DNA from: Vreelandella songnenensis
GTDB lineage: Bacteria; Pseudomonadota; Gammaproteobacteria; Pseudomonadales; Halomonadaceae
Direction of reading: 5' to 3'
NCBI RefSeq assembly: GCF_003002925.1
Contig: NZ_PVTK01000001.1
Location: forward strand, 372,001-436,000
DNA: 64,000 bases
Below the pieces are notes generated by a model. The model was not told where the DNA came from. It saw only the letters and a program-made list of their open reading frames with translations, and ran no database searches. This document shows positions 1-64,000 of the stretch, one piece after another. The position numbers and the translations under genes were made by a program. Each line of letters opens with the position of its first letter. Position 1 is the first letter of the stretch.

Positions 1-649
1 CAATCGGCGCTTCGCCCAGACTATGTTCCATATGTGCGCTGCATACGCCATAGCTTTGGAATCCATGGTGCCCTGCCCGTAGCCCCCACTCTATATCCAC
101 ATAGTCGATGAATAGATCATCTCGCATATCGCCTACCTGCTCTAGCACCGGCATTGGAATAAGGCACCCGGAAGCAATCAGGTAATCAACGGGTAAAACA
201 TCGCAGCCCGTTTCACAGCGATGTCGGAACAATCGCCAGTTACGAATTTGCAGAAACGGCGGTGGGTTCTTCTGGCGGCTATCCATGTACCTTGGGCCAG
301 CGGAGGCCGCCGCTGGCTTATCGATCAGCGCAGCGTGCAGTTCGGCCACCATATCATGGGCGGGCAGGCTATCTTGATCCATCAACAGCACATGGCTTGC
401 ACCTTGCTGTTTCGCCCATTCAATACCTGCGTTTTGGGCTGCAGCAATGCCTACATTTTCATTCAAGGCGATAACGTGATCGGCGGCAAGTCCCTGGGCT
501 TTATTCCAGGCGGCAATGTCTTCATCCGAACCATTATCGACAATGAGTATAGCTTTTACCTGGTTTTTAAGCCGGCCAACTAGCTGACCCAGCACGTCTA
601 GTGCCGGGTGATAGGTAACGATGATGGCAGTCGTTTCTGGATTAGCCAT
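1..649 (-). CDS. Family-2 glycosyltransferase (rhamnosyltransferase-like), 3' end cut by window edge
   Basis: Reading leftward from an ATG at 649 the frame stays open to base 1, giving 216 codons without a stop; the C-terminus lies outside the window. The product looks like a GT-A fold family-2 glycosyltransferase: a start TTAIIVTYHP, a nucleotide-sugar-binding DNGSDE at residues 38-43, the metal-binding MDQDS at 90-94, and ASGCLIP (159-165) followed by FIDYVDIEWGLR, a block typical of rhamnosyltransferases. It would transfer a deoxyhexose to a growing surface glycan at the cytoplasmic face. Its ATG lies one base past the stop of the preceding large transferase, so the two are translationally adjacent in the same leftward operon. 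The family call is firm; the sugar is inferred. Confidence 0.85.
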   Translation of the reverse strand, partial: MANPETTAIIVTYHPALDVLGQLVGRLKNQVKAILIVDNGSDEDIAAWNKAQGLAADHVIALNENVGIAAAQNAGIEWAKQQGASHVLLMDQDSLPAHDMVAELHAALIDKPAAASAGPRYMDSRQKNPPPFLQIRNWRLFRHRCETGCDVLPVDYLIASGCLIPMPVLEQVGDMRDDLFIDYVDIEWGLRAGHHGFQSYGVCSAHMEHSLGEAPI

Positions 650-650
650 G

Positions 651-3600
651 TCAGCTTGGGTTGGCATGCCGATACTCACTGGTTTGGATGATGCTACCCT
701 CCGATGAGTAAAGACCGCTGTCTACATTGACAAGCATATCTGCAAGCTCTGCTGCCTGATCCTCGAAATACGTAAGCTGGCCTTTTTCCAGAATAATTTC
801 ATCGCCGGGCTGGTAGTTCTTGAATACGCGAATGGACTCCAGCACCGCTTTCTTCAACTCCACCCCTTCATCGGTGAAGGGTATGACGATACCATTTTCA
901 CCGGGAATGATGTCTTCGACGACGCCACCGGCGTCCGTTGCGATGACCCAGACATTGCGGGCAAGCGCCTCTCTGACGGTAAGACCAAAGCTCTCTTTCC
1001 ACTGCGTCGGGAACAGAAGTACATCGATACTGGCAAAGAAACTATCGATCGTCTCCTGGGTGTAGGCCGGTACGATTTCTACCTTTTCAATGTTCTTGAA
1101 TGTGCCGGAATCGTAGGTTGAAAATCCGAGATTCATGGCATTATCAACGATCACAAGCTCTGCATCTTCACCGTTGAGCTCGGTGAAGACTTTTCTGACA
1201 AGGTGCACGCCCTTGATTTCAGTATTGCCGCCGACGTAGCCAAACCGCACGGGGCCATCGTGCTGCAGCTTGGGCATGGGGCTTGGCCTGCGGACACCGT
1301 TCTTGTTGACCAGCACCTTCTTGTCTGAATAGCCGTTGGCAATAAAGAAATCGGCAAAGAAGCGGCTGGGTGCCAGCAGTGCTGATGCACCTCTAAGCGC
1401 GTCGTCCATCTTGTCTAGACGCTCGTTGTTAAGACTTGCGTTGTTTACGCAAACGGCACATACCCCTCTATCAATCACGTACTGCCCGCAGAACTTGCCA
1501 TGCCGGTCAATCATGAATTGGCGGCCACACAGCCACCAGGCATCGTGAAGGGTAATGACGTACTTGATACCTTTTTCTTTGCAGAGATCAACAATCGGCA
1601 GGCCTATCCCCTGAATGCTGTGCAGATGCACGATATCTGGCTTGACCACATCCAGCACATCGCTCAACGCCTGTACGACGTTCGGATTGTCGAATTGCGC
1701 CCTGTCATCCAGACCATCAGGCAAACCCATGCCGTAAACATTGATGCCATCCGCTTCGTAGCGCCGAACCTGATAGGCCTCAGCGACATTGGTAGGCACT
1801 GCGGTAAACATGTGCATGTCGAAATCATCGCGCTGGTTGAGGCGCGTATTCATCTCTGCCGCTACCACCGTTGCTCCACCGAAAGCTCGGGGCTTGTAGT
1901 AGCAATTAACCCCCAAAACCCTGAGCTTTTTAGGCTCTGCCTCGTTGATTACGAGTTGGGAGAAGTCATGCAACAAGGGCTTTAATTGCTGGGTGGCGAT
2001 ATTTTCAGGCGAGTAGGCTTGCAGTACGAATGCATGGGCATTTGCCGCCATTTCTTCACGCAGCTCAGCGCTGTTGACCAATTGCGAAAACGCATCCTTC
2101 CACTCGTCGTCGGTTTCGCAAAGGAAGCCATCGACACCATGCGTAATAGCGCTGGTAAAGGCGGCCCTTGGCGAACAGACAGAGGGCACTCGTACAGCGG
2201 CAGCTTCCAGAAACTTGATATTGCTCTTGGAGTCATTGAATACGTAATGTTCCAGGGGCGCGATACTGATATCACACTCGGCCAGACTCTCTAGATACTC
2301 TTCATAGGAGCAGACAGGAATGCGCTCAATACGGGACTCAAACTGATCAAACTCGGTAGGCAGATCCAGTAGGCCGATCAATCGAAAATGCACATTGTCA
2401 TGGGTAGCAAGAATGTCGAGCAGTGCCGGCACGGCTTCCTGGAAATCGACGTTATGTGTATTGGTACCAGAACCGTAGACGATACGCAGCGTGTCGTCTT
2501 TAACCGCGGTCTTGCGCTTTTCGTTTACCTTTTCAGCCACGACCAATGTCTGTTCGTCCAGTGCGTTTTCTATCACCTGGACGCTCTTCATGCCAGACTC
2601 TCGCATGGCTTCTGCAAGACCTGTGGTAGACGCAATGCCGTAATCACAGCTGAGCATGGCTTTTAAATAAAGCTCAGCTCCTGTTAGAAGCCCCTGAAAA
2701 TCATCTTGCCCCAAGCCTGCCAATGTCTTGCTGTTAAGCAATACATCGCGGTTGAAGATCAGATCATCGACTTCCCAATACGTTGGGATATTCAGACGCT
2801 TGGCTTCTTCAATAATGCTGATTGCATTCGGAAAGCCTGGAACACGGTAAAAGATCACCATGGAATGCGTCTGCAGCGCCTTGATCGCTTTTTCAGCCTC
2901 GTTCCAGTCGATAGCGGTACACTCGACCCCCAAGTGCTCGAACATTTTCTGTTTTTGAGTGACACGATACTTCTTGCACTGCGGAATACTGAATTCGGCA
3001 ACGATCAGCACCCGAGGCGCCAAGTACTCCGGTGACGGATGGCTCATAGCACCCAGGTAGACGGGGTCCGTTACGTGAGGCATGGTAACGGCTGATGTTG
3101 CTTCTACCAATCGAAAGCCTCGCTTGACGCCTGCGAAGCCTTCACGGCGGTAGATGGCAACAGCTTTGCGCGCCGTGCTTTTCACTCCGCCGCCCCGCTG
3201 TATTGCAGGCTTGACCAGCCTTGCTGCGCGCAGGCACTGCTTTATGAAGACATTACCATCACGCAGGGGCTTGGTCAGCTTCCAGCTTTTGGAACTCAAT
3301 ACTTCCGCCAGCTGGCGCTCCTTATCGACCAGGTGCTGCGTACGCTCCAGAAGCGAAGTATTGCGATCGTCAATATCTGTACTTAACAGCTCGAATTCGC
3401 TGTCTCTTTCCGCCAACGCTTTTTGCGTCGCTTCAATGACACTATCCCGCTCCTGAACAGCGCTTACGTGCTCTTGTATAACGCGGTCTCGTTCCCTAAC
3501 AGCGTTTACCTGTTCTTGTATAACACGGTCTCGTTCCCGAATATTCGTGTTAAGTTCATTAACCAGGTCATCACGCTTGGCAATTTCCTGGTTGGCATTC

Positions 3601-4334
3601 GCCACAGCCTCATGGAGTTGAGTAATGACCCACTGCTGCTCGATCACTTCGCCTAGCTTGGCGAAATACTTGCGTATGAACGCATGACCTTCAGGCTGCG
3701 ACCACTCCTTGACCAGTTCTAGAACGGCTTCAGGCTGCTCCTTGCCGACAAACAGCACACCCAGGCCAAAGGAGTGTTCAAAGATAATGTGCGGATAGTG
3801 ATCTTTTAGCTCACTCCACAGTTTCCAGACGCCAAAATCTCGCTCGCGTACGTTGGTGTCATGAAACAGTACCACGGCTCGGTCGGAGAGCTTTGGCAGC
3901 CAGGTTTCAAAATCGTGCTTTACGGCTTCATAGCTATGCAGACCATCGATATGCAGAAAATCGATGTCGCCATCTGCAAAGTTATCTACTGCTTCATCGA
4001 AGGTCATTCTCAGCAGTTTAGAAAAGCCAGTGTAGTTTTCGTCATGGTGCTGTCTGACCACGTCGAATACATGCTCAGTGTATAAACCGGCGTGCTCGTC
4101 CCCTTCCCAGGTATCTACCGCATAACAACGAGTTGGCAGCCTGTTTCTATCGACACTTTCACAAAAAGAGAAGTAGGAATGCCCATAGTGGGTTCCTAGC
4201 TCCACCAGACAGTCGGGCTTAACGGTTTCAACCAGCCACGCCCCGAACGGAATGTGACCAAACCATGCACTGGGAAACTTCGAAGGCTCTTTCGAGACAA
4301 ACGAAGACTTCAACATTTGCTGATAAATATTCAT
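651..4334 (-). CDS. Methyltransferase / coiled coil / two glycosyltransferase domains fused (1227 aa)
   Basis: Residues 1-225 resemble a class I SAM methyltransferase of the Methyltransf_24 type (VELGTHYGHS at 44-53, DFLHIDGLHSYEAV at 125-138). Residues about 230-350 form a coiled coil with near-identical 14-residue repeats (RERDRVIQE). Residues about 440-790 are a GT-B-like domain (NIKFLEAAAVRVPS near 705), and about 803-1200 a second GT4 domain with GGATVVAAEM at 819-828 and the retaining signature KESFGLTVREAL at 1113-1124. The start ATG overlaps the wzt stop (ATGA). Next to a Wzt/Wzm exporter this could build and cap an O-polysaccharide, the coiled coil acting as spacer or ruler as in WbdD; that role is inferred. 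The domain calls rest on motifs. Confidence 0.85.
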   Translation of the reverse strand: MNIYQQMLKSSFVSKEPSKFPSAWFGHIPFGAWLVETVKPDCLVELGTHYGHSYFSFCESVDRNRLPTRCYAVDTWEGDEHAGLYTEHVFDVVRQHHDENYTGFSKLLRMTFDEAVDNFADGDIDFLHIDGLHSYEAVKHDFETWLPKLSDRAVVLFHDTNVRERDFGVWKLWSELKDHYPHIIFEHSFGLGVLFVGKEQPEAVLELVKEWSQPEGHAFIRKYFAKLGEVIEQQWVITQLHEAVANANQEIAKRDDLVNELNTNIRERDRVIQEQVNAVRERDRVIQEHVSAVQERDSVIEATQKALAERDSEFELLSTDIDDRNTSLLERTQHLVDKERQLAEVLSSKSWKLTKPLRDGNVFIKQCLRAARLVKPAIQRGGGVKSTARKAVAIYRREGFAGVKRGFRLVEATSAVTMPHVTDPVYLGAMSHPSPEYLAPRVLIVAEFSIPQCKKYRVTQKQKMFEHLGVECTAIDWNEAEKAIKALQTHSMVIFYRVPGFPNAISIIEEAKRLNIPTYWEVDDLIFNRDVLLNSKTLAGLGQDDFQGLLTGAELYLKAMLSCDYGIASTTGLAEAMRESGMKSVQVIENALDEQTLVVAEKVNEKRKTAVKDDTLRIVYGSGTNTHNVDFQEAVPALLDILATHDNVHFRLIGLLDLPTEFDQFESRIERIPVCSYEEYLESLAECDISIAPLEHYVFNDSKSNIKFLEAAAVRVPSVCSPRAAFTSAITHGVDGFLCETDDEWKDAFSQLVNSAELREEMAANAHAFVLQAYSPENIATQQLKPLLHDFSQLVINEAEPKKLRVLGVNCYYKPRAFGGATVVAAEMNTRLNQRDDFDMHMFTAVPTNVAEAYQVRRYEADGINVYGMGLPDGLDDRAQFDNPNVVQALSDVLDVVKPDIVHLHSIQGIGLPIVDLCKEKGIKYVITLHDAWWLCGRQFMIDRHGKFCGQYVIDRGVCAVCVNNASLNNERLDKMDDALRGASALLAPSRFFADFFIANGYSDKKVLVNKNGVRRPSPMPKLQHDGPVRFGYVGGNTEIKGVHLVRKVFTELNGEDAELVIVDNAMNLGFSTYDSGTFKNIEKVEIVPAYTQETIDSFFASIDVLLFPTQWKESFGLTVREALARNVWVIATDAGGVVEDIIPGENGIVIPFTDEGVELKKAVLESIRVFKNYQPGDEIILEKGQLTYFEDQAAELADMLVNVDSGLYSSEGSIIQTSEYRHANPS
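3456..3539 (-). repeat. Two 42-bp in-frame repeats encoding a 14-residue coiled-coil unit
   Basis: Residues 266-279 and 280-293 of the fusion protein are near copies (RERDRVIQEQVNAV, then RERDRVIQEHVSAV). Two more diverged units follow, starting QERDSVIEA and AERDSEFEL. Fourteen residues equal two heptads, so gain or loss of a unit would lengthen the coiled coil without breaking its register. Confidence 0.8.
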
Positions 4335-5704
4335 AAACTGGTCATCTCAATCTTTTTCATAGGGACGCCGACTAGTCCAGTGCTGACGCTGCTGCTGTGC
4401 GATTTCAAGACGATGGCGTCGTGCATCCAGTGATGCTGCACATGCCCCTGCTGGCTGCCTTCAGCGATGGCGACCGTCATGGAGTAGTCCCCCATGGGTA
4501 ACACTGGCATTCTGAACTGGAAGCTAGCGACAAATACTTCGCCTTCGGCGATGTGTACCGGCTCTTCCAGGTATGTCAGATAAGTGTTGTCACCAAACAG
4601 ATGCTGGCCCAACCGGTCCTTGACGAGGAATCCGACAATCGGACTGGTCATGTATGTATTAGAGGTGCATTCGATTCGTACCGTAACGTTTTCTCCACCT
4701 ACCACCCAAGCCAGACGCTCGCCATTTTCATCTAAAAGGTGCGCTGAATTGATGATCGCACCGCCACTACCAAAGCCTTCGGAATTTTCATCGAACTTTA
4801 CTATTTCGATGTCATTTCGATACTGAGTGGTGTTGATAAAATCCAGGCGCATATCTCTTGCGTCTTCAACAGAGCCTTCCTGTTCCAGGCCAGCTGTGCT
4901 TGCATTTTTAGCAGCTGACATGGGCGCAGTACCGTCCTGCTGTGAGATGTACATTGCGGCTAGATACTCTTTCGAGATGTCCTTTGGCTCACCTATCATT
5001 TTGATCTCACCCTTATCAAGCCATACAACTCGCTGACAAAGATTAATGATGGCGCCGGTGTCATGACTTACAAACAGGACAGTGCCGTTCTCCATGAATT
5101 TGCGTAAAAAACGCATGCATTTTTGAACAAAAAACGCATCACCAACCGACAGGGCTTCGTCGATGACCAGTATATCGGCATCTACATGGGCAATGACTGC
5201 GAAGGCAAGTCTTACAGCCATACCGCTTGAATAGGTTTTGATCGGTTGGTCAATGAAGTCGCCAATATCGGCAAACTCCACGATACTGTCGAACCGATCA
5301 CTGACTTCGTCGGTAGTGAGGCCAAGGACGGTCGCGTTCATATAGACGTTTTCACGCCCCGTGAACTCTGGATTGAATCCTGAGCCAAGCTCTAAAAGGG
5401 CTGCAATGCGGCCACGGGTTTCAATTTTACCCTGTGTAGGCGTAAGTGTTCCGCAAATCATCTGCAGCAGCGTCGATTTACCGGAGCCATTGCGACCGAT
5501 GATGCCAACCGTTTCCCCCTTTTTAACTTCAAAGGAAACGTTATTGAGCGCTTTAAACTCTTTAAAGTACTGCGCGCCACCCTGACCTATCAGCTTTTTC
5601 AACCGTGGAACAATAAATTGTTTTAGACGATCATTGGGCTTATCGTAAACCTGATAATATTTATGGATATTATCAACTTTGATTATTGTTTCATTAGAGG
5701 ACAT
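4331..5704 (-). CDS. wzt: O-antigen ABC exporter ATPase with C-terminal carbohydrate-recognition domain
   Basis: ATP-binding subunit of a polysaccharide ABC exporter. From the chosen start (MSSNETI) it has Walker A GRNGSGKST at 70-78, the signature YSSGM at 158-162, Walker B ILVIDE at 178-183 and a switch His in SHD at 213-215. Residues about 285-457 form an extra beta-rich domain of the Wzt_C type, which in characterised systems binds the modified non-reducing end of the glycan before export. The ATG at 5704 is preceded by AAGGA 7 nt upstream. An in-frame ATG at 5755 lies deep inside wzm and is less likely. It overlaps wzm by 11 bp and the downstream fusion gene by ATGA, so the three are co-translated. 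The long C-domain suggests that the methyltransferase next door makes the cap it reads; that link is inferred. Confidence 0.93.
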   Translation of the reverse strand: MSSNETIIKVDNIHKYYQVYDKPNDRLKQFIVPRLKKLIGQGGAQYFKEFKALNNVSFEVKKGETVGIIGRNGSGKSTLLQMICGTLTPTQGKIETRGRIAALLELGSGFNPEFTGRENVYMNATVLGLTTDEVSDRFDSIVEFADIGDFIDQPIKTYSSGMAVRLAFAVIAHVDADILVIDEALSVGDAFFVQKCMRFLRKFMENGTVLFVSHDTGAIINLCQRVVWLDKGEIKMIGEPKDISKEYLAAMYISQQDGTAPMSAAKNASTAGLEQEGSVEDARDMRLDFINTTQYRNDIEIVKFDENSEGFGSGGAIINSAHLLDENGERLAWVVGGENVTVRIECTSNTYMTSPIVGFLVKDRLGQHLFGDNTYLTYLEEPVHIAEGEVFVASFQFRMPVLPMGDYSMTVAIAEGSQQGHVQHHWMHDAIVLKSHSSSVSTGLVGVPMKKIEMTSL

Positions 5705-6524
5705 CTGCAAATCCTTTTCTGGTTTTCTGAAACCATGCGTATCCTGCCCAGGCAAAGACTGTAGAAAAGAAGGTGTAAATAGCCAACCCTGTCCAATCGG
5801 GCAAGCGTCCCCAAATCAATACTTCCCTTGCCTGTTCAATTATAAAGGTCAGGGGATTTAGAAGAATCAATATCTGATACTCTTCCGGCAACCTATCAAT
5901 AGGAAAGAAAATAGGCGAAAGAAATAGTAGTACCGTTATGATGACACCAATAAATTGACCAATATCACGCAGGAATACACCTAAAGCGGCCAGCATCCAG
6001 GCAAGACCCAGTGAGAGAATGGCCAATGGAAAGAAAACGAAAGGGGTTAATACGATTGTCCATGGAGGAATGCCCGTAAAAAAGAGGTACGCAACCTGTA
6101 GTACGAGCAGGCTTATGGCGGTATGAAATATGGCTCCCCCCAATGCAATAGCGGGTAGAATCTCTAATGGGAACACCACTTTCTTGACATAGTTTGAGCT
6201 TCCCAGTATCAAGCCAGGCGCTTTGCTCAACACTTCGGCAAAAAAGCTATGTACGACAAGCCCCGCAAACAGGACAACTGCAAATTGAGTGCTTGTCTCT
6301 TCTTCAGTGACTCCCCAACGTGCATTGAATACCACTGAAAATACAAATGTGTATACTAGCAGCATAAAAACGGGATTTAGAAATGACCAAAAAAGCCCTA
6401 AAACAGAGCCTCTATAACGACCAGCGACATCACGCTTGGTCATCGTTATAATAAGATCACGGTGTTGCCATAAACTTTTCAGCAACGATCTAAATGATAC
6501 TGGTTGGTTAGAGTGGGGGTTCAT
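5694..6524 (-). CDS. wzm: O-antigen ABC exporter permease
   Basis: A 276-residue ABC-2 type inner-membrane permease with about six hydrophobic segments, starting near residue 35 (VLGLFWSFLNPVFMLLVYTF) and ending with AIYTFFSTVFAWAGYAWF. It has the family's conserved N-terminal cytoplasmic stretch (TKRDVAGRYRGS). With Wzt it would flip undecaprenyl-linked polysaccharide to the periplasm. The ATG at 6524 has GAGGA at a good distance; the TTG one codon earlier is less likely. It is first in the leftward run wzm-wzt-fusion-GT2, with about 440 bp of AT-rich DNA upstream as the likely promoter region. Confidence 0.93.
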   Translation of the reverse strand: MNPHSNQPVSFRSLLKSLWQHRDLIITMTKRDVAGRYRGSVLGLFWSFLNPVFMLLVYTFVFSVVFNARWGVTEEETSTQFAVVLFAGLVVHSFFAEVLSKAPGLILGSSNYVKKVVFPLEILPAIALGGAIFHTAISLLVLQVAYLFFTGIPPWTIVLTPFVFFPLAILSLGLAWMLAALGVFLRDIGQFIGVIITVLLFLSPIFFPIDRLPEEYQILILLNPLTFIIEQAREVLIWGRLPDWTGLAIYTFFSTVFAWAGYAWFQKTRKGFADVL

Positions 6525-6963
6525 CAAATCCTCAACTTATCGTCTCAGGCAAATAGTTATCGTCTAGCTATAACTGAAATAGACTTAATAGATAGTTACT
6601 AGTTTTCGCCATCATGCTGAAAAGGTATTTTTTCTAGCATTCACCCCGTGTATACAGTTCATCAGCGAGAAGCTGGGTAAGAAAATTTTCATACGCCATC
6701 CATGGTAAAATTGATAAAAACTCAGGTATGAGCCGCTAGCTAGTAGCTGGCTACTATACAGCAGCAGGAGTTTTTTGAGAATTCTCAGCTTTTTTCTGGC
6801 CGCGTAGATCTCTTTCATGATTTCAGTCGATGTGTACCTGCTCCCAAAAGAAAATAAATATCATTACGATTTTCTTCCTGCTTTGACGCAACTTATTAAA
6901 AATATGTAATTTTATTGGGTCGTATTACAATGAGGTATCACCCTAAACAGGCGAGAGAGCATA
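6525..6963. other. AT-rich divergent intergenic region of the polysaccharide locus
   Basis: These 439 bp separate the leftward wzm operon from a rightward glycosyltransferase, so both promoters should lie here. I could not identify convincing -35/-10 pairs or a JUMPstart/ops element. A short perfect inverted repeat TAGTAGC-TG-GCTACTA sits at 6741-6756. A 68-codon leftward frame (6612-6818) has no ribosome site and no recognisable product. Confidence 0.5.
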
Positions 6964-7875
6964 GTGGTCAATAGCATAGGGCTCTGTGTGCCCACATTGA
7001 ATGCAGGTGCCTTGTGGAATGAATGGCTAACACGCACGGTCCCGGCAGCCGCGGGATTCCGCATTTTGGTAGTGGACTCGTCCTCAGATGACGCGACAGC
7101 AGATGCAGCAAAAGATGCAGGACTTGAAGTGCTTTCGATTCCCCGCTCGACCTTTAACCATGGTGCCACGCGTCAGCGAGCGCTTCATCATTTGAATGAC
7201 TGCGACATCGTGTTGTTTCTGACTCAGGACGCCTTGGTAACGGATGTGGATTCACTCAGAAAACTCGTATCTGTTTTTGAAAACCCAGCAATAGGTGCTG
7301 CGTTTGGAAGACAGCTTCCGCACAGGAACGCTAACCCTATTGCTTCGCATGCCAGGCTTTTCAACTATCCAGCCACTTCCCGTGTTGTCGATCAGACTGA
7401 TATTCCCAGATTAGGCATCAAGACTGCTTTTCTTTCCAACTCCTTCGCTGCGTACCGCCGGCAAGCGCTGCTGGACGCAGGCGGGTTTCCTGACAATGTC
7501 ATTTTATCGGAAGATATGATGGCCGGCGCCAGGCTGTTGGAGCGCGGATGGAAGCTTGCTTATAACGGCGAGGCTTGCGTCTACCATTCACATAATTATT
7601 TGGTACGCGAAGAGTTCAAACGTTATTTTGACATTGGCGCTTTTCATACACAGCAAACATGGCTATTGAAGTGGCTAGGCAATGCTGAAGGTGAAGGTAT
7701 GCGTTTTGTGTGCTCAGAAGCTCATTACCTATTGCACCATGCACCGCTCGCAATTCCAGGTGCGCTGCTACGCACCTTTGCAAAATACTTAGGGTACCGG
7801 CTAGGGCGTCATGAGACTCAACTGCCGCTATGGCTGAAAAAGAAGCTTTCCATGCACTCCAGGTTCTGGCATTAG
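6964..7875 (+). CDS. Family-2 glycosyltransferase (rhamnosyltransferase-like)
   Basis: A 303-residue GT-A transferase starting at GTG (MVNSIGLCVPTLNAG) after a GAGAG ribosome site. It has VVDSSSDD at 36-43, FNHGATR near 64-70 and FLTQDA at 85-90, the TQDA form of the metal-binding motif common in rhamnosyltransferases such as the RfbF type, then AAYRR and LSEDM in the acceptor half. It should add one sugar to the O-polysaccharide repeat or its adaptor. It is the only rightward gene in the polysaccharide locus, and its TAG stop overlaps the TAA stop of the convergent ligase gene. The sugar specificity is not readable from the sequence. Confidence 0.87.
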   Translation: MVNSIGLCVPTLNAGALWNEWLTRTVPAAAGFRILVVDSSSDDATADAAKDAGLEVLSIPRSTFNHGATRQRALHHLNDCDIVLFLTQDALVTDVDSLRKLVSVFENPAIGAAFGRQLPHRNANPIASHARLFNYPATSRVVDQTDIPRLGIKTAFLSNSFAAYRRQALLDAGGFPDNVILSEDMMAGARLLERGWKLAYNGEACVYHSHNYLVREEFKRYFDIGAFHTQQTWLLKWLGNAEGEGMRFVCSEAHYLLHHAPLAIPGALLRTFAKYLGYRLGRHETQLPLWLKKKLSMHSRFWH

Positions 7876-9146
7876 TCTTGGCGTAAATCTCGCTTAATTA
7901 GTAGGCTATAGCACCCCCAAATGACACTCAGCCAGAATGGGTAGAACATGACGCCGCTATTGTGCGCTAAAAATGTTTGTGAGAGTCCGAAATCGATATA
8001 GCCCACCACTAGAAGCGTTCCCGCCATGGCCAGTGAGCGTACTTCGAGGTCTGAATGCTTTAGCCCAGAGGCAAACAAACGCAGTGGAATGAGGTAAAGA
8101 ACGAGCAGCGCTGCCACCCCCAGGATTCCACGTTTAGCAAATGCATCAATATACTCATTGTGCGCATGACCAAACTGGGATGCCTGGTAGGTAATCTGGC
8201 CCTGCTCACCTAGCTCGGACATTGCCTCGCGGTAGCCTGAATCGCCCCATCCGAGCAAAGGCCGTTCCAGAATCAACTGACTGGCGCCACGCCACATTTC
8301 AAAACGCAGCCCTAGCGAAGTGTCACGATTTTCATCTGAAAAGTAGTGGGAAAGATCATTAAAAGCTTCATGAAATCGCCCTTGAACCCCAGTTTGAGGG
8401 ATAGCATAAACGGCTAAGCCAGCGGCCATTACACTGCCGATGACAAGGACCTTCAAGGCGATAGACAGTTTTTTCCCATAGCCTTTATAAAGTATGAAAG
8501 CAACGATTGGGAGGCCTATCCAACCGCCTCGACTTCCAGAAAGTAAAGATCCAAACATGCCCATTGTTCCGCCAACAACGAGTAATGCACACCAGGCAAC
8601 CCGATAATGCGGCCGCATCAATGCCCAGCCAACGCCTGCAAAGCACATGACGCCCATAAGCATGCTCAGGTTTCCAAATTGGATAACGTGAGTATATCCT
8701 TCTGCACGCCCTACTCCTTCTATGATTTTCTGCCAGATAGACCATCCTCCCGCTAAACAGGTGCCTACGGCCAAACCACCCCAGATTGCTCCAAGTCTGG
8801 GAGGAAAACGAATGATCAACAGCATGACAGGGATAGCCAGCAAAAACCGAAGGGGCCGGTCTGCACCACGTGCACCATCCTCCAATACCGACATACCACC
8901 TACTACAAGAGCATAAGTACTCAACGCGCCTATCACCCAGTAGTCCTGCCTGCTTAATTGAAAAGAAGGCTTTAAAAAGACCAGGCAAATGCTGGCCAGC
9001 AGCAGAAGCATGGGCCCTACTGAGTAACCTGTCGGAATGACAAGCGCCACACTCCCCATTAAAAAAATGGAAACCGTAATATAAATACACACCAAGCTAC
9101 TAAAAGAAGTATTTTGATTTTTAAACAGATCATTACGCATCAGCAT
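7872..9146 (-). CDS. O-antigen ligase / polymerase-type membrane protein (Wzy_C/WaaL domain)
   Basis: A polytopic inner-membrane protein of about 424 residues with roughly eleven hydrophobic segments and one large periplasmic loop. The loop contains SGSRGGWIGLP and then a conserved GHAHNEYIDAF, the His-bearing motif of the WaaL/Wzy_C family. Such proteins join undecaprenyl-linked O-antigen to lipid A-core, or polymerise it. As export here is by Wzm/Wzt, the ligase role is more likely; this is inference, because the two activities share a fold. The ATG at 9146 has AAGGTG 9 nt upstream and is preferred over a GTG at 9158 that would fall inside that site. It lies 26 bp downstream of the phosphoglycosyltransferase gene and is probably co-transcribed with it. 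Confidence 0.85.
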   Translation of the reverse strand: MLMRNDLFKNQNTSFSSLVCIYITVSIFLMGSVALVIPTGYSVGPMLLLLASICLVFLKPSFQLSRQDYWVIGALSTYALVVGGMSVLEDGARGADRPLRFLLAIPVMLLIIRFPPRLGAIWGGLAVGTCLAGGWSIWQKIIEGVGRAEGYTHVIQFGNLSMLMGVMCFAGVGWALMRPHYRVAWCALLVVGGTMGMFGSLLSGSRGGWIGLPIVAFILYKGYGKKLSIALKVLVIGSVMAAGLAVYAIPQTGVQGRFHEAFNDLSHYFSDENRDTSLGLRFEMWRGASQLILERPLLGWGDSGYREAMSELGEQGQITYQASQFGHAHNEYIDAFAKRGILGVAALLVLYLIPLRLFASGLKHSDLEVRSLAMAGTLLVVGYIDFGLSQTFLAHNSGVMFYPFWLSVIWGCYSLLIKRDLRQD

Positions 9147-9172
9147 TAATACGAGCACCTTGAAGCAGTAAC

Positions 9173-10555
9173 TTAATAAGCGTTTTTATGAAAAAAACCT
9201 TTAACAACAGTCAGGAAAATAATCCGCAGATCCAGACCTAACGTCCAGCTATCGATATACCACAAGTCATGTGCTACTCGCTTCTCCATTTTTTCAATAG
9301 TATCGGTCCCCCCCCTATGCCCATTCACCTGCGCCCACCCGGTTATACCAGGCTTTACTTTATGGCGTTTCATATAAGACTCTACAATATCTTTATAATA
9401 ATCATTATGCGCCAATGCATGAGGACGCGGACCAACAATAGACATGCGGCCTTGCAGGACATTATAAAACTGGGGCAACTCATCCAAAGAACTCTTTCTA
9501 AGAAAAGCGCCTACTGGTGTTACTCTTTCATCGCCAGGGCTTGCCTGGGTTACCCATCCATCAGGCTCTTGGTGAACGTACATAGTTCTGAACTTATAAA
9601 CTTTAAAAAACTTTCCATTAGCACCCGTTCTGTATTGTTTAAAAAGAACAGGACCTGGAGAAGTTAATTTAATAACAAGTGCTATTACCAGGCAGACGGG
9701 TAATATAAGAATACTAATTAACGTACCGAGTATCAGATCTTCCATACGTTTGACGATCCGATTCACACCATCCAGTGGGGAAACGCTGAGATCAACTGCC
9801 AAATGGCCTGCCACCTCGCTCATACGGTGATTTAGCAACTGCATCCCTTCGAAGTCGGGTATAAAACGCACTTCTGCTGTATGGTAACGCAGCTCGTAGA
9901 ATATAGACCGTACCAAGCCGCCCATTTCCAGCGGTACGCAGATCCAGACTTCACGCGCACCTGACTCGATAACACGCTTTATCAATCTCTCGTAAAACAA
10001 GGCATCGGGCTTATCACGTAATCGCTCAATGCCGGCAATATAGTATCCTTCAAAGGGTGCATCTCGCATACCTTTGCCTACATGAACTATTTGCAACGAA
10101 GGACCTATCAAAAAGACTGGTCGTTTAGCTTTACCTATCTTTCTTGCATACTTAAGCAACAGCTGAGCAGACACTCTAAGTGTTGCCGCTATTATAAAAG
10201 AAAGAAACAGAGTATATCCTATCCATAACCGAGAATACTCACCCGATGCATGTGCAAAATAGATTATGGAGGATATCAGTATCGCCACTGCAATCCAGAC
10301 AATACCTAAATTAAGCAAAAGTGTTGAAAAATTAACGATACGCCAGCGTATATAGCCGCCTCGATTAGTATTTATAAGCAAGACAAGTAAAGCCATCACC
10401 ACTAAGGCAAGCCAGTATCTATCATGCAAATTGAATGTTTGAAACCGAATAAAGTAAGCAAGCATCCCTGCAATCAACAAGGAAAAAATATCCACTATAG
10501 GCACTATTATCTGTGCCGGATAACGTTCAACTATACCTATTGATCTTCTATCCAT
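9173..10555 (-). CDS. Polyprenyl-phosphate sugar-1-phosphate transferase (WbaP/WcaJ family)
   Basis: A 460-residue polyprenol phosphoglycosyltransferase. It has four N-terminal membrane segments (about 17-130), a soluble Rossmann-like domain (about 140-260), a re-entrant membrane helix near 275-297 and the catalytic C-terminal domain with YKFRTM near 320-325, the Asp-Glu dyad in SSLDELPQF (358-359) and MSIVGPRPHA (371-380). It should place a hexose-1-phosphate on undecaprenyl phosphate and so start each glycan chain. The start ATG has only a weak ribosome site. Two palindromes just upstream (10580-10614) may be regulatory. Length and motif order match the family well; the donor sugar (glucose, galactose or other) is unknown. 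Confidence 0.92.
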   Translation of the reverse strand: MDRRSIGIVERYPAQIIVPIVDIFSLLIAGMLAYFIRFQTFNLHDRYWLALVVMALLVLLINTNRGGYIRWRIVNFSTLLLNLGIVWIAVAILISSIIYFAHASGEYSRLWIGYTLFLSFIIAATLRVSAQLLLKYARKIGKAKRPVFLIGPSLQIVHVGKGMRDAPFEGYYIAGIERLRDKPDALFYERLIKRVIESGAREVWICVPLEMGGLVRSIFYELRYHTAEVRFIPDFEGMQLLNHRMSEVAGHLAVDLSVSPLDGVNRIVKRMEDLILGTLISILILPVCLVIALVIKLTSPGPVLFKQYRTGANGKFFKVYKFRTMYVHQEPDGWVTQASPGDERVTPVGAFLRKSSLDELPQFYNVLQGRMSIVGPRPHALAHNDYYKDIVESYMKRHKVKPGITGWAQVNGHRGGTDTIEKMEKRVAHDLWYIDSWTLGLDLRIIFLTVVKGFFHKNAY

Positions 10556-10579
10556 GAGTCACGGCAATCTTATGTGCGA

Positions 10580-10614
10580 TACACTGTTAAATTAGTGTAA
10601 TCAATAATTGATTA
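10580..10614. promoter_or_regulatory. Two adjacent palindromes upstream of the phosphoglycosyltransferase gene
   Basis: TACACT-8 nt-AGTGTA (10580-10599) is followed directly by TAATCAA-TAA-TTGATTA (10598-10614, 7-bp arms). They end 25-60 bp upstream of the ATG at 10555, where an operator or promoter would lie. No regulator can be named. Confidence 0.4.
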
Positions 10615-11148
10615 TTAGCAAGCAGCCCCTTTAAAACCGCCACCGTCTTATTAAATAAAATTAAATGAGCAATCACATTATTAAATAGCTAACATCATAT
10701 TATAAATAGCTATTTAAATTATCTTAGCAAAATTCTCACCCAGAGATTATACCAGAGCAGAATACCAGACACCTTATCCTGTAGAAGAAAATCTTGTGGC
10801 AAGAAAGCCTTTCTTGTGAAGAAAAATGGCCGATGACATTAGAAAATGATTGAGTATTCTATTTAATTTCAATAGCTTGCGGACATACTCTAAGGCTGCT
10901 GAGTAGCATGTTTAAATTTGCTAATTTCAATTGACCTCTGTCGCTGGGTAATTTTCTCCAGATGACTCTTCCTGCACATGCGATCTCGCGCTTAGCCATG
11001 CGAATAACATATTGACATCTCTAGATGCTATCGACCCGCACCTTTCATGTCACAGGTGCGGGCCTGAGTGCTAGCCATTTATCAACTTGAAAATAGGCTC
11101 GCTAATTAGATTATCCATTACATACAGATGAGAATTTATCAGCAGGTA
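10615..11148. other. AT-rich gene-free stretch between polysaccharide locus and porins
   Basis: No supported coding frame, tRNA or strong terminator is visible in these 534 bp. The sequence is very AT-rich around 10620-10740, with AAATAGCTA twice. The only clear structure is the stem at 11035-11062. The strong shift in composition marks the edge of the polysaccharide locus. Confidence 0.5.
11035..11062. terminator. Stem-loop downstream of porin 1
   Basis: CCCGCACCT (11035-11043) pairs with AGGTGCGGG (11054-11062) across a 10-nt loop. It is 86 bp past the stop of the leftward porin. There is no T-run on either side, so it may stabilise the mRNA 3' end rather than be a classical intrinsic terminator. 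Confidence 0.45.
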
Positions 11149-12177
11149 TTAAAACAGATACCTGGCCCCTACCAGCCAGTATACATTGTCGCTCAGCTCA
11201 CCTAATTGGGTTTCACGATTGATACGCGGGGCATCACCATCCGCCAGCTCCAGCAGTACGTCAAACGACGAACTCACCTTATAGTAGGCACCGGCGGCCC
11301 ATGCGTTGCTGTTGTCGCGGCTTTCGCGTTCTACGTTGTAGTAGTCGGCGGTGAACGCCCAGGGGCCCATGGCTATCGAGCCGCCCAGGCCAACCGTGTC
11401 GAAGCCGCCACCGTATTCGCTGCTTTCATCTTGGGTTTCGTAACCCAGGCGCGCCGTGAACAGGTCAGAGAACTTGTAGGCACCAATCAGGCCGTAAAGC
11501 ATTTCACCGTTACCGCCACCACGCACGATATCTTCCACTGCACCAAAGCCCACGGTCAATGGCCCCTGCTGATAGCGCACGCCGCCTTGTGCGGCCACTA
11601 CGCTGCCTTCCCTGCTCTGTTCATCAATCGTCAAGCCACGCTCGCTATAGTGCTTGAGCTGTACGAAGCTAGTAAAGCCGTTAAGCTCTGGCGTGTAGTA
11701 AGCGAGTGAGTCACCGCGTGACTGAATGCCCGATGACTTGAAAAGCAGCCCACGGTCCTGGTAGACATCAAAGGGCAGCGAAACAAACTGAGCGTAGACA
11801 CTATCAAAACTGCCGGCCAGCACCGTACCGTACTGATGGCTTTGCAGGCCAATATAGCTTTTGCGGAGTTCAGTAAAGCCTTGCTCGGTGTTCTCATCGC
11901 CCGCGAAACGCCATTCGAGATGCCCCAATGCTTTTAAATCCGGCGTTAACTGGTGACTCATGCGAAACCCAAGGCGCGAGTATACGTCTACGAATTCGGC
12001 GCTCTTGCTTACCTTGTTACCACTGCTATTAAAATCAGCCCCGCCACCTGCAACGCCTATGGAGATACGTCCATAGATATCCAGAGAAGAGCCATCCTGA
12101 TCGTACACCCTGGCTGCCTCGGCAGTAGATGCCCACAGCGTGGCGGTAATAGCAGTAGCCAACAGCTTCTTTTGCAT
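11149..12177 (-). CDS. Outer-membrane porin, first of a tandem pair
   Basis: A 342-residue trimeric general porin of the Gram-negative porin family. It has a signal peptide of about 21 residues (TLWASTAEA, cleavage before ARVYDQ), then a beta-barrel starting LDIYGRISIGVAGGG, the family's FRMSHQ and KSYIGLQ strands, an FVSLPFDVYQDRG segment in the constriction loop, and a C-terminal strand ending WLVGARYLF with the terminal Phe needed for assembly. It would let small hydrophilic solutes across the outer membrane. It lies 238 bp downstream of a clear paralogue in the same direction, separated by a strong terminator, so the pair is expressed separately. Its ribosome site is weak, in contrast to its neighbour. 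Confidence 0.93.
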   Translation of the reverse strand: MQKKLLATAITATLWASTAEAARVYDQDGSSLDIYGRISIGVAGGGADFNSSGNKVSKSAEFVDVYSRLGFRMSHQLTPDLKALGHLEWRFAGDENTEQGFTELRKSYIGLQSHQYGTVLAGSFDSVYAQFVSLPFDVYQDRGLLFKSSGIQSRGDSLAYYTPELNGFTSFVQLKHYSERGLTIDEQSREGSVVAAQGGVRYQQGPLTVGFGAVEDIVRGGGNGEMLYGLIGAYKFSDLFTARLGYETQDESSEYGGGFDTVGLGGSIAMGPWAFTADYYNVERESRDNSNAWAAGAYYKVSSSFDVLLELADGDAPRINRETQLGELSDNVYWLVGARYLF

Positions 12178-12333
12178 TATTAATGATCCCTTGATGCTTT
12201 TATTAACGAGAAAATCTTGTTTCTACCATTTGTAGTAACAACCTACAATATATGAAACATTATAACATTGCTTAATATACATAAAAGAAAAATAATTCTC
12301 ATTTATATCAAGCCAATAAGCAAGCTGTGGGTA

Positions 12334-12363
12334 TAAAAAAACCGGCCTCGAAAGAGGCCGGTT
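12334..12363 (-). terminator. Rho-independent terminator of porin 2
   Basis: On the minus strand ACCGGCCTC-TTTC-GAGGCCGGT (9-bp stem, 4-nt loop) runs straight into seven T residues. It sits 53 bp past the stop of the second porin and isolates it from porin 1. Confidence 0.93.
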
Positions 12364-12415
12364 CTATTAGGTCTGCTAGGCAGGTTACCTACAAAGCGTG
12401 GCAGTTAAGCCAAGC

Positions 12416-13489
12416 TTAGAAGTGGTAACGAGCGCCTGTCAGCCAGTATACGTCGTCGGTCAGATCCGGGATTACGTCGCCCAGATTGGTGTCGCTGTTG
12501 ATGCGGTTGGAAGCATCAGCGTCTGCAACTTCAACGAACACGTCAAATGCGCTGGAAACTTTGTAGTAGCTGCCCAGAGCCCAGGACTTGCTGGTTTCTG
12601 CACCGTCACGCTCGATGTTGTAGAAGTCACCGGTGAACGCCCAAGGACCAGTGGTGAAAGTACCACCCAGGCCAACTTTGTCGTAACCGTTTTCGTCGTT
12701 AGCAGTACGCAGGTCGTAGCCGCTGTTGTTGTCACGAGTTTCGTAACCCAGACGAGCAGAGAACTGGTCGGTGAACTGGTACTGACCGATCAGGCCGTAC
12801 ATCATCTCGCCGTTACCGCCGCCACGCTGTACGTCTTCAACAAAACCCAGACCTACAGTTACCGGACCCTGTGCATAACGAACACCACCTTGCGGTGCAA
12901 CGACAGAACCTTCTTCGGTAGTCGTTACGCCTTCAAGTTCGCCGCGCTCGCTGTAGTGTTTCAGCTGCAGGAAGGCAGTGAAGCCTTCGAGGTCAGGCGT
13001 GTAGTAACCGATAGAGTCGCCACGCGACTGTTTCGGGTGACCAGCGAACTCGAGGCCTTGGTCGATGTAAACATCGAACGGCAGAGAAACGAACTGGTTG
13101 TAGAAGCTGTCGAAGTTACCCGCTTGGAAAGTACCGTACTGGGCGCTTTGCAGGCCGAGGTAGCTTTGACGAGTTTCACGGAAAGCTTCGCCGTTGCGAC
13201 GCTCGTCCGCACGGAAACGCCACTCAAGACGACCAAAAGCAGTCAGGTCGCTGGTGACTTCCTGGCTCATGCGCATGCCAAGACGTGAGTAAACGTCTAC
13301 GAACTCGGCACCGTCATCGATTTCCTGACCAGCGTCGTTGAACTCGGGGCCGCCACCGGCGATACCCATGGCGATACGACCGTAGATGTCCAGCTTGGTG
13401 CCGTCCTGGTCATATACAGTAGCTGCTTGAGCGGCAGCAGAGGCGCCCAGGGCACCAATGATAGCAGTCGCTAAAAGTGTCTTTTTCAT
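12416..13489 (-). CDS. Outer-membrane porin, second of a tandem pair
   Basis: A 357-residue porin with signal peptide MKKTLLATAIIGALGA...AQA and mature start ATVYDQDGTKLDIYGR, an FVSLPFDVYIDQG constriction segment and C-terminal YWLTGARYHF ending in Phe. It is co-linear with the neighbouring porin along its whole length and differs mainly in short insertions in loops, as expected after gene duplication and loop divergence. The ATG has AAGGAA 8 nt upstream. Its own intrinsic terminator, good ribosome site and possible upstream direct repeat (13580-13606) suggest that this is the highly expressed copy; that is inferred. Confidence 0.94.
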   Translation of the reverse strand: MKKTLLATAIIGALGASAAAQAATVYDQDGTKLDIYGRIAMGIAGGGPEFNDAGQEIDDGAEFVDVYSRLGMRMSQEVTSDLTAFGRLEWRFRADERRNGEAFRETRQSYLGLQSAQYGTFQAGNFDSFYNQFVSLPFDVYIDQGLEFAGHPKQSRGDSIGYYTPDLEGFTAFLQLKHYSERGELEGVTTTEEGSVVAPQGGVRYAQGPVTVGLGFVEDVQRGGGNGEMMYGLIGQYQFTDQFSARLGYETRDNNSGYDLRTANDENGYDKVGLGGTFTTGPWAFTGDFYNIERDGAETSKSWALGSYYKVSSAFDVFVEVADADASNRINSDTNLGDVIPDLTDDVYWLTGARYHF

Positions 13490-13579
13490 GATATAGGTTC
13501 CTTAACTAGCTTACTGTTTCGATCGTAGCTGCCGGGCTTTTTTGAAGAGCCTTCAGCAGTTGGCTAGCGGGCCATGCTC

Positions 13580-13606
13580 GTTTTTCCCATCCGCTGGTTT
13601 TTCCCA
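13580..13606 (-). promoter_or_regulatory. Direct repeat upstream of porin 2, possible regulator site
   Basis: The 10-mer TGGGAAAAAC (minus strand) occurs twice with start points 17 bp apart, 91-117 bp upstream of the porin ATG. Such spacing fits tandem binding of a dimeric response regulator, as OmpR does at porin genes, but the sequence does not match a known OmpR box. Confidence 0.35.
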
Positions 13607-13695
13607 ACGGTATGTGGCATGTCCTCAATCAAGCCTTGTTATAGTCCAATGCTCGCACGTCAAACTCTATACCGGGATTCCCGTTAACGCAATAG

Positions 13696-13714
13696 AAAAA
13701 AACAGTGTTTTTTT
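13696..13714. terminator. A/T palindrome after the FinO/ProQ-domain gene
   Basis: AAAAAAACA-G-TGTTTTTTT is a perfect 9-bp-arm palindrome 45 bp beyond the stop of the leftward gene ending at 13759. Its AT-only stem would be weak, so it is only a possible terminator. Confidence 0.3.
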
Positions 13715-13758
13715 ATGTTTTCAGCGTTTTTAGTGAACCCATGGATATAGATTATGTC

Positions 13759-14562
13759 TCAGTGCCCTTCAAATTTTTGCTGAAGGCCTTTCAATTTATC
13801 TTCAAGGCTTATTGGCTTTTTCGATTCCCTTTTTTCGGTTATCGCCGCTCGAGGCGCTGTAAATTCAGGCTTCGGCTGCTGCTTAGCCTTATAAGCACTT
13901 TCTTTAGACGGCGTTTTTTGGCCTGGTTGGCGCTCGGATTTTACATCAACATCGCCCTGCTTCTCTTTGCGTTTTTGTGCGGCATGAAGAGCCGCTTCTT
14001 TATCCACTTTTCCTGCTGATTGTCCGTCCAGATCAATGCGATCTACTCCTTCGCGTACCGACTTGAGGTAGCGAGGCAGGTTCACATAGTTGGCTAGCGT
14101 GCGACGAATCAGCTTTCCAGACCACGGTTCGCGGGCGGCCAGATCCTGATGGATACCTACTTTTAGTGGCTTGGTATGCCCTTTGAAGAAGGCTTCCGGG
14201 TAACGCTGATACCACTCTTTCAACAGGCTGTGTGGCGATGGTGGCGCAGCGGCAGGATCTTCTTGCTCCGTGATTTCCGCCTCAACTGCATCCGGGTCAC
14301 CTGCTTGTTGGACAGGCTCCGGCCTAGACCCTTCCATGACGGGTGGTTCTATTTCAGCGACTTGAGTCGGTTGTGCCTGAGCATCAGGGGCGCTTTGCAT
14401 AGCGACAGATGGTTGATCAAGCGTTCGTTGCAGTGTGGCGGCCTGCCCTACCAGCTGTTGCTTCAACTGCGCGTTTTCCATACGCAGGGTATGCAATTCC
14501 GCTTGAGCCTGCTCGAGGCGAGACTCCAGGCTATCTAATAGGTGCAATACACTAGCGGTCAT
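13759..14562 (-). CDS. FinO/ProQ-domain RNA-binding protein with N-terminal coiled coil
   Basis: A 267-residue protein in three parts. Residues 5-48 are a predicted coiled coil (leucine-rich, LESRLEQAQAELHTLRMENAQL); 50-108 are an acidic, Pro/Ala-rich linker; about 109-200 match the FinO/ProQ RNA-chaperone domain (SLLKEWYQRYPEAF, PLKVGIHQDL, LIRRTLANYVNLPRYL). The tail is Lys/Arg-rich and ends in a short helix. It probably binds structured mRNA 3' ends and small RNAs in the cytoplasm. Unlike E. coli ProQ, the RNA-binding domain sits in the middle behind a coiled coil that could oligomerise it. The ATG has AAGGAGAG close by. It is 19 bp from the folA start-to-stop block and may be transcribed separately. 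Confidence 0.85.
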   Translation of the reverse strand: MTASVLHLLDSLESRLEQAQAELHTLRMENAQLKQQLVGQAATLQRTLDQPSVAMQSAPDAQAQPTQVAEIEPPVMEGSRPEPVQQAGDPDAVEAEITEQEDPAAAPPSPHSLLKEWYQRYPEAFFKGHTKPLKVGIHQDLAAREPWSGKLIRRTLANYVNLPRYLKSVREGVDRIDLDGQSAGKVDKEAALHAAQKRKEKQGDVDVKSERQPGQKTPSKESAYKAKQQPKPEFTAPRAAITEKRESKKPISLEDKLKGLQQKFEGH

Positions 14563-14581
14563 ACCCTCTCCTTAAACCTCT

Positions 14582-15121
14582 TCAGTCGGCGGTGCGCTCA
14601 TAAACCACAAAGTCATACGATGGCTGACCTTCAGCGGGCGTTCCAGCAACGCGCTGTACCTCCTGCCATTCGCCGGCGGCAAGCTCGGGGAAGGAAGCAT
14701 CGCCTTCTACCTCTATATCCACCTCGGTGATATACAGCCGCTGCGCATAGGGTAGCGCCTGGCGGTAGATCTCTCCGCCGCCCATCACCATGATTTCTTC
14801 AGCGGCATCGATAGTCGCTTGCTGATCGGCCAGGGTCAGGGCATCGGCTAGCTCATGGCAGACTCGTACGCCGTCATGCGCGAATGTCTTGTCGCGGGTT
14901 ATTACTATGTTTAGCCGGTTAGGCAGCGGCTTGCCAATCGAGGTAAAGGTTTTACGCCCCATCACCAGCGGTTTTGCCTGGGTCATGCGCTTGAAGAACT
15001 TGAGATCTTCGGACAGGTGCCATGGCAGGTTGCCATCCACCCCGATGATACGGTTTTTCGACATGGCCACGATCATGGCCACGGACACCAAAGGCTCGAT
15101 CTCGCTGTTATAGGAACTCAT
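14582..15121 (-). CDS. folA: Dihydrofolate reductase
   Basis: A 179-residue type I dihydrofolate reductase that makes tetrahydrofolate from dihydrofolate with NADPH. Visible family motifs are [19 protein letters not shown] (Asp of the active site in the following SEDLKFF helix), [17 protein letters not shown] and the cofactor-binding [14 protein letters not shown]. It is about 20 residues longer than the E. coli enzyme, mostly at the N-terminus. The start overlaps the thyA stop as ATGA, so thyA and folA are translationally coupled: the first produces the dihydrofolate that the second recycles. Confidence 0.96.
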
Positions 15122-15972
15122 ACCGCTACCTTGGCCTTGATATGGGGGTGGGCGTCGTACGCGTCGATCTGAATATCGTCAAAGGTGAAATCGAACAGGT
15201 CTTTCACCTGAGGGTTGAGCGTAAGCGTAGGCGCTGCCTTGGGCGCGCGGCTGAGCTGCTCGCGGGCCTGTTCAACGTGATTGCTGTATAAGTGCGCATC
15301 GCCAAGGGTGTGAATGAACTCGCCCGGCTCAAGCCCGGTTACCTGCGCCACCATGCACAGCAGTAGCGCGTAGCTTGCAATGTTGAACGGCACGCCCAGG
15401 AAGATATCCGCGCTGCGCTGGTAAAGCTGACAGGAAAGGCGCCCGTTGGCTACATAAAACTGGAACAGGCAGTGGCACGGGGGCAGCTGCATTTCATCCA
15501 CCTGCGCGGGGTTCCAGGCCGATACGATCAGCCGACGCGACTGGGGCGTGGTGCGGATCTGCTCAAGTACCTTGGCGATCTGGTCGACACTTCCGCCCTT
15601 GAGGTCGGGCCAGCTGCGCCACTGGTAGCCGTATACCGGGCCCAGGTTGCCGTCTTCATCAGCCCATTCATCCCAGATGCGTACCCCGTTTTCCTTGAGG
15701 TAAGCAATGTTGGTATCGCCTTTCAGAAACCACAGAAGCTCGTGGATGATGGAGCGCAGATGCAGCTTCTTGGTGGTAAGCAATGGAAAACCACGCGAGA
15801 GATCAAACCGCATTTGATGACCAAACACGGAGCGTGTGCCCACGCCGGTACGATCGTTTCGGTCAACGCCCTGCTCTAAAACGGTACGCATGAGATCCAA
15901 ATACGGCTGTTCAAGCGCGGGCTGGGCGCTGGCGTTCGTCGTCATATTTGACGTAGACGTTGTAACGGTCAC
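15118..15972 (-). CDS. thyA: Thymidylate synthase
   Basis: Methylates dUMP to dTMP with methylene-tetrahydrofolate. Conserved blocks are [19 protein letters not shown], the catalytic Cys in [12 protein letters not shown], the folate/dUMP site [20 protein letters not shown] and the C-terminal [10 protein letters not shown], so the enzyme is full length. The start is uncertain: a GTG at 15972 has GGA upstream and gives 284 residues, while an ATG at 15945 gives 275; both add an N-terminal extension relative to the 264-residue E. coli protein. In related genomes thyA follows lgt directly. Here about 870 bp of repeat array A separates them, so thyA-folA may depend on its own promoter. Confidence 0.95.
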
Positions 15973-16079
15973 AGGGTTTCCAAAATTGCAGGCTATGTGG
16001 AGACGTATTCTAGGCCGGGCGACCTTGAGAATCTAGCGCGAGGGGGGATTATGGGGGCGGTGTTATGGCGCGGTGTGTG

Positions 16080-16942
16080 AGCCACCCAACCCCAGCAGCG
16101 CTCTCCGCGCTGCTCCCGCGGGTGCGCCTATCGGCTTACCACGCGCTACGGTGTGTGCCAGGTTTGGATTTGGGTTGTGTGGAGCAGAGAGTGAGACTAC
16201 ACGAGGCATAAAGGTGGAGTCCCCGTAGCGCGTGGTAACGAATCTTGCGAGGCACGAGCAAGATGAGGCACCCGCGGATGGGCGGCGACTAGCCGCCCCG
16301 GCCAAGGCACCCAATGCATGCTTTTACGCCAAATCGGCAGCGCTCTCCGCGCTGCATCCGCGGGTGCGCCTGGCGGCTTACCACGCGCTACGGTGTGTGC
16401 CAGGTTTGGGTTTGGGCAATTTGCGTTGAGCGGAGCGTGAGGCTACACGAGGCATAAAGGTTGAGACCTCGTAGCGCGTGGTAACGAATCTTGCGAGGCA
16501 CGAGCAAGATGAGGCACCCGCGGATGGGCGGCGACTAGCCGCCCCGGCCAAGGCACCCAATGCATGCTTTTACGCCAAATCGGCAGCGCTCTCCGCGCTG
16601 CATCCGCGGGTGCGCCTGGCGGCTTACCACGCGCTACGGTGTGTGCCAGGTTTGGGTTTGGGCAATTTGCGTTGAGCGGAGCGTGAGGCCACACGAGGCA
16701 TAAAGGTGGAGTCCCCGTAGCGCGTGGTAACGAATCTTGCGAGGCACGAGCAAATGAGGCACCCGCGGATGGGCGGCGACTAGCCGCCCCGGCCAAGGCA
16801 CCCAATGCATGCTTTTACGCCAAATCGGCAGCGCTCTCCGCGCTGCTCCCGCGGGTGCGCCTGGCGGCTTACCACGCGCTACGGTGTGCCTGATCGAATA
16901 TCGATGGCAAATCCGTAGCGGGTGGCAAGGTTTTGCGAGGGC
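16080..16942 (+). repeat. Array A: structured tandem repeat, about 245-bp unit, between lgt and thyA
   Basis: Four copies of the core hairpin GCAGCGCTCTCCGCGCTGC start at 16095, 16337, 16583 and 16828 (spacings 242, 246, 245). Each is followed by the left arm TTACCACGCGCTACGG, a spacer of about 71 bp specific to this array (TGTGTGCCAGGTTTGG...), the right arm CCGTAGCGCGTGGTAA, then GAATCTTGCGAGGCACGAGC, GGCACCCGCGGATG and the hairpin GGGCGGC-GACTA-GCCGCCC. The first linker resembles that of array B (CACCCAACCCC). The last unit is degenerate and ends 3-5 bp from the lgt stop. It is the only array between co-directional genes. No reading frame in it is credible. Confidence 0.92.
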
Positions 16943-16945
16943 GGT

Positions 16946-17734
16946 TTACGCCTTGGCATCGACCGGTTGGGTGCGTGACCAGGCCATGAGCAGCAGGCCG
17001 AGGGCGATCATGGGGATGGTGAGGAGCATGCCCATGGTGACCCAGCCGAAGGCGATGAAACCGATATGGGCGTCCGGCATGCGTACGAATTCGACCATGA
17101 AGCGGAAGATACCGTAGAAGAGCAGGAACAGGCCGGAGACGAAGCCGCGAGCGCGGGGTTTGGCGGATACCCACCAGAGGATGACGAACAGCACCAGACC
17201 TTCAAGCAGCGCCTCATAAAGCGCGGAAGGATGGCGAGGCTCCGGCCCCATGCCGGGGAACGGCATGCCCCAGGGGAGCGAGGTAACGCGGCCCGGCAAC
17301 TCATGGTTGATGAAGTTGCCGATCCGCCCGGCGCCAAGGCCGATAGGCACCAGCGGGGCAATGAAATCGGTAAGGGTAAAAAACGCCAGCTGCTTGCGGC
17401 GGGCAAACCACCAGGCAGCCAGCAGCACGCCTAGAAGGCCGCCGTGGAAGCTCATGCCGCCGTCCCATACCTTGAAAATCCATAGCGGGTCGGCGGACCA
17501 CTGGCCCAGGCCGTAAAACAGCGCATAGCCCAACCGGCCGCCGGCTACCACGCCTATTGCGCAGTAGAAAAGCAGGTCGCTGATATCGTCCTTGGTAAGC
17601 CCTACCTGATGGGCGCGCCGGCAACCCAGCCACCAGGCGGCGACAAACCCCACCACGTACATAAGGCCATACCAGTGCACTTGCAGCGGCCCAAGCGAAA
17701 ACACCACAGGGTCAATTACCGGGTAATTAATCAT
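16946..17734 (-). CDS. lgt: Prolipoprotein diacylglyceryl transferase
   Basis: A 262-residue inner-membrane enzyme that moves a diacylglyceryl group from phosphatidylglycerol to the lipobox Cys of prolipoproteins. It has seven hydrophobic segments, the N-terminal [12 protein letters not shown] with the essential His, and the signature [14 protein letters not shown], then [13 protein letters not shown]. The length matches the family. It follows the TSUP permease gene by 43 bp in the same direction. Its stop codon is within 5 bp of repeat array A, so any read-through into thyA must pass a series of hairpins. Confidence 0.96.
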
Positions 17735-17777
17735 GGAAATACTCTAATTGCTGAAGAAGAAGACACGACACTGCGGG

Positions 17778-18575
17778 TCAGGCCAATACGAAGCGCAACC
17801 CAACCACCGCCAACAGAAGCGCAAAGCATAGCCTGAGCACGCGGGGAGACAAAATATGCGCCAGACGAACGCCCACACGGGCGAAGGGAACGCTGGTGAG
17901 CACGATGGCGAAAAACGCAGGCCACATGACAAACCCCGTGGCCCAGGCCGGTAGAAGCGGGTTGCCCCACCCCATGATGATAAAGGTGATGGCACCCACG
18001 GCGGCAATGGGCAGCCCGCAGGCCGCAGAGGTACCAACGGCTTGGGTCATGCTGGCGCCGCACCGCGAAAGCCAAGGCACGGTCATGGCGCCACCGCCGA
18101 TGCCAAACAGTGCGGAAATGCCACCCACTACCCCCCCGGCAACCAGCATGGCGAACTTGCCGGGCACTATGGCGCCGGGCTTGGGTGAAAGACCAAGCAC
18201 CATCTTGGCCGCCAGCAGCAGCACGAAAATGCCAAACAGCGTGCCCAGCACGGTGCCGGAAAGGTTACCGGCAATGAACACACCGCCAATCGCCCCGAGC
18301 ATCAGCCCGGGTAACAAGGCCATGAACCAGGGCCGGTGAATACTGCCCTTGCGAAAATGCCCCCACGCAGAAGATGCGCCGGTTATCACGATAGTGGCAA
18401 GCGAGGTGCCTACGGCCAGGTGCATGGTGATGTCAGAGGGTATGCCCTGCAGCCCAAAGGCAAATACCAATACCGGTACAATGATGATGCCGCCACCTAC
18501 GCCAAACAGCCCGGCCATGGTGCCAGCAGCGGCACCCAATCCTAGATAGCCAAGCAGTGTTACCAGTACGCTCAT
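17778..18575 (-). CDS. TSUP (TauE/SafE-family) membrane transporter
   Basis: A 265-residue inner-membrane protein with about eight hydrophobic segments arranged as two repeats. Each has the family's glycine-rich signature: AGLFGVGGGIIIVPVL near 20-35 and ISALFGIGGGAMTVP in the second half. TSUP proteins move sulfite, sulfonates or other small organic anions; the substrate cannot be read here. The ATG overlaps the stop of the membrane response-regulator gene (ATGA), and lgt follows, a block also found in Pseudomonas relatives between ptsP and lgt. Confidence 0.88.
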   Translation of the reverse strand: MSVLVTLLGYLGLGAAAGTMAGLFGVGGGIIIVPVLVFAFGLQGIPSDITMHLAVGTSLATIVITGASSAWGHFRKGSIHRPWFMALLPGLMLGAIGGVFIAGNLSGTVLGTLFGIFVLLLAAKMVLGLSPKPGAIVPGKFAMLVAGGVVGGISALFGIGGGAMTVPWLSRCGASMTQAVGTSAACGLPIAAVGAITFIIMGWGNPLLPAWATGFVMWPAFFAIVLTSVPFARVGVRLAHILSPRVLRLCFALLLAVVGLRFVLA

Positions 18576-19753
18576 TGTGTCGATGCCTTTCCTGCAGTAT
18601 TAGGTAGCCACTTGCTGATCATGCCCAGCAGTTTTTCCGGCTGGTACGGTTTGGTGAGCAAATCGTCCATGCCCGCTTCGTTGCATTCGGCAATACCGGC
18701 GTTGTCGGCATTGGCCGTCAAGGCGACAAGGATACTGCGCGGTTTGCCGCTGGCCTGCTCGAAGGCGCGCCAGCGTCGGGTGGTTTCCAGGCCATCCAGC
18801 GTGGGCATGAAGATGTCCATGAACACCAGATCAAACTGGGTAGTCTGCTGGCGCTCCAGCGCCTGTTCACCACTGCTGACGCCTTCGACGTTCAGCCCTT
18901 GGGCTTCCAGCATCTGACGGGCCAGCATCAAGTTCACTGGGCCATCATCCACCACGAGAATGCGTAAGGCATGGCTGGCAGCCGACGCCGCAGGCGCCGC
19001 CTTGTCATCGTTGACGCTTTGATAGACCAGGTTGGCCAGCAGCGCACGCGCATCGGCCAGGCGCTCGCGAATATCCACAATCTGCTGACGGCATAGCCTG
19101 CACTCATCGCTTTCCAGTATGCGGCCCAGGTGATTGTTCAGGTCATCCGTTTCCCGCTGCAGAAGCGATAGGTAGCCGGTTTTCAAACGCGACTCTTCTC
19201 GGGCGCGGTCGCGGCCGGCAATCAGGTGTTTCAACTGCTGCTGCTGATGGTGAATGTCATCCAGCAGCGCCTGCTCCTGGTCCTCTTTGGCAGGCTCAGT
19301 GGTTTGTTTGAGGCGTTGAACGCCGCTGATATAGTGCTCGAGCCCGGCCAGCATTTCATTGACGCGTGCCAGCCGCTTGAGCGGGCGTACCGGCGTCTGA
19401 CTGATGGCAGGGGTCGAGAAGGTCTTGTCTGGAAGCATCTGTACGGCCGCGAACCGTAAGGATTCGCTGTGGCGCTCAAGCTCGGCAAGCTCCTGCATGA
19501 AGTGGGCGTCTTTCTGCCGGGCACGCATCTTGACCAGCATCAAAAACGCGCACACGTTCATGGTGCTACCCAGCAGCAGTGCCAGCGCAAGCCACAGCGT
19601 GGTGCTCCACGACACCTGGCTTGGCGACATCCACCACACCGCCAGGCCCACCAGAAGGCACAGCGCGATCAGCGTTGCCTGGATAAGAAACATTGGCCAG
19701 AGAATAGGCCAAACAATAGCATTCCAGAAGTGCTCTTCGTGGTCGCGTTGCAT
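18572..19753 (-). CDS. Membrane-anchored response regulator without kinase domain
   Basis: A 393-residue protein. Two membrane segments (about 15-41 and 50-74) are followed by a long helical region (80-245) with a CRLC motif at 218-221, then a full receiver domain (about 263-385) with VVDD at 267-270, the phospho-acceptor Asp313 in FMDIFMP, Thr346 in ALTAN and Lys368 in TKPY. No H-box, DHp or ATPase domain is present, so it looks like a hybrid kinase that has lost its catalytic core, or a membrane-tethered phospho-acceptor whose output is the coiled region. The ATG has AAGG upstream and the stop overlaps the TSUP start. The cognate kinase is not in the window. Confidence 0.8.
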   Translation of the reverse strand: MQRDHEEHFWNAIVWPILWPMFLIQATLIALCLLVGLAVWWMSPSQVSWSTTLWLALALLLGSTMNVCAFLMLVKMRARQKDAHFMQELAELERHSESLRFAAVQMLPDKTFSTPAISQTPVRPLKRLARVNEMLAGLEHYISGVQRLKQTTEPAKEDQEQALLDDIHHQQQQLKHLIAGRDRAREESRLKTGYLSLLQRETDDLNNHLGRILESDECRLCRQQIVDIRERLADARALLANLVYQSVNDDKAAPAASAASHALRILVVDDGPVNLMLARQMLEAQGLNVEGVSSGEQALERQQTTQFDLVFMDIFMPTLDGLETTRRWRAFEQASGKPRSILVALTANADNAGIAECNEAGMDDLLTKPYQPEKLLGMISKWLPNTAGKASTQ

Positions 19754-19910
19754 GGGTACGCCTTCCGAATTGGCTGAATCAACTCCACCGGCACGGTGAT
19801 GTACGTTAAATTATCTGTACAAGTGTACGACTATGCCCCCGTAGCTGTCATGCTGCGCTATGGGTTTATAAAAATAGCCGACCGGTTTAAAAGAATCCCA
19901 AGGAGTCGCG

Positions 19911-20669
19911 ATGTGTTTATTGGCCTTTGCCTGGCAGCCTGATACAACCACGCCATTACGTCTGGCGGGAAACCGCGATGAGCGCCACGACCGGCCAACC
20001 CAAGCGCTTCACTACTGGAAGGATAACCCGGCGCTGCTGGGCGGACGCGACCTCGAAGCAGGCGGTTCATGGCTTGCCGCCGCGCGCGGAGGAAGGATCG
20101 CTGCGCTGACCAACGTGCGTGACCCGGCCATTCTCACGCCCACCAACGCACCTAGCCGGGGCGAGCTGGTGGCCCAGGCGCTTGAGTGTGATGACATCGA
20201 TGACTGGCTCTTTGAGCTTACCGACCACAGGGCGCAGCGCTATGCCGGTTTCAACTTGGTAGTTGCCACCCCCAAACGCCTTTGGCATTTGCATCGCGGC
20301 AAGGAGAGCGTAACGCTGACTAATCCGCCATCTGGCGTGCATGGGCTTTCCAACGCAAACCTGAATACCCCCTGGCCCAAGCTCAATGCCGTTCGCGATG
20401 CGCTGGCAACAAGCGCACCCGACAACTGGCGCCAGGCTACCGGGCAAGCGCTCAATGATCCTTATCAGGCGCCGGATTCCCAGTTGCCCGATACGGGCGT
20501 GGGGCTGATGCTGGAACGCCAGCTGTCGGCGGCGTTCATCATGGGGGAAACCTACGGCACGCGCGCCACTTCGTGGCTGACGCTTGACCGCCAGGGGCAG
20601 GTGACGATTACCGAGAAGCGCTTCGGGTCTCAGGGTCGTTTCGAAGGTGAAACGACCCTGAGCATCTAG
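19911..20669 (+). CDS. NRDE-family protein (TANGO2 homologue)
   Basis: A 252-residue protein of the NRDE/TANGO2 family. It starts MCLLAFAWQP, with the conserved Cys2 exposed once Met is removed, and carries the name-giving LAGNRDERHDRP and the following LLGGRDLEAGGSWLAA and ALTNVRDP blocks. The molecular function of the family is unsettled; the N-terminal Cys resembles an Ntn-hydrolase nucleophile, and haem handling has been proposed for homologues. AAGGAG precedes the ATG. It converges on ptsP so tightly that one CTAG provides both stops, and its last codons form a 14-bp perfect hairpin. Confidence 0.87.
   Translation: MCLLAFAWQPDTTTPLRLAGNRDERHDRPTQALHYWKDNPALLGGRDLEAGGSWLAAARGGRIAALTNVRDPAILTPTNAPSRGELVAQALECDDIDDWLFELTDHRAQRYAGFNLVVATPKRLWHLHRGKESVTLTNPPSGVHGLSNANLNTPWPKLNAVRDALATSAPDNWRQATGQALNDPYQAPDSQLPDTGVGLMLERQLSAAFIMGETYGTRATSWLTLDRQGQVTITEKRFGSQGRFEGETTLSI
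20629..20662. terminator. 14-bp perfect hairpin inside the 3' end of the NRDE gene
   Basis: CTCAGGGTCGTTTC (20629-20642) pairs with GAAACGACCCTGAG (20649-20662) across a 6-nt loop, just before the shared CTAG stop of two convergent genes. It can fold in both transcripts. No T-run follows, so a bidirectional roadblock or 3'-end stabiliser is as likely as an intrinsic terminator. Confidence 0.7.
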
Positions 20670-22993
20670 TCTCTAGGTGGGAGCAGGTGCGAAAGCTGCC
20701 ACTCATCCATGCGCTTGTTCAGATGCTTGTGCACCTGGGCGGGCGTATCCAGACGCATGATTTCGGCCAACAGTGTCTGGGCATCGTGCAGCGTTACCCG
20801 ACGAATGGCGGCGCGCACCTTGGGCAGGCTGGGGGCGTTCATGGAAAGCGCGGTGAAGCCCATGGCCATCAACAGCAATGCGCCCGCCGGGTCGCCGGCA
20901 AGCTCCCCGCACAGCGAAATCGGCTTGTTCAGGCGCTTGGCATCCTGGGATAGCTCCTGAAGCGCGCCCAGCAGGGCCGGATGCAATGCATCGTACAAAC
21001 TCGATACTCGCGGGTTGTTGCGGTCTACCGCCAGCAGGTATTGAGTCAGGTCGTTGCTGCCTACCGAGAAGAAGTCGACCCGCTTTGCCAGAGCGTCCAT
21101 CTGATAGATGGTGGCCGGCACTTCGATCATCACGCCCACCTTGGGCCGCTTGATGGCACTGCCCTCCTCGCCCAGCTCGACAATCGCGCGATCCAGCAGT
21201 TTGAGCGCCTCATCCACCTCTTCGACGTTGGTAATCATCGGGAACAGCACGTAGAGATTGTCAAGCCCAAGGGAGGCCTTGAGCATGGCGCGCAGCTGCA
21301 CCATCAGCACTTCCGGGTGATCAAGCGTTACCCGCATGCCTCGCCAGCCCAGAAACGGGTTGGCCTCTTCGATGGGGAAGTACGGCAGATCCTTGTCGCC
21401 GCCGATATCCAGCGTGCGCATGACCACCGGCAGCGGCGCAAAGCCTTCGAGCTGCTCGCGGTACATGCGCATCTGCTCTTTCTCACCGGGAAAGCGTTCG
21501 GTAATCATGAACGGCACTTCGGTGCGGTAAAGGCCTACCCCGGCAATACGGCTTTTCAGAAGCGCCGAGGCATCCACGGCCAGGCCCGTATTCACCATCA
21601 GGGGCATTTCATGGCCATCCTGGGTGGTACTGGGCCGGTCCTGCTCGTGTTCGAGCAGTTCACCCAGGGCCTTCTCTTCAGCAATCAGGCTTTCGTAGCG
21701 CGAGGTGAGCTCCGGCGCCGGGCGCACGAATAGCCGCCCACGGTGGCCATCCAGCACTACCGGCGCGCCGTTCAATCGCGGCAGCGGTAGATCCACCATG
21801 CCCAGCACCGTAGGTATGCCCATGGCGCGGGCCACGATGGCGACGTGAGAAGTGCTCGAACCGCGCACCGACACAAGCCCCTTGAGCTTTTCCCGCGGCA
21901 CTTCCCCGAGCATGGCCACGCTGATTTCATCGCCGACGAGAATGGCGTTGTCCGGGTAGGTTTCCGGTGTCGAGGGGGTGTCTTCCTGCAAATGGGCCAG
22001 CACTCGGCGACCCAGGTCGCGGATATCCGCGGCGCGCTCACGCAGGTAGTCGTCATCCACCCGCTCCAGGTATTGAACGTGGCGCCTGACCACATCGGCC
22101 AGCGCCCCAGGCGCCCACTGCCCTTCACGGATGCGCTTTTCGACTTCTTCGGAAAGCGCCGCTTCCCCCAGCATCTGCTGGTAAACATCAAACAGTGCCA
22201 GCTCCTGAGAGGAGATACGGTTGACCAGACGCTCGGCGGCGGCACGAATTTCGTCGCGGGTCTTGGCGATGGCCTCCTTCAGGCGGGCAATTTCGTACTC
22301 CTGGTCGCTGGGGATCAAATCCGGCACGCTATTGAGATCCGCGGGCGGGGTAATCACCACCGCCTCCCCCATGGCCACACCCGGGGAGGCAGCCACGCCC
22401 TTGAACATGGCCTGTCCGCCGGGCAGCGCCGGACGGGCCAGGTTGCCGGTGGCCAGGGCATGAGCCAGCACACCCGCCAGCTGGGCGGCCATGGTAACCA
22501 GGAAGGCTTCGTCTTCGTCGTCGTAGCTGCGTTTTTCAGCCTGCTGCACGACCAGCACGCCCAGCATGTGACGCTGGTGGATAATCGGTACGCCGAGAAA
22601 GCTCGAGTAGCGCTCCTCGCCGGTGGATTCAAAATAGCGAAAGTGCGGATGCGAGCGGGCGTCTTCAAGGTTCAGCGGTTCGCTGCGCTTGGCCACCATA
22701 CCTACCAGGCCTTCGCCCAGCGGCAGCACTACCCGCCCCACCGCCTGGGTGCGCAGGCCGATGGTTTCCATCAGTACCAGCGATTCGAGCTCCTTATCGT
22801 ACAGATAAAAAGAGCACACATCGGTTTGCATCGCCTTGCGGATGCGGCGCACCATCGTCGAAAGCGCAGCGTCTAGAGTGCGCGCGCCATTGACCTCCTG
22901 AATAACACGACGCAGTACCTCAAGCATGGACGTTTTACTTTTCACTGTTGTTTGCCTCGCTGAGGATCTTTTCGACAGACTTTCACCGCTCAT
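20666..22993 (-). CDS. ptsP: Nitrogen-PTS phosphoenolpyruvate-protein phosphotransferase (EI-Ntr) with GAF domain
   Basis: First enzyme of the nitrogen phosphotransferase system; it takes phosphate from PEP and passes it to NPr. Residues about 23-180 are a GAF sensor domain (SFLGVPI, LGVLVVQ), which in relatives binds glutamine. Next come the EI N-domain, the phospho-His383 in GSSTSHVAIVARAMGIP, and the PEP-binding barrel with DIGGDKDLPYFP, FFSVGSNDLTQY and the proton-donor Cys in SLCGELAGDP. Homology starts at MLEVLRR (22927), so the first 22 residues may be untranslated; neither ATG has a strong ribosome site. It follows rppH by 20 bp, as in E. coli and Pseudomonas. Confidence 0.95.
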   Translation of the reverse strand: MSGESLSKRSSARQTTVKSKTSMLEVLRRVIQEVNGARTLDAALSTMVRRIRKAMQTDVCSFYLYDKELESLVLMETIGLRTQAVGRVVLPLGEGLVGMVAKRSEPLNLEDARSHPHFRYFESTGEERYSSFLGVPIIHQRHMLGVLVVQQAEKRSYDDEDEAFLVTMAAQLAGVLAHALATGNLARPALPGGQAMFKGVAASPGVAMGEAVVITPPADLNSVPDLIPSDQEYEIARLKEAIAKTRDEIRAAAERLVNRISSQELALFDVYQQMLGEAALSEEVEKRIREGQWAPGALADVVRRHVQYLERVDDDYLRERAADIRDLGRRVLAHLQEDTPSTPETYPDNAILVGDEISVAMLGEVPREKLKGLVSVRGSSTSHVAIVARAMGIPTVLGMVDLPLPRLNGAPVVLDGHRGRLFVRPAPELTSRYESLIAEEKALGELLEHEQDRPSTTQDGHEMPLMVNTGLAVDASALLKSRIAGVGLYRTEVPFMITERFPGEKEQMRMYREQLEGFAPLPVVMRTLDIGGDKDLPYFPIEEANPFLGWRGMRVTLDHPEVLMVQLRAMLKASLGLDNLYVLFPMITNVEEVDEALKLLDRAIVELGEEGSAIKRPKVGVMIEVPATIYQMDALAKRVDFFSVGSNDLTQYLLAVDRNNPRVSSLYDALHPALLGALQELSQDAKRLNKPISLCGELAGDPAGALLLMAMGFTALSMNAPSLPKVRAAIRRVTLHDAQTLLAEIMRLDTPAQVHKHLNKRMDEWQLSHLLPPRD

Positions 22994-23013
22994 CCAGAGC
23001 CGTGGAGCACGCG

Positions 23014-23508
23014 TTATCCTTCGTCATTTTGTGCCAGGCGCTGAACGCGGGGAGACAGTTCTCTCAACGCGCGCCGATACACCTCTCGTTTGAACGGTAC
23101 CACCTGCCCCAAAGGATACCAGTAGCTGACCCAGCGCCAGCCATCGAATTCCGGCTTGGGCGTTGCCGTCATGCAGATCTGATTCTCCTGGCAGCGGATT
23201 TTCAGCAGGTACCACTTCTGTTTCTGGCCGATACAGACTGGCCGTGAATGTGTGCGAATCATGCGTCGTGGCAGACGGTAGCGCAGCCAACCCCGGGTGC
23301 AGGCGACAATATCAACATCGTCGGCGGTCAGGCCGATCTCCTCAAAAAGCTCACGAAAAAGGGCTTGTTGTGGTGTCTCGCTTGCTTTGATGCCTCCCTG
23401 GGGGAATTGCCACGCATTTTGCCCTACACGACGCGCCCATAGCAGCTGCCCCTGGCTGTTGGTAATGATAATGCCAACATTGGGACGAAAGCCGTCAGCG
23501 TCGATCAC
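23014..23508 (-). CDS. rppH: RNA pyrophosphohydrolase
   Basis: A 164-residue Nudix hydrolase that removes pyrophosphate from 5'-triphosphate mRNA and triggers RNase E decay. The Nudix box [20 protein letters not shown] continues IGL and is intact, as are the N-terminal [12 protein letters not shown] and the later GQKQKWYLL and [10 protein letters not shown] blocks. The GTG at 23508 is chosen because it gives [12 protein letters not shown], which lines up with the E. coli start, and has AAGG 8 nt upstream; the GTG three codons earlier overlaps that site. It is the first gene of the rppH-ptsP pair and diverges from the HAD phosphatase. Confidence 0.95.
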
Positions 23509-23720
23509 GGACGTCACCTTATTAAATTTTCAGTTGTCCCCATTTTTCCACAAGGGCTACAAGCGTATCAATACAATATAACGCTAACTCGCCAACGCTT
23601 GGCGGCATTGGTAGGAAAGGACACATGACTCTGCGATAATCCGGCGCTTTGTCTTGCCGTTTGTCGCAAGCGGTTCATACCTAATAATCACCTTTGATAA
23701 CCGACCATAAGGGGAGCGCC

Positions 23721-24377
23721 GTGAGTCTGGCCATTTTCGATCTGGATAATACGCTGATATCCATCGACAGCGATCATGCGTGGGGTGAGTTCCTGCTCGA
23801 ACAGGGTGCCGTGGACCCGGTGGCCTACCGTGAAGCCAACGAACGCTTTCTGGCCGACTACAACGCCGGCACGCTGGATATGGCCGCGTTTCTGGAAATG
23901 GCACTTAAACCTCTGGCAGACAATACGCCAGAGCAGCTGGCAGCCTGGCACCAGCAGTTCATGGCAAGCAAGATCGAGCCGCATATTCTGCCCAAGGCCG
24001 AGGAGCTTCTGGCCCGCCACCGTACCCGGGGCGATACACTGCTGATCATTACTGCCACGAACCGCTTTATCACCGCGCCGATTGCCGAACGACTGGGCGT
24101 GGATTATCTGATTGCCGTTAATCCAGAGGTCGAGCAGGGCCGCTATACTGGCCGCGTATCCGGCATTCCGAGCTACCGGGAAGGCAAGGTGACGCGCTTG
24201 AATGCGTGGCTCGAGAACAAGGATTTCACACTGGACGGCGCCTGGTTCTACAGCGATTCGCACAATGACCTGCCGCTGCTCGAGGTAGTGGACCACCCCG
24301 TGGTCGTTGACCCGGATGATACCTTGCGCAAGATCGCCGAAGAGCGACAGTGGCGCATCATGAGCCTGCGAGATTAA
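23721..24377 (+). CDS. HAD-superfamily IB phosphatase
   Basis: A 218-residue phosphatase of the SerB-like HAD-IB group. Motif I is FDLDNTLISIDSD near the N-terminus (nucleophile and acid Asp), motif II is LLIITATN, and motif III/IV is the Lys in YREGKVTRL followed by FYSDSHNDLPLL. The cap between motifs I and II is helical. Substrates in this group are small phosphomonoesters such as phosphoserine or histidinol phosphate; which one is not readable. The GTG at 23721 has AAGGGGAG just upstream and begins at the first conserved strand. The divergent placement next to rppH matches Pseudomonas. Confidence 0.87.
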   Translation: MSLAIFDLDNTLISIDSDHAWGEFLLEQGAVDPVAYREANERFLADYNAGTLDMAAFLEMALKPLADNTPEQLAAWHQQFMASKIEPHILPKAEELLARHRTRGDTLLIITATNRFITAPIAERLGVDYLIAVNPEVEQGRYTGRVSGIPSYREGKVTRLNAWLENKDFTLDGAWFYSDSHNDLPLLEVVDHPVVVDPDDTLRKIAEERQWRIMSLRD

Positions 24378-24432
24378 CGACTACCCATGCGCCTGACTAC
24401 GCCTATCGCTGGCTGTACGGATTGACCCCGCC

Positions 24433-25581
24433 ATGGCCTTCGATCCACCCACGATACTGACCCTGACCATTGCCATCGCAGCGGCAGCAGCGCTTTATCT
24501 GCTGATCGAGTGGCGCAGTGCCCGCGACAGCGCCCTGCTCTATTGGGCAGCGGGCTTTGCCACGATTACCGTTGGCTGTAGCCTCTCCTTGCTGCGTGCC
24601 TATGGCTATTTTGTAGTGGGTGTCTGGTTCGCCAACGGGCTGCTGATCTTTGCCCACTGGATGTTTCTGTTGGGCGTCATCCGCTTTGTGGGTGGGCGAC
24701 CGTCGCGCTTATGGGCATTGCTGCCTGTCCTGTGGAGCTTGCTGCTCCTGCTTCCTGAAAGCCCGGAGAGCTCGAAGCTTTATCTGATCGTCAATTCGCT
24801 GCTGGTAGGGCTTGTATCGCTCAGGGCCAGCGCCCTGTTAAGGCTCGAGCCCGACCTGGCGACGGTCGGGACCCGCCAACTGCACTACGTGCTGCTGGTT
24901 CACGGCGCGTTTTATATGGCCAAGGCGGCGACACCCCTCATACCCGGCACGCTGATCGATCTTTCCATCTTTCGCGGGGTCATTATCCGCGTTTCGCTGG
25001 TTGAAGGCGTGATGGCCATACTGCTGATCGCCCTTTCCATGACCGGCACGGTACGCTACCGGCGTGAAAGCCTGATCAAGCACCTGGCCGAGAGCGACCC
25101 GCTGACATCGCTCTATAATCGCCGTGGCTTCGAAGTTCGCGCTCGGCGCAGTTTGGCAAACGTGACGGCGGATAATCCTGCAGCACTTTTGCTGATCGAT
25201 ATCGATCATTTCAAACTCGCCAACGACCTGCACGGCCATGCAGCGGGCGACTTCCTGCTGGTCACGCTCAGCGATCTGACCCGTCAGATATTGCCCGAAG
25301 GAGCACTCAAGACGCGCCTGGGCGGTGATGAGTTCGCCTTTCTGCTCAGCGACACGTCAGCAGAGCAGATCCAGCACGTGGCCGACGAGCTTCGCGCTCG
25401 CTTCAGTGAAGTGGCCGCCAAGGCCTTCAACACACCCCACCCGGTCACCCTTAGCCTGGGCGCCACCCTGTTCAGCTACCCTCCTAAAGACCTCACCACC
25501 CTTCTGGAACAAAGCGACCGCGCCCTCTACGAGGCCAAACGCAACGGCCGGGACCGGCTTGAGATATTAGTGAACGCTTGA
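24433..25581 (+). CDS. Membrane diguanylate cyclase (GGDEF)
   Basis: A 382-residue protein. About seven membrane segments fill residues 7-205, with no large periplasmic loop, followed by a GGDEF domain (about 213-378) with DPLTSLYNRRGF at 222-233, the metal/GTP motif LLIDIDHFK at 253-261 and the active-site GGDEF at 297-301. It should make cyclic-di-GMP from two GTP. The four residues five positions before GGDEF read PEGA, not RxxD, so the usual product-inhibition site is absent. The stop TGA is immediately followed by repeat array B. There is no EAL domain. Confidence 0.92.
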   Translation: MAFDPPTILTLTIAIAAAAALYLLIEWRSARDSALLYWAAGFATITVGCSLSLLRAYGYFVVGVWFANGLLIFAHWMFLLGVIRFVGGRPSRLWALLPVLWSLLLLLPESPESSKLYLIVNSLLVGLVSLRASALLRLEPDLATVGTRQLHYVLLVHGAFYMAKAATPLIPGTLIDLSIFRGVIIRVSLVEGVMAILLIALSMTGTVRYRRESLIKHLAESDPLTSLYNRRGFEVRARRSLANVTADNPAALLLIDIDHFKLANDLHGHAAGDFLLVTLSDLTRQILPEGALKTRLGGDEFAFLLSDTSAEQIQHVADELRARFSEVAAKAFNTPHPVTLSLGATLFSYPPKDLTTLLEQSDRALYEAKRNGRDRLEILVNA

Positions 25582-26470
25582 GCGCTTGGCGGCTTACCAC
25601 GCGCTACGGTTCTGCACCACATCAAGGGTCGGCGACAAACCCGTAGCGCGTGGTAACGAATCTTGCGAGGCACGAGCAAATAAGGCACCCGCAGATGGGC
25701 GGCGGTTAGCCGCCCTGGATGCGCCATCCAAGGCATGATTGTGCACCACATCACCCAACCCCCGGCAGCGCTCTCCGCGCTGCATCCGCGGGTGCGCCTA
25801 GCGGCTTACCACGCGCTACGGTTCTGCACCACATCAAGAGTCGGCGACAAACCCGTAGCGCGTGGTAACGTTTTGCGAGGATACGAGCAAATAAGGCACC
25901 CGCGAATGGGCGGCGGTTAGCCGCCCTGGCCAGTGGCACACATGCTCGCTTGTGCACCACATCACCCAACCCCGGCAGCGCTCTCCGCGCTGCATCCGCG
26001 GGTGCGCCTAGCGGCTTACCACGCGCTACGGTTCTGCACCACATCAAGGGTCGGCGACAAACCCGTAGCGCGTGGTAACGTTTTGCGAGGATACGAGCAA
26101 ATAAGGCACCCGCGGATGGGCGGCGGTTAGCCGCCCTGGATGTGCCACCCAAGGCATGATTGTGCACCTCGTCACCCAACCCCGGCAGCGCTCTCCGCGC
26201 TGCTCTCGCGGGTGCGCCTGGCGGCTTACCACGCGCTACGGTTTCGTAACAAATCAAGAGTCGGCGACAAACCCGTAGCGCGTGGTAACGTTTTGCGAGG
26301 ATACGAGCAAATAAGGCACCCGCGGATGGGCGGCGGTTAGCCGCCCTGGATGTGCCACCCAAGGCATGATTGTGCACCTCGTCACCCAACCCCGGCAGCG
26401 CTCTCCGCGCTGCTCTCGCGGGTGCGCCTGGCGCGCTTACCACGCGCTACGGTCCTGCACCACATCAAGA
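25582..26470 (+). repeat. Array B: structured tandem repeat with exact 210-bp period
   Basis: The core hairpin GCAGCGCTCTCCGCGCTGC starts at 25765, 25975, 26185 and 26395, exactly 210 bp apart each time. Arms TTACCACGCGCTACGG and CCGTAGCGCGTGGTAA flank a 31-bp spacer (TTCTGCACCACATCAAG...CGACAAA) found only in this array. One unit has TTTCGTAACAAATCAAG at the start of its spacer. GGGCGGC-GGTTA-GCCGCCC follows. The array begins at the stop codon of the diguanylate cyclase gene and ends with a left arm 4 bp before the A-tract of the mdh terminator, so it fills the whole gap between two convergent genes. Confidence 0.93.
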
Positions 26471-26473
26471 TAT

Positions 26474-26505
26474 AAAAAAACCCCGCCAACGTGGTTGGCG
26501 GGGTT
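26474..26505 (-). terminator. Rho-independent terminator of mdh
   Basis: On the minus strand AACCCCGCCAAC-CAC-GTTGGCGGGGTT (12-bp stem) runs into a T-tract. It lies 28 bp past the mdh stop, between mdh and array B. Confidence 0.95.
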
Positions 26506-26532
26506 TGCGTTACTGGCGGGGCCAGGGCGCGT

Positions 26533-27507
26533 TTAGCCGAGCAGGTGCTCGACGGCGGCGCGCTCTTCGCGCAGTTCTTTTTCGGTGGCTTTCATCTTTT
26601 CCTGGCTGAATTCATCAAGCTCGAAGCCTTGGACGATTTCGTACTTGCCACCCTGGCAGCGTACCGGGTAGGAGTAGATGATGCCTTCTTCGATGCCGTA
26701 GCTGCCGTCGGACGGGATCGCCATGCTGACGATGCCCTTGGAGCCCAGCGCCCAATCGCGCATGTGGTCGATGGCGGAAGACGCAGCAGAAGCCGCAGAA
26801 GAGGCGCCGCGCGCCTTGATGATCGCCGCGCCGCGCTGCTGCACGGTGGGGATGAAGTCGTTTTCGTACCAGTCGCGCTCAACCAGATCACTAGCGGCCT
26901 TGCCGTCTACCTTGCACTGGGCGATATCCGGGTACTGCGTGGCGCTGTGGTTGCCCCAGATGATCATGTTTTCGACGTCGTTCACGTGCTTGCCGGTTTT
27001 CTGCGCCAGCTGGGTCAGGGCACGGTTGTGGTCCAGACGCGTCATGGCGGTGAACTGGCCTTTATCGAGATCCGGCGCGTTGCAGGACGCGATCAGCGCG
27101 TTGGTGTTGGCCGGGTTGCCCACTACCAGCACTTTCACGTCACGGCTGGCGTGGTCGTTGAGCGCCTTGCCCTGTACCGAGAAGATCGCGGCGTTGGCTT
27201 CCAGCAGATCCTTGCGCTCCATACCCGGACCGCGCGGACGTGCACCCACCAGCAGGGCGAAGTCGGCGTCCTTGAAGGCGACGTTCGGATCGTCGGTGGC
27301 CACGATGTCCTGCACCAGCGGGAAGGCACAGTCGTTGACTTCCATCACCACGCCGTTCAGCGCATCCATTGCCTGAGGAATTTCGAGCAATTGAAGAATT
27401 ACGGGCTGATCCGCTCCCAGCATGTCGCCAGCGGCGATGCGGAAAATTAGAGAGTAGCTGATCTGGCCGGCACCGCCGGTAATCGCAATACGTACTGGAT
27501 CTTTCAT
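26533..27507 (-). CDS. mdh: Malate dehydrogenase
   Basis: NAD-dependent oxidation of malate to oxaloacetate in the TCA cycle. The 324-residue product starts [20 protein letters not shown] with the Rossmann Gly-rich loop, then [18 protein letters not shown] (substrate-binding Args), [15 protein letters not shown] and the catalytic His in [13 protein letters not shown]. It belongs to the cytosolic-type MDH group with the longer substrate loop, as found in many proteobacteria. The second of two adjacent ATGs is preferred because AAGGAG is then 5 nt away. It has its own terminator and is monocistronic. Confidence 0.96.
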
Positions 27508-27709
27508 CATTGCTCCTTGGTTGGTTCGCCTAGGGTGGGTCGACAGAACTCAAGATGCCAAGATGGTATGCTCAGTGATACAAAAACTCAATCATACATG
27601 CGGCGACTAGCCATTCGCCCGCCCGCGTGGTACTCGCCGTCAACAGCGAGTTACGCTATGGTGTGCGCAGTCACGCCTTCTCCTGTGTTGATACGGATAT
27701 AGACACCCC

Positions 27710-28837
27710 ATGCGACGAATCCCCTACTCTTATGCGCTGGCAAGCGTGCTGGTGCTGGCGCTGGTTATCTGGCTGGTGCTTGGTGATTTTCAACGCTTTC
27801 AAACCACCGCGCCGGATGCTCCTGCCACGACCGAGGAGAATACCCTGCGCGTTGAGGTGCGCGAACAGCAGAGTACGCCGTTCATTCCCCAGCAGATTAT
27901 CCAGGGCCATCTGAAAGCCGAGCGCGAAACCACGCTGCGCGCCAACCTGGCAGGCTTTGTTGCGGAAAAGCCGATTATGCAGGGCCAGAGCGTGGCCGAG
28001 GGGGAGACACTGCTGGTGCTGGATAACGACGCCCTGCCCGAGCGTTTGCAGCAGGCCCGCGATGAGTTGGCGGTTGCCCAGGCCGAATATGCCGGCGCCC
28101 AGCGCCTGCGCCAGCGCGAGCTGATTTCCCAACCCGACCTGCTGCGCCTGCAAAGCGCCCTGAGCGCCAGCGCCGCCTCGGTGGCGCAGCTCGAAAAGCA
28201 GCTGAATGACAGCCGCCCCACGGCCCCCTTTGCCGGCGTGCTTGACCGCGTTCAGGTAGAGCTAGGTGATTTGCTGCAGCCCGGCGAAGAGTGGGGCCGG
28301 CTAATCGATGACCGGCGGCTGACCGGCGCGGCCTGGGTATCCCAGCAGCAGGTAGGCGAGCTGAGCGTTGGCCTGCCGGTGACGGCGCGCCTGTTGAACG
28401 GCCAGCATCTTGAAGGCACGCTAACCCATGTCAGCCACCGCGCCGATGAGTCGACGCGCACCTTCTATATCGAAGCGACGCTGGATAACCCGCAGCGCAT
28501 GCACCTGGCCGGCGGCAGCGCGGAGCTGACCGCGACGCTGCCCCCACGCCAGGTGCATACGCTCTCCCCGGCGCTTTTGAGCCTTGATGAAGAGGGCCAG
28601 CTGGCCGTCAAGCACGTGGATGAGGAGAACCGCGTGCAGCTGACCCAGGTGCAGCTGGTGAGTGCCGATATCGAGCGCGCCTACGTGACCGGCCTGCCCG
28701 ACTCGCTGCGCTTGATTACCCTGGGGGCGGGGCTGGTTGCCACCGGCGAGCAGGTCACCCCGGTGATGGTCGATCAGGCCGTGACCGACGAGGCATCCAC
28801 CGCTGGCCAGGAAAGCCCCCATGCGCTCACTGATTAA
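27710..28837 (+). CDS. RND efflux periplasmic adaptor (membrane fusion protein)
   Basis: A 375-residue HlyD/AcrA-type adaptor. One N-terminal membrane segment (about 7-26) is followed by the lipoyl-like half (LRANLAGFVAEKPIMQGQSV), a short alpha-hairpin (about 107-165, RLQQARDELAVAQAEYAGAQ region), the second lipoyl half (ARFAGVLDRV-like APFAGVLDRVQVELGDLL) and beta-barrel strands. It links the inner-membrane pump to an outer-membrane channel, which is not encoded nearby. Its last 17 bp overlap the pump gene. There is no strong ribosome site at the ATG. The efflux substrate is unknown. Confidence 0.9.
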   Translation: MRRIPYSYALASVLVLALVIWLVLGDFQRFQTTAPDAPATTEENTLRVEVREQQSTPFIPQQIIQGHLKAERETTLRANLAGFVAEKPIMQGQSVAEGETLLVLDNDALPERLQQARDELAVAQAEYAGAQRLRQRELISQPDLLRLQSALSASAASVAQLEKQLNDSRPTAPFAGVLDRVQVELGDLLQPGEEWGRLIDDRRLTGAAWVSQQQVGELSVGLPVTARLLNGQHLEGTLTHVSHRADESTRTFYIEATLDNPQRMHLAGGSAELTATLPPRQVHTLSPALLSLDEEGQLAVKHVDEENRVQLTQVQLVSADIERAYVTGLPDSLRLITLGAGLVATGEQVTPVMVDQAVTDEASTAGQESPHALTD

Positions 28838-31800
28838 TGCGGCGCTGACGCATACCCGTACTACGCTGCTTCTGCTGGTGGGGCTGCTGTTTGCGGGCCT
28901 GGCCGCCTGGCAGGCGATCCCCAAGGAAGCCAATCCCGACGTTACCATCCCGATGATCTACGTTTCGCTGAGCCTTGAGGGGGTAAGCCCCGAGGATGGC
29001 GAACGGCTTTTGATTCGGCCCATGGAGCAGGAGCTGCGCGGCATTGAAGGGCTACGCAAGTTTACCGCGCAGTCCAGCGAGGGCCATGGCTCCATCACTC
29101 TTGAGTTCGATGCCGGTTTCGACCCGGATACCGCGCTTTCCGATGTGCGCGAGCAGGTGGACATTGCACGCAGCAGCCTGCCCAGTGAGGCCGAAGAGCC
29201 CCGCGTGATGGAGGTCAATGTCTCCGAGTTTCCGGTGCTGACCATCGGGCTTTCCGGCCGTCTGGATACCCGTGAACGGCTCACCATTGCCCGGCGCCTG
29301 AAAGAAGAGATCGAAGGCATTGCCGATGTGCTGGAAGTAGATATTGCCGGTGATCAGGAAGACCTGCTGGAAATCGTGGTCGACCCGCTGGTACTGGAGA
29401 GCTACGGCATCGATTTCGACGCCTTGTTCAACCAGGTATCGCGTAACAACCGCCTGGTGGCGGCGGGCAGCCTGGATACCGGCGCGGGGCGCCTGTCGCT
29501 GAAAGTCCCGGGGATTATCGAGTCGATCGAGGACGTGATGAACATGCCCGTGAAGATCGACGGCGACCAGGTGGTGACCTTTGGCGACGTGGCCTGGATA
29601 CATCCCACCTTTAAAGAGCCCCAGGGGTTTGCACGCATCGACGGCCAGCCGGCGGTGGTGCTCGAGATTTCCAAGCGCGCGGGGGCCAACATCATCGCCA
29701 CGATCGAGGCGGTGCATGAACGCGTGGCCCAGGCCGGCGACCTGCTGCCCGAAGCGCTGCACCTGACCACGATTCTGGACGAGTCGATCACCGTACAGAA
29801 CATGCTTTCCGAGCTATTGAACAACGTGCTGACTGCGGTGGTGCTGGTACTTGTCGTGGTGGTGGCCGTGATGGGCTGGCGCATGGCACTGCTGGTGGGG
29901 CTGACCATTCCCGGGGCGTTCCTGACCGGTATTCTGCTGGTGTGGGTATTTGGTTTTACGCTCAATATCGTGGTGCTGTTTGCGCTGATTCTGGTGGCGG
30001 GCATGCTGGTGGACGGGGCTATCGTGGTCAGCGAACTTGCCGACCGCTACCTGCACGAAGGTCAGCCGCCGCATCAGGCGTGGCTGAACGCGGCATCGCG
30101 CATGAGCTGGCCGGTGATCGCCTCCACGGCGACCACGCTTGCGGTCTTCATTCCGCTGCTGTTCTGGCCGGGCGTGGTGGGCCAGTTCATGAAATACCTG
30201 CCGGCTACGGTGATTCTCTGCCTGCTCGCCTCGCTTGCCATGGCGCTGGTGTTTCTGCCTACGCTTGGGCGGCTGTTTACCCGTACGGCAACACAGAGCG
30301 AAGGCGCTACCCTGCCGGATGAATCGACCGCCCTGGGGCGCGGCTACCGACGCTTGCTCGGCCGCCTACTGCTGCACCCGGCGTGGGTGCTGCTGGTGGC
30401 GGTGCTGACCATCATGCTGCTGTATACCGGCTACGCGCGCTTCAATCACGGGGTCGATTTCTTCCCCAACGTCGAGCCGGACAGTGCCCAGGTGCTGGTG
30501 CGCGCCCGCGGTGATTTCTCGGCCACGGAAACCGATGCCATCTTGCAGCGGGTAGAGGCCCGGCTTGGCCGCATGAGCGAAGTCGAGGCGCTCTACGCGC
30601 GCTCGTTTGCGGTGCCAGATCAGCAGATGGGCAACGATGTGATCGGCATGCTCCAGTTCCAGTTCGTGGACTGGTACCAGCGCCGTCCGGCTCGCGCCAT
30701 TCTGAACGACATGGCCGAGCGCACCCGGGACCTGCCCGGTATCGTGCTGGAGTTTCAGGAGCAGGAAATGGGCCCGGGAGGCGGCAAGCCGATCGTGCTG
30801 GAAGTCAGCGCCATGGACCCGGCGGTGGCCGATGCCGGGGTCGATCAACTGCATGGTCTGATGCGCGAGCTGGGGGGCTTTGTGGATATTCAGGATAACC
30901 GCAGCCTGCCCGGGGTCGAGTGGCAGATCAGCGTGGACCGTGAAGCGGCCGCCCGCATGGGCACGGATGTCACCACCATCGGAAGCGCAGTGCAGCTATT
31001 GACCACGGGCCTTGAAGTGGCCACCTACCGCCCGCCCACGGTCAGCGACGAGGTGGACATCCGCGTTCGCCTGCCGGAGCACTGGCGCACGCTTGACCAG
31101 TTGGAGCGCTTGACGATCAACACCGAACGCGGTCAGGTGCCGATTTCTCACTTCGTGACCATGAAGCCTGCGCCCAAGGTGGGCACGCTGAACCGCATCG
31201 ACGGGCGGCGAGCGATTACCATCGAGGCTGACCTGGCACCCGGTTACCTGGCCGACGAGCGCCTGCGCGCCCTGCTGGCGGCCGGCAGTGACCAATTGCC
31301 GGACGGCCTGATGGTCAACGTGGCCGGTGAACAGGAAGACCAGCAGGAGTCGATGCAGTTTCTGGTCGGGGCCTTTTTGGTGGCCATTGGCTTGATGTCG
31401 CTGATTCTGGTCACCCAGTTCAACAGCTACTATCAGGCGGGGCTGGTGCTTTCGGCCATCGTATTTTCGACCGCTGGCGTATTGATGGGGCTTTTGATCA
31501 CCGGGCAGGCGTTTGGCATCGTCATGGTGGGGATGGGGGTCATCGCGCTTGCCGGTATCGTGGTGAACAACAATATCGTGCTGATCGACACCTATAACGA
31601 ACTGCGCAACGAAGGCATGGCCCCCGCCGCCGCAGCCCTGGAGGCTGGCTGTTTACGCCTGCGCCCGGTACTGCTGACCGCGATCACTACCGTGCTCGGG
31701 CTGATGCCCATGGTGCTGGGGGTAAACGTCAACCTGTTCGCCCCGGCGCTCGGCTTCAACGCCCCCTCTGCTCAGTGGTGGACCCAGATGTCCAGCGCCA

Positions 31801-31904
31801 TCGCCGGCGGGCTCACCTTCGCCACCGCCCTCACTCTGCTGCTTACACCCTGCATGCTGGTGATCGACGGCAGGTTTCATCGCGTAAAAGGCAAGGAATC
31901 ATAA
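28821..31904 (+). CDS. RND efflux permease
   Basis: A 1027-residue proton-driven exporter of the AcrB/MMPL (HAE-like) family, with the usual two-repeat plan: membrane segment near 14-32, a large periplasmic domain, membrane block about 335-480, second segment near 520, second periplasmic domain, and membrane block 850-1015. The proton-relay helix TM4 reads LVAGMLVDGAIVV (near 391-403), so only one of the two adjacent Asp residues of AcrB is present, as in other members with VDG. The C-terminal repeat has GIVVNNNIVLIDTYNELR. AGGAAAG precedes the ATG. The TAA stop directly abuts repeat array C. Confidence 0.92.
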   Translation: MRSLINAALTHTRTTLLLLVGLLFAGLAAWQAIPKEANPDVTIPMIYVSLSLEGVSPEDGERLLIRPMEQELRGIEGLRKFTAQSSEGHGSITLEFDAGFDPDTALSDVREQVDIARSSLPSEAEEPRVMEVNVSEFPVLTIGLSGRLDTRERLTIARRLKEEIEGIADVLEVDIAGDQEDLLEIVVDPLVLESYGIDFDALFNQVSRNNRLVAAGSLDTGAGRLSLKVPGIIESIEDVMNMPVKIDGDQVVTFGDVAWIHPTFKEPQGFARIDGQPAVVLEISKRAGANIIATIEAVHERVAQAGDLLPEALHLTTILDESITVQNMLSELLNNVLTAVVLVLVVVVAVMGWRMALLVGLTIPGAFLTGILLVWVFGFTLNIVVLFALILVAGMLVDGAIVVSELADRYLHEGQPPHQAWLNAASRMSWPVIASTATTLAVFIPLLFWPGVVGQFMKYLPATVILCLLASLAMALVFLPTLGRLFTRTATQSEGATLPDESTALGRGYRRLLGRLLLHPAWVLLVAVLTIMLLYTGYARFNHGVDFFPNVEPDSAQVLVRARGDFSATETDAILQRVEARLGRMSEVEALYARSFAVPDQQMGNDVIGMLQFQFVDWYQRRPARAILNDMAERTRDLPGIVLEFQEQEMGPGGGKPIVLEVSAMDPAVADAGVDQLHGLMRELGGFVDIQDNRSLPGVEWQISVDREAAARMGTDVTTIGSAVQLLTTGLEVATYRPPTVSDEVDIRVRLPEHWRTLDQLERLTINTERGQVPISHFVTMKPAPKVGTLNRIDGRRAITIEADLAPGYLADERLRALLAAGSDQLPDGLMVNVAGEQEDQQESMQFLVGAFLVAIGLMSLILVTQFNSYYQAGLVLSAIVFSTAGVLMGLLITGQAFGIVMVGMGVIALAGIVVNNNIVLIDTYNELRNEGMAPAAAALEAGCLRLRPVLLTAITTVLGLMPMVLGVNVNLFAPALGFNAPSAQWWTQMSSAIAGGLTFATALTLLLTPCMLVIDGRFHRVKGKES

Positions 31905-32478
31905 ACCACGCGCAACGGTTGGTGCATTCACTCCACGTTGGCGCCGCGGCCCGGCGCGGGTGCAGCACGGAGAGCGCTGTCGGGGATGGTGATAGGGTGC
32001 AAAAGCATATATGAGTGCCAAGGCCGGGGCGGCTCGACGCCGCCCATCCGCGGGTGCCTTATTTGCTCGTGCCTCGCAAAACGTTACCACGCGCTACGGT
32101 TAGTGCATTGCCCAACATTGCCGGCATACCCGTAGCGCGTGGTAAGCCGCCAGGCGCACCCGCAGCGGCGGCCCGGCGCGGATGCAGCGCGGAGAGCGCT
32201 GCCGGGGTTGGTGATAGGGTGCAAAAGCATATATGAGTGCCAAGGCCGGGGCGGCTAGACGCCGCCCATCCGCGGGTGCCTTATTTGCTCGTAACCTCGC
32301 AAAACGTTACCGCGCGCTACGGTTAGTGCATTGCCCAACATTGCCGGCATACCCGTAGCGCGTGGTAAGCCGCCAGGCGCACCCGCAGCGGCGGCCCGGC
32401 GCGGATGCAGCGCGGAGAGCGCTGCCGGGGTTGGTGATAGGGTGCAAAAGCATATATGGGCGCCAAGGCCTGGCGCTT
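31905..32478 (-). repeat. Array C: structured tandem repeat, about 223-bp unit, inverse orientation
   Basis: Here the unit runs on the minus strand relative to arrays A, B and D: the core hairpin appears as GCAGCGCGGAGAGCGCTGC at 32184 and 32407, with a diverged copy at 31962 (spacings 222, 223). The 16-bp arms flank a 30-bp spacer (TTAGTGCATTGCCCAACATTG...) seen only here. It shares with array D the GC-rich insert GCAGCGGCGGCCCGGCGCGG. The left end starts at the stop codon of the RND permease with a degenerate arm (AAACCACGCGCAACGG) and a truncated spacer; the right end is about 10 bp from the rsd stop. Flanking genes are convergent. Confidence 0.9.
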
Positions 32479-32504
32479 TAAACACCCACGCTACGCGAGT
32501 GTTT
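32479..32504 (-). terminator. Hairpin around the rsd stop codon
   Basis: On the minus strand AAACACTCGCG-TAG-CGTGGGTGTTT forms an 11-bp stem (two G-U pairs) whose 3-nt loop is the rsd stop codon TAG. It could end or protect the rsd mRNA; only a short T-stretch follows. Confidence 0.5.
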
Positions 32505-32979
32505 TATTCGAAAGCGGAGTGTGGGCGGCGTGCATGCGGGCGATCAACTGGTCTTCCAGGGCAAAGCGTTCGGTGAGGCCTCTGGCGAGGCGGTCGATCC
32601 AGGCGGGCAGGCGCACCAGATGCTGCTGGCAACTTTCCATCGAGGCGTAGTCCTTATCGAACTCGAGCACCATCTCGGTGGACATCTCCAGACGCTCCAG
32701 CAGCTGCGAGGCAATGTGCAGAGCGCTTTCATCGTTGAAGGCGCGGGCCTCTTCGGCCAGCTGCGGATAAATCTCGAAATGGCCGGCGCTGATGTAGTCC
32801 ATCAGGCTTTCACTGAACGTATCGATACGCGGTTTGCTGACGGCTTCAAGCTCGCTGTCGCAGGCTTCCTTCAACTCGATAAAGCTGATCAGGAGCGAGC
32901 GGCGCTGCTCAAGCCAGCGGTCGATCAAGCCATGAACGCCTCCCCAGCGCTCCTGGGCATTTTTGCAATCTTCGAGCAT
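32491..32979 (-). CDS. rsd: Rsd/AlgQ anti-sigma-70 regulator
   Basis: A 162-residue all-helical protein of the Rsd/AlgQ family. The N-terminus MLEDCKNAQERWGGVHGLIDRWLEQR is of the AlgQ type, and LMDYISAGHFEIYPQL and ALEDQLIARMH match conserved helices. Such proteins bind domain 4 of the housekeeping sigma factor and shift polymerase towards alternative sigmas in stationary phase. In Pseudomonas the homologue affects alginate synthesis. The gene faces array C, and its stop lies in the loop of a hairpin. Its upstream side is the 333-bp region shared with the aromatic cluster promoter. Confidence 0.9.
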   Translation of the reverse strand: MLEDCKNAQERWGGVHGLIDRWLEQRRSLLISFIELKEACDSELEAVSKPRIDTFSESLMDYISAGHFEIYPQLAEEARAFNDESALHIASQLLERLEMSTEMVLEFDKDYASMESCQQHLVRLPAWIDRLARGLTERFALEDQLIARMHAAHTPLSNKTLA

Positions 32980-33231
32980 GGGGCTTCTCCTTGCTAATTA
33001 GCCACCTATACCAGCGCTAGACTCACCTTTTCATCCAACGCTGTCAATCCCGCCATGGACGGGTTTCCCTGGTACGTAAACTTCTTGAGCGAGAGTACTT
33101 TTTAACGCCTCATCGCCCTAAATACCAGCCCTAGAGTAAGACGGCTGGACCCAAGGTGTGCTCTCGACCGGCGATCAGGCCGACGAGTACGACGAATTCA
33201 CGGCCAACAAAGCATCGATAAAAATACTTTA

Positions 33232-33264
33232 AGCTTAAAAATTTTAAACTTGAATTTTTAAGCT
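33232..33264. promoter_or_regulatory. Perfect 12-bp inverted repeat, likely MarR operator
   Basis: AGCTTAAAAATT (33232-33243) and AATTTTTAAGCT (33253-33264) are exact reverse complements separated by 9 nt; a second palindrome TTTAAGCTTAAA overlaps the left arm. The site covers the -35 of the predicted promoter, 49 bp before the first gene. A MarR repressor is encoded third in the operon and is the obvious binder; that pairing is inferred. Confidence 0.7.
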
Positions 33265-33278
33265 GCTCTCCCTATCTT
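33250..33278 (+). promoter_or_regulatory. Predicted sigma-70 promoter of the aromatic-acid cluster
   Basis: TTGAAT (33250-33255) and TATCTT (33273-33278) are separated by exactly 17 bp, 35 bp before the first ATG. The -35 lies within the inverted repeat, as expected for repression by steric block. Confidence 0.6.
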
Positions 33279-33312
33279 CAAGCCATGAAGTACGTCCATA
33301 GGGAGAACAATA

Positions 33313-35598
33313 ATGAAAATCGCCTGCCTGGGTGGAGGGCCTGCCGGTCTCTATTTTGCCATCAGCATGAAGCTCAAGGACGCGTCTCACGAGATAGTGG
33401 TCATCGAGCGCAACCGTGCCGATGACACCTTTGGCTGGGGCGTGGTGCTATCCGATGAAACGCTGGATAACCTGGCCGCCAACGACCCGGTGAGTGCCGA
33501 GCGCATTCGCGAACACTTTGCCTACTGGGACGATATCGCAGTCGTTCACAAAGGCGTCAAGACGGTCTCCACCGGCCATGGGTTCTGCGGTATCGGACGC
33601 AAGCAGCTTTTGCTTCTCTTGCAGGTCCGCGCCCGCGAGCTGGGCGTCGAGATGCGTTTTGAAACCGATGCCAGCGAAGCCGCTATCGAACAGTACCGGC
33701 GTGAGTATGACCTGGTACTCGCCGCAGACGGCCTCAACTCACGCACCCGCCAGACCTACGCCGAACACTTCAAGCCCGATATCGATGTGCGGGCGTGCAA
33801 GTTCGTCTGGCTGGGCACGCACCAGACCTTCAACGACGCCTTTACGTTTATCTTCGAGAAAACCGAACACGGCTGGGTATGGGCGCATGCCTACCAGTTC
33901 GACAGCGACACGGCGACCTTTATCGTCGAGTGCAGCGAAGCCACCTGGCAGGCGTTCGGCTTTGGCGAACTCAGCCAGCAGGAATCCATCGCGCTTTGCG
34001 AGCGAATCTTTGCCAAGCACCTGGGCGGCCATGCGCTGATGACCAATGCCCACCACATCCGCGGTTCCGCCTGGATCAATTTTCCCCGGGTGCTGTGCGA
34101 GCGCTGGAGTTTTGAAAACGTCGTGCTGATGGGCGACGCCGCGGCCACGGCCCACTTCTCGATCGGCTCGGGCTCCAAATTGGCCCTGGAGAGCGCCATT
34201 GCGCTGGCCAACTACCTGCATAGTGAAAGCAGCATGGAAACCGCGCTTGCCCGCTATGAAGAGGAGCGCCGCTTCGAGGTGCTGCGTCTGCAGTCGGCGG
34301 CGCGCAACTCGACGGAGTGGTTCGAGCAGATCAAGCGCTACCTGGACCTTGACCCGGTGCAGTTCAACTACTCGCTGTTGACCCGCTCCCAGCGTATCAG
34401 TCATGAAAACCTGCGGGTACGTGACCCGCAATGGCTGGAAAGTGCGGAGCGCTGGTTTCAAGCCCAGGCGGGCAACCCGAACAGCGCGCGGGCGCCGATG
34501 TTTGCGCCCTATCAGCTTCGCGACATGCGCCTTGTCAATCGCGTGGTGGTCTCCCCCATGGCGCAGTACAAGGCCGTCGACGGCTGCCCTAACGACTGGC
34601 ATTTCAGCCACTACGCCGAGCGTGCCAAGGGGGGTGCGGGCCTGGTATATACCGAGATGACCTGCGTCAGCGCCACCGGGCGCATTACGCCGGGCTGCCC
34701 GGGACTATACGCCCCGGAACATGAAGCGGCGTGGAAGCGTCTGTGCGATTTCGTCCATCAGGAAACCAAAGCCAAGCTTTGCGCTCAGATCGGCCACTCG
34801 GGGCCCAAGGGTTCAACTCAGCTGGGCTGGGAAGAGATGGATGCGCCGCTTGGTGAAGATAACTGGCCGATCATGGCGGCCTCCAAGCAGCCCTGGTCCG
34901 AGCGCAACCAGGTGCCGCGCGCCATGATGCGAGAAGACATGGAGCGCGTACGCGATGAGTTCGTTGAAGCGGCACGCATGGCCGACCGCGCCGGGTTCGA
35001 CATGATCGAGATTCACGCGGCCCACGGCTACCTGCTCTCGTCATTCATTACCCCGCTCACCAACCATCGCGATGACGAGTACGGCGGCTCGCTGGATAAC
35101 CGCCTGCGCTATCCGCTTGAGGTCATCAAGGCGGTACGCGCGGCCTGGCCTGCGCACAAGCCGCTCGCCGTGCGTATTTCCGCCAACGACTGGCGCGGCG
35201 ATGAAGGGGTGACACCGGACGAAGCGGTCGAGATCGCCAAACGCCTGCGTGAGGCAGAGGTCGACATCATCGACGTTTCCGCCGGGCAGACCTCCACCCA
35301 GGCGAAGCCGGTTTACGGGCGCATGTTCCAGACCCCCTTTTCTGATCGCATTCGCAACGAAACGCCCATTGCTACCATGGCCGTGGGCAATATCTATCAG
35401 GCGGATCACGTGAACTCGATCCTGATTGCCGGTCGTGCAGATCTGGTGTGCATCGCCCGCCCGCACCTGGCCGACCCTTACTGGACGCTGCACGTGGCCG
35501 CCTCGCTGGGTGACGATGAAGTGGAGTGGCCTGCCCCCTACCGGGCCGGGGGCGCTCAGCTTAAGCGCCTGGCCGAGCGCAACGAGGGTTGGATATGA
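33313..35598 (+). CDS. Fused aryl-CoA FAD monooxygenase / old-yellow-enzyme reductase (2-aminobenzoyl-CoA or salicylyl-CoA type)
   Basis: A 761-residue two-domain flavoenzyme. Residues 1-390 are an FAD monooxygenase: dinucleotide loop [11 protein letters not shown] (6-16), a DG motif at 139-140 in [10 protein letters not shown], and a ribityl-binding [15 protein letters not shown] (273-287). Residues about 395-761 are an NADH:flavin oxidoreductase: [19 protein letters not shown], the His-containing [19 protein letters not shown] and the FMN-site [12 protein letters not shown]. This fusion is known for 2-aminobenzoyl-CoA monooxygenase/reductase of Azoarcus and for proteins annotated salicylyl-CoA 5-hydroxylase; it hydroxylates and de-aromatises the ring of the CoA thioester. 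GGGAG precedes the ATG. It is first in the operon, and the next gene overlaps by ATGA. Neighbours favour the amino substrate, without proof. Confidence 0.88.
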
Positions 35599-36347
35599 GT
35601 CAGGCAAAACACCTGCACGGCAAGCGGGTAGTCATCACCGGCGGCGGCAGCGGTATAGGCGCGGACATGGCGCTGGCGTTTGCCAGGGCCGGGGCGAACG
35701 TCACTATCACCGGCCGGCGCCAGGAAGTGCTTGAAGCACTCGCTCGCAAGCACGATGGGCTTTCGTATAACGTGGTGGATGTTACCGACGAGGCCGCCAT
35801 GGTGGCCCTGTTCGAGACGCTCGGGAGCGTGGATATCGTGATCGCCAACGCCGGGGCCGCGGAAAGCGCGCCTCTTGCCAAGACCTCCTTCGAGCAGTGG
35901 CAGCGCATGCTGGATGTCAACCTGAGCGGGGTATTTCTGACCCTGCGCGAAGGGCTGAAACGGCTCAACGATGGCGGGCGAATGATTGCCGTGGCCTCCA
36001 CCGCTGGGCTCAAGGGCTACGCCTACGTAGGCGCCTACTGCGCGGCCAAGCACGGCGTGGTCGGCCTGGTACGCGCGCTGGCGGCGGAAACTGCCGCCCG
36101 CAACATGACCATCAACGCGCTCTGCCCCGGCTTTACCGATACGCCGCTGCTGGCGGCAAGCGTTGACACTATCGTGACCAAGACCGGGCAGTCTGCCGAA
36201 CAGGCCACCGCCCACTTCCAATCCACCAACCCGACGGGGCGCCTGGTAATGCCCGCCGAGGTGACTGCCACGGCACTGTGGCTATGCGGGCCGAACAGCG
36301 GCGCCATCACTGGCCAGGCCATTTCCATTTCAGGGGGCGAAGTATGA
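35595..36347 (+). CDS. Short-chain dehydrogenase (3-hydroxyacyl-CoA dehydrogenase type)
   Basis: A 250-residue NAD(P)-dependent Rossmann protein with the cofactor loop [12 protein letters not shown] near 15-26, NAG in [10 protein letters not shown], the catalytic Ser in VASTAGLKG and the Tyr-Lys pair in AYCAAKHG. It ends with the usual ISGG. In this setting it probably oxidises a hydroxyl group of the CoA-bound ring or ring-opened intermediate. The ATG at 35595 overlaps the previous stop (ATGA); a TTG two codons earlier is less likely. The next gene overlaps its stop in the same way, so the first three genes are translationally linked. Confidence 0.88.
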
Positions 36348-36796
36348 CGGCACAGAGCCTGAGCAAGGAGCGCCTGCGCTTGTGGCTACGCATGCTGCGG
36401 GTGACTCGCCAGACGGAATCCATTCTGCGTGAGCGCCTGCGTACCGAGCACGACACCACCCTGCCCCGCTTCGACGTCATGGCCGCCCTGTATGCGGATA
36501 AAGACGGCCTGAAGATGAACGAGCTTTCCAGGCGGTTACGGGTTTCCAACGGCAATGTCACCGGCATTGTCGACCGGCTGGTGGAAGACGGCACGGTGGA
36601 GCGTATTGCCATCGAAGGCGACCGCCGCGCCACGCGGGTATGTTTGACCCCCGCTGGCCGCGAGACCTTCAGCGCCATGGCCGTCGAGCACGAGCGCTGG
36701 ATCAATGCACTATTCGAAGGCGTGGGCGAAGAGGACGCCCACCATATCGGCGAGCTGCTGCACTGCTTGCCTACCACTGCCCACGACCCCGACTAA
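36344..36796 (+). CDS. MarR-family transcriptional regulator
   Basis: A 150-residue winged-helix repressor: helices [20 protein letters not shown], a recognition helix in [22 protein letters not shown], and the wing [21 protein letters not shown] with the family's DRR. MarR proteins of CoA-dependent aromatic pathways commonly release DNA when they bind the aryl-CoA intermediate. The 12-bp inverted repeat at 33232-33264 over the operon promoter is its probable target, making the system self-regulated. The ATG at 36344 overlaps the SDR stop and has AGGGGG upstream; longer frames starting inside the SDR gene are not used. Confidence 0.9.
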
Positions 36797-36819
36797 CAAC
36801 CAGAGGCGAGAACAACAAG

Positions 36820-37631
<812 letters not shown>

Positions 37632-37632
<1 letters not shown>

Positions 37633-38765
37633 TGAGCGATACGCGTTTTCTACACTGGCCTTTTTTCGAAGATTGCCACCGCGAGCTTGCCGACAAGCTC
37701 GAAGCCTGGTGCCGCGAGACGCTGCCTCGCGCGCACGATGACGTGGACGCTACCTGCGTCGCACTGGTGCGCGACCTGGGCAAGGCGGGTTTTCTGGCAG
37801 GCACCGCCGGTGAGCATATCGATGTACGCAGCCTGTGCCTGATTCGTGAAACGCTTGCCCGCCACGACGGGCTGGCCGACTTCGCCTTTGCCATGCAGGG
37901 ACTCGGCACCGGGGCGATCAGCCTTTACGGCAGCGACGAGCAGAAACGCTGGCTGGGCAAGACCCGCCGGGGCGAAGCGATTTCCGCCTTTGCCCTGAGC
38001 GAGCCGCGTTCCGGCTCGGACGTGGCGCAGCTGGATACGCGTGCCGAACGCGACGGCGGCGGCTACCGGCTGAATGGCGAGAAGACATGGATCTCCAACG
38101 GCGGAATCGCGGATATCTATACGGTGTTCGCCCGCACCGGCGAAGGCCCCGGGGCCAAAGGTCTTTCGGCCTTTCTGGTACCCGCGGATACGCCGGGGCT
38201 GGAAATCCGCGAGCGGCTGGAGGCGGTGGCGCCCCACCCGCTGGCGCGCATCGGGTTCAAGGATATGTACCTGCCGGAAAGTGCACTGATCGGCAAGCCC
38301 GGGCAGGGGTTTCGAATCGCCATGTCGGTACTCGACGTGTTTCGCTCGACGGTCGGCGCGGCGGCGCTGGGCTTTGCCCGCCGGGCGCTGGACGAGTCGC
38401 TGACGCGCAGCCGTGACCGCGAACTGTTTGGCGCCGCTCTCGCGGATTTGCAGATGGTACAGGGCCACCTGGCGGATATGGCGCTCAATGTGGATGCCGC
38501 AGCACTACTGGTTTACCGCGCGGCCTGGACCAAGGACCAGGGCGCCGAGCGGGTGACCCGTGAAGCGGCCATGGCGAAGCTCTTTGCCACGGACCAGGCT
38601 CAGCTGGTGATCGACCAGGCGGTGCAGCTCCACGGCGGTGATGGCGTGCGCAAGGGCCATATCATCGAGAGCCTGTATCGTGAGATTCGTGCGCTGCGGA
38701 TCTACGAGGGCGCATCCGATGTGCAAAAGGTGGTGATCGCCCGCAGCCTGCTTGCCGAGGAGTAA
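37632..38765 (+). CDS. Acyl-CoA dehydrogenase
   Basis: A 377-residue FAD enzyme of the acyl-CoA dehydrogenase family. The middle domain has [15 protein letters not shown] and [15 protein letters not shown] (FAD contacts); the C-terminal helical domain has [26 protein letters not shown] cut by the catalytic Glu in [10 protein letters not shown]. It would introduce or shift a double bond in the alicyclic or opened CoA ester, passing electrons to ETF. Its ATG shares one base with the previous stop. A 159-bp gap with a hairpin separates it from the CoA ligase gene. Confidence 0.9.
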
Positions 38766-38862
38766 ACCGCCAGCCATCGATTATCGCCACATGCTAAAGC
38801 GTTAAAGCCGTCACCATACCAACAACAATAACTGCGATAACGCACTACGCCAGACACCGTAT

Positions 38863-38891
38863 CCCGCAGGCGCCGTTCAAACGCTTGCGGG
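38863..38891 (+). other. Intra-operon stem-loop before the CoA ligase gene
   Basis: CCCGCAGGCG (38863-38872) and CGCTTGCGGG (38882-38891) form a 10-bp stem with one G-U pair and a 9-nt loop, 33 bp before the ligase ATG. No T-run follows. It may protect or process the downstream half of the transcript. Confidence 0.45.
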
Positions 38892-38924
38892 AATAAACAA
38901 CGACACTAAATACGGAGGTTGGTC

Positions 38925-40577
38925 ATGTACATCGAATCGGCGCATCTGGATACGTTTGCCCGAGATAATCTGCCACCTGTTGAGGACCAGCCTGAGTTTC
39001 TGCTCGCAGGCTTCAACTATCCTGAACGGCTCAACGCTGGCGTTGAGCTTTGCGACCGCCTGGTGTCTCAAGGCTTGGGTGGCCGAATCGCCCTGGCCGG
39101 CAACGGACGCCGGCGCACCTATCAGGAACTTGCCGAGTGGACGAATCGCCTGGCGCGCGTTCTGGTGGAAGACCTGGGCGTTGTCCCCGGCCACCGCGTG
39201 CTGATACGTTCAGCCAATAACCCGGCGATGGTAGCCTGCTGGCTGGCAGCCACCAAGGCAGGCGCGGTGGTGGTCAACACCATGCCGATGCTGCGCGCCA
39301 AGGAGCTTACCCAGGTTATCGACAAGGCGGAGGTGCATCTCGCCCTGTGCGATACTCGCCTGGTCGATGAGCTGCTGGCGTGCCAGACGCAGTGCCCCGG
39401 GCTTACCCGCATCGTCGGTTTCGACGGCACGGCCAGCCACGACGCCGAGCTTGACCGGCTGGCCTTGAACAAACCTGCCCATTTCGAGGCGATAGACACC
39501 GCCGCCGATGACGTGGCGCTTCTGGGGTTTACCTCGGGCACTACCGGCTCCCCCAAGGCCACCATGCATTTTCATCGCGACCTCTTGATGATTGCCGACG
39601 GTTACGCAAAAGACGTGCTCAAGGTGACCGCGGATGACGTTTTCGTGGGCTCGCCACCCTTGGCGTTTACCTTCGGCCTGGGGGGCCTTGCGATTTTTCC
39701 GCTGCGCTTCGGGGCCTGCGCCGTCCTGCTCGAGCATGCCTCCCCGCCCAACATGATGGAAATCATCCGCGAGTATCAGGCAACGGTCGTGTTCACCGCA
39801 CCCACCGCCTACCGGGCGATGCTTGCCTCGCCTACCCGTCATGAGGATCTTGGCAGCCTGCGCGTGGCGGTATCCGCCGGTGAAACCCTGCCGGCGCCCA
39901 TTTATCACGACTGGATCAAGCAGACCGGCACGCCCATCATCGACGGGATTGGCGCAACGGAAATGCTGCATATCTTCATTTCCAACCGCCTGGATGACCA
40001 CCGCCCCAACTGTACCGGCAAACCGGTAACCGGCTACGAAGCGCGAATCGTCGACAGCGACATGCAGGACGTGCCAGTGGGTTCCATAGGCAAGCTTGCC
40101 GTGCGCGGCCCCACGGGCTGCCGGTACCTGGCTGACCGGCGCCAGCGTCACTACGTCCAGGAAGGCTGGAATATTACCGGAGACGCGTTTTATAAAGACG
40201 ACGAGGGGTACTTCCACTTCGCGGCCCGCAACGATGACATGATCATCTCGGCGGGCTACAACATTGCTGGCCCCGAGGTGGAGTCGGCACTGCTTGCCCA
40301 CCCCGCGGTCAAGGAGTGCGCCGTGATTGGTGCCACGGACCCGGAACGCGGCCAGATCGTCGAAGCCTTTGTGGTATTAAACGCTGGATTTGAAGAAGAT
40401 GATGCCTGCAGGCAGGCGCTGCAAGATTTTGTAAAACAAACGATTGCGCCTTACAAGTACCCTCGCTCGGTACGCTTTATCGATACATTGCCCAAAACGG
40501 CCACCGGAAAGGTGCAGCGTTTTCGGCTGACGCAAACCCGCAAGGACAGCGACAGCAGCGCACCGAGCATCCACTAG
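38925..40577 (+). CDS. Aryl-CoA ligase (2-aminobenzoate/benzoate-CoA ligase type)
   Basis: A 550-residue ANL-superfamily adenylate-forming enzyme that activates a carboxylic acid with ATP and CoA. Motifs: P-loop TSGTTGSPK at 203-211, GATEM in the middle, GWNITGDAFYKDDEGYFHF and the hinge AARNDDMIISAGYNI, and the C-terminal catalytic Lys529 in KTATGKVQRF. The N-terminal pattern (LPP-EDQPEF...YPERLNAG) is that of benzoate and 2-aminobenzoate CoA ligases. It should be the entry step that makes the CoA thioester for the fused monooxygenase. The ATG at 38925 has GGAGG 7 nt upstream. The precise acid is inferred from context. Confidence 0.9.
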   Translation: MYIESAHLDTFARDNLPPVEDQPEFLLAGFNYPERLNAGVELCDRLVSQGLGGRIALAGNGRRRTYQELAEWTNRLARVLVEDLGVVPGHRVLIRSANNPAMVACWLAATKAGAVVVNTMPMLRAKELTQVIDKAEVHLALCDTRLVDELLACQTQCPGLTRIVGFDGTASHDAELDRLALNKPAHFEAIDTAADDVALLGFTSGTTGSPKATMHFHRDLLMIADGYAKDVLKVTADDVFVGSPPLAFTFGLGGLAIFPLRFGACAVLLEHASPPNMMEIIREYQATVVFTAPTAYRAMLASPTRHEDLGSLRVAVSAGETLPAPIYHDWIKQTGTPIIDGIGATEMLHIFISNRLDDHRPNCTGKPVTGYEARIVDSDMQDVPVGSIGKLAVRGPTGCRYLADRRQRHYVQEGWNITGDAFYKDDEGYFHFAARNDDMIISAGYNIAGPEVESALLAHPAVKECAVIGATDPERGQIVEAFVVLNAGFEEDDACRQALQDFVKQTIAPYKYPRSVRFIDTLPKTATGKVQRFRLTQTRKDSDSSAPSIH

Positions 40578-40621
40578 ACCGCCTCTCAGCCATAAAACGT
40601 CAACAAAATGAGGGAATCAAC

Positions 40622-41764
40622 ATGAAGAACATTACCCGCTTCGGCCTTGGCCTGCTGCTTTCATCCAGCGTGATGGCAGTGCAAGCTGACGATGTCAAGA
40701 TCGGCATGATCACAACACTCTCCGGCGGCGGCTCTCACCTTGGGGTGGATGTTCGTGACGGCTTCATGCTGGCCATCGAGCAGTCCGGCCGCGATGACAT
40801 CGAAGTGCTTATCCAGGATGATGCCAACCGCCCGGACCTGGCGCGCAGCCTCGCCAACGAGTTCATGCAGCGCGACGACGTGGACATCATGACCGGTATC
40901 ATCTGGTCGAACCTGGCCATGGCCGTGGTACCTGCGGTGACTCGCCAGGGCACCTTCTATCTTTCGCCCAATGCCGGACCCTCGGATCTTGCCGGGCGCA
41001 TGTGCCACGAGAACTACTTCAACGTGGCCTACCAGAACGACAACCTGCACGGCGCCATGGGCGCGTACATGCGCAAGGAGGGTTTTGAGCGCCCCATCAT
41101 CATGGCGCCCAACTACCCGGCAGGTACCGATGCCCTGGCAGGCTTCAAGCACCTTTATGAAGGTGAGGTTGTCGACGAGCTGTATACCCAGATGGGCCAG
41201 ACCGACTACGCCGCCGAGATTGCCCAGATCCGCGCCAGCGACGCCGATAGCCTGTTCTTCTTCCTGCCCGGCGGCATGGGCATCTCCTTCATGAAGCAGT
41301 GGGAGAGCTCCGGCGTGGACATTCCCATCTTCGGCGCGGCGTTCTCGTTCGATGAAATCCTGATCAAGGCGGTCGGCAGCGCTGCCATCGGTGCGCGCAA
41401 CACCTCCCTGTGGGCCTACGACCTGGATAACGAGACCAATCATCAGTTCGTGGACAGCTTCCGTGAGGCCTACAGCCGCACACCCACTCTGTATGCCGCC
41501 CAGGGCTTCGACACCGCCAATCTGATTCTGAGTGCCCTGGATAGCGTCCACCCGGATGACCAGGATGCGTTTCGTGAAGCGCTGCGGGCCGCTGACTTTG
41601 ACAGCGTGCGCGGGGAGTTCCGCTTCGGCCCCAACCATCACCCCATCCAGGATATCTACGTGCGTGAAGTCGTCGAGGGCGAGGACGGCCAGCCGACCAA
41701 CCGCTTGATCGGCGTTGCCGTCGAAGACATTCAGGACGTCTATTACGAACAGTGCCAGATGTGA
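40622..41764 (+). CDS. ABC importer substrate-binding protein (branched-chain/aromatic type)
   Basis: A 380-residue periplasmic binding protein of the Peripla_BP_6 group. A signal peptide of about 22 residues (GLGLLLSSSVMAVQA) precedes DDVKIGMITTLSGGGSHLGVDVRDGF, the usual first strand and ligand loop. It delivers ligand to the LivHM permeases encoded next. Relatives in aromatic clusters bind benzoate derivatives rather than amino acids, so the aryl acid used by the cluster is the likely ligand (inference). It is 44 bp downstream of the ligase, with GAGGGAA before the ATG. Confidence 0.9.
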   Translation: MKNITRFGLGLLLSSSVMAVQADDVKIGMITTLSGGGSHLGVDVRDGFMLAIEQSGRDDIEVLIQDDANRPDLARSLANEFMQRDDVDIMTGIIWSNLAMAVVPAVTRQGTFYLSPNAGPSDLAGRMCHENYFNVAYQNDNLHGAMGAYMRKEGFERPIIMAPNYPAGTDALAGFKHLYEGEVVDELYTQMGQTDYAAEIAQIRASDADSLFFFLPGGMGISFMKQWESSGVDIPIFGAAFSFDEILIKAVGSAAIGARNTSLWAYDLDNETNHQFVDSFREAYSRTPTLYAAQGFDTANLILSALDSVHPDDQDAFREALRAADFDSVRGEFRFGPNHHPIQDIYVREVVEGEDGQPTNRLIGVAVEDIQDVYYEQCQM

Positions 41765-41824
41765 TCCACTCGGGCCAGGGGCTGAAACCCGGCCCTTCTC
41801 TTCACTCGGTCAAGGATACCCAAC

Positions 41825-42745
41825 GTGTCCGTTACTCTGCTAATCGAGCAATTACTTAACGGCGTGCAGCTTGGCACGATGCTGTTTCTGATGGCCAGCG
41901 GCCTTACCCTCGTGTTCGGCGTGATGGGGCTGATCAACCTGGCCCACGGCTCCTTCTACATGGTGGGCGCTTACGCGACGGCAGCGGTGACCGCCTCAAC
42001 CGGCTCTTTTCTGACAGGGCTGGCCGCGGGCATGGCAGCAGCAGCCGTGGCCGGGGCACTGGTGGAGCTGATCGTGATACGCAGGCTCTACCATCGCCCG
42101 CACCTGGACCAGGTGCTGGCTACCTTCGCGCTGATTCTCATCTTTTCGGAAGGCACGCGCTGGATTTTCGGCTCGTCCCCCTTGCGACTCAGCCCGCCAT
42201 CCTGGCTGACCGGTTTCGTGACGCTACCCGGTAATACTCGCTATCCCATTTATCGGCTGGTATTGATCGGCGTGGGTATCGTCATTGCCATTGCGCTCTA
42301 CGTTCTGATTTCCAGAACGCGCCTGGGGATGCGTATCCGCGCCGGCGAAAGCGACCGCGAGATGATCGGTGCGCTGGGGGTGAACATCTCCAAGCTCTAT
42401 ACGGTAGTGTTTGCTCTCGGCGCGGGCCTTGCCGGGTTGGCGGGGGCGCTGGTGGGCGCCCTGCAGTCGGTACAGGTGGGCATGGGCGAGCCGGTGCTGA
42501 TTCTGGCCTTCGTGGTGATCGTCATCGGCGGCATCGGGTCGATCAAGGGCGCACTGTTGGGCGCCTTGCTGGTCGGCGTGGTGGATACTCTCGGGCGCGT
42601 CTATCTGCCGATCTTCTTTCGTGCGTTCATGCCGCCATCCGAGGCATCCGGGGTAGGCGCTGCGCTGGCAGCCATGCTGATCTATATCCTCATGGCGATC
42701 ATTCTTGCGTTCAAGCCAAAGGGACTGTTCTCCGCTCATGATTAA
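41825..42745 (+). CDS. ABC importer permease, LivH type
   Basis: A 306-residue inner-membrane permease of the branched-chain amino-acid family with about eight hydrophobic segments. It has the N-terminal LLNGVQLGTMLFLMASGLTLVFGVMG and GLINLAHGSFYMVGAY of LivH proteins and the conserved cytoplasmic loop TRLGMRIRAGESDREMIGALGVN near the ATPase contact. GTG start with AAGGA 8 nt upstream. It overlaps the LivM gene by 8 bp and pairs with it to form the transmembrane pore. Confidence 0.92.
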   Translation: MSVTLLIEQLLNGVQLGTMLFLMASGLTLVFGVMGLINLAHGSFYMVGAYATAAVTASTGSFLTGLAAGMAAAAVAGALVELIVIRRLYHRPHLDQVLATFALILIFSEGTRWIFGSSPLRLSPPSWLTGFVTLPGNTRYPIYRLVLIGVGIVIAIALYVLISRTRLGMRIRAGESDREMIGALGVNISKLYTVVFALGAGLAGLAGALVGALQSVQVGMGEPVLILAFVVIVIGGIGSIKGALLGALLVGVVDTLGRVYLPIFFRAFMPPSEASGVGAALAAMLIYILMAIILAFKPKGLFSAHD

Positions 42746-43781
42746 CACGACTTCCCAACGCGCCCCCGGTGCCGTAAAGGCTCCCGGAACCGAGCGCCAT
42801 TTTGATCGCAAGGGGCTTGTGCAGATGACCCTGCTTGGCCTGCTGCTGATACTCCCGGTGGTGGCCTATTTTCTGGGGCATCTCTACTACGTCAATCTGG
42901 CCTCACGTATTACCATCATTGCCATGGCGGCGGTGGGCCTTAACCTGGCGATTGGCTATGGCGGCATGGTGAGCTTCGGGCATGCGGCCTACTTTGGCCT
43001 GGGCGGTTACGTCGCCGGTATCAGCGCTTACCACGCCTTTGACTTCACGCCTTTCATGAGCTGGCCCATCAGCGTACCGGGCAGCGATAACCTGCTGGTC
43101 ATCTGGCTGGCAGCGGCGTTGCTGTGTGCGCTGCTGGCACTGGTGATCGGCGCCATTTCGCTGCGCACCACCGGGGTGTATTTCATCATGATCACTCTCG
43201 CCTTTGCCCAGATGATCTACTACTTCGCCAACTCCTGGCCAACCTACGGCGGCGAGGACGGCCTGCCGATCTATATTCGCAACACGCTGCCGCTTTTGGA
43301 TACCGGCAACGCGCTGACCTATTTTCTGATCTGTTTCATCGGCCTGATACTGGCCATGGCGCTGACTTCACGGCTGATGAAATCGCGCTTTGGCGCAGCG
43401 CTGACCATGGCAAGGCTCAACGACGTCCGTCTGGCTACGTCGGGTATCAGCCCCTACCCCATTCGTCTGGTGGCTTTCGTCATCTCCGCGGCCATTACCG
43501 GGCTTGCCGGGGCGCTGTATGCCGACTTGAACGGCTTTGTCAGCCCGACCGTGCTCAGCTGGCATTTTTCCGGCGAGCTGATGGTCATCGTGATTCTGGG
43601 CGGTGTCGGGCGGCTTTATGGCCCGCTTGCCGGGGCGGTGCTGTTCGTGATGATGGAAACCCTGCTGGGCGGTATCACGCAGTACTGGCAGCTCTTCCTG
43701 GGGCTGGTGCTGCTGGGCGTGGTGCTGTTTGCCCAGCACGGTGTCATGGGGCTACTGGCCGGGAGAGAACGCAATGAGTGA
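42738..43781 (+). CDS. ABC importer permease, LivM type
   Basis: A 347-residue partner permease with about nine membrane segments: VGLNLAIGYGGMVSFGHAAYFGLGGYVAG, LRTTGVYFIMITLAFAQMIYYF and the coupling segment SRLMKSRFGAALTMARLNDVRLATSGI. The start is the ATG at 42738 (MINTTSQ), inside the end of the LivH gene; a longer frame from 42705 is unlikely. Its stop overlaps the start of the first ATPase gene by 8 bp, so the importer genes are tightly coupled. Confidence 0.92.
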   Translation: MINTTSQRAPGAVKAPGTERHFDRKGLVQMTLLGLLLILPVVAYFLGHLYYVNLASRITIIAMAAVGLNLAIGYGGMVSFGHAAYFGLGGYVAGISAYHAFDFTPFMSWPISVPGSDNLLVIWLAAALLCALLALVIGAISLRTTGVYFIMITLAFAQMIYYFANSWPTYGGEDGLPIYIRNTLPLLDTGNALTYFLICFIGLILAMALTSRLMKSRFGAALTMARLNDVRLATSGISPYPIRLVAFVISAAITGLAGALYADLNGFVSPTVLSWHFSGELMVIVILGGVGRLYGPLAGAVLFVMMETLLGGITQYWQLFLGLVLLGVVLFAQHGVMGLLAGRERNE

Positions 43782-44526
43782 CGCCGTTCTATCACTACAT
43801 CACCTGCATAAGCGCTTTGGCGCCCTGCACGCGACCAACGATGTCTCGCTGGATCTCAGGCCGGGAGAGATCCATGCCCTGATCGGCCCTAACGGCGCCG
43901 GCAAATCGACCCTAATCGGCCAGATTGCCGGCAACATCCGCCCGGACGAAGGCAGCGTTCATCTGGCGGGTACCGCGATCACTAGCATGAGCGTGGCCCA
44001 GCGCGCCCGCCTCGGGCTCGGGCGCAGCTTTCAGGTGTCGTCGCTTGCCGAGCCGCTTTCGGTGATGCGCAACGTGATGATGAGCGTGCAGGCGCTGCAG
44101 GGGCACAGTTTCCGGTTCTTCAAGCGCGTCTCCCGCGATGCGGCCCTGCTTGAACCCGCCTACCAGGCGCTGGAGCACATGCAGCTTTCCCATCGCGCCT
44201 GGACGCCGGTGTTCGAGCTTTCCCACGGCGAGCGCCGCCAGGTGGAAGTTGCTTGCGCTCTGGCGCTCAAGCCCCGTGCTCTGCTGCTCGATGAGCCCAT
44301 GGCGGGTCTCGGGCCGGAAGGCTCGGCCAAGCTGACGGAGCTTCTCGAAGTGCTCAAGCGGGAAGTGCCGATCCTGCTGATCGAGCACGATATGGAAGCG
44401 GTGTTTCGCCTGGCCGACCGCATCTCGGTGCTGGTCTCGGGTAGCGTCATCGCCCACGGCGATAGCCATACGATCAAGCAGGACCCGCGCGTGCGTGAAG
44501 CCTACCTGGGAGATTCCAATGCTTAG
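43774..44526 (+). CDS. ABC importer ATPase, LivG type
   Basis: A 250-residue ATP-binding subunit. Walker A is GPNGAGKST at 38-46, the Q-loop lies in GRSFQVSSL, the signature reads LSHGERRQVEVA, Walker B is ALLLDEPMAG and the switch His is in LIEHDM. The signature has His in place of the first Gly of LSGGQ, as in several LivG proteins. The ATG at 43774 (MSDAVLS) with GGGAGAG upstream is preferred over a start 45 bp earlier. It overlaps both neighbours and powers the LivHM permease pair. Confidence 0.92.
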   Translation: MSDAVLSLHHLHKRFGALHATNDVSLDLRPGEIHALIGPNGAGKSTLIGQIAGNIRPDEGSVHLAGTAITSMSVAQRARLGLGRSFQVSSLAEPLSVMRNVMMSVQALQGHSFRFFKRVSRDAALLEPAYQALEHMQLSHRAWTPVFELSHGERRQVEVACALALKPRALLLDEPMAGLGPEGSAKLTELLEVLKREVPILLIEHDMEAVFRLADRISVLVSGSVIAHGDSHTIKQDPRVREAYLGDSNA

Positions 44527-45199
44527 AGTTGCCGATATCGAAACGTTCTACGGCCCCTCCCAGGCGCTGTTCGGTGTAAGCCTCGAGGTAAAGGCGGGCG
44601 AAATGGTGGCCTTGATGGGCCGCAACGGCATGGGCAAGACCACGACCATCCGTTCGGTGTTCGGCCTTACACCGGCAAGCCGCGGCACTATCGAGTTTGA
44701 ATCGAAGGATCTGCGCCGTCTGCCCGCTTACCGCATTGCCAAGGCGGGGCTTGGCTTGGTGCCGGAGGGGCGGCGCTGCTTTCCCAACCTCACGGTGCGT
44801 GAAAACCTGCTGGTCACCGCTCGCCCGGGGGAGTGGACGCTGGATAAGGTGGAGGCGCTGTTCCCGCGCCTGGAAGAGCGCCGTACCCAGATGGCCAAGA
44901 CGCTTTCTGGCGGTGAGCAGCAGATGCTGGCCATTGGCCGAGCGCTGATGACCAACCCACGCCTTTTAGTGCTCGACGAGGCTACCGAAGGGCTGGCCCC
45001 GGTCATTCGTCAGGAAATCTGGCGGGCGATTCGCCTGCTCAAGGAGCAGGGCCAGGCCACTCTGCTGGTCGATAAGTCATTGAGCGAAATACTGCCGATT
45101 GCCGACCGCTGCACCATTCTAGAGAAAGGCTGCACCGTGTGGGACGACAGGCCCGCCGCCCTGGACGCCACCGTTCGCGACCGTTACCTGGGCGTGTAG
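44519..45199 (+). CDS. ABC importer ATPase, LivF type
   Basis: A 226-residue second ATP-binding subunit with Walker A GRNGMGKTT, signature LSGGEQQMLAIGRAL and Walker B LLVLDEATEGLAP, the last being the family's usual LivF form. The switch position reads LLVDKSLSEI, with Lys where most transporters have His; many LivF proteins have a Gln/Lys-like residue here. The ATG at 44519 overlaps the LivG stop and has GGGAG upstream. It completes the five-component importer. Confidence 0.92.
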   Translation: MLRVADIETFYGPSQALFGVSLEVKAGEMVALMGRNGMGKTTTIRSVFGLTPASRGTIEFESKDLRRLPAYRIAKAGLGLVPEGRRCFPNLTVRENLLVTARPGEWTLDKVEALFPRLEERRTQMAKTLSGGEQQMLAIGRALMTNPRLLVLDEATEGLAPVIRQEIWRAIRLLKEQGQATLLVDKSLSEILPIADRCTILEKGCTVWDDRPAALDATVRDRYLGV

Positions 45200-45221
45200 C
45201 CGAACCACCGAGCAAAGAGAC

Positions 45222-45629
45222 ATGATGCCTTTTACCACACAGCGAAAAGTCCGTTTTCAGCACTGCGACCCGGCAGGGATCGTGTTTTACCCGCGTTATT
45301 TCGAGATGATAAATTCAGTGGTCGAAGACTGGTTCGAAGAGGTCTTGCACCACGACTTCAATCATCTGCATGTTGAAACCGGCCAGGGCGTGCCTACGGT
45401 CTCGATCGAGACTCAGTTCCATGCGCCGAGCCGCCTGGGCGAGCGGCTCAGGTTCGAGCTTGCGGTAGAGGCCATCGGCCGCAGTAGCCTGACCCTTCAA
45501 ATCTCGGCTTACTGCGGTGAGCAGAAGCGACTGACCAGCCGCTCCACCCTGGTGTTCATGGATCTCGATAGCGGACAATCGATGCCCTGGGTCGAAGGGA
45601 TACGCCAGCACATTACCGTAGATAACTGA
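45222..45629 (+). CDS. Acyl-CoA thioesterase (4-hydroxybenzoyl-CoA thioesterase-like)
   Basis: A 135-residue hot-dog-fold protein with the family motif HCDPAGIVFYPRYFEMIN; Asp16 corresponds to the catalytic Asp of 4-hydroxybenzoyl-CoA thioesterase. In this cluster it probably hydrolyses stalled or dead-end CoA esters to free CoA, or releases a late product. Such housekeeping thioesterases are common beside CoA-dependent aromatic pathways. AGAGA lies before two consecutive ATGs. It follows the importer by 22 bp in the same operon. Confidence 0.88.
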   Translation: MMPFTTQRKVRFQHCDPAGIVFYPRYFEMINSVVEDWFEEVLHHDFNHLHVETGQGVPTVSIETQFHAPSRLGERLRFELAVEAIGRSSLTLQISAYCGEQKRLTSRSTLVFMDLDSGQSMPWVEGIRQHITVDN

Positions 45630-45643
45630 TAAGGATAATTCTC

Positions 45644-46051
45644 ATGAGCGACGCCAGCTTTGTAAAGCTTCTTCACCCTTCCCACTGGAAGCCCGCCATC
45701 GGCTACGCCAATGGCGTGGTGGCTTCCGGGCAGACGGTGTTTGTAGGGGGGCAGATCGGCTGGAACGCCGACCAGCGCTTCGAGAGCGACGACTTTGTCG
45801 CGCAGGTGAATCAGGCGCTGCAAAACATTGTAAGCATTCTGAAAGAAGCCAATGCCGGGCCGGAGCATCTTGTTCGCTTGACCTGGTATGTCACGGATAA
45901 ACGGGAGTATCTGGCACGCCTCAAGGAAGTGGGCGCGGCCTACCGCGAGGTACTGGGCAAGCATTTCCCGGCGATGACCATGGTCCAGGTGGCCGGGCTC
46001 GTCGAGGACCAGGCCAAGGTGGAGATCGAAGCCACGGCGGTCATTCCCTAG
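45644..46051 (+). CDS. RidA-family (YjgF/UK114) protein lacking the canonical Arg
   Basis: A 135-residue member of the Rid family: VFVGGQIGWN, QALQNIVSILKEANAG, VRLTWYVTD and the C-terminal VEIEATAVI. RidA enzymes hydrolyse enamines and imines, using an Arg in the PARS motif before the last strands. Here that segment reads FPAMTMVQVAG, so Met111 stands where the Arg should be, and canonical imine deaminase activity is doubtful; non-RidA subfamilies also lack it. AAGGA is 8 nt before the ATG. As last gene of a cluster that may create a cyclic enamine, a role on that intermediate is tempting but unproven. Confidence 0.87.
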   Translation: MSDASFVKLLHPSHWKPAIGYANGVVASGQTVFVGGQIGWNADQRFESDDFVAQVNQALQNIVSILKEANAGPEHLVRLTWYVTDKREYLARLKEVGAAYREVLGKHFPAMTMVQVAGLVEDQAKVEIEATAVIP

Positions 46052-46090
46052 GCGCTAATTACCAGTACGTTAATTAAGCCGCCAAATGCA

Positions 46091-46112
46091 TAGCGCCCCT
46101 GCCGGGGCGCTA
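46091..46112. terminator. Convergent-end hairpin including the hydrolase stop codon
   Basis: TAGCGCCCC (46091-46099), TGCC loop, GGGGCGCTA (46104-46112). The last three bases are the complement of the TAG stop of the leftward hydrolase gene. It lies 40 bp after the rightward cluster ends, so it could stop both transcripts; there is no T-run. Confidence 0.6.
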
Positions 46113-46964
46113 GCCAATGTCGTGAAACGCTTTAATCCATTCAACGAAACAGCCATTTTCCAGGTAGTGCTCAAGAATCGAAAAATGGTCGGCTGACGCC
46201 AGCACATGATGTCGAACCGGGTGGCCCGCTTGCGCCAGATGAGTGACGTAATCCGCCATCTGCTGCTCGAACGCTTCGGGCTCCTGCCCGCCTACGGCCA
46301 GTTGAACGGGCACCTGCAGGGGTGGCGTCAGCCCCAGCGGGCTGAACTCCTCGATATCGCGTCCGGTCAGTTGAAGCTTGGGCTGCAGCCAGGACCACGG
46401 AAACGGGCGCAGGTCATACAGCCCGCTGACACACAGCGCGCCGCGAATGATGTGATTGGGCAGCCCGAAGACACGCTCCCAATCCGTTGAAACCAGCATC
46501 GCGCTCAGGTGCCCGCCCGCCGAATGGCCTGACACACTCAGCTGAGCTGGATCTACCTCCAAGGCAGCGGCATTTCGGTATACGTAGGCAATCGCTGCCT
46601 GGCTTTGGCGAACCAGTTCACTAAAGCGCACCTGCGGACACAGCGCATAGTTGACCACGGCGACGGTAATACCCGACGCTACCAGGTCATCGACGATAAA
46701 GCTGAATTCCCGGTGGCCAAGCGAGCGCCAGTAGCCGCCGTGGTAGAACACGTGCACGGGCGCGTTTGGGCACGGCGCATGAAAGACATCCATGCGCTCG
46801 GCCAGGCTAGGCCCATAAGCCAGGTCCAGGCTCACGCGGTGTTTGGCGCGCGACGCTTCGCTGCGCTTGCGCCAATCATGCACCAATACGCTGGGGTCTC
46901 GCCCGAGCATCGGGTCGTGAGCCCGGTCAATTTCCTCTTGCGTCGCGTAGTGTCGATACAGCAC
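46110..46964 (-). CDS. Alpha/beta hydrolase, kynurenine formamidase-like
   Basis: A 284-residue hydrolase with the oxyanion motif HGGYW at 75-79, nucleophile Ser148 in SGHSAGG, and late Asp/Glu and His candidates (GGQEPEAF, SADHFSI). This pattern is that of the HGG-family arylformamidases, which turn N-formylkynurenine to kynurenine; a general esterase is the alternative. The GTG at 46964 has AAGGAG at ideal spacing, so the first 44 codons of the longer open frame are not used. It follows dsbB by 11 bp. The location facing a probable anthranilate cluster supports a link to tryptophan breakdown, but only by proximity. Confidence 0.8.
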   Translation of the reverse strand: MLYRHYATQEEIDRAHDPMLGRDPSVLVHDWRKRSEASRAKHRVSLDLAYGPSLAERMDVFHAPCPNAPVHVFYHGGYWRSLGHREFSFIVDDLVASGITVAVVNYALCPQVRFSELVRQSQAAIAYVYRNAAALEVDPAQLSVSGHSAGGHLSAMLVSTDWERVFGLPNHIIRGALCVSGLYDLRPFPWSWLQPKLQLTGRDIEEFSPLGLTPPLQVPVQLAVGGQEPEAFEQQMADYVTHLAQAGHPVRHHVLASADHFSILEHYLENGCFVEWIKAFHDIG

Positions 46965-46975
46965 ACCGCTCTCCT

Positions 46976-47479
46976 TTACCGGCGACGAAACGCCAGCCAC
47001 AGCATGCGCAGCGGCACCGCCGCCAGAATCACGAACCCGATCAGCGTCCAGGCGGGCAGCGAAAGTCCCAGGAAGGTGAAATCGATCTCGGCGCACTCGC
47101 CGGAGCTGTTCAGCACCATGGCGATAACATCGCGCATGGGCAGCACATCCATCATATAATCAAGGCCAGGGCCACAGGACGGCACCTGATCAGCGGGCAG
47201 GCTTTGCAGCCAGACGTGGCGCCCGGCAATGAACGCGCCGGTGCCCACTGCCGAAAGCCCCAGCACGCCATAAATACCGGCGCCCACCTTGCCACCGGGG
47301 TTATGAATCGCCGCGACGGCAAAGATCAGCCCGGCGCTAATGACCGCTACCCGCTGAAAAATGCACAGCGGGCAGGGCTCAAACCCGCCGATATGTTCAA
47401 GGCCGAGCGCGACTGCCATCATCAATACACAGAAAGCCAGACCTGCGAGTGCCACTGGGCGAAGTGCTGCCGGGTTCAT
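46976..47479 (-). CDS. dsbB: Disulfide bond formation protein B
   Basis: A 167-residue inner-membrane quinone reductase that reoxidises DsbA. It has four membrane segments, the first periplasmic Cys pair CPLC at 36-39 with the adjacent FQR, and the second pair Cys102 and Cys129. Length and spacing match the DsbB family. The ATG overlaps the gshA stop (ATGA) and has GAGGA upstream, so a glutathione gene and a disulfide-oxidation gene are translationally coupled. Confidence 0.94.
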   Translation of the reverse strand: MNPAALRPVALAGLAFCVLMMAVALGLEHIGGFEPCPLCIFQRVAVISAGLIFAVAAIHNPGGKVGAGIYGVLGLSAVGTGAFIAGRHVWLQSLPADQVPSCGPGLDYMMDVLPMRDVIAMVLNSSGECAEIDFTFLGLSLPAWTLIGFVILAAVPLRMLWLAFRRR

Positions 47480-49116
47480 TGCCTATCCTCAGAGGGTAAC
47501 GCCGAGAGCGCGCGAGATTCGCGTGCCTTGATAAAGTACGTTTTCAGAAAGTCAGCAAAGCTTTCCTGGTCGGCCGCTTCGATGTCCCGCTGCTGCTGGT
47601 GCGAGGTGTCGATCAACTGGGCCAGCAGCGCTTCGCGCGAGCGCACCATCGGCGTCTGCTTGAGCTTTTCGCCCTGCTCCTTGGCAAGGGCAAGCAGAGT
47701 ATCGCTCAGGGAGCCGTTGCCCTCTTTCATGCGCGCCAGAAGCTGTGCCGAAGGCGTAAGCGAGGGATCCTCAAGACGCGGTGCAAGTTCATCCAGCGCT
47801 TTCGCATGCGGCGCTTCGTCTTCAACGGCGTCCAGCAGGCGGGCAATTTCCTTGAGTTCGGCAAATATCTGCCCGCCCCATGCCTTGACGGAAGTCGGCT
47901 GGCCGTCATGAATCAGCGCAAGTTCGGGGTCGCGTCCGCGCTCGACTACCCAGCGGCGGTTATCATCCAGGCGGTCGCACTCATCATCGGAAATCCACGG
48001 GCTTTCGCTGAGCAGGCACCACATCAGGAAAGTATCCACAAAGCGCATCTGGGTTTCGGTCACGCCCAGCGGGTCGAAGGGGTTCAGGTCCAGGCAGCGT
48101 ACTTCGATATACTCGACGCCGCGCGCCTCGAGCGCCTGGCTCGGCGTTTCGTTGTGCTTGGCCACCCGTTTGGGGCGTATATCGCTGTAGTACTCGTTCT
48201 CGATCTGCAGGATATTGGCATTGAGCTGCTGCCAGTTGCCTTCCACGTTCACGCCGAGCTTTTCGTAATCGGGCCAGGGCGTCGAGATGGCGTGACGCAG
48301 CGTATTGACGTAGTTCGACAGCGAATTGAAACAGATCTTGAGCTGCGACTGGACCTTGTTCTGATAGCCCAGATCCGACATGCGCAGCGTGGTGGCGTAG
48401 GGCGCGTAGAAGGTATCGTCGCCCAGAGGCTCGAGCTTTTCAGGCACCTTGCCGTCAGGCAGGAAGCTCTTGTCGATCGCCGGCGAAGCGCCGAACAGGT
48501 ACAGCAGCAGCCAGCTGTGCCGGCGGAAGTTGCGAATCAGACCGAAGTAGCGCGTCGAGCGGTAGTCGTTGAACGGGATATTGCCCGCGCCTTCCAGCTC
48601 ACGCAGGGCGTGCCACATGTCTTCGGGTAGCGAGACGTTATAGTGCACCCCGGCAATGGCCTGCATGATGCGCCCGTAGCGTACATCCAGCCCCTTGCGG
48701 TAGACGTGCTTCATGGTGCCTACGTTGGAGGTGCCGTAGTCGGCGATGGGTACGCTGTCGTTACCCGAGAGCCTGGACGGCATGCTGCCCGGCCAGATCC
48801 ACTCCTGCTCGAGGTGGTGGTAGGTAAACGTGTGCAGATCGGATAAAAACGCCAGCGCTTCCCGGGGCTCGGAATAGACCGGGGTGATGTATTCAAGCAG
48901 AGCTTCTGAATAATCGGTGGTGATATGCGGGTGCGTGAGCTTGGAGCCCAGCGCAGCCGGGTGCGACGTTTGTGCGATATGCCCCTTTGCATCTACCCGC
49001 AGGCCCTCTTTTTCGAGCCCGCGCCGCAGGCGCCCTAAACGCCCAAGGCGGGCACTGGGCAGGAGCCGCTCGATCTGAGCGGTTAGTCGGGTAGATACAG
49101 TGAGTGGTTCAGGCAA
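47476..49116 (-). CDS. gshA: Glutamate-cysteine ligase
   Basis: First and rate-limiting step of glutathione synthesis, joining glutamate and cysteine with ATP. The 546-residue product is of the E. coli GshA class 1 type: RRGLEKEGLRVDAKGHIAQT, LTHPHITTDYSEALLE (glutamate and metal ligands), YGTSNVGTMKHVYRKGL, IAGVHYNVSLPED and EVRCLDLNPFDPLG. A TTG at 49116 with AAGGAG 8 nt upstream is the likely start; the GTG at 49125 is inside that ribosome site. A 7-bp hairpin (49139-49155) lies just upstream in the leader. Confidence 0.94.
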   Translation of the reverse strand: MPEPLTVSTRLTAQIERLLPSARLGRLGRLRRGLEKEGLRVDAKGHIAQTSHPAALGSKLTHPHITTDYSEALLEYITPVYSEPREALAFLSDLHTFTYHHLEQEWIWPGSMPSRLSGNDSVPIADYGTSNVGTMKHVYRKGLDVRYGRIMQAIAGVHYNVSLPEDMWHALRELEGAGNIPFNDYRSTRYFGLIRNFRRHSWLLLYLFGASPAIDKSFLPDGKVPEKLEPLGDDTFYAPYATTLRMSDLGYQNKVQSQLKICFNSLSNYVNTLRHAISTPWPDYEKLGVNVEGNWQQLNANILQIENEYYSDIRPKRVAKHNETPSQALEARGVEYIEVRCLDLNPFDPLGVTETQMRFVDTFLMWCLLSESPWISDDECDRLDDNRRWVVERGRDPELALIHDGQPTSVKAWGGQIFAELKEIARLLDAVEDEAPHAKALDELAPRLEDPSLTPSAQLLARMKEGNGSLSDTLLALAKEQGEKLKQTPMVRSREALLAQLIDTSHQQQRDIEAADQESFADFLKTYFIKARESRALSALPSEDRQ

Positions 49117-49138
49117 GGTGAACACTCCTTGTCAGTAA

Positions 49139-49155
49139 GGCCCGCCTTGCGGGCC
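49139..49155 (-). other. Short hairpin in the gshA leader
   Basis: GGCCCGC-CTT-GCGGGCC, 7-bp stem, lies 22 bp before the gshA start and 137 bp past the tex stop. It could be a weak terminator for tex or a leader structure. Confidence 0.35.
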
Positions 49156-49292
49156 CTGGTGAAATCCGGTGGCATCGCCATCATCGCTGTCTTAAAAACT
49201 GCCTAAAAAAACAGAAAACAGGATATGGCGGCAACCATGCTTTTTTCAAGACGCCTCTGCCATGAAGCCTAATAAGCTTTCGGGCGATGCGC

Positions 49293-51632
49293 CTATTTAT
49301 CCTTGCGTGCCTTTAAAAGCGCCGCACCCAGTGCGCCCATGGGAGCCGCCGTTTCTGCCGGCTTTTGCGCGGCGCGCTTGCTGCGCGGCGGCTTCTGTGC
49401 CCCTTGGTTGGCGGGGGCGGCCCCACCCTCTTCACGTTCCGGCTCATCGTCCAGGCGCATGGAGAGGCCGACCCGCTTACGGGCGATATCCACGCTCATG
49501 ACCTTGACCGACACGATATCACCGGCCTTTACCACGCTGCGCGGATCGTCGATAAAACGGTTTGATAGCGCGGAAATATGCACCAGGCCATCCTGGTGAA
49601 CGCCGATATCCACAAACGCGCCGAAATGGGTCACATTGGTGACCGTACCTTCAAGCACCATGCCGAGCTTGAGATCCTTGAGCGTTTCCACGCCTTCGCG
49701 GAATTCGGCGGCCTTGAACTCCGGGCGCGGGTCGCGGCCAGGCTTGTCGAGTTCGCTCAAGATATCGCTGACGGTCGGGATACCGAAGCGCTCGTCGGCA
49801 AAATCCGCCGGCTTCAGGGCTTTCAGCGCGGCGCTGTCGCCAATCAGACCTTTCACTTCACGCCCGCTCTGCTTGGCGATGCGCTCAACCAAAGTATAGG
49901 CCTCGGGGTGAACGGCGCTGGCATCCAGGGGGTTATCGGCACCGTGAATGCGCAGAAAGCCCGCGCACTGCTCGAAGGTCTTGGGACCCAGGCGGCTGAC
50001 TTCAAGCAGCGCCTTGCGACTCTTGAACGCGCCGCTTACGTTACGCTGGGCGACGATGTTTTCCGCAAGCGCGGTGCTCAGGCCCGCGACTCGGGAAAGC
50101 AGCGCGCTCGAGGCGGTATTGAGATCCACGCCCACGGCGTTGACGCAGTCCTCGATCACGGCTTCCAGACTGCGCGAGAGCTGCACCTGGGAGACATCGT
50201 GCTGGTACTGGCCCACGCCAATGGATTTGGGTTCGATCTTTACAAGCTCCGCGAGCGGGTCCTGCAGGCGGCGAGCGATGGAGACCGCACCGCGAATGGT
50301 GACATCCAGATCCGGCAGCTCGCGTGAGGCATACTCGGAGGCAGAGTAGACGGAAGCGCCCGCCTCAGACACCATTACCTTGCTTAACCGGCGCTCCGGC
50401 GCCAGCGCTTTTAAGAGGTCGCCGGCCAGTCTGTCGGTCTCCCGACTGGCGGTGCCGTTGCCCACGGCAATCAGCTCCACGCCGTGCTGCTTGACCAGCT
50501 TGGCGAGCACGGAAAGCGACTCGTCCCAGCGGTTCTGCGGCGCGTGGGGGTAGATAGTGGCCTGATCGATAAACTGCCCGGTGGCATCCACCACGGCCAC
50601 CTTGCATCCGGTGCGCAGGCCCGGGTCGAGCGCAAGCGTGACTTTCTGCCCGGCCGGTGCAGCCAGCAGCAGGTCCTTCAGGTTGGCAGCAAATACCTCG
50701 ATAGCAGTGAGCTCTGCCTGTTCACGCAGACGGCTCAGCAGCTCGGTTTCAAGCGCGGTGTATAGCTTCACTCGCCAGGTCCAGCGGACTACCTCGCCCA
50801 GCCACTTATCCGCAGCGCGGCCTTCATCGCTGATACCCACTTGGCGGGCAATGGCCACCTGGGCCGGATGCACCGGGGCGTCCTCTTCGCCGGGCAGACG
50901 AATGGCGAGGCTCAGCACGCCTTCGTTGCGCCCGCGGAACATGGCAAGCGCCCGGTGCGACGGCACCTTGGCAAGCTTCTCGTCGTGCTCGAAATAGTCG
51001 GAAAACTTGGCGCCCTCCTGCTGCTTGCCGTCCAGCACTCGGGCGCTCAGCTCGCCCTCCTGCCACAGGCGCTCGCGCAGCCGGCCGATCAGCTCCGGGT
51101 CTTCGGCAAAGCGCTCCATGAGGATCTGCTTGGCTCCATCCAGCGCCGCCTTGGCGTCTTCAATCGCGGGTATGTCCCCCTCGGCCGGGCGCAGGTAGCT
51201 GGCCGCTTCGGCTTCGGGGTCAAGCGTGGGGTTGGCCAGCAGCGCGTCGGCCAGCGGCTCAAGGCCCGCCTCGCGAGCAATCTGCGCCTTGGTGCGGCGC
51301 TTTTTCTTGAACGGCAGGTACAGATCTTCCAGACGCTGCTTGGTTTCTGCTGACTGGATCGCCGCCTTCAGCGGCGCATCCAGCTTGCCCTGCTCGTTGA
51401 TCGCAAGCAGCACGGCTTCACGGCGCTCTTCAAGTTCGCGCAGGTAGCGCAGCCGTTCATCCAGCTGGCGAAGCTGGCTGTCGTCCAGCGCACCGGTCAC
51501 TTCCTTACGGTAACGGGCGATAAAAGGTACAGTCGCACCGCCATCCAGAAGCTCTACCGTGGCCGCGACCTGTTGGTGACGCACGCCCAGCTCATCGGCC
51601 AGGCGGGAAATAATTCGCTGATTGACATCCAT
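49293..51632 (-). CDS. tex: Tex-family RNA-binding transcription accessory protein
   Basis: A 779-residue protein with the Tex plan: N-terminal helical region (LLDGGATVPFIARYRKEVTGALDDSQLR), YqgF-like nuclease-fold domain in the middle (VTLALDPGLRTGCKVAVVD, LIAVGNGTASRETDRL), helix-hairpin-helix part (VGVDLNTASSALLSRVAGLS, LLEVSRLGPKTFEQCAGFLR) and an S1 RNA-binding domain near 645-715 (GTVTNVTHFGAFVDIGVHQDGLVHIS). The tail is Ala/Lys-rich. Tex affects transcription and RNA metabolism; its exact role is not settled. The ATG at 51632 starts MDVNQRI; no good ribosome site is visible. Confidence 0.94.
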   Translation of the reverse strand: MDVNQRIISRLADELGVRHQQVAATVELLDGGATVPFIARYRKEVTGALDDSQLRQLDERLRYLRELEERREAVLLAINEQGKLDAPLKAAIQSAETKQRLEDLYLPFKKKRRTKAQIAREAGLEPLADALLANPTLDPEAEAASYLRPAEGDIPAIEDAKAALDGAKQILMERFAEDPELIGRLRERLWQEGELSARVLDGKQQEGAKFSDYFEHDEKLAKVPSHRALAMFRGRNEGVLSLAIRLPGEEDAPVHPAQVAIARQVGISDEGRAADKWLGEVVRWTWRVKLYTALETELLSRLREQAELTAIEVFAANLKDLLLAAPAGQKVTLALDPGLRTGCKVAVVDATGQFIDQATIYPHAPQNRWDESLSVLAKLVKQHGVELIAVGNGTASRETDRLAGDLLKALAPERRLSKVMVSEAGASVYSASEYASRELPDLDVTIRGAVSIARRLQDPLAELVKIEPKSIGVGQYQHDVSQVQLSRSLEAVIEDCVNAVGVDLNTASSALLSRVAGLSTALAENIVAQRNVSGAFKSRKALLEVSRLGPKTFEQCAGFLRIHGADNPLDASAVHPEAYTLVERIAKQSGREVKGLIGDSAALKALKPADFADERFGIPTVSDILSELDKPGRDPRPEFKAAEFREGVETLKDLKLGMVLEGTVTNVTHFGAFVDIGVHQDGLVHISALSNRFIDDPRSVVKAGDIVSVKVMSVDIARKRVGLSMRLDDEPEREEGGAAPANQGAQKPPRSKRAAQKPAETAAPMGALGAALLKARKDK

Positions 51633-51751
51633 AACGTGCAACTAACTCATGCAGCATTTTTAAGTGCCCACAAGGTATCACAATCGGTCTATCACCGCTT
51701 TATCTGGAGGCGACGCCGCGGGCCATTATCACGCTTGGGTATCCATACAGC

Positions 51752-51777
51752 AGAAGGCCGCCCGGAGGCGGCCTTCT
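51752..51777 (-). terminator. Terminator hairpin of pckA
   Basis: AGAAGGCCGCC (51752-51762), 4-nt loop, GGCGGCCTTCT (51767-51777): an 11-bp stem 20 bp past the pckA stop, with only a weak T-stretch. Confidence 0.75.
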
Positions 51778-51796
51778 GGCACTGCTGGTGCGGCAA

Positions 51797-53353
51797 TCAG
51801 GTCAGCTGCGGGCCGGCCTTGATGATCGCTTCGCTTACACCTTCGAACTTCTTGAAGTTGTCCACGAACTTGGTGGCCAGGTCTTTCAGGTGGCGGTCGT
51901 AGGCGTCACGGTCGGCCCAGGTGTCGCGCGGGTCGAGCAGGCTTGAATCAACGCCCGGTACGGCTACCGGCACCTGCAGGTTGAGGCCTTCGATGTGCTT
52001 GGTTTCCACATCGCGCAGCACGCCGGACTGGATGGCGCTGATGATGGCGCGGGTGGTCGGAATGGAGAAGCGTGAGCCGCCTTCACCGTAAGCACCGCCG
52101 GTCCAGCCGGTGTTGACCAGGTAGACCTGAGCGTCTTTCTTGGCCACACGCTTGATCAGAAGGTCCGCGTACTCACGCGCCGGACGCGGGAAGAACGGTG
52201 CGCCGAAGCAGGTAGAGAACGTGGCGGCCAGGCCTTCGGACGAGCCCATTTCCGTCGACCCGACCTTGGCGGTGTAGCCGGACAGGAAGTGGTAGGCGGC
52301 GGCTTCCTTGGAAAGCACGGAAACCGGCGGCAGCACGCCGGACATGTCGCAGGTCAGAAAAACGATGGCATTGGGCTCACCGGCCAGATTTTCCGGCACG
52401 CGCTTTTCAACGTGCTCGAGCGGGTACGCGGCGCGAGAGTTCTGGGTCAGGCTGTCGTCGGCGTAGTCCGGCTCCAGGCGGTCGTTAAGCACCACGTTTT
52501 CCAGCACGGTGCCGAACTTGATGGCGTTCCAGATGACCGGCTCGTTCTTCTCGGAAAGATCGATACACTTGGCGTAGCAGCCGCCTTCCATGTTGAAGAC
52601 GATGTCGTCGCCCCAGGCGTGCTCGTCGTCACCGATCAGGTAGCGGGCCTGGTCGGCGGAGAGCGTGGTCTTGCCGGTGCCGGAAAGGCCGAAGAACAGG
52701 CAGGTTTCGCCATCTTCACCCACGTTGGCCGAGCAGTGCATGGGCAGTACGTCGGCCGCCGGCAGCAGGAAGTTCTGTACCGAGAACATGGCCTTCTTCA
52801 TTTCACCGGCGTAGCGCATGCCGGCGATCAGCACCTTCTTCTCGGCGAAGTTGATGATCACGCAGCCGTCGGAGTTGGTGCCATCGCGGCTCGGGTCGCA
52901 CTCGAAACCTGCCGCGTTGAGAATGACCCACTCGTCTTTAGCCGCCGGGTTGTAGGCCGTTGGGCGAACGAACATGGTGCGGCCGAACAGGTTCTGCCAG
53001 GCAGTTTCGGTGTTCACACGAACCGGCAGGTAGTGAGTGGAATCGCTGCCCACGTGGAGTTCAGAGACGAAATACTCACGGCTACCCAGGTAATCTTCCA
53101 CCCGCGCCCACAGGGCATCGAACTTTGCGGCGTCGAACGGACGGTTGACGCTGCCCCAGTCAATGCTGTCGCGGGTTCCGGGTTCATCGACGATAAAGCG
53201 GTCTTTCGGTGAACGCCCGGTGCGTACGCCGGTATTGACTACCAGAGCACCATCAGCCGACAGGCGGCCTTCACCACCGGCCACGGCGCGCTCGATCAGT
53301 TCGGCGCTGCTGAGATTGACGTGGGCTTGGGGAGCGGCTTGAGTCGTGGTCAT
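51797..53353 (-). CDS. pckA: ATP-dependent phosphoenolpyruvate carboxykinase
   Basis: First step of gluconeogenesis: oxaloacetate plus ATP to PEP and CO2. The 518-residue product has [16 protein letters not shown], the kinase-1a loop GLSGTGKTT at 222-230, the metal-binding [10 protein letters not shown] at 241-250 and [13 protein letters not shown], all features of the ATP-using form. The ATG has AGGAA 7 nt upstream. The order pckA-hslO-hslR-yrfG-nudE is that of enteric bacteria. A terminator at 53478-53500 separates it from hslO, so it has its own promoter in the 124 bp upstream. Confidence 0.97.
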
Positions 53354-53664
53354 GTCGATTCCTGGGCCTTGCGGCCGTTTCTCTCGTTACCGGGCGTCAT
53401 CGACGCCGTTAAAAGGTCGTCCCAGCGATGTAAAACTGGCTGGGGATGCTGAAGTGTGGCGCATTATTGCAAAAAGAAAGCCCCCGCGAAACGGGGGCTT
53501 GCATCAAACATTTTGTAGTTAAACTACTACAAGGACACAATATTTTGTGTTGCGGCGCAGTATTTTTTCAAACAAGTGTTTGGCAACCAGGCCAAACACG
53601 TTGTAACTGCTGACACTTTGCACACCTTGCACTGACGCCTCCACTTACCTGGGCGACTACATAA
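53354..53664. other. hslO-pckA intergenic region
   Basis: 311 bp without a gene. It holds the hslO terminator (53478-53500), an inverted repeat TTGTAGT-6 nt-ACTACAA (53513-53532) and AT-rich DNA. The pckA promoter must lie between the terminator and 53353; no clear -35/-10 pair was found. Confidence 0.5.
53478..53500 (-). terminator. Rho-independent terminator downstream of hslO
   Basis: On the minus strand AAGCCCCCG-5 nt-CGGGGGCTT is followed by TTCTTTTT. It lies 165 bp past the hslO stop and ends the yrfG-hslR-hslO transcript. Confidence 0.9.
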
Positions 53665-54540
53665 TCAGTGAATAACCGGCGCCGGTGCTTCAGGGTCATC
53701 CAACATGGCTTCAATATCCACCGCAGTGTAGTGATATTTCGTGTGGCAGAAGTGGCACTGGGTATCGATGGCACCCTGTTCCTGAAGAATATCGCGCAGT
53801 TCATCAGCGCCCAGCGTCAGCAGTGCGCCGGCCATCCGCTCCCGTGAGCAGGTGCAGCCAAAGCGCAACGCCTTGGGTTCGAAAACGCGCACGGTTTCTT
53901 CGTGGTAGAGGCGATACAGCACTTCGCGCTGCTCAAGACCCAGAATCTCTTCGGGCTTGATGGTTTCGGCCAGGTGCACGCTGCGCTCCCAGGCATCGAC
54001 ATCCTGATTCTGCGACTCCTCGGGCAGGCGCTGCAGTAGCAGGCCGCCGGCGCGCTCGCCGTCCGCCGCCAGCCATAGCCGGGTGGGCAGTTGCTCGGAC
54101 TGGCTGAAGTAGGCTTCCAGGCAGCCACTGAGCGTTTCATGGTCCAGCGCTACAATGCCCTGATAGCGATTGCCATCCTTCGGGTCCAGAGTAATCACGA
54201 TCTGGCCTTCACCTACCAGCTCGCGAAAGCTCGCCTGCTCGCTGGGCAGGTGGCTGTCTTCCGCAATCCGGGCAATCGCGCGCAGCTCGCCACCCGGGTT
54301 GGATTCGGCCATCAAGAGCGAAAGCACGCCCTGGCCGCGCACCTCGATACTCAGGGTTCCGTCGAGCTTGACGGTATCGGTCAATAGCGCAACCGCCGCC
54401 AGCAGCTCGCCGAGCAGTTCATTGACGGCGCCCGGATAGGCATGGCGCGACAGCACTTCGTGATAGGCAGTGGACAGCGTGACGATTTCGCCGCGCACGT
54501 TGGTGTGGTCAAACATGAAACGCTGAATCTGATCAGACAT
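53665..54540 (-). CDS. hslO: Hsp33 redox-regulated chaperone
   Basis: A 291-residue holdase activated by oxidation. The zinc-binding switch is visible as Cys229-x-Cys231 (GCTCSRERM) and Cys262-x-x-Cys265 (QCHFCHTKY), with the linker between, and the N-terminal domain has [13 protein letters not shown] and [11 protein letters not shown]. In oxidising stress the four Cys form two disulfides, zinc leaves and the linker unfolds to bind clients. The ATG at 54540 with AGGA 7 nt upstream is chosen over an earlier start at 54573. It follows hslR by 88 bp. Confidence 0.95.
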
Positions 54541-54628
54541 TGAAGGGTCCTGGGTATAAATGTATGCAAACAAGAAGCGGCCGGGGTGATGGCATGACGA
54601 TACCCAGGCCGCGTAACGGCGGGAGCGG

Positions 54629-55018
54629 CTACTCGCCGGGCTGGCGCTGGAAGCGCTGTATGTCGCGGCGCTGCTTTTTATCCGGCCGCTTTAGCGGGTG
54701 CTGCATGACTTCATTGGTCAACCGGCGCGCCTCGGCTTCACGCGCGCGGCGTTCGCTGCTTTCGGTGGTTTCGGCGTACAGCTTGCGCGCCTCGGGGGCG
54801 CCGCGGCGCTGATCTGAAAGGGCGATGACTTCGACCTCGTAGACATCCCACCCTTGCGGTACGCGAATCAACGCGCCCAGCTCTACATTCTTGCTGGTTT
54901 TGACACGGGCACCGTCGTAGTGCACCTTGCCGCCTTCAATGGCTTTCTTGGCCATGGCGCGCGTCTTGAAGAACCGCGCGGCCCACAGCCATTTATCCAG
55001 GCGAACGGTGTCGCTCAT
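54629..55018 (-). CDS. hslR: Hsp15, ribosome-associated heat-shock protein
   Basis: A 129-residue S4-domain RNA-binding protein: [32 protein letters not shown] is the S4 core, followed by a basic C-terminal tail ([15 protein letters not shown]). Hsp15 rescues stalled 50S subunits that carry peptidyl-tRNA. The ATG and the yrfG stop share bases as TAATG, and GCAAGGAGAG lies upstream. Position and order match the yrfG-hslR-hslO operon of enteric bacteria. Confidence 0.95.
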
Positions 55019-55695
55019 TAACGCTCTCCTTGCTGCCCGGGCAGATTTTCCGGCAGCAGTTGGGCAAATCGATCCAGGGCGATAAACTCCTGCAGCTCTT
55101 TTTCAGGGCGCTGGCTATCGGGCTGCTTGATACCCAGCAGATGGCGAATACCAAATTCACGGGCGCTTTCCAGCACGCGGGGGTTATCGTCGATGAACAA
55201 GGTGCGGGCGGGGTCGAACGGCTCGATGTCCTGAAGCGCAAACCAGAATGCCTGCTCCTCCTTGGCCGCCCCCACGTCTTCCGAGGAGATGATGGCGTCG
55301 AGGTAGTTTTCCAACCCCGTGAGCGGTAATTTAAGCGATAGACTGGCTCTATCAGCATTGGTGGCCAGAATGACGCGCGGATGAGCCTGCTTGAGCCATG
55401 TGAGAAAATCCAGCGCATCGCTGCGCAGGCCAATCAGGTGCTGCACCTCACGCTTGAGCGCAACCACATCCACGTCGAGTTCACGGCTCCAGTAGGCCAG
55501 GCTGTACCAGTTGAGCGTGCCCTGCTCGCCCATGATGCGATCGCGCAGGGCATTTTGCGACGCTTCATCCAGGTGGTGAAGTTCGCGGTAGCGCCGGGGC
55601 AGATGATCCAGCCAGAAGTGGCTGTCAAAGTGCAGGTCCAAAAGCGTGCCGTCCATGTCCAGCAGGACGGTATCAATTTCGCGCCAGTCGATCAT
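55018..55695 (-). CDS. yrfG: HAD hydrolase, GMP/IMP nucleotidase YrfG family
   Basis: A 225-residue HAD phosphatase with motif I LLDMDGTLLDL at 11-21, motif II ILATNADR and motif III/IV with GAAKEEQAFW and TLFIDDNPRVLESA. The helical cap (about 25-85) contains RYRELHHLDEASQNAL. The E. coli homologue dephosphorylates GMP and IMP. It heads the leftward heat-shock operon, and GGAG precedes the ATG. The divergent gene is nudE, 72 bp away, as in enteric genomes. Confidence 0.92.
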   Translation of the reverse strand: MIDWREIDTVLLDMDGTLLDLHFDSHFWLDHLPRRYRELHHLDEASQNALRDRIMGEQGTLNWYSLAYWSRELDVDVVALKREVQHLIGLRSDALDFLTWLKQAHPRVILATNADRASLSLKLPLTGLENYLDAIISSEDVGAAKEEQAFWFALQDIEPFDPARTLFIDDNPRVLESAREFGIRHLLGIKQPDSQRPEKELQEFIALDRFAQLLPENLPGQQGER

Positions 55696-55767
55696 TGCCG
55701 CTCCAGTCTAAAAGAGTAAGCGTGCTATTGTAGCTCAACCCCTTTTTAGCAGCCATGGAGGCGCCTC

Positions 55768-56379
55768 ATGTCGGCATCAGACACTTCATCCAGCTACCCG
55801 CAAAAACCCCAGATACTGGCCCGAGAAAGCGTGGCCAAGAGCCGTCTCTTTCACGTCGAAGCGCTGGATCTGCGCTTCTCCAATGGCGAGGAGCGCCAGT
55901 TCGAACGCTTGGCTGGTAGGGAAAGCGGCGCCGACAGCGGGGCGGTGATGATCGTCGCCATGCCCGACCCGGACCACGTTCTGCTGATTCGCGAATACGC
56001 CGCGGGCTACGAGGAGTACGTGCTCACGCTGCCCAAGGGCCTGGTAGACCCGGGCGAAGACGTGGTCACCGCCGCCAATCGCGAGCTGATGGAAGAGTGC
56101 GGCTTCGGCGCCCACCGTATCGAGCCGCTGGTGGAGCTTTCCCTGGCCCCCAACTACATGCGCCACCGCATGCAGGTGATGATCGCCACCGATTTATATC
56201 CCAAGCGCCTGCCCGGCGACGAGCCCGAGCCGCTAATCGTCGAAACCCACCCGATAGAAGACCTCCCCGCCCTGCTGCTGCGCGACGATTTTCACGAAGC
56301 CCGCGCCATCGCCGCGCTATACATCGCCCGCGACCGGCTGCGTGATGAGAAGCGCCAGAACAGTGCGGATTTGTTGTAA
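55768..56379 (+). CDS. nudE: ADP compounds hydrolase NudE
   Basis: A 203-residue Nudix hydrolase of ADP-ribose, NADH and related nucleotides. The Nudix box is GLVDPGEDVVTAANRELMEE followed by CGFGA, and KPQILARESVAKSRLFHVEALDL, ILIREYA-like LLIREYAAGYEEYVLTLPKG, and LAPNYMRHRMQVMIATDLYP match E. coli NudE closely. GGAGG lies before the ATG. The TAA stop is immediately followed by array D, whose first bases read ATGAGGCATCCGCG; the 3' end of the gene therefore abuts the repeat directly. Confidence 0.95.
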   Translation: MSASDTSSSYPQKPQILARESVAKSRLFHVEALDLRFSNGEERQFERLAGRESGADSGAVMIVAMPDPDHVLLIREYAAGYEEYVLTLPKGLVDPGEDVVTAANRELMEECGFGAHRIEPLVELSLAPNYMRHRMQVMIATDLYPKRLPGDEPEPLIVETHPIEDLPALLLRDDFHEARAIAALYIARDRLRDEKRQNSADLL

Positions 56380-57400
56380 TGAGGCATCCGCGAATGGGCA
56401 GCGACTAGCCGCCCCGACAGTGGCACCCATGGCATGCTTGTGCAACACATCGGCAGCGCTCTCCGCGCTGCTCCCGCGGGTGCGCCTGGCGGCTTACCAC
56501 GCGCTACGGTCTGCCCAATCAAACATCAGCGATATACCCGTAGCGCGTGGTAACGAATCTTGCGAGGCACGAGCAAATAAGGCACCCGCGGATGGGCGGC
56601 GGTTAGCCGCCCCGGCGGTGGCACCCATGGCATGCTTTTACGCCACACATCGGCAGCGCTCTCCGCGCTGCTCCCGCGGGTGCGCTTGGCGGCTTACCAC
56701 GCGCTACGGTTTGCCCAATCAAACATCAGCGATATACCCGTAGCGCGTGGTAACGAATCTTGCGAGGTACGAGCAAAATGAGGCACCCGCGGATGGGCGG
56801 CGGTTAGCCGCCCCGGCGGTGGCACCCATGGCATGCTTTTGCACCATATCGGCAGCGCTCTCCGCACTGCTCCCGCGCCGGGCCGCCGCTGCGGGTGCGC
56901 CTGGCGGCTTACCACGCGCTACGGTTTGCCCAATCAAACATCAGCGATATACCCGTAGCGCGTGGTAACGAATTTTGCGAGGCACGAGCAAATAAGGCAC
57001 CCGCGGATGGGCGGCGGTTAGCCGCCCCGGCGGAGGCACCCATGGCATGCTTTTGCGCCACACATTGGCAGCGCTCTCCGCGCTGCTCCCGCGCCGGGCC
57101 GCCGCTGCGGGTGCGCCTAGCGGCTTACCACGCGCTACGGTTTGCCCGATCAAACATCAGCGATATACCCGTAGCGCGTGGTAACGAATCTTGCGAGGCA
57201 CGAGCAAATAAGGCACCCGCGGATGGGCGGCGGTTAGCCGCCCCGGCAGTGGCACCCATGCCATGCTTTTGCGCCACACATCGGCAGCGCTCTCCGCGCT
57301 GCTCCCGCGCCGGGCCGCCGCTGCGGGTGCGCCTAACGGCTTACCACGCGCTACGGTTTGCCCAATCAAACATCGGCGACAAACACGCAGCGCGTGCTGG
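56380..57400 (+). repeat. Array D: structured tandem repeat, 200- and 216-bp units
   Basis: Core hairpins start at 56453, 56653, 56852, 57068 and 57284. The first two intervals are 200 and 199 bp; the last two are 216 bp because the later units gained a GC-rich insert (CGCCGGGCCGCCGCTGCG), also seen in array C. The 16-bp arms flank a 28-bp spacer (TTGCCCAATCAAACATCAGC...) confined to this array; the last unit has CATCGGCGACAAAC, recalling array B. It runs from the nudE stop to a degenerate arm 6 bp from the stop of the convergent oxidoreductase gene. Confidence 0.93.
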
Positions 57401-57405
57401 TGGGT

Positions 57406-58461
57406 TTAGAAGTGGGGTTTTAGCGCTATCCAGCGCCGTTGGCGGTGGCTGTCCTGGCCGGCTTCAAGAAGCGTCATGGAACGCAGGGCGGCGTCGATAT
57501 CGACCGGGGGCGGGGTGTGGCCCTGGATGGCGCTGGCGATGCCTTGGTAATAGGCCAGGTAGTTGCCGGGCTGCGATGGATGCTCCTGGCTTTTCAGCGC
57601 TGCGTCTTCTCCCTGCCCGTCGCGAAGCGTCAGCGTGCCCGGGGTGTCTTCGCCCCAGTTTACGCTGGGCGTCTCCCCTGCTTTCAGGCGGTCTTCCTGG
57701 GGGTCCAGGCCGTACTTCAGATAGCTGCCTTGCGTGCCGTGGACCCTGAACCGAGGGGTGGGTTCGGCCACCAGCGCGCTGGCGCTCAGGCTAACGCGGC
57801 AGCCGTCATAGTCCAGCAGGGCCAGAAAGTCATCGTCGGCCTGGGCGCCGTCACGCCGTGCGCCCTGTTCCAGCAAAATGGCGTTGGGGGTGCCGAACAG
57901 CTCGCAGGCCTGGTCCAGCAGATGCGGACCAAGATCGAACCACAGCCCCCCGCCCGCGGCGGCTTTCTCGCGCCAGCGGTCGCGAACCTCCGGCTTGAAC
58001 CGGTCAAAGCGCGATTCGAAACCGGTCACGCGCCCCAGAGTACCGGCTTCCAGCAAGGCCTTGAGGGTCAAAAAATCGCTGTCCCAGCGGCGGTTATGGA
58101 ATACCGAGATCAGGCGCTCCTTCACCACGGCAAGCGATTTAAGCTGCCTGGCTTCTGACAGCGTGACGGTAAAGGGTTTGTCCACCACCACGTGCTTGCC
58201 CGCAGAAAGCGCCATTTTTGCCAGGGGAAAGTGGGTGTCGTTGGGGGTGGGAATCACGATGAGATCGATATCGTAACGCTCGCACAGCCCTCGCGCCTCG
58301 CGCTCGACCTCGACATCCGGCAGATCCGCCTGCACCTTGGCGGCGTCGCTTGAGGACACCGCCACCAGATTCAGGCCGTCCGTGGCCTGAATGAGCGGTG
58401 CATGAAACGTCTTGCTCGCGAACCCGTAGCCTACCAGGCCAACATTGATCGTCGACTTCAT
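57406..58461 (-). CDS. Gfo/Idh/MocA-family NAD(P)-dependent oxidoreductase
   Basis: A 351-residue sugar or polyol dehydrogenase-like protein. N-terminal Rossmann fold INVGLVGYGFASKTFHAPLI, then IPTPNDTHFPLAKMAL and VVDKPFTVTL, which carries the family's catalytic Lys in the KP motif; the C-terminal half is the mixed alpha/beta substrate domain with WFDLGPHLLDQA. It resembles the YdgJ/YhhX-like group, whose substrates are mostly unknown. AAGGAG lies just before the ATG. It is 18 bp downstream of ilvD in the same direction. Confidence 0.9.
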   Translation of the reverse strand: MKSTINVGLVGYGFASKTFHAPLIQATDGLNLVAVSSSDAAKVQADLPDVEVEREARGLCERYDIDLIVIPTPNDTHFPLAKMALSAGKHVVVDKPFTVTLSEARQLKSLAVVKERLISVFHNRRWDSDFLTLKALLEAGTLGRVTGFESRFDRFKPEVRDRWREKAAAGGGLWFDLGPHLLDQACELFGTPNAILLEQGARRDGAQADDDFLALLDYDGCRVSLSASALVAEPTPRFRVHGTQGSYLKYGLDPQEDRLKAGETPSVNWGEDTPGTLTLRDGQGEDAALKSQEHPSQPGNYLAYYQGIASAIQGHTPPPVDIDAALRSMTLLEAGQDSHRQRRWIALKPHF

Positions 58462-58479
58462 AACGCTCCTTGCTCGTGG

Positions 58480-60324
58480 TCAATCCAGTTTGGAAAGGTC
58501 GCGCACCGCGCCCTTGTCGGCAGAGGTTGCCAGCAGCGCGTAGGCCTTGAGCGCTGGCGTGACTTTGCGCGGGCGAACCTCGACAGGTTTCCAGGCGTCT
58601 TTGCCCTTGGCGTCCATGGCTTCGCGGCGCGCGGCAAGCTCGGCGTCGCTTAACTTGACGTTGATGGTGCGGTTGGGGATATCGATCACGATGGTGTCGC
58701 CCTGCTCGACCAGGCCAATCGCCCCGCCCGCCGCGGCTTCCGGCGATACGTGGCCAATTGAAAGGCCTGACGTGCCGCCACTGAAGCGCCCGTCGGTGAG
58801 CAGCGCGCAGGCCTTGCCGAGCCCTTTCGATTTCAGGTACGACGTCGGGTAGAGCATCTCCTGCATGCCCGGGCCGCCTTTCGGGCCTTCGTAACGGATG
58901 ACCACCACGTCGCCCGCCTTTACCTTGCCCTCCAGCACATTGGTCACGGCCTGATCCTGGGATTCGACCACGTGAGCGGTGCCTTCGAACAGCAGGATCG
59001 AGTCGTCCACCCCGGCGGTCTTGACCACGCAGCCATCCAGCGCGATGTTGCCGTAGAGCACGGCAAGGCCGCCCTCTAGAGAGAACGCGTGCTCCAGATC
59101 GCGAATACAGCCGGTCGCCCGGTCGCCGTCAAGGCTCGGCCAGCGCGCGCTTTGCGAGAACGCCGTCTGGGTGGGCACACCGCCAGGGCCTGCCTTGAAG
59201 AACTCGACCGTCTCCGCACTTGGCGAGCGCATGATGTCCCACTCGTCCAGGGCTTGCTTGAGGGTATCGCCATACACAGTGGGTACCGAGGTATCCAGCA
59301 CGCCGGCACGATCAAGCTCGCCCAGAATCGCCATGATGCCGCCAGCGCGGTGGACGTCTTCGATGTGGTACTTCTGGGTGTTGGGCGCCACCTTGCACAG
59401 CTGGGGCACTTCACGCGAGAGACGGTCAATATCCGATAGAGTGAAGTCGATTTCCGCTTCCTGGGCAGCGGCCAGCAGGTGCAGGATAGTGTTGGTAGAG
59501 CCGCCCATGGCGATATCCAGCGTCATGGCGTTACGAAACGCGGCCTTGGAGCCAATCGCGCGGGGCAGCAGGTGCGCTTCCTCATTTTCGTAGTAGCGCT
59601 TGGCCAGCTCGACAATCTTGTGGCCGGCGTTTTCGAACAGGCGGCGGCGATCGGAGTGCGTGGCAAGCACCGTGCCGTTACCCGGCAGCGCCAGACCCAG
59701 CGCTTCGGTCAGGCAGTTCATGGAGTTGGCGGTGAACATGCCCGAGCAGCTGCCGCAGGTGGGACAGGCGCTGCGCTCGACTTCGGCCAGTGTTTCATCA
59801 TCCACGCTGTCGTCGGCGGCCATGACCATGGCATCGACCAGATCCAGCCCGTGGTCAAGCAGCTTGGTCTTGCCGGCTTCCATCGGCCCGCCGGAAACGA
59901 AGATGACCGGAATATTGAGGCGCATGGCGGCCATCAGCATGCCGGGGGTGATCTTGTCGCAGTTGGAAATGCACACCAGCGCATCGGCGCAGTGGGCATT
60001 GCACATGTACTCGACGCTGTCGGCGATGATGTCGCGGCTGGGCAGCGAATAGAGCATGCCGTCATGGCCCATGGCGATACCGTCGTCCACGGCGATGGTG
60101 TTGAATTCCTTCGCCACGCCGCCGGCCTTCTCGATTTCACGCGCGACCAGCTGGCCCATGTCCTTTAAGTGAACATGGCCCGGCACGAACTGGGTAAACG
60201 AGTTGGCAACGGCGATGATCGGCTTGTGAAAATCGTCGTCCTTCATGCCGGTTGCGCGCCATAAAGCGCGGGCGCCGGCCATGTTGCGGCCGGCGGTGGT
60301 GGTACGGGAGCGATACTCGGGCAT
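58480..60324 (-). CDS. ilvD: Dihydroxy-acid dehydratase
   Basis: Third common step of branched-chain amino-acid synthesis. The 614-residue product has the Fe-S ligands in [11 protein letters not shown] and [17 protein letters not shown], the Mg-binding [11 protein letters not shown], and [31 protein letters not shown] near the C-terminus. The length matches E. coli IlvD. The ATG has GAGGA 5 nt upstream. Its leader contains an 8-bp hairpin followed by eight A residues. No branched-chain codon-rich leader peptide was seen. Confidence 0.97.
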
Positions 60325-60349
60325 GGTGTCCTCTACATCTTTTTTTTGG

Positions 60350-60372
60350 CCCGCCGCTCGTTCGGCGGCGGG
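60350..60372 (-). other. Hairpin in the ilvD leader
   Basis: CCCGCCGC and GCGGCGGG pair across a 7-nt loop. On the transcribed (minus) strand the stem is followed by eight A residues and then the ribosome site, so it is not an intrinsic terminator for ilvD-direction transcripts. On the plus strand the T-run comes before the stem, also wrong for termination. Confidence 0.45.
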
Positions 60373-60456
60373 TAAGTGAATCCAGCGCTCCAGATTGTGG
60401 CATGAGCGCCTTCATCAGACCAGATGTAGGGAACGGCCATCACAGGTTATACAGGG

Positions 60457-62622
60457 TCAGAACGCTTCCCACTGATCATGCTGAGAGACGGCTTCCCACT
60501 TTTTCGCAGACGGCTTTTCATCCGAGGCTAGAGGCTTAGGCAGTTTCTGCGGCTTTTGATGGAGGTGCTGCAGCGCTTCGCGGGCGGTATTGACGTTCTC
60601 TTCCTGAGCGCCCTTGAGGCGGAAAGCGCCTACCACGTTGGCCAGCTCGAACGCTTCCAGCGACAGGTTATCGGCGGAGGCGGCAATGGACTGCACCTTG
60701 GAAGCGTTTTGCTGGGTAACGTGGTCCATCTCGGCCACGGCTGAATTGATCTGGCCTATACCGCTATTCTGCTCGCTGGAAGCGGTGCTGATGGACTCCA
60801 TCAGGCTACTGACCCGGTTGACCTGCTGCATGACGTTTTCGATGGCGCGCTCAGCCTGCTCTACCGCGCTTCGCCCACTGCCGACTTCCTGGGTGGTACT
60901 GTCGATCATCCGGCGAATTTCCTGGGCGGCTTCGGCACTGCGCCCGGCCAGGTTACGCACCTCGCTTGCCACCACGGCAAAGCCACGGCCGTGTTCCCCG
61001 GCCCGCGCTGCCTCCACAGAGGCGTTGAGCGCCAGGATGTTGGTCTGAAAAGCGATACCGTCGATGACGCTGATCATCTCGGTCATCTTGTCCGCACTTT
61101 GGGCGATGCGCTGCATACGCTCTACCAGCGCCTCCATCTGCTTGCCGGTATCGCGGGTACTGGCGGCGTTCTGCTGGGCAAGCTCGGTCGCCTGACGGGC
61201 GTTTTGCGTATTCTGCTGCACGGTGGAGGTCATCTCCTCCATGCTGGCGGCCGTCTGCTGAAGCGATGAAGCCTGCTGCTCGGTGCGCGAGGCAAGCTCT
61301 TCGTTCTCCGCGGCGATTTCCCGGATCGCGGGGGTAACCACCGCCACTCGGCTATCCAGGTCGTTGACGATGCTGGCCAGGCTAAAGCGCATGGTATCCA
61401 GCGAATAGAGCAGCTCCCCCAGCTCGTCGTTGGTTTTATGCCGTTCGCTGGCGGCCAGGTTGCCGGCTGCAATCTGGAAGGTCAGATGGCGGGCGCCGGC
61501 CAGGCCGTTCAATACGCTGCGTAGAATGAATACGCTTAGCCCGATCAGTACCAGTAGTCCTATTCCGATCAATGCCAGTTGAGCAATCAGCATGTGCTGG
61601 CGGCTGCGCTGGGCATCTGCTACTAGCGCCTGGGCCTGACGCCGCTCCTGAGTTACCAGTTCAGCGTTCATCTCACGCAGCGCGTCGGTATGAGGTTGAA
61701 TGGTATCGGTCAGCGCCTCGAACGCGGCAAACCCGTTGCCGGTCTGAACGGCGTTCAGTGCGGTATCCACACTTGTCAGCCACTCATTCAGCGTCGTGTC
61801 GAAGGCCGCTATGACGTCATTCCCGGCCTCCCCCTCTGCCTTGAATGCCCGCCACAGTTCTTGCAAAGAGGCGGTGTGCTCCTGCATTTCAACGTCCAAG
61901 GCGTCTGTGTCAGCACGGCGGGGATTACGCACGGCCGGTTCAAGCGCCTCAAGGCTCTGACCCAGGTGGCGCTCGATACGCTGCAGGTTGGCAATGGACT
62001 CAAGGCCCGAGTGGTTGAGTGTATCCAGGCGCTCACCGGACTCCATCACCCCGTAAATGCCCAGGCCGCCGGCAAGACACAGCAGCATGAGGGCGGCAGC
62101 GACCATGGTGATCAGCTTGGCTTTCAGGCTGGTGACATTGAACCGCGCCCATAAACCGGCCAGCCCCTTACGGCGCAACGCCCCTTGTGCCAGCTTGTAG
62201 CGTCGGGTGCTGCCTTTTTCGCGCAGTTCTGCATAAACCGGGGCAGCCTGCGCCACGGCTTCCGGCACCGCCTTGCGCCGTACGGAGGTATAACCCACTA
62301 CCCGGTCGCCATCCTTGAGCGGCGCCACCGTTGCGTTGACCCAGTAGTAATCACCGTTCTTGCGCCGGTTCTTGACCAGCCCCTGCCAGGTACCCCCCGC
62401 CTGAATGGTCTTCCAGAAATCTGCATAGGCGGCTTCAGGCATATCTGGATGACGCAGCAGGTTATGCGGTGCGCCAATAAGCTCCTCACGCGTATAGCCA
62501 CTGACATCCACAAAGGTAGAATTGGCAAACGTCACCCGCCCCTTCAGATCAGAGCGTGAAATCAGCACGGCTTCATCACTCAGGACATATTCGCGCTGAG
62601 TAACAGGTTGGTTGTTGCGCAT
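60457..62622 (-). CDS. PAS-domain methyl-accepting chemotaxis protein with C-terminal pentapeptide
   Basis: A 721-residue chemoreceptor. The cytoplasmic N-terminal PAS domain (about 15-118) has [26 protein letters not shown] and [15 protein letters not shown], as in Aer-type receptors. Membrane segments lie at about 168-192 and 344-367, with a periplasmic four-helix-bundle-like region between; then HAMP (368-420) and the signalling hairpin with [18 protein letters not shown] at 523-540. The protein ends QWEAF, which fits the xWxxF tether for CheR/CheB. So it may sense both an internal signal through PAS and a periplasmic ligand. The ribosome site is weak. Confidence 0.92.
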
Positions 62623-62706
62623 GGGGATCCCCGGAAAGTTTCTAATTCTTTTTTATCAAACCCATTCTCGCTTTCTATCATGAAATTAAATTAACGAATA
62701 GCTATG

Positions 62707-62733
62707 AAAAAACGCCGTACTTTCGTACGGCGT
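62707..62733 (-). terminator. Rho-independent terminator of lon
   Basis: On the minus strand ACGCCGTAC-4 nt-GTACGGCGT is followed by TTTTT. It is 43 bp past the lon stop. Confidence 0.93.
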
Positions 62734-62775
62734 CGTATTGCAGCTCAGTGAAATGGCTTTAAAATTAGCAGACTA

Positions 62776-64000
62776 CTAATCCTTGAAGACCACCTTGGCC
62801 ACATCCTGATAGCGATTGGCGAAATGCACCGTCATGCCTGCCTTTAGATACTCCGGCAGCTCGTCGTAATCGCGGCGGTTGGCTTCGGGCAGAATCACCT
62901 CGAAGATATCGCTGCGCCGGGCGGCAATTACCTTCTCACGAATACCACCAACTGGCAGTACCTGACCTGTCAGCGTCAGCTCACCGGTCATCGCCAGAGG
63001 GCGGTTGATCGACTGGTGCTTGGCCAGCGAGAGCAGCGCTGTGGTCATGGTGACACCAGCGGAAGGCCCGTCCTTGGGTGTCGCGCCTTCCGGCACGTGC
63101 AGGTGTACAAAGGCAGAGTCGAAGAAGTCGGCATCGGCGCCATATTCCTGCAGATGGCCGAGTGTGTAGCTGTAGGCGATATTGGCTGACTCTTTCATGA
63201 CATCGCCCAGCTTGCCGGTCAGCTTGAAGCCGCGGTCCAGCGCATGCACCTTACCGGCTTCAATTGGCAGCGTCGCGCCGCCCATGGACGTCCAGGCAAG
63301 CCCGGTGACCACGCCTTCCCCCTTGAGCACTTTTTCCTTGCGAAAGATCGGCGCGCCCAGAAACTCTTCCAGGTTCTTGACCGAGATCTTGACGGTTTCG
63401 GGCTCCTCTTCAAGAAGCTTGACCGCCGCCTTGCGCACGATGCGATGCAGCTGTTTCTCAAGCTGACGCACACCGGCTTCCCGGGCATAACCATCGATGA
63501 CCTGCTTCAGCGCCGCATCGGAGAGATTGATGCGCTTCTTGGACAGGTTGTCACGCTTGAGTAGCTTGGGCCACAGGTGGTTCTTGGCGATGGCCAGCTT
63601 CTCTTCGGCGATATAGCCGGAAAGACGAATCTGCTCCATGCGGTCCAGAAGCGGGCCGGGGATCGAGTCCAGCGTGTTGGCCGTACAGATGAACAGCACC
63701 TTGGAAAGGTCCATCCGTACATCCAGATAGTGATCCAGGAAATCGACGTTCTGCTCGGGGTCGAGCACCTCGAGTAGCGCCGAGGCGGGGTCACCCTGGA
63801 ACGACTGACCGAGCTTGTCGATCTCATCGAGCATGATGACCGGGTTCTCGACTTCCACTTCCTTGAACGCCTGGACCAATTTGCCCGGCATGGCGCCGAC
63901 GTAGGTACGCCGGTGCCCCTTGATTTCCGCCTCATCGCGCATTCCGCCTACCGAGAAGCGATAGAACTCACGGCCCAGCGCTTCGGCAATCGAGCGGCCA
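62776..64000 (-). CDS. lon: Lon ATP-dependent protease, C-terminal part (5' end beyond window)
   Basis: The frame is open to the right edge, giving about 408 codons that begin GRSIAEALGREFYRFSVGG; an internal ATG at 63942 is not the true start. Visible are part of the AAA+ module (Walker B VIMLDEIDKLG, sensor FICTANTLDSIPGPLLDRM) and the proteolytic domain with the catalytic Ser in PKDGPSAGVTM and the Lys further on in REKVIAARR. Lon degrades misfolded and regulatory proteins. The stretch QSFQGDPASALLEVLDPEQN with LSGYIAEEKLAIAKNHLWP resembles the Lon paralogue class (AsrA-like) as well as LonA; the missing N-terminal half is needed to decide. Confidence 0.94.
   Translation of the reverse strand, partial: GRSIAEALGREFYRFSVGGMRDEAEIKGHRRTYVGAMPGKLVQAFKEVEVENPVIMLDEIDKLGQSFQGDPASALLEVLDPEQNVDFLDHYLDVRMDLSKVLFICTANTLDSIPGPLLDRMEQIRLSGYIAEEKLAIAKNHLWPKLLKRDNLSKKRINLSDAALKQVIDGYAREAGVRQLEKQLHRIVRKAAVKLLEEEPETVKISVKNLEEFLGAPIFRKEKVLKGEGVVTGLAWTSMGGATLPIEAGKVHALDRGFKLTGKLGDVMKESANIAYSYTLGHLQEYGADADFFDSAFVHLHVPEGATPKDGPSAGVTMTTALLSLAKHQSINRPLAMTGELTLTGQVLPVGGIREKVIAARRSDIFEVILPEANRRDYDELPEYLKAGMTVHFANRYQDVAKVVFKD

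What the first reader, a model, noticed from the sequence alone, without database searches (positions are those of the whole stretch)
33313..46051. Complete CoA-dependent aromatic-acid operon, best explained by 2-aminobenzoate
The cluster links uptake (five-gene ABC importer), activation (aryl-CoA ligase), ring attack (fused monooxygenase/reductase), beta-oxidation-like steps (SDR, crotonase, acyl-CoA dehydrogenase), salvage (thioesterase) and control (MarR). The fused flavoenzyme is the hallmark of the 2-aminobenzoyl-CoA route of Azoarcus; the salicylyl-CoA route is the alternative. A Rid-family protein at the end and a formylkynurenine-type hydrolase next door favour the amino substrate.
Basis: partly seen in the sequence, partly recalled or inferred. 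Interest (0 to 1): 0.7.

Follow-up and report, generated by a model that had tools for sequence, protein, structure and literature searches.

The report
Anthranilate-CoA degradation operon with arginine-less Rid
This is a complete bacterial operon for burning anthranilate, a breakdown product of tryptophan, through coenzyme A; the kind is known, but it carries a small Rid-family protein that has lost its family's usual active-site arginine and turns up together with the ring-attacking enzyme.

Summary
In detail: 13 co-directional genes at 33313-46051, of the families named. The substrate call (2-aminobenzoate) is well supported. The ligase is 54% identical to an Arthrobacter ligase shown by assay to make anthraniloyl-CoA. 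The genome carries tryptophan dioxygenase (TDO) and kynureninase, and no anthranilate dioxygenase over the family cut-off. In 11 of 80 named loci TDO lies within about 10 kb of the fused enzyme, in five shortly downstream of the ligase. Two fused-enzyme relatives sit instead with gentisate-type genes, without this crotonase and Rid nearby, so a salicylate locus looks different. The kind is known (Azoarcus, Arthrobacter).

(1) The operon's Rid protein has Met in place of RidA Arg105 (75 of 77 rows from such loci). In 299 genomes of the phylum, matches to this Rid occurred in 41, each of which also has the fused enzyme (found in 42); the operon's crotonase occurred in 39, all among those 42. This suggests a dedicated step, perhaps enamine hydrolysis on a CoA thioester, in a lower pathway that a 2022 curation left out for lack of knowledge. 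(2) A conserved palindrome at 33224-33264 is a likely MarR operator. No enzyme activity is tested.

The parts
33224..33264 (.). conserved inverted repeat, likely operator of the operon's MarR repressor
   Evidence: present in all 16 upstream regions aligned (window, 14 of 15 same-genus loci, L104); single strong match in the window, which is itself in the training set
33313..35598 (+). fused anthraniloyl-CoA (2-aminobenzoyl-CoA) monooxygenase/reductase, AbmA type, 761 aa
   Evidence: PRK08255 1282.9 bits, cut-off 1078; FAD_binding_3 + Oxidored_FMN
35595..36347 (+). short-chain dehydrogenase (start at ATG 35595)
   Evidence: adh_short_C2 1.5e-48
36344..36796 (+). MarR-type regulator
   Evidence: MarR_2 1.6e-11
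36820..37632 (+). crotonase of the PRK08258 family
   Evidence: 474.6 bits, cut-off 330
37632..38765 (+). acyl-CoA dehydrogenase
   Evidence: Acyl-CoA_dh_1 1.6e-44
38925..40577 (+). anthranilate (2-aminobenzoate)-CoA ligase, AbmG type
   Evidence: TIGR02262 over cut-off; best PDB hit anthranilate-CoA ligase 4wv3; 53.7% identical to the pAL1 ligase
40622..41764 (+). periplasmic substrate-binding protein
   Evidence: Peripla_BP_6 6.7e-74
41825..42745 (+). ABC permease, LivH type
   Evidence: homologues in the same order annotated as branched-chain permease
42774..43781 (+). ABC permease, LivM type (start uncertain)
   Evidence: same
43774..44526 (+). ABC ATPase, LivG type
   Evidence: same
44519..45199 (+). 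ABC ATPase, LivF type
   Evidence: same
45222..45629 (+). 4HBT-type thioesterase
   Evidence: 4HBT_2 4.1e-14
45644..46051 (+). Rid-family protein with Met111 at the RidA Arg105 position
   Evidence: PF01042 5.2e-24; Met in 75 of 77 rows; register from alignment with YabJ
46110..47096 (-). convergent alpha/beta hydrolase, possible kynurenine formamidase; probably part of the same neighbourhood
   Evidence: conserved beside the operon in 15 of 15 genus loci; a 42% homologue directly upstream of TDO in L046

Best explanation
An Azoarcus-type aerobic operon for anthranilate (2-aminobenzoate). Anthranilate comes in through the ABC importer or from tryptophan (TDO, a likely formamidase and kynureninase encoded elsewhere in the genome). 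The ligase makes anthraniloyl-CoA. [quoted passage not shown] Inferred from there: the Met-type Rid protein hydrolyses the ring enamine to a beta-keto thioester and ammonia; the SDR reduces the 5-oxo group; crotonase and acyl-CoA dehydrogenase open and oxidise the ring; the thioesterase frees CoA from dead ends; and the MarR protein represses from 33224-33264 until a pathway CoA ester binds it.
For: Ligase 53.7% identical over 534 aa to the Arthrobacter pAL1 ligase, which was expressed in E. coli and assayed as anthranilate-CoA ligase (PMC3534580, passages); best solved relative is an anthranilate-CoA ligase, 295 bits, ahead of benzoate-CoA ligases at 267 and 245. Own genome: TDO and kynureninase over cut-off and adjacent, followed by an alpha/beta hydrolase; no anthranilate dioxygenase over cut-off (best 116.6 bits, cut-off 671.9). 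Genus, 82 genomes: fused enzyme 27, kynureninase 33, both 20, Fisher p 2.6e-5; with matches over cut-off only, 26, 31 and 19, p 1.6e-5. TDO within about 10 kb in 11 of 80 named loci, shortly downstream of the ligase in L099, L102, L106, L112 and L117 and in the unnamed L176; divergent in Ruegeria pomeroyi. Rid and crotonase: all 41 and all 39 genomes with matches also have the fused enzyme (42 of 299). Tree: the window enzyme lies in a 22-row set, SH-aLRT 99, with 7 kynurenine-linked rows.
Against: No enzyme of this operon has been assayed. No Azoarcus locus was among the 80 returned, so direct placement beside the proven AbmA was not done. 7 of 27 fused-enzyme genomes in the genus lack a kynureninase match and 13 of 33 kynureninase genomes lack the fused enzyme. 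The genus and phylum counts are not corrected for relatedness. NCBI names the family salicylyl-CoA 5-hydroxylase/oxidoreductase. The Rid protein lacks the arginine of known imine hydrolases. The operator motif was not found at the genome's own TDO-kynureninase operon.
Confidence: 0.88

Rival explanations
1. A salicylate operon: the ligase makes salicylyl-CoA and the fused enzyme hydroxylates it at C5 toward gentisate.
For: NCBI family name. Two relatives of the fused enzyme do lie with a gentisate-dioxygenase-like gene and a fumarylacetoacetate-hydrolase-family gene: Cupriavidus L036 and G394/L178; the dioxygenases score 311.7 and 306.1 bits with TIGR02272, under its cut-off of 442.1.
Against: No gentisate-type family among the ten proteins scanned at the window locus; the L036 dioxygenase has no homologue (blastp E 1e-10, half its length) in any of the 80 named loci. 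G394, the one of 42 fused-enzyme genomes without a match to this Rid, is of the gentisate type and also has no match to the crotonase family. Kynurenine-gene linkage.
Confidence: 0.05
2. A substituted anthranilate (for example a hydroxy- or methyl-anthranilate from plant or quinolone breakdown) is the main substrate; unsubstituted anthranilate is secondary.
For: A related cluster sits beside quinolone-cleaving genes (Rhodococcus BG43, L037); the importer could take several acids (inference).
Against: TDO and kynureninase linkage points to plain anthranilate; the quinolone genes in BG43 also yield anthranilate (recalled).
Confidence: 0.05
3. Benzoate or another amino-free aromatic acid degraded through CoA.
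For: The ligase is in the benzoate-CoA ligase family; known 2-aminobenzoate ligases also take benzoate (PMC8388817, passages).
Against: No box-pathway family name among the best matches shown for the ten proteins scanned (lists cut at 25); the linkage to tryptophan catabolism.
Confidence: 0.02

Closest known systems
Azoarcus evansii aerobic 2-aminobenzoate clusters (abm; Schuehle et al. 2001, not held; known here through passages of PMC8388817 and PMC4539516)
   Same: CoA ligase, fused monooxygenase/reductase, further degradation by beta-oxidation-type enzymes
   Different: sequence not compared here (not retrieved); whether a Rid gene is in the Azoarcus clusters was not seen
Arthrobacter sp. 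Rue61a pAL1 anthranilate cluster (L032)
   Same: ligase 54% and fused enzyme 51% identical; a Met-type Rid protein nearby
   Different: lower genes are a cupin, a fumarylacetoacetate-hydrolase-family protein and another thioesterase, PaaX-type regulators; no crotonase or acyl-CoA dehydrogenase match in the stretch
Ruegeria pomeroyi DSS-3 megaplasmid cluster (L033)
   Same: same core enzymes, 74% identical flavoenzyme, MarR, Rid
   Different: TDO and hydrolase divergent beside the operon; a cupin gene; no ABC importer or thioesterase in the cluster
RidA/Rid imine deaminases
   Same: family PF01042, invariant Glu127 near the C-terminus (77 of 77 rows)
   Different: Met instead of the catalytic Arg105

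Membership tests
Azoarcus-type aerobic 2-aminobenzoyl-CoA pathway | fused FAD monooxygenase / Old-Yellow-Enzyme reductase | tested here: met
   1282.9 bits against cut-off 1078 over 757 aa; both Pfam domains
Azoarcus-type aerobic 2-aminobenzoyl-CoA pathway | AMP-forming ligase for 2-aminobenzoate | tested here: inconclusive
   homology to an assayed ligase, 53.7%, and to 4wv3; activity itself not testable
Azoarcus-type aerobic 2-aminobenzoyl-CoA pathway | beta-oxidation-type genes in the same unit | tested here: met
   SDR, crotonase, acyl-CoA dehydrogenase co-directional
Azoarcus-type aerobic 2-aminobenzoyl-CoA pathway | fused enzyme groups with proven AbmA | not tested
   no Azoarcus locus among the 80 returned
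[quoted passage not shown]
   needs enzyme assay
Salicylyl-CoA / gentisate route | gentisate 1,2-dioxygenase with the cluster | tested here: not met
   none among the ten proteins scanned; the other four genes are ABC parts
Rid imine hydrolases (RidA, Rid1-Rid3) | arginine at the RidA Arg105 position | tested here: not met
   Met111; of 77 rows 75 Met, one Ile (L051), one Leu (L039)

The most novel reading that the evidence does not exclude
[quoted passage not shown] The arginine that grips a free carboxylate in RidA is not needed, because here the carboxylate is tied up as a CoA thioester. That would give a function to an arginine-less Rid group and supply the ammonia-releasing step of a lower pathway that is still unsolved.
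Probability: 0.4. Interest if true: 0.65.

Novelty: new member of a known kind. Interest (0 to 1): 0.45.

Why it matters
The operon itself places a known route in a Halomonadaceae-like bacterium. [quoted passage not shown] It also suggests that the NCBI product name (salicylyl-CoA 5-hydroxylase) misleads for most of the members seen here.

Tried and rejected
Salicylate as the substrate: considered and put low because gentisate-type neighbours were not found here and mark two relatives with another gene set. The neighbouring hydrolase as the one missing formamidase: not relied on, since the genome's own TDO-kynureninase operon carries another hydrolase; it stays a candidate. Anthranilate dioxygenase as the usual sink of kynureninase genomes that lack the fused enzyme: only 2 of 13 such genomes (G058, G101) have it over the cut-off, so that idea explains little. 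Shared regulation of the operon and the genome's kynurenine operon by the palindrome: no site found there. Placement beside the Azoarcus enzyme: not possible with the loci returned. No structure was predicted and no fold search was run. In one search the frames taken for the genome's Rid paralogues L121 and L124 were wrong; redid this.
Full report
What is there. Thirteen genes lie in one direction at 33313-46051: fused flavoenzyme, SDR, MarR, crotonase, acyl-CoA dehydrogenase, ligase, five-part ABC importer, thioesterase and Rid protein; an alpha/beta hydrolase follows on the other strand. Family scans of ten of the fourteen proteins agree; the four permease and ATPase genes were named by homologues. 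The same order, hydrolase included, is present in 15 of 15 same-genus loci fetched, with 89-91% identity of the flavoenzyme. The nearest named relative in the tree is Litchfieldella anticariensis, of the Halomonadaceae (83% identity); the genome itself is unnamed.

Which acid. The ligase is 53.7% identical over 534 residues to the ligase on Arthrobacter plasmid pAL1. PMC3534580 (passages read) reports that this ligase, expressed in E. coli, makes anthraniloyl-CoA, and concludes that the strain's anthranilate metabolism appears to go only through CoA; the monooxygenase there is putative. The best solved relative is an anthranilate-CoA ligase (295 bits) ahead of benzoate-CoA ligases (267, 245); a modest gap, and known 2-aminobenzoate ligases also accept benzoate (PMC8388817, passages).

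The genome can supply anthranilate from tryptophan: TDO and kynureninase genes are adjacent and over their cut-offs, followed by a hydrolase. Anthranilate dioxygenase is absent at the family cut-off (116.6 against 671.9 bits). In 82 genomes of the genus, 27 have the fused enzyme (one, G073, only as a partial match), 33 have a kynureninase match (31 over cut-off), 20 have both, 7 only the first, 13 only the second, 42 neither; Fisher p 2.6e-5. With matches over cut-off only: 26, 31, both 19, p 1.6e-5. Relatedness is not corrected for. Of the 13 kynureninase-only genomes, 2 have anthranilate dioxygenase over the cut-off.

The looser families (SDR, MarR, dehydrogenase, ligase) include some distant matches. 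One kynureninase match (L076, 30%, 103 bits) is weak. By a rough estimate of 22 kb in a 5 Mb genome, fewer than one TDO would be expected by chance; this was not measured. In L099, L102, L106, L112 and L117, and in the unnamed L176, TDO lies on the same strand within about 1.2 kb downstream of the ligase. In Ruegeria pomeroyi TDO and a hydrolase are divergent beside the flavoenzyme. In a 94-row tree (12 of the 15 same-genus rows were left out beforehand) the window enzyme sits in a 22-row set with SH-aLRT 99 that holds 7 kynurenine-linked rows; the tree used the quick method, and two long branches (L031, L039) are unsure.

The salicylate alternative. Cupriavidus L036 and genome G394 (L178) have the fused enzyme beside a gentisate-dioxygenase-like gene and a fumarylacetoacetate-hydrolase-family gene; the dioxygenases are best matched by TIGR02272 but under its cut-off. 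L036 shows no crotonase or Rid match in its 30 kb (the rest of that genome was not searched); G394 has none in the whole genome at the thresholds used. The window locus has the other set. This is a contrast of gene sets in two cases, not proof of substrate.

The Rid protein. In 77 rows (the window and the 76 loci in which a Rid match was found), the position of the RidA arginine is Met in 75, Ile in L051 and Leu in the haloarchaeal L039. The register is shown by alignment with YabJ and other solved Rid proteins. Of the genome's five other Rid proteins, L120, L124 and L125 have Arg there, L121 Trp, and L122 Val with an Arg beside it. The Rid papers state that this arginine is essential for imine hydrolysis and that Rid4-Rid7, which lack it, probably do not hydrolyse imines (PMC4433059 abstract and passages; PMC5619798 passages). 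In RidA relatives the arginine holds the substrate's carboxylate; on a CoA thioester that carboxylate is not free, so its loss could be an adaptation. This is inference.

Co-occurrence. In 299 genomes drawn from the window's phylum, a model of Rid proteins from these loci (A2, 17 rows, E at most 1e-35) matches 41, the fused enzyme (E at most 1e-200) 42, the crotonase family (E at most 1e-80) 39. All 41 and all 39 lie within the 42. Exceptions: G394 lacks both (gentisate type); G129 has Rid but no crotonase match, with another gene set (L181), and G151 has the genes split across contigs. The Rid lies within 20 kb of the fused enzyme in 36 of 41; not in G182, G214, G151, G294 and G298, the last three with the genes on different contigs. 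Of the 52 Rid places listed I fetched 50 (not G000, the window's own, nor G005, already held as L018): 44 have Met, 6 have Ser; the 6 are the lowest-scoring, second or third copies in six genomes of one genus. The model was built from linked proteins and the thresholds were mine, so some circularity remains; weaker hits in genomes without the fused enzyme were not looked at.

Other parts. The crotonase has Asp154 invariant in 87 of 87 rows and no Glu at the two places where, by recall, hydratases keep their catalytic pair (the mapping is from memory); an isomerase or ring-opening role is therefore as likely as hydration. The flavoenzyme keeps the glycines of its FAD motif in 90 or 91 of 91 rows, the reductase His571 and Tyr573 in 91 of 91 and His568 in 90 of 91; that these are the catalytic residues is recalled.

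Regulation. An AT-rich inverted repeat at 33224-33264 lies about 50-90 bases before the first gene. It is conserved in all 16 upstream regions aligned: the window, 14 of the 15 same-genus loci (L028 was missed by the script's pattern) and L104, while much of the flanking sequence is not. In L104 (Litchfieldella) it is a perfect 34-base palindrome. A weight matrix from the 15 gapless rows puts its best hit within 150 bases before the fused enzyme in 15 of 19 loci tried (scores 2.1 to 32.8; L104 is the only one of the 19 near to the training set); L176 has it before its SDR gene; L032, L103 and L118 do not fit. No convincing site was found at the genome's kynurenine operon. MarR binding is inferred.

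What is known and what is new. The pathway kind is known (Azoarcus, Arthrobacter). The paper searches (open-licence PMC papers only; several listings cut) showed me no paper on this route in Halomonas-type bacteria and, in the 20 of 66 papers listed, none that holds both a Rid term and 2-aminobenzoyl-CoA. The nearest, PMC7118221 (passages), proposes Rid-family proteins as deaminases after ring cleavage in diaminotoluene breakdown, not on a CoA ester. The original Azoarcus gene paper is not held, so it may already mention a Rid-like gene.

Noticed in passing
L032, L037, L055, L181: Fused-enzyme clusters with a Rid protein but other lower genes (cupin and fumarylacetoacetate-hydrolase-family genes in the first three; no crotonase match in L181): a possible second lower pathway for the same first product.
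   Followed up: partly
L036 and L178 (G394): Fused enzyme beside gentisate-dioxygenase-like and fumarylacetoacetate-hydrolase-family genes, without Rid or crotonase in the stretch: possible true salicylyl-CoA members of the family.
   Followed up: partly
L176 and L179 (G182): Operon SDR-MarR-crotonase-ACAD-ligase-TDO-kynureninase-Rid without the fused enzyme; a 46% relative of that enzyme lies about 1.8 Mb away.
   Followed up: partly
L039 and hits H95-H100: Haloarchaeal plasmids carry 34-43% identical fused-enzyme relatives; the Haladaptatus one sits with a ligase, Rid (Leu variant), ACAD, SDR, a MaoC-type gene and a crotonase-family gene.
   Followed up: partly
L014:4559-8873: The genome's TDO-kynureninase-hydrolase operon directly follows a PRK07079-family peptidase-like gene.
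   Followed up: no
Rid paralogues L170-L175: Second or third Rid copies with Ser at the arginine position in six genomes of one genus, more than 20 kb from, or on another contig than, the fused enzyme found there.
   Followed up: partly
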